10,660 nucleotides of DNA from positions 1 to 10,660 of the forward strand of contig JAKAMA010000049.1 of NCBI GenBank assembly GCA_021813085.1, in the 5' to 3' direction. Source of the DNA: Chloroflexota bacterium. GTDB taxonomy: Bacteria; Chloroflexota; Dehalococcoidia; DSTF01; JACRBR01. The position numbers and the translations under genes were made by a program. The notes beneath the pieces are model-generated. The model did not search any database and had not been told where the DNA came from. It was given only the letters and a program-made list of their open reading frames with translations. Positions 1 to 10,660 of this stretch are shown one piece after another. The first letter of the stretch is position 1, and every line of letters starts with the position of its first letter.

Positions 1-331
1 GGCACCATCGGGGGTCGAAAACGTCTACGTCTACTGGCTGAAAACACACACCCTCGACGCGACGGCGAGCACGATCCCCCCGCACCACGACGAGCTCATC
101 ACGGAAGGCGCGGCCGGCTACGCCGCGCTGGACTGGACGAGCTTCGCGACGAACCGGCTCAACATCGGCAGCTCCGACGTCTGGGGCCGGTACAAGGCGT
201 TCGCGGACGAGCGGCTGCGCCAGTTCCGCGCCGACCTCGCGCGGCTCGGGCGCGCAAACGCGGTGCGCGTCCGCCGCCTCTACGCCACCGACGCGCCGTC
301 GATCTTCGAGCAGGGGCGCGTCAACTACTAG
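1..331 (+). CDS. 3' end of a phage-module protein of unknown function
   Basis: An open frame enters from the left edge (codons begin at base 2) and ends with TAG at 329-331, giving 109 residues with no start in the window. The piece is rich in aromatic and charged residues: it contains YVYWLKTH near its start and ends with IFEQGRVNY. It has no signal peptide or membrane segment, and the stretch around residues 70-95 (KAFADERLRQFRADLARL) looks like an amphipathic helix. I do not recognise the family. It sits directly before a tail-like gene on the same strand, and phage structural genes are usually packed this way, so I infer a virion structural or tail-assembly role. Frame and codon use are coherent up to the stop. 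Existence is fairly sure; function is not known. Confidence 0.6.
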   Translation, partial: APSGVENVYVYWLKTHTLDATASTIPPHHDELITEGAAGYAALDWTSFATNRLNIGSSDVWGRYKAFADERLRQFRADLARLGRANAVRVRRLYATDAPSIFEQGRVNY

Positions 332-360
332 CGAACACCCCGCTCCCAGCTTGGGAGAGG

Positions 361-393
361 CCAGACGGCCTCGGACGAGCCGTATGGCCGTCC
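361..393 (-). repeat. 33-base mini-element, copy A (inside the dispersed repeat)
   Basis: The reverse complement of this 33-base block matches 2439-2471 at 30 of 33 positions. The mismatches are position 10 (T here, G there) and positions 29-30 (TC here, AA there). This copy has the better palindrome: a perfect 7-bp stem of GACGGCC (364-370) and GGCCGTC (386-392) around a 15-base loop. It sits precisely between the GGCCCCC and CTCTCCC parts of the dispersed repeat. Removing it restores the order seen in the copy at 7086-7126. This suggests that it inserted into an older repeat. Confidence 0.65.
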
Positions 394-405
394 GGGGGCC
401 GGGGT

Positions 406-412
406 GAGGGAG
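406..412 (+). promoter_or_regulatory. Ribosome binding site for the 660-residue tail gene, made by the repeat end
   Basis: GAGGGAG lies five bases before the ATG at 418. It is formed by the GGTGAGGG edge of the dispersed repeat running into AG, so the repeat supplies the Shine-Dalgarno sequence for the gene. This supports ATG 418 as the start. Confidence 0.5.
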
Positions 413-417
413 CCCAC

Positions 418-2400
418 ATGCGCACCATCAGCGCGGCGCTGCTCGCCGCCCAGCAGTCGGCATCCGCCGAGCCCTACGTGGAGGCGATCGTCGAGAACAA
501 GCAGGCCGGTGTCACCCGGCTCGACTTCGCCATCGCCGACAGCACCGCCAACGCGATCACCTGCCACGGCGCGGCCGTCGCGGGCGACGGCTCGCTGGTC
601 CGCGTGCGCATCGAAGGCGGCGTCGTCAAGCACAGCAGGTCGACGACACCCCAAACGGCGATCAGCGCGGCATGGACGAGCGCGCAGGCTGGCAAGGGCA
701 CGCAGATCGCGGTCTGCGCCACCGGCGCGCGCGTGGCCATCGTCTACACCGACGCTGCCGGCACCGGCGTCAAGGTCATCGAAAGCACAGACAACGGCCA
801 GACGTACGGCGCCGAGGCCGCCGTGGCCACCGCGCCAGCGGCCGTCGTCGGCCTGGCGGCGGCGTACCGGGACGCAGGCGGCGACCTGGCCGTCGCGTGG
901 GTCGAGGCGGCGGCGCTGCGCATCGTCAAGCGCACCGCGGGCATCTGGGGCGCGGTCTCGGCTTCGCCTGCCGCCGTCAGCTCGTACAACGGCATCGGCA
1001 TGGCCTACGTCTTCGACTGGAACATCGGCGTCACCGGCGCCGAGGCGACGACGCTCAGGCCGACGCTCTGGACCACGACCTACGGCGACGGCATCGACGT
1101 CGCCGCCAACACGTGGGGCGCCGCCTACGTGCAGCAGCAGGCCGAAGCCGACGCACAGGTGACGTACCGGGCGCCGTTCCTCGCGTACGTCGGCACGTAC
1201 CGGATGACGTTCGTCGAACAGGACGCCTTCGCCGGCGGCCAGACCCACACCTACAGGACGCACCTGGTCTACCCGCTCGGCTGGACCGCCGGCGCCTACA
1301 CGTGGCGGACGCCCGCGCCCGTGGACTACGCACAGGCGGAGGGCCTCGCGCTCGCCGCCGGCGTCAACTGGGCGTTCGAGAGCGCGCCCGACCGCGTGCA
1401 CCGCGCATCGCGCGCCACGCTCACGCTCGACCTGTCGGCGCGCGTCATCGCCGCCGACGTGCAGGAAAGCACCCTCGATCTCGCCGGCCACATCGACATC
1501 GACAACACGGATGGCGCCTACGCCGGCCCGCCGGCGCCGCTCGCCGTCGGCAACCTCCTCCGCCTCTCGTGGGGGTACCGCACGCCCACGGCCGAAGCGT
1601 CCGCCATGGCCGACCTCGAGATCGCCGGCTTCGAGTACCGGCGCACCGGCGGCGTCTCGACGCTGCGCCTGGCGCTCGCCGGCGGCTGGGCGCAGCTCCG
1701 GCGTGACAGGCAGCGCACCGGCGTCTTCCACGCGGCAGGCTCGGCGAGCTACGGCCAGATCCTCACGCGCATCATGGCGCGCGCCGGCATCAACCTGACG
1801 ACATCGGGCGCGTCCGTGCGGCAGGGCAGCGTCATGCCGGCCTTTCAGATCGCTCCGACGACCGACGCCCACACGGCGGTCCGGGAGGTGCTCGACTTCA
1901 TCGCCGACCGCATCATCATGCGCGCGGGCAACAACGCCGTCCTCATCGAGCCGCTGGCGACAGCCCCGAGTGTCTACACGCTCGGCGGCGCGCCGTCAGG
2001 CCCGTCCGGGCACGCGGTCTACGATGCGCGGATCGCGCTCCTGCCGCCACCGGCGTCCGAAGCGCACGCATTCGGCGCGGGCGTGTTCGGCGAGGCGATC
2101 GATTACGCGGCCGCGGCGGCCTACCTCGGCACGCGGGCGCACCGCCGCGACCTGACGAGCACGACGCCGGCGCAAGCCGCCGCGACGGCGGCGGCGCACC
2201 TGCGGCAACTCGCGCTCGACCAGCCAGGCGGCACGCTCACCGTGCCGCCGGTGTGCGGGCTGGAAGTGCTGGACGTGGTCGACATCACCGACCCGCTGAT
2301 CGGCGCGTCGGCGGTGAAGCGCAGGGTGCAGGAGATCCGCTGGCGCTACGACGCGCGCGGTGGCACGTACGAGCAGCAGATCAGCCTGGGGGCAGTATGA
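418..2400 (+). CDS. Phage tail/baseplate-like protein with sialidase-type Asp-box
   Basis: This is a 660-residue soluble protein with no signal peptide or membrane segment. The N-terminus (MRTISAALLAAQQSASAEPY) has the short helical lead typical of some phage tail proteins. Residues about 40-260 are beta-rich and contain one Asp-box, S123-T-D125-N-G127-Q-T129-Y, the S-x-D-x-G-x-T-aromatic turn of BNR/sialidase propellers, followed by repeated strand-like segments. From about 335 (ADVQESTLDL, HIDIDNTDGAY) to the end, the alternating strands, the GYGQIL-like SYGQILTRIMARAGI segment and the C-terminal VLDVVDITDPLIG...RRVQEIRW pattern resemble tail or baseplate hub proteins. ATG 418 is chosen because GAGGGAG lies five bases upstream. 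The stop overlaps the next ATG (ATGA), which implies translational coupling. Phage origin is an inference from composition and neighbours. A carbohydrate-binding or receptor-facing role for the Asp-box part is possible but unproven. Confidence 0.65.
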   Translation: MRTISAALLAAQQSASAEPYVEAIVENKQAGVTRLDFAIADSTANAITCHGAAVAGDGSLVRVRIEGGVVKHSRSTTPQTAISAAWTSAQAGKGTQIAVCATGARVAIVYTDAAGTGVKVIESTDNGQTYGAEAAVATAPAAVVGLAAAYRDAGGDLAVAWVEAAALRIVKRTAGIWGAVSASPAAVSSYNGIGMAYVFDWNIGVTGAEATTLRPTLWTTTYGDGIDVAANTWGAAYVQQQAEADAQVTYRAPFLAYVGTYRMTFVEQDAFAGGQTHTYRTHLVYPLGWTAGAYTWRTPAPVDYAQAEGLALAAGVNWAFESAPDRVHRASRATLTLDLSARVIAADVQESTLDLAGHIDIDNTDGAYAGPPAPLAVGNLLRLSWGYRTPTAEASAMADLEIAGFEYRRTGGVSTLRLALAGGWAQLRRDRQRTGVFHAAGSASYGQILTRIMARAGINLTTSGASVRQGSVMPAFQIAPTTDAHTAVREVLDFIADRIIMRAGNNAVLIEPLATAPSVYTLGGAPSGPSGHAVYDARIALLPPPASEAHAFGAGVFGEAIDYAAAAAYLGTRAHRRDLTSTTPAQAAATAAAHLRQLALDQPGGTLTVPPVCGLEVLDVVDITDPLIGASAVKRRVQEIRWRYDARGGTYEQQISLGAV

Positions 2401-2675
2401 CGACAGCAATTCCCGCCCAGACGGGCGCCGGTCTCGGCGGACGGCCAGACGGCTCGTCCGAGGCCGAATGGCACGGCGGCATCCTCAAGGCGTGGAACGC
2501 CGGCGCCTACCTCGCCGACGTGCAGCTCACCGGCAGCCTCACACTCTGGCTCAAGAGCGTCCCGACCTCGCGCGGCATCCCGTCCGGCGAGATGATCGTC
2601 GGCCGCAAGGTCGCCGTGCTACTGTTCGACCCCAGCAACCCGGCCGACGCCGTGCTCGTCGCCGTGTACACGTAA
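2397..2675 (+). CDS. Small phage-module protein carrying an in-frame 33-base element
   Basis: This gene encodes 92 residues. The ATG at 2397 overlaps the TGA of the tail-like gene (ATGA), which fixes the start; longer in-frame readings would run back through the other gene. The protein is beta-rich. Residues 49-92 alternate hydrophobic strands (LTLWLKSV, RKVAVLLFD) and end with DAVLVAVYT, a layout like small OB-fold spike or baseplate proteins, where a V-x-V-L-x-F-D strand is followed by a Pro/Asn/Asp turn. That likeness is by eye only. Residues 15-25 (GRPDGSSEAEW) are encoded exactly by the 33-base element that also occurs at 361-393. This hydrophilic segment is probably an insertion in an otherwise compact protein. 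It is the last phage-like gene before the folate cluster. Confidence 0.6.
   Translation: MTTAIPAQTGAGLGGRPDGSSEAEWHGGILKAWNAGAYLADVQLTGSLTLWLKSVPTSRGIPSGEMIVGRKVAVLLFDPSNPADAVLVAVYT
2439..2471 (+). repeat. 33-base mini-element, copy B (in frame inside a coding region)
   Basis: This block matches the reverse complement of 361-393 at 30 of 33 bases. It is exactly 11 codons (GRPDGSSEAEW) in the frame of the gene starting at 2397, so it neither shifts nor stops the reading frame. Short internal arms remain (CGGCC 2442-2446 with GGCCG 2462-2466), but the outer stem seen in copy A is weakened by the GAA at 2466-2468. Confidence 0.65.
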
Positions 2676-2698
2676 GCGGCGGCGGGCGCGCAGCGTGA

Positions 2699-2704
2699 TA
2701 GCAT
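2699..2704 (+). promoter_or_regulatory. Candidate -10 box (TAGCAT) for a leaderless start
   Basis: TAGCAT lies six bases before the GTG at 2711. At that distance transcription would begin at or next to the start codon. No Shine-Dalgarno sequence is present. The same arrangement occurs before 6303 and 7220 and possibly 5208. No convincing -35 box is visible. Confidence 0.4.
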
Positions 2705-2710
2705 AGCGGC

Positions 2711-3745
2711 GTGGCGGAGACGCAGACGATCGAGCTAGAGCCGGTCGACGCGGTCGAGATCACGACGCTCGTCGATAACACGGTCGACCACTTGCTCCCG
2801 GACAGCGGGCGGGCGCGGCGTGCCTCGCTGGGCGGCGTGCCGGGCGGGCCGCGCGTCGAGACGCCGCTGCTCGCCGAGCCGCGCATCGCCGACGCGCTGG
2901 TCGCCGAGCACGGGTTCTCGGCGCTCGTGCAGGTGTCGCGCGGCGGCCGCACGCACCGCCTGCTGTTCGACGCGGGCCTGAGCACGGGCGGCGTCGCGCA
3001 CAACATGGATGTGCTCGGTGCGCGCGTCGCGGATATCGAAGCCATCGTGATGAGCCACGGGCACATCGACCACACGGGCGGGCTGCACGGCCTCGTCGCG
3101 CGCAACGGCCGGCGGCGGCTACCGATGCTGCTCCACCCGGACTTCTGGCTCGAGCGCCGCATCGCACCGCCGGAAAGGGAGCCGCTGGAGCTGCCGACGG
3201 TCAGCCGCGGCGCGCTCGAGGGCGCGGGGTTCGAGGTCATCGAAGGCGCACGGCCATCGTTGCTGCTCGACGGCTCGGTGCTGATCACGGGCGAAGTCGC
3301 GCGGAGCACGGAGTTCGAGCGCGGCTTCCCGGTGCACCAGGCGAAGCGCGGCGGGGCGTGGACGCCCGACCCGCTGATCCTCGACGACCAGGCGCTGGTG
3401 GTGAGCGTGCGCGGGCGGGGGCTCGTCGTGCTCACGGGCTGCGGGCACGCCGGCATCGTCAACATCGTGCGGCACGCGCGGGCGCTGACGGGCGAGCCAC
3501 GCGTCGCGGCTATCGTCGGCGGCCTCCACCTGAGCGGGCCGCTCTTCGACCCGATCATCCCGGCGACGGTCGAAGCGCTGGCAGGCTTCGCGCCGGGAAT
3601 GATCGTGCCCGCGCATTGCAGCGGCTTCGCCGCGACGCGCGCGATTTCGCTGGCGCTGCCGGACGCCTTTGTGCAGAGCAGCGCGGGCACACGCTACATC
3701 ATCGACGCCCAGACAGGCGCCCGTCCGGGCGCCGGGGGAGCGTGA
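2711..3745 (+). CDS. MBL-fold metallohydrolase, COG1237 type, beside folate genes
   Basis: The product is a 344-residue metallo-beta-lactamase-fold hydrolase. The metal-binding motif S-H116-G-H118-I-D120-H121-T-G-G is complete. Further candidate ligands follow in GCGHAG (H246), GGLHL (H273) and PAHCSG (H302). The early VDNTVDHLLP, the LLFDAGLSTGGVAHNMDVLG block and the LTGCGHAGIVNIV segment are typical of COG1237. Members of that group are often labelled 7,8-dihydropterin-6-methyl-4-aminobenzene-phosphate synthase, a name that is probably over-transferred. Start GTG 2711 is chosen because a -10-like TAGCAT stands six bases upstream and the previous gene ends at 2675. The stop overlaps the folP GTG (GTGA), so it is likely co-translated with folP and folK. 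A phosphatase or hydrolase step on a pterin is an inference from this context only. No signal peptide is seen, so it is likely cytoplasmic. Confidence 0.85.
   Translation: MAETQTIELEPVDAVEITTLVDNTVDHLLPDSGRARRASLGGVPGGPRVETPLLAEPRIADALVAEHGFSALVQVSRGGRTHRLLFDAGLSTGGVAHNMDVLGARVADIEAIVMSHGHIDHTGGLHGLVARNGRRRLPMLLHPDFWLERRIAPPEREPLELPTVSRGALEGAGFEVIEGARPSLLLDGSVLITGEVARSTEFERGFPVHQAKRGGAWTPDPLILDDQALVVSVRGRGLVVLTGCGHAGIVNIVRHARALTGEPRVAAIVGGLHLSGPLFDPIIPATVEALAGFAPGMIVPAHCSGFAATRAISLALPDAFVQSSAGTRYIIDAQTGARPGAGGA
3716..3733 (+). repeat. Short GC-rich inverted repeat near the end of the MBL gene
   Basis: GGCGCCCG (3716-3723) and CGGGCGCC (3726-3733) form a perfect inverted repeat with a two-base centre, in practice a 7-bp stem with a four-base loop. 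It lies just before the folP start and has no T-tract, so it is not a standard intrinsic terminator. It could hide or attenuate the folP ribosome binding site at 3733-3739. That effect is a guess. Confidence 0.35.
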
Positions 3746-4629
3746 CGGCGATGGCGCGACAGCTCCCGGCCGGCGAGACGCGCGTCGGCCCGCGCGTGTT
3801 CGCGTGGGGGACGCGCACGTACGTGATGGGCGTGATCAACGTCTCGCCGGACTCGTTTTCGGGCGACGGGCTCTCCGACGCCGGCGCCGCGGTCGAGCAG
3901 GCGCGCCGCTTCATGGCGGAGGGCGCGGACATCCTCGATGTCGGCGGGCAGTCGACGCGCCCGGGCCCGGTGAAGACCGACGACGGATTCGAGGAGATCG
4001 CGCCGGACGAGGAGGTCCGGCGCGTGCTGCCGGTGATCGAAGGCATCCGCCGCGCGCTTGCGGACGCGCCGATCAGCGTCGACACGTACAAGCCGGCCGT
4101 GGCGCGCGCGGCGCTCGACGCGGGGGCCCACATGCTGAACGACGTGATGGGCCTGCGCCGTGACCCGGAGCTGGCGCGCATCGCCGCGCGGGCGCGCGTG
4201 CCCGTCGTCGTCATGCACAACCAGCGCGGCCGGCACGCGGACGACGTGATGGGCGCGATCCTCGAAGGGCTGCGCGCGTCGCTGCTGATCGCCGGGGAGG
4301 CCGGGATCGCGCGCGGCGACGTGATCGTCGACCCGGGGTTCGGGTTCGGCTGGACGCCAGAGCAGAACATCGAGATCCTGCGCCGGCTGCGCGAGCTGGA
4401 GGCGCTCCAGGCGCCGGTGCTCATCGGCACGTCGCGCAAGTCGACGGTCGGCATCGCGCTCGGCGGCGCGCCGGTGCACGAGCGCGTCTTCGGCACGGCG
4501 GCGACGGTCGCGCTGGCGATCGCGCATGGCGCGGACATCGTGCGCGTGCACGACGTCGCGGAGATGGTGCAGGTGGCGCGCGTGTCCGACGCCATCGTCC
4601 GGGGCCGCATGCCGGGAGAGGGCCCGTGA
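3742..4629 (+). CDS. folP: Dihydropteroate synthase
   Basis: The enzyme joins 6-hydroxymethyl-7,8-dihydropterin diphosphate to p-aminobenzoate to make 7,8-dihydropteroate, and it is the sulfonamide target. The product has 295 residues, a usual length. Visible motifs are V28-MGVINVSPDSFSGDG (pterin and Mg site), DVGGQSTRPG at 66-75 (p-aminobenzoate loop; most homologues have E where Q70 is), ISVDTYKP at 111-118, LNDVMG at 132-137, IVDPGFGFG at 195-203, GTSRKS at 229-234 and RVHDV at 268-272. The TIM-barrel set is complete. GTG 3742 overlaps the upstream TGA, the same way folK overlaps this gene. ATG 3751 is a possible alternative start. GGGGGAG at 3733-3739 is the only Shine-Dalgarno-like run, close to the GTG. 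folP, folK and the MBL gene appear to form one operon. Confidence 0.95.
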   Translation: MTAMARQLPAGETRVGPRVFAWGTRTYVMGVINVSPDSFSGDGLSDAGAAVEQARRFMAEGADILDVGGQSTRPGPVKTDDGFEEIAPDEEVRRVLPVIEGIRRALADAPISVDTYKPAVARAALDAGAHMLNDVMGLRRDPELARIAARARVPVVVMHNQRGRHADDVMGAILEGLRASLLIAGEAGIARGDVIVDPGFGFGWTPEQNIEILRRLRELEALQAPVLIGTSRKSTVGIALGGAPVHERVFGTAATVALAIAHGADIVRVHDVAEMVQVARVSDAIVRGRMPGEGP

Positions 4630-5159
4630 CGCGGGTCTTCCTCGGGCTCGGCGCGAACGTCGGCAACCGGGAGGAGCACCTGCGCACGGCGCTGGGCATG
4701 CTCGAGAGGGCGTGCCGCGTCGTAGCGGTGTCATCGCTGTACCGGTCGGTGGCGGTGGTGCCGGAGGGCGAGCCGCCGGGGCCGGACTACCTGAACGCGG
4801 CGTGCGAGGTGGAGACGGACCTGGAGCCGGCGGAGCTGCTGCGCTTCGTGAAGCAGGTCGAGCACGACATCGGGCGGCGGCCGGCCCCGCGCTGGGCGCC
4901 GCGCCCGATCGACATCGACATCCTGCTATACGGCGGGCGCGTCATTGACACGGCGGAGCTGCGGGTGCCGCATCCGCTGCTCGCCGAGCGCAACTTCGTG
5001 CTCGTGCCGCTGGCCGAGCTGGCGCCGGAGGCGGTGCACCCGGCCCGCGACCGGACCGTCGGCGAGCTGGCGGAGGACCTCGACCTCGGCGGGCTGGCGC
5101 ACCTGCGCGGGCCTGAGTGGGCCGCGGGCGGCGCACAGGCCGACGAGGCCGCCGAATGA
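4626..5159 (+). CDS. folK: 2-amino-4-hydroxy-6-hydroxymethyldihydropteridine pyrophosphokinase (HPPK)
   Basis: HPPK moves pyrophosphate from ATP to 6-hydroxymethyl-7,8-dihydropterin, making the substrate of FolP. The 177-residue product carries the family pattern: FLGLGANVGNREEHL at 5-19, SSLYRSVAV at 36-44, YLNAACEVET at 55-64, RWAPRPIDIDILLYGG at 89-104 and VPHPLLAERNFVLVPLAEL at 114-132. The two aspartates of the Mg site are D96 and D98. About the last 30 residues (GLAHLRGPEWAAGGAQADEAAE) extend past the conserved fold and look disordered. GTG 4626 overlaps the folP stop (GTGA), with GGGAG at 4614-4618 seven bases upstream. No folB lies between folP and folK, although folP-folB-folK is a frequent bacterial order. 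It is cytoplasmic. Confidence 0.95.
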   Translation: MTRVFLGLGANVGNREEHLRTALGMLERACRVVAVSSLYRSVAVVPEGEPPGPDYLNAACEVETDLEPAELLRFVKQVEHDIGRRPAPRWAPRPIDIDILLYGGRVIDTAELRVPHPLLAERNFVLVPLAELAPEAVHPARDRTVGELAEDLDLGGLAHLRGPEWAAGGAQADEAAE

Positions 5160-5177
5160 GCGGCCGCGCGCCGCGCG

Positions 5178-5201
5178 TTGACACTCGGCAGCGCGTACGA
5201 T
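5178..5201 (+). promoter_or_regulatory. Candidate promoter between folK and the 86-residue gene
   Basis: A perfect TTGACA (5178-5183) is followed by TACGAT (5196-5201), but only 12 bases separate them. At a normal 17-base spacing the hexamer would be TGCAAT (5201-5206). TACGAT stands six bases before an ATG at 5208, matching the leaderless pattern elsewhere in the window. Either reading puts a transcription start near 5208-5213, giving the ATG at 5247 a leader of about 35-40 bases. Confidence 0.45.
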
Positions 5202-5236
5202 GCAATGATGCGCCCGAGCAGGCACGGGCCCGAACG

Positions 5237-5246
5237 GGAGGAGGAG
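5237..5246 (+). promoter_or_regulatory. Strong ribosome binding site, decides start at 5247
   Basis: GGAGG at 5237-5241, inside GGGAGGAGGAG, stands five bases before the ATG at 5247. It is the strongest Shine-Dalgarno sequence in the window. It argues for 5247 over the upstream in-frame ATGs at 5205 and 5208. Confidence 0.6.
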
Positions 5247-5507
5247 ATGTTGGAGCTTGACCCGAGCCAGTTGGGCACCCTCGAGCTCGATGGCACGTGG
5301 GTGCCGTGCCTGGACCTGAACGACGCGGTGTTCGTGCCGACGCGGGTGACGATGGCAGGAAAGGAGTACTCCTTCGCACAGAGCTTCAACATCAAGGGCC
5401 ACGGCGCGGTCATGCCGCAGGCGATTCGCGCGTTGCGGGACCAGGGCAAGCAGCCGCTGGTGATCGCGCGCAATGAGCGCTACTACGTGTACGTGACGCC
5501 GCCCTGA
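5247..5507 (+). CDS. Small unrecognised protein, 86 residues
   Basis: I do not recognise this protein. It is predicted soluble, with an N-terminal half of likely beta-strands (LGTLELDGTWVPCLDLNDAVFV), a middle KEYSFAQSFNIKGHG segment and a C-terminal helix followed by strands (QAIRALRDQGKQPLVIARNERYYVYV). There is a single cysteine and no repeats or membrane segments. ATG 5247 is preferred because GGAGG lies five bases upstream. ATG 5208, placed six bases after a TACGAT box, would add 13 mostly charged residues (MRPSRHGPEREEE). It has its own promoter-like sequence, so it may start a new transcription unit (5247-6212) downstream of folK. Codon use matches the neighbours, which supports a real gene. 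A link to pterin metabolism would rest only on position. Confidence 0.75.
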   Translation: MLELDPSQLGTLELDGTWVPCLDLNDAVFVPTRVTMAGKEYSFAQSFNIKGHGAVMPQAIRALRDQGKQPLVIARNERYYVYVTPP

Positions 5508-5519
5508 CCCCCGGGGACC

Positions 5520-5711
5520 ATGCCTCCGAAGAAGAAGACCAACGAGCCGCACGTGAAGCTGTACCAGTCCGACTGTCCCGCCTGCGGGCGCCACTACGAG
5601 GGCAACTTTCCGATGTGGGTGCGCATCGGCGACTTCCCGTGCATCTGCGGCGCGGTCGTGCCCGCCCCGGCGGGGCAGGGCGGCTATGGCGACTACCGGT
5701 TCGAGGACTGA
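5520..5711 (+). CDS. Small zinc-ribbon candidate, 63 residues
   Basis: The 63-residue product begins with a basic lead (MPPKKKTNEP). It has two cysteine pairs, C19-P-A-C22 and C41-I-C43, separated by 18 residues that include the aromatic segment NFPMWVRIGDFP. The first pair is a normal C-x2-C knuckle; the second is C-x-C followed by Gly, so this is a slightly unusual zinc-ribbon. The tail AGQGGYGDYRFED is glycine-rich and acidic. ATG 5520 is 12 bases after the previous stop. The only upstream signal is GGGGA at 5513-5517, which is too close to be strong, so the gene is probably read by coupling. The next gene starts four bases after its stop. I cannot name a function; metal-bound structural or RNA-binding roles are possible for such ribbons. 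Confidence 0.7.
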   Translation: MPPKKKTNEPHVKLYQSDCPACGRHYEGNFPMWVRIGDFPCICGAVVPAPAGQGGYGDYRFED

Positions 5712-5714
5712 TCG

Positions 5715-6212
5715 ATGTCCGCCACGCAGTACCGGGTCCGCGTCGAGCGCAACACGCTGAAGTTCGCGGCGGCGCACTTCGCGACGTTCGAGGGGCGCTG
5801 CGAGCCACTCCACGGCCACAACTACGCGGTGACGATCGAGGTCGCCGGGACGCTGACGGACGACGCATGGGTGGTCGACTTCTCGACGCTCAAGACGCTG
5901 GGCAAGGCGCTGTGCGACGAGCTGGACCACACGTTCCTGCTGCAGCGCGACAGCCGCGTCCTCCAGATCGATGAGGGCATGAGCAACTGGAAGGTGCGCT
6001 TCCTCGAGCGCGGGTTCGTCTTCCCGAAATCCGACGTGATCGCCCTGCCGATCGACAACACGACCGCCGAGCGGCTTGCCGAGTGGTTCGCCGGCCGTTT
6101 GCGCGACGGCCTGCGCGCGCGCGGCGCGTCGAACCTCACGTCGCTCGTCGTCGGCGTCGAGGAGGCGCCCGGCCAGGCCGGCTGGTGCGAGATGGCGCTG
6201 AACAGGGCATAG
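5715..6212 (+). CDS. 6-pyruvoyl-tetrahydropterin synthase family enzyme with CExxHGH motif (PTPS-I/III-like, candidate FolB bypass)
   Basis: The 165-residue product is a T-fold enzyme of COG0720 that acts on 7,8-dihydroneopterin triphosphate. Zinc ligands are H21 (FAAAHF), H33 and H35 (LHGHNY). The catalytic triad is C29, D71 and H72 (ELDHTFLL), and the pterin-anchoring glutamate is E149 or E150 (VGVEEAPGQAGWCE). The key point is C29-E30-P-L-H33-G-H35. Plain QueD (PTPS-I) has CxxxHGH, PTPS-III has a glutamate in the motif, and the combined CExxHGH is the mark of PTPS-I/III enzymes reported to make both 6-carboxy-tetrahydropterin (queuosine precursor) and 6-hydroxymethyl-dihydropterin (folate precursor). 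Start ATG 5715 has GAGGA seven bases upstream. The enzyme lies about 550 bases downstream of folK in a cluster with no folB, so a folate role is likely. No queC or queE gene is in view. Confidence 0.88.
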   Translation: MSATQYRVRVERNTLKFAAAHFATFEGRCEPLHGHNYAVTIEVAGTLTDDAWVVDFSTLKTLGKALCDELDHTFLLQRDSRVLQIDEGMSNWKVRFLERGFVFPKSDVIALPIDNTTAERLAEWFAGRLRDGLRARGASNLTSLVVGVEEAPGQAGWCEMALNRA

Positions 6213-6289
6213 GGACGCCCCGGCGCCCGCTGTCAAGGGGCGGCGTGGGCGGGACTCGCGGCGCTCGGCGGCTGCTGATCGCCACCTGC

Positions 6290-6295
6290 TATGAT
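6290..6295 (+). promoter_or_regulatory. Candidate -10 box (TATGAT) for leaderless scpA
   Basis: TATGAT is one base from the sigma-70 consensus and ends seven bases before ATG 6303. The upstream in-frame ATG at 6291 lies inside this box and so is unlikely to be the start. No Shine-Dalgarno sequence precedes 6303. The rest of the 6213-6302 gap shows only a weak CGCCCC/GGGGCG pair (6216-6221 with 6237-6242) and no T-tract. Confidence 0.5.
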
Positions 6296-6302
6296 GCGCG
6301 CG

Positions 6303-7079
6303 ATGAGCATCTCGCCGCCCGCCGAGGGATACCAGCTCACGCTGCCGATCTTCGAAGGGCCGCTCGACCTGCTGTTGCACCTCATCGAGCGCGAAGAGCT
6401 GGACATCACGGACATCGCGCTGGTCACGGTCACCGACCAGTACATGCGGTACCTGCACGCGGGCGATCAACTGAACATCGACGCGCTCGCCGACTTCATC
6501 GCCATCGGCGCGCGGCTGCTCTTCCTGAAGTCGCGCGCGCTGCTGCCCCGGCCGCCATCCACGGGAGACGGCGGCGAAGAGGAAGACGACGCGGGCGACG
6601 ACCTGACGCGCCAGCTCTCCGAGTACAAGCTGTTCAAGGAAGCGGCCGGGCGGCTGCGGGCGATCGAAGTCGCGGGCCTGCACTCCTACCCGCGCATCGC
6701 GCCGCCGCCGGAGTTCCCGCCCCCGACCGGACTCGACGGTGTGACGCTCGACCTGCTCCAGCGCATCGTCGAGGCGGCGCTCACGCGCACGCGCGTCGAA
6801 GAACCGGTGCAGGTGATCCATCCGCACCGGTTCACCGTGAGCGAGAAGATCGCGCTGATCCGCGACCTGCTGGCCGCCGAAGGGCGCGCGAGCTTCCGCG
6901 CGCTCGTGGGGCGGTGCCGGACGCGCATGGAGGTCGTCGTGTCGTTCATGGCGGTGCTCGAGCTGATCAAGTCGCGCGCCATCGAGGCGGTGCAGGACGC
7001 GGCGTTCGAGGACATCGTGCTGGTGCCGTCGGAGGACGCGCCGCTCGACGTGCCGGTGACATCGGAGTTCGACGACTAA
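6303..7079 (+). CDS. scpA: Segregation and condensation protein A (ScpA kleisin)
   Basis: ScpA is the kleisin that bridges the two SMC heads and, with ScpB, forms the bacterial condensin used in chromosome compaction and segregation. The 258-residue product has the family signature near the N-terminus: FEGPLDLLLHLIEREELDI at 17-35, then DIALVTVTDQYMRYL to 51. LADFIAIGARLLFLKSRALL follows at 62-81 in the SMC-neck-binding helical part. An acidic linker (GDGGEEEDDAGDD, 88-100) follows, then a helical middle and a C-terminal winged helix (VSFMAVLELIKSRAIEAVQ at about 213-231). Length is normal. ATG 6303 is chosen over 6291 because a TATGAT box covers 6290-6295. scpB, often the next gene, is absent; a dispersed repeat and a dehydrogenase gene follow. 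It is cytoplasmic and nucleoid-associated. Confidence 0.93.
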   Translation: MSISPPAEGYQLTLPIFEGPLDLLLHLIEREELDITDIALVTVTDQYMRYLHAGDQLNIDALADFIAIGARLLFLKSRALLPRPPSTGDGGEEEDDAGDDLTRQLSEYKLFKEAAGRLRAIEVAGLHSYPRIAPPPEFPPPTGLDGVTLDLLQRIVEAALTRTRVEEPVQVIHPHRFTVSEKIALIRDLLAAEGRASFRALVGRCRTRMEVVVSFMAVLELIKSRAIEAVQDAAFEDIVLVPSEDAPLDVPVTSEFDD

Positions 7080-7085
7080 CGGATA

Positions 7086-7130
7086 CCTCACCCCCCGGCC
7101 CCCTCTCCGTTGCGATGGAGAGGGGGAGAC
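7086..7130 (+). repeat. Dispersed intergenic repeat, copy 2 (uninterrupted hairpin)
   Basis: CCTCACCCCCCGGCCCCC (7086-7103) is followed by a perfect 10-bp stem, CCCCCTCTCC (7099-7108) with GGAGAGGGGG (7117-7126), around an eight-base loop. The motif equals the minus-strand copy at 336-412, with six Cs in place of four and no 33-base insert. A run of GGGGGG at 7144-7149 could pair with CCCCCC at 7091-7096. It begins seven bases after the scpA stop. A role in ending or stabilising the scpA transcript is possible, but there is no T-tract. Confidence 0.7.
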
Positions 7131-7207
7131 AGGCGTGCAACGAGGGGGGATAGGCGTCGAGCCTGTTCCCCGGTCACCGCCGCCGGCGGGCCGGGTCCCT
7201 GAGCGGG

Positions 7208-7213
7208 TACGAT
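7208..7213 (+). promoter_or_regulatory. Candidate -10 box (TACGAT) for leaderless dehydrogenase gene
   Basis: TACGAT ends six bases before ATG 7220, and no Shine-Dalgarno sequence lies between. No clear -35 box is visible at the expected place. The rest of the gap from 7131 shows nothing else I can support. Confidence 0.45.
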
Positions 7214-7219
7214 CGGGCC

Positions 7220-8224
7220 ATGAAGGCGCAGGTGCTGCACGAGACGGGCGACGCCGGGGCGCCGAGGCTGCGTCTCGAGGATGTGCCGGAGCCGGCGCCT
7301 GGCCTCGGGCAGGTGCTGATCGCCGTCGAGGCGTGCGGGGTGTGCCGCACGGACCTGCACATCGTCGAAGGCGAGGTGCGGGGCCGGCTGCCGCTGATCC
7401 CGGGGCACCAGGCGGCAGGCAGCGTCGTCGCGCTCGGGCCGGGCGTCGATGCGTTCGCGCCGGGCGATGCCGTCGGCGTTGGCTGGCTGGCCAGCACGTG
7501 CGGCGTCTGCCGCTTCTGCGCGAGCGGACGCGAGCATCTCTGCGAGCAGGCGCGCTTCACCGGCCGCGACGAGCACGGCGGCTACGCCGGGCGCATGGTC
7601 GCCGACGCGCGCTTCGTGTACCGGCTACCGCCGTCGTTTGCCCCACGCCACGCGGCGCCGCTGCTCTGTGCCGGGATCATCGGGTATCGCGCGCTGAGGC
7701 TGTCCGGGATCCGGCCGGGCGGGCGGCTGGGGCTCGTCGGCTTCGGCGCGTCCGCGCACCTGGCGGCCCAGGTCGCGCTGCACTGGGGCTGCGCTGTGTA
7801 CGCGTTCACGCGCGAAGAGCACCACCGCCGCCTCGCGCGCGAGCTGGGCGCGGCGTGGGCAGGGCAGGTGTGCGACGACCCCGGCGTGCGGCTCGACGCG
7901 GCGGTGATCTTCGCCCCGGCGGGCGAGCTGATCCCGCAGACGCTGGCGCGCCTCGACCGCGGGGCGACGCTCGCCGTCAACGCGATCCACATGACCGCGA
8001 TCCCGTCGTTTTCGTACGACGCGCTCTACCACGAGCGCGTGGTGCGCAGCGTCGCGAACTTTCCGCGCCGCGACGCGGAGGAGTTCCTCGCGCTCGCCGC
8101 GGAGATCCCCGTGCGCGTGGAGGTCGAACGCTATCCGCTCGACGGCGCGAACGAGGCGCTGCTGCAGGTGAAGCGCGGCGCGGTGCACGGCGCCGCCGTG
8201 CTGCAGATGGGCGCCGGCGCGTAG
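7220..8224 (+). CDS. Zinc-dependent medium-chain alcohol dehydrogenase family protein
   Basis: The 334-residue product is an NAD(P)-dependent MDR dehydrogenase. Catalytic zinc ligands are C42 (GVCRTDLH), H63 (PGHQ) and probably C150 (LLCAG). The family's usual GHE is GHQ here, a variant found in some zinc-binding MDR subfamilies. The structural zinc lobe has all four cysteines, C94, C97, C100 and C108. The Rossmann segment GLVGFGASAH at 171-180 departs from the textbook GxGxxG by ending in A-S-A-H, also a subfamily trait. The likely reaction is reversible oxidation of a primary alcohol to an aldehyde, substrate unknown. The start follows a TACGAT box by six bases and gives a normal MDR N-terminus (MKAQVLHETG). 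It converges on the molybdoenzyme gene with only 18 bases between stops, so the two are not one operon. It is cytoplasmic. Confidence 0.88.
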   Translation: MKAQVLHETGDAGAPRLRLEDVPEPAPGLGQVLIAVEACGVCRTDLHIVEGEVRGRLPLIPGHQAAGSVVALGPGVDAFAPGDAVGVGWLASTCGVCRFCASGREHLCEQARFTGRDEHGGYAGRMVADARFVYRLPPSFAPRHAAPLLCAGIIGYRALRLSGIRPGGRLGLVGFGASAHLAAQVALHWGCAVYAFTREEHHRRLARELGAAWAGQVCDDPGVRLDAAVIFAPAGELIPQTLARLDRGATLAVNAIHMTAIPSFSYDALYHERVVRSVANFPRRDAEEFLALAAEIPVRVEVERYPLDGANEALLQVKRGAVHGAAVLQMGAGA

Positions 8225-8242
8225 CGCGCACGCTGCCCGCGT

Positions 8243-10660
8243 TCAGCCGCCGGGCGCGCGTGCCGCCTTCTCGATCTCGACGCGGACGCCGCGGTCGATC
8301 GGCACCGGCTGCCAGTGCAGGGCGCGGTAGCGCAGGTGGCCGTAGCCGCCGGCGAAGTGCAGCCACTTCACCATGCCGGGCTCGACGTTCGACGTGTCGC
8401 GCCAGCCCTCGAACTGGTACGGCTCGAAGCCGTTGTACATGATCAGTTGCCCGGGCCGGACGGCCGGCGTCACGCGCGCTTCGACGAACGCCTCCGAAAC
8501 ATCGTTGTAGACGCGCATCTGGTCGCCATCGCCGATGCCGCGCGCGAGCGCGTCGCCGTCGTTCACGTACGCGGTCGGGTGGCCGCGGTGCGTGTTCAGG
8601 ATCACGTGGTTCGTCATGTTCGTGGAGTTTGTGCTCCAGCGCGGGTGGCCGCCGGTCATCTCGAGCGGGTAGTCGCCGCCCTGCGCCGGCGGCTCCTTGT
8701 GCACCGGCAGCTCCTCGCCCGCCTCGAGGAACCAGTCGTGGTCGATGTAGAACTGGGCGCGGCGGGTCAGCGTCGGAAACGGCTCCTTCTTTTCCGTCTG
8801 CCAGCGGAACGGGGCGTGCGTGCGGTCGGGCGCGAGGTCGGACGCCTGCGCCAGCGCCATCGGCGAGCGGCCCCAGCCGGTGAAGCGCACGTAGCCGCCC
8901 TCTCGCAGCGTCGCCAGCGTCGTGTCGGGCGGGATGGTGCCGGTCGCAGCGGAATCGGTGACCATCTCGTTGATCACGGTGTCGTCGTCGGCGAAGTAGC
9001 CGTCGCCCGTGATCTGATCGTACAGGTTGTCGAGCCGGACGGGCATCCCGAGCCGCGACGTGAACTCGGTGAAGCCGCGCGCCACGGCGCGCGCCGACAG
9101 CACGCGGGCGAGCGCCTGGGCGAACTGCCACTCCGTCCTCGTGTCCTCGGGCGGGTCGACGACGCGGTCGGAGAGCGTGAGGTTCATGACGTCCGGCGTG
9201 GTGTACGGGAAGTTCGGCTTCTCGTAGTGGTGCGCGGCGGGCAGCACGATGTCGGACCAGAGCCCCGTCGTCGTCATCCGCACGTCGAACGAGACGACGA
9301 GGTAGAGCTTCGGCCAGAGGTGCGCGAGCAACTGCTGCTGGCCGCCGCGCGTGCGGCGCAACAGGTTGCCGCCGATCTCGAACAGCACGCGGGGCGGCGC
9401 ATCGGGCGCCGGCTGCTGCGCGCCGTCCCACCAGCCGCGGCCGACCGCCTCCTGCACGTACTCGGAGAACGTGCGCTTCATCGACGGGTCGCTCCATCCG
9501 GCCCGCTCCCACGCCTCGCGATATCCGCAGTGATTCAGCCAGAAGAAGGCGGCCGGCACGTTGCCGCCCAGTGCCGCGCCGCGATAGGCCATCTCGTGCG
9601 ACAGGATCTCGTCGGTGAGCGTCGGGTCCTGCGCCTTCATCGCGCCGGCCATCGTGGTGAGGGTCGCGTCGAGCGCGCGCGCCGCCTCGGGCCCCGGCGT
9701 GGGCTTCGACGACCACGTGAACATGCCGTCGAACATGCCGACGGCCCAGCTCCGGATGCCGGCGCCCTGTTTGCCCCAGTTGCCGGTGAGCGCGAGCAGC
9801 AGGCACAGCGAGCGCTCCATCAGGTCGCCGTGGTACGACTTGCCGAAGGTCCAGCCGTCGAGGATGTGCGTCTTGCCGCCGGCCACCATGCGCGCGAGCC
9901 GCTCGATCACCGACGGGTGCACGCCGCACGTCCCCGAGGCCGCCGCCGGCGCGTAGTCGCGCAGCCGCTCTTCGAGCAGCACGAACGCGGGGACGACGTC
10001 GACCTCGCTGGCATCGGCGAGGCGCGCGCGATACGTCCCGCGCAGCGCCGGGCGGATGGCGCCGAGCGCGAGCGTGCGCGGCGCTTCGACGACCGCGCCG
10101 GTGCGCTCGTCGAACATGCAGAACATGTCGTCGCGGCCACCCTCGACGATGTCCCGCTGACGCAGGAAGCGGCGGGTGTCGCGCCGCACGAGCAGCGGCA
10201 GGTCGGTCTGCTCGCGCACGAAGCCTTCGTCCATCAGCCCCTCATCGACGATGACGCGGCACATCGACAGCGCCAGCGCGGCATCGCTGCCGATGCGCAC
10301 CGGCACGAAGAGGTCCGCGTGCGGCGCCGACGGGCTGTAGTCCGGGCCGACGATCACGACCTGCGCGCCGTGGTAGCGCGCTTCGGTGATGTAGTGGAAG
10401 AGGGGGATGTCGCTGTACGCGGGGTTGTTCGCCCAGATCACGATGACGTCGGAGTGGAACCAGTCGTCGTTGCTGGCGCACGGGTCGAAGCGCCCGAAGG
10501 TGACGTAGATGCCCGGGCTCCAATCGTTGATCTCCGCCTGGACATCGGTGAGCGTGCAGCCGAGCTTGTTGAACACCGCCCCGGCCAGCGCGATGCTCTG
10601 GACGCCGCCCTGCCCCGGCGTGCCGACGCGCACGATGCTCTCGGGGCCGGCCGCCTGGAT
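8243..10660 (-). CDS. Molybdopterin oxidoreductase, type II DMSO reductase family, catalytic subunit (N-terminus off the right edge)
   Basis: The C-terminal 805 residues are present and the open frame runs off the window. An internal GTG near 10633 is not the real start. The fold belongs to the DMSO-reductase superfamily and best recalls the NarG, DdhA, EbdA and SerA branch. Residue D46 of the fragment (INDWSPGIYVTFG, bases 10523-10525) falls where NarG has its molybdenum-binding aspartate, with the same spacing to the following Gly. Residues 72-132 (VIVIWANNP ... GPDYSP ... GSDAALALSM) are the typical cofactor-binding block. The last 130 residues form the dinucleotide-binding domain (TNMTNHVILNTHRGHP, YNGFEPYQFEGW, AGGYGHL, HWQPV). 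The missing N-terminus would hold the iron-sulfur FS0 site and any Tat signal. Substrate cannot be called. It needs an iron-sulfur beta subunit, and none lies downstream. Confidence 0.88.
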   Translation of the reverse strand: MQAAGPESIVRVGTPGQGGVQSIALAGAVFNKLGCTLTDVQAEINDWSPGIYVTFGRFDPCASNDDWFHSDVIVIWANNPAYSDIPLFHYITEARYHGAQVVIVGPDYSPSAPHADLFVPVRIGSDAALALSMCRVIVDEGLMDEGFVREQTDLPLLVRRDTRRFLRQRDIVEGGRDDMFCMFDERTGAVVEAPRTLALGAIRPALRGTYRARLADASEVDVVPAFVLLEERLRDYAPAAASGTCGVHPSVIERLARMVAGGKTHILDGWTFGKSYHGDLMERSLCLLLALTGNWGKQGAGIRSWAVGMFDGMFTWSSKPTPGPEAARALDATLTTMAGAMKAQDPTLTDEILSHEMAYRGAALGGNVPAAFFWLNHCGYREAWERAGWSDPSMKRTFSEYVQEAVGRGWWDGAQQPAPDAPPRVLFEIGGNLLRRTRGGQQQLLAHLWPKLYLVVSFDVRMTTTGLWSDIVLPAAHHYEKPNFPYTTPDVMNLTLSDRVVDPPEDTRTEWQFAQALARVLSARAVARGFTEFTSRLGMPVRLDNLYDQITGDGYFADDDTVINEMVTDSAATGTIPPDTTLATLREGGYVRFTGWGRSPMALAQASDLAPDRTHAPFRWQTEKKEPFPTLTRRAQFYIDHDWFLEAGEELPVHKEPPAQGGDYPLEMTGGHPRWSTNSTNMTNHVILNTHRGHPTAYVNDGDALARGIGDGDQMRVYNDVSEAFVEARVTPAVRPGQLIMYNGFEPYQFEGWRDTSNVEPGMVKWLHFAGGYGHLRYRALHWQPVPIDRGVRVEIEKAARAPGG

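Follow-up and report, generated by a model that had tools for sequence, protein, structure and literature searches.

The window, a 10,660-nt stretch that forms contig C15 of its draft genome (G000), carries two distant blocks that are near reverse complements of each other, one inside a gene and the other in a gap, which raises the question of whether they are copies of a small mobile element and, if so, what its unit is. Relatives are referred to below as G001 to G007, of which G001 (REEB247) and the more distant G002 are congeners. The inverted match proposed originally between 361-393 and 2439-2471 is real: the pair 360-394 and 2438-2472 (35 nt, 91%) was listed first among the inverted pairs of the window, where a simple estimate from base composition predicts about 2e-6 pairs of this kind. 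Its size had to be revised, as the boundaries that fit the family described below enclose 36 nt and not 33 bases, at 361-396 on the reverse strand and 2436-2471 on the forward strand. The block in the gene was correctly placed in frame, but it spans 12 codons (GGRPDGSSEAEW, residues 14-25), one more than the 11 first counted. The features are:

2397..2675, forward strand: host gene of a 92-aa protein of unknown family; its start overlaps the end of a 660-aa gene, and orthologues occur in G001 and G002.
2412..2471, forward strand: 60-nt segment present here and not in the G001 orthologue (pairwise alignment).
2436..2471, forward strand: 36-nt composite element in the 92-aa gene; three mismatches to C144:3530-3565, absent from the G001 orthologue (L199).
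2436..2444, continued at 2463-2471, forward strand: outer 18-mer, split by the inner one (decomposition of the 36-mer).
2445..2462, forward strand: inner 18-mer CCAGACGGCTCGTCCGAG, fitting CCRKACGGCYCGTCYGRG; core pattern without mismatch at 2443-2463.
361..396, reverse strand: 36-nt composite element within a dispersed intergenic repeat, upstream of the 660-aa gene; two mismatches to the 36-mer at C144:3530-3565.
370..387, reverse strand: inner 18-mer CCATACGGCTCGTCCGAG; core pattern without mismatch at 369-389.
7086..7126, reverse strand: uninterrupted copy of the intergenic repeat broken by the 361 element (sequence match).

The block at 361 does interrupt a repeat, as the original prediction held: excising 361-396 joins GAGAGG to GGCCGGGGTGAG, which is near the GAGAGGGGGCCGGGGGGTGAG of the 7086-7126 copy and differs from it only in the lengths of G runs. 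The composite sits 3' of GG, after GAGAGG. Insertion at this site is deduced from the restored repeat because the G001 sequence between the two genes is dissimilar there. Clean boundaries had been claimed for both contexts, but the gene copy does not have them: residues 15-25 are missing from the G001 orthologue as part of a 60-nt difference (2412-2471), whose 3' part is the 36-nt block and whose first 24 nt the 18-mer family does not account for. The N-terminus reads MTTEIHGAILKAW in G001 and MTTAIPAQTGAGLGGRPDGSSEAEWHGGILKAW here, 60 nt longer with 36 of them composite, and is different again in the G002 orthologue. As the window copy thus occupies a variable N-terminus and is part of a larger difference, other genes supply the best evidence for insertion. 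In this copy the outer unit has diverged (start GGC for CCC, and GAATGG for GTATGG), and the predicted single-strand folds of the window copies are weak (z -1.3 and -2.9).

Another inverted pair in the window (2414-2439 and 3706-3731, 26 nt, 88% complementary) overlaps the unexplained 24 nt with its first arm. The 92-aa protein had no match in Pfam and PHROG searches, nor had any of the three consecutive ORFs of positions 1-2675 (the end of one, 660 aa and 92 aa), which, by reading alone, look like a phage-tail-type operon.

An 18-nt unit and its family

The 36-mer resolves into two 18-mers, CCCGGACGGGCCGTATGG on the outside (reverse complement CCATACGGCCCGTCCGGG) and CCAGACGGCTCGTCCGAG within it, and since both fit CCRKACGGCYCGTCYGRG, the block is one element inside another. 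The earlier idea of a single 33-base mobile element was therefore kept in its mobility and rejected in its size, the unit being 18 nt. Matches to the composite with 0-3 mismatches were found at five sites, two of them in the window, and show that 18-mers nest; tandem and inverted pairs of 18-mers were also seen (C378, C81). Further full-length copies in the same genome lie at C144:3532-3566 and 3765-3799, with partial copies elsewhere.

The unit is an imperfect palindrome with the ends CCRK and YGRG and an internal CGTC. Across 99 copies the pattern was conserved from the second to the twentieth base and variable to either side, even though outer G's were part of the search; this conservation count is partly imposed by the search pattern. 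The pair formed by positions 11 and 18 is C-G in 89 of the 99 copies and T-A in eight, which may represent one or two events because the T-A copies are mostly of the composite kind. No stop occurs in any of the six frames of 96 copies, and in the other three a TGA arises from T at the second Y together with A at the last R. Because 18 is divisible by three and the common forms are stop-free in six frames, an insertion into a gene lengthens the protein by six residues without shifting the frame.

The family was counted with the core pattern GGCCRKACGGCYCGTCYGRGG. Allowing at most three mismatches, 150 sites were found in the own genome (draft of 2.52 Mb, 399 contigs, 77% complete), compared to nine for a reversed-pattern control; with at most two mismatches there were 108 sites, none for the reversed control there, and 37 in G001. 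Such numbers leave no room for the possibility, raised with the original prediction, that these two copies are the only ones. At the same threshold of two mismatches, G002 (98% complete) had no site, the five other members of the taxonomic family had at most one each, and the remaining 52 genomes of the 60 searched had 0 to 3 each (reversed control 0 to 2 per genome), which shows that the family is restricted to part of one Chloroflexota genus. When 84,980 species genomes, in which the own or very near records are possibly absent, were scanned for exact matches, 41 stretches were returned, 10 of them in REEB247 and one or two in every other genome with a hit. An exact search of viral contigs gave no match, and we rejected phage-borne spread on this ground.

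An 18-mer was also seen at a similar junction of a CCCTCACCCC...TCTCCC-type intergenic repeat at C25:404, C25:597, C46:3981, C162:3112, C114:3186 and C122:2077. Because a like junction recurs in several copies, the 18-mer seems by now to be part of this composite repeat.

Insertions since the split from a congener

The sample was built from 100 listed places minus C331:2297 and C340:13313, with further sites added only where the stretches contained them, and held 114 copies with at most three mismatches in the sequence stretches examined. A G001 counterpart was available for 53 of these: 29 were exact 18-nt insertions, six lay at exact 36-nt gaps, 11 were shared and seven were other (60 nt for the window gene, 26, 15, 9, 12+6, and two messy), counts that are no random sample because the gene copies were chosen for their place inside the protein (30 in the orthologue search; 28 of the 68 were submitted). 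C378:8863 on the forward strand and C81:7129 on the reverse strand were left out of these counts, because each is the opposite strand or the partner of a copy already counted; a single 36-nt gap covers both C378:8845 and C378:8863. The exact gaps (35 of the 53 copies) comprise 25 copies in predicted genes and four intergenic ones at 18 nt, and four and two, respectively, at 36 nt. Compared to G002, 27 records gave 11 exact 18-nt, two exact 36-nt and 14 other differences. Among five of G001's own gene copies that were tested, C131:18330 was a six-residue insertion compared to G002, G003 and G006, C146:7562 was common to G000 and lacking in the same three genomes, and three were ambiguous. At the level of sequence comparison, these gaps show that 18-mers were inserted since the split from the congener.

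Eleven intergenic copies could be compared with G001, giving four exact 18-nt gaps (one of them, C89:2998, with poor near flanks of 11/20), two exact 36-nt gaps, two shared copies, two messy cases and one difference of 26. Because these gaps have the same lengths and are free of frame selection, the unit size is 18 and does not originate from selection on the reading frame.

Of the 99 copies, 68 lie wholly within predicted genes and 31 are intergenic, so the family occupies genes as well as gaps. The gene copies fall in all six frames (17, 11 and 7 on the same strand; 6, 13 and 14 on the opposite strand). Their share is lower than the 82% of examined bases that our own small gene model calls coding in the stretches around copies (p ~6e-4), as would be expected if insertions in genes were mildly selected against. 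The absence of in-frame stops in called genes is no evidence because the model forbids such stops, although one call (C60:434) does contain an internal stop.

At the protein level, clean six-residue gaps were seen in the orthologues of many genes. In glycerol kinase the six residues are missing from all six relatives, G001-G006, and solved glycerol kinases (1bo5, 3ezw) and seryl-tRNA synthetases (2dq3, 6x94) show a gap of six at the 18-mer residues. MoeA was not clean, with a longer gap in solved relatives and a 15-nt difference from G001.

Clean insertions absent from orthologues and many copies in genes and gaps support the view of the original prediction that this is a small mobile element tolerated in proteins, and the comparison with relatives likewise supports its likeness in behaviour, with unrelated sequence, to Rickettsia palindromic elements. 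We consider it very probable that the repeat is a non-autonomous and very small mobile DNA element with a unit of 18 nt, which appears to have multiplied recently in one Chloroflexota genus, in genes and gaps and also beside and inside itself.

Target dinucleotide and possible routes of movement

Empty sites in G001 show a target preference for GG. Good flanks were available for 26 of the 29 events, and their junction dinucleotide was GG in 21 cases, AG in three, TG in one and AA in one, against a background in which about 9% of dinucleotides are GG (binomial p for 21/26 ~5e-18). Six events did not have GG (five of the 26 and one with weaker flanks). An AG site became AG...GG at C176:89 and C81:7078 and GG...GG at C81:3177 and C68:5105, the AA site at C23:1596 became AG...GG, and the TG site at C109:2825 became GG...GG. 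A 2-nt target-site duplication would give XY...XY, which was seen in none of these six informative junctions and is therefore disfavoured, though the cases are few. The simplest reading is that the 18-mer starts with CC, ends with GG and is placed 3' of a dinucleotide that is mostly GG.

Placement 3' of a fixed dinucleotide is the logic of IS200/IS605 elements. By analogy, the 18-mer could move in single-stranded form, as a hairpin on which a trans-acting enzyme of the HUH/Y1 type (IS200/IS605 or RAYT) works. This enzyme would cut behind GG both in the target and at the 3' end of the element itself, so that insertion would proceed without target-site duplication. We offer this mechanism tentatively, as one that falls somewhat short of an even chance. 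We have a modest preference for the view that the single 18-nt hairpin is itself the unit of transposition, in which case it would be the smallest mobile DNA described and would settle in genes nearly as freely as in gaps.

A related and rather doubtful explanation treats the 18-mer as a REP-type repeat that is mobilised by the only RAYT (Y1_Tnp) enzyme in each carrier, whose gene adjoins trpB. A PF01797 profile search of G000-G003, G005 and G006, with the own genome 77% complete and G004 and G007 outside the survey, found one Y1_Tnp gene in G000 (C114), one in G001 (C128) and two in G006, and none in G002, G003 and G005. The gene is thus present in both carriers and absent from G002, which has no 18-mer copies, and a palindromic unit that adjoins a short fixed dinucleotide without duplication is also what this explanation would predict. 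However, G006 has two such genes and no 18-mer copies, and the 18-mer ends without a GTAG or CGTC tag. The RAYT-type reading frame (L241, G000:C114, 1273-2019; L240, G001:C128), which in both carriers looks to lie between trpF and trpB as neighbours identified by reading, holds not the 18-mer but a 22-bp palindrome, GGACAGGTCTTCAGACCTGTCC, on both sides of its conserved core (three copies in G000, two in G001). This palindrome is present in G000, G001, G004, G005 and G007 but was not found in G002, G003 and G006; because its distribution within the genus is the same, the correlation of Y1_Tnp with the 18-mer is confounded. In G000 the 18-mer nearest to the gene, C114:3186, lies some 0.7 kb ahead of the reading frame, and none occurs in the 2.1 kb around the G001 gene. 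A cognate RAYT would be accompanied by the same repeat, and each tnpAREP is tied to its own REP family according to one report (PMC6006769), so the RAYT, whose gene carries a different palindrome, is a candidate mobiliser and was rejected as a proven one. At G001:C42:11843-12229, four copies of GGACAGGTCTTCAGACCTGTCC are spaced by 120-123 bases, as if in a tandem array.

It is unlikely that the 18-mers are scars, not mobile themselves, from the excision of a larger element or from a site-specific recombinase. Fixed length and sequence and a palindromic shape are expected of a recombination site, and no enzyme is tied to the 18-nt unit; however, reading of 89 stretches (~259 kb) revealed no larger elements bounded by 18-mers, and nested and tandem pairs are easier to explain by insertion at a GG inside the element. 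Far less probable is a selected protein-binding motif (a DNA uptake, replication or nucleoid signal) arising in place by mutation, for which about a hundred dispersed copies in both orientations in part of one genus would speak. This reading is largely refuted by the exact gaps, since what separates 35 of 53 copies from G001 is a complete insertion of 18 or 36 nt rather than substitutions, and G002 has no copies, although a function may have been gained after insertion. Chance similarity in a G+C-rich genome and assembly or binning artefacts, which a fragmented draft (399 contigs, 77% complete) might invite, have a negligible probability and were ruled out by the reversed-pattern controls (0-9 versus 108-150) and by the separately assembled G001, which has the family and shares 11 copies.

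Relation to other small repeats

The mobile 18-mer can be compared with SDRs of Nostoc and relatives, which also have a unit of about 20 nt, mobility and a short fixed target, and which Elhai and colleagues reportedly described in 2008 as 21-27 nt long. SDRs nest in themselves. Both the fixed short target (GG at 21 of 26 empty sites) and self-nesting (the 36-mer) recur here, and recent mobility is seen for the 18-mer too, but 18 nt lies below the 21-27 nt range of SDRs, phylum and target are other ones, and the 18-mer is mostly found inside predicted protein genes. SDR5 inserts inside HIP1 (PMC4390886), and the size of SDRs is given as "some 20 bp" (PMC2884548).

Insertion in frame into unrelated genes and into gaps is shared with RPEs, of which RPE-1 measures 100-150 nt and encodes 30-50 residues. 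The 18-mer has no sequence relation to them, differs in length class and host (a Chloroflexota genus, not Rickettsiales), and adds six residues per copy in all six frames. RPEs have been described as palindromic repeats that occupy intergenic gaps and also, in frame, protein genes of unrelated kinds, some of them conserved (PMC2229807). REPs (GTAG/CGTC) are short palindromes of 20-40 bp, single or paired, with a terminal unpaired tag and mostly intergenic, some being intragenic in O. terrae and R. conorii (PMC3733652). In contrast, the 18-mer has CGTC internally and only 31 of 99 copies are intergenic. In the REPIN model, the doublet moves and singlets are defunct remnants (PMC3116915). The 36-nt composite resembles a REPIN in being a pair of units in a genome with a RAYT-type gene; however, single 18-nt insertions outnumber copies at 36-nt gaps by 29 to 6. 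The target-site duplication of MITEs was seen in none of the six informative junctions, few as these are.

Our literature search, with the original SDR paper outside it, found no report of this family or of any 18-nt mobile element. The repeat works like RPEs and SDRs, with membership shown for neither, and is kin to very small mobile repeats, among which it would rank with the smallest mobile DNA elements known. It bears on the lower size limit of mobile DNA and on the origin of REP-like repeats, and the 29 exact insertions with empty sister-species sites permit direct tests of enzyme and target and of whether single units, defunct in the REPIN model, can move. If the single hairpin is indeed the moving unit, a living bacterium scatters six-residue inserts through its proteome, including seryl-tRNA synthetase. 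The set of 29 insertions also amounts to a natural experiment in protein tolerance, with enzymes carrying a defined six-residue insert next to sister enzymes without it.

One gene, G000:C109:2417-3271, which appears biotin-ligase-like from reading alone, holds three 18-mers, of which two are absent from G001 and one is shared.
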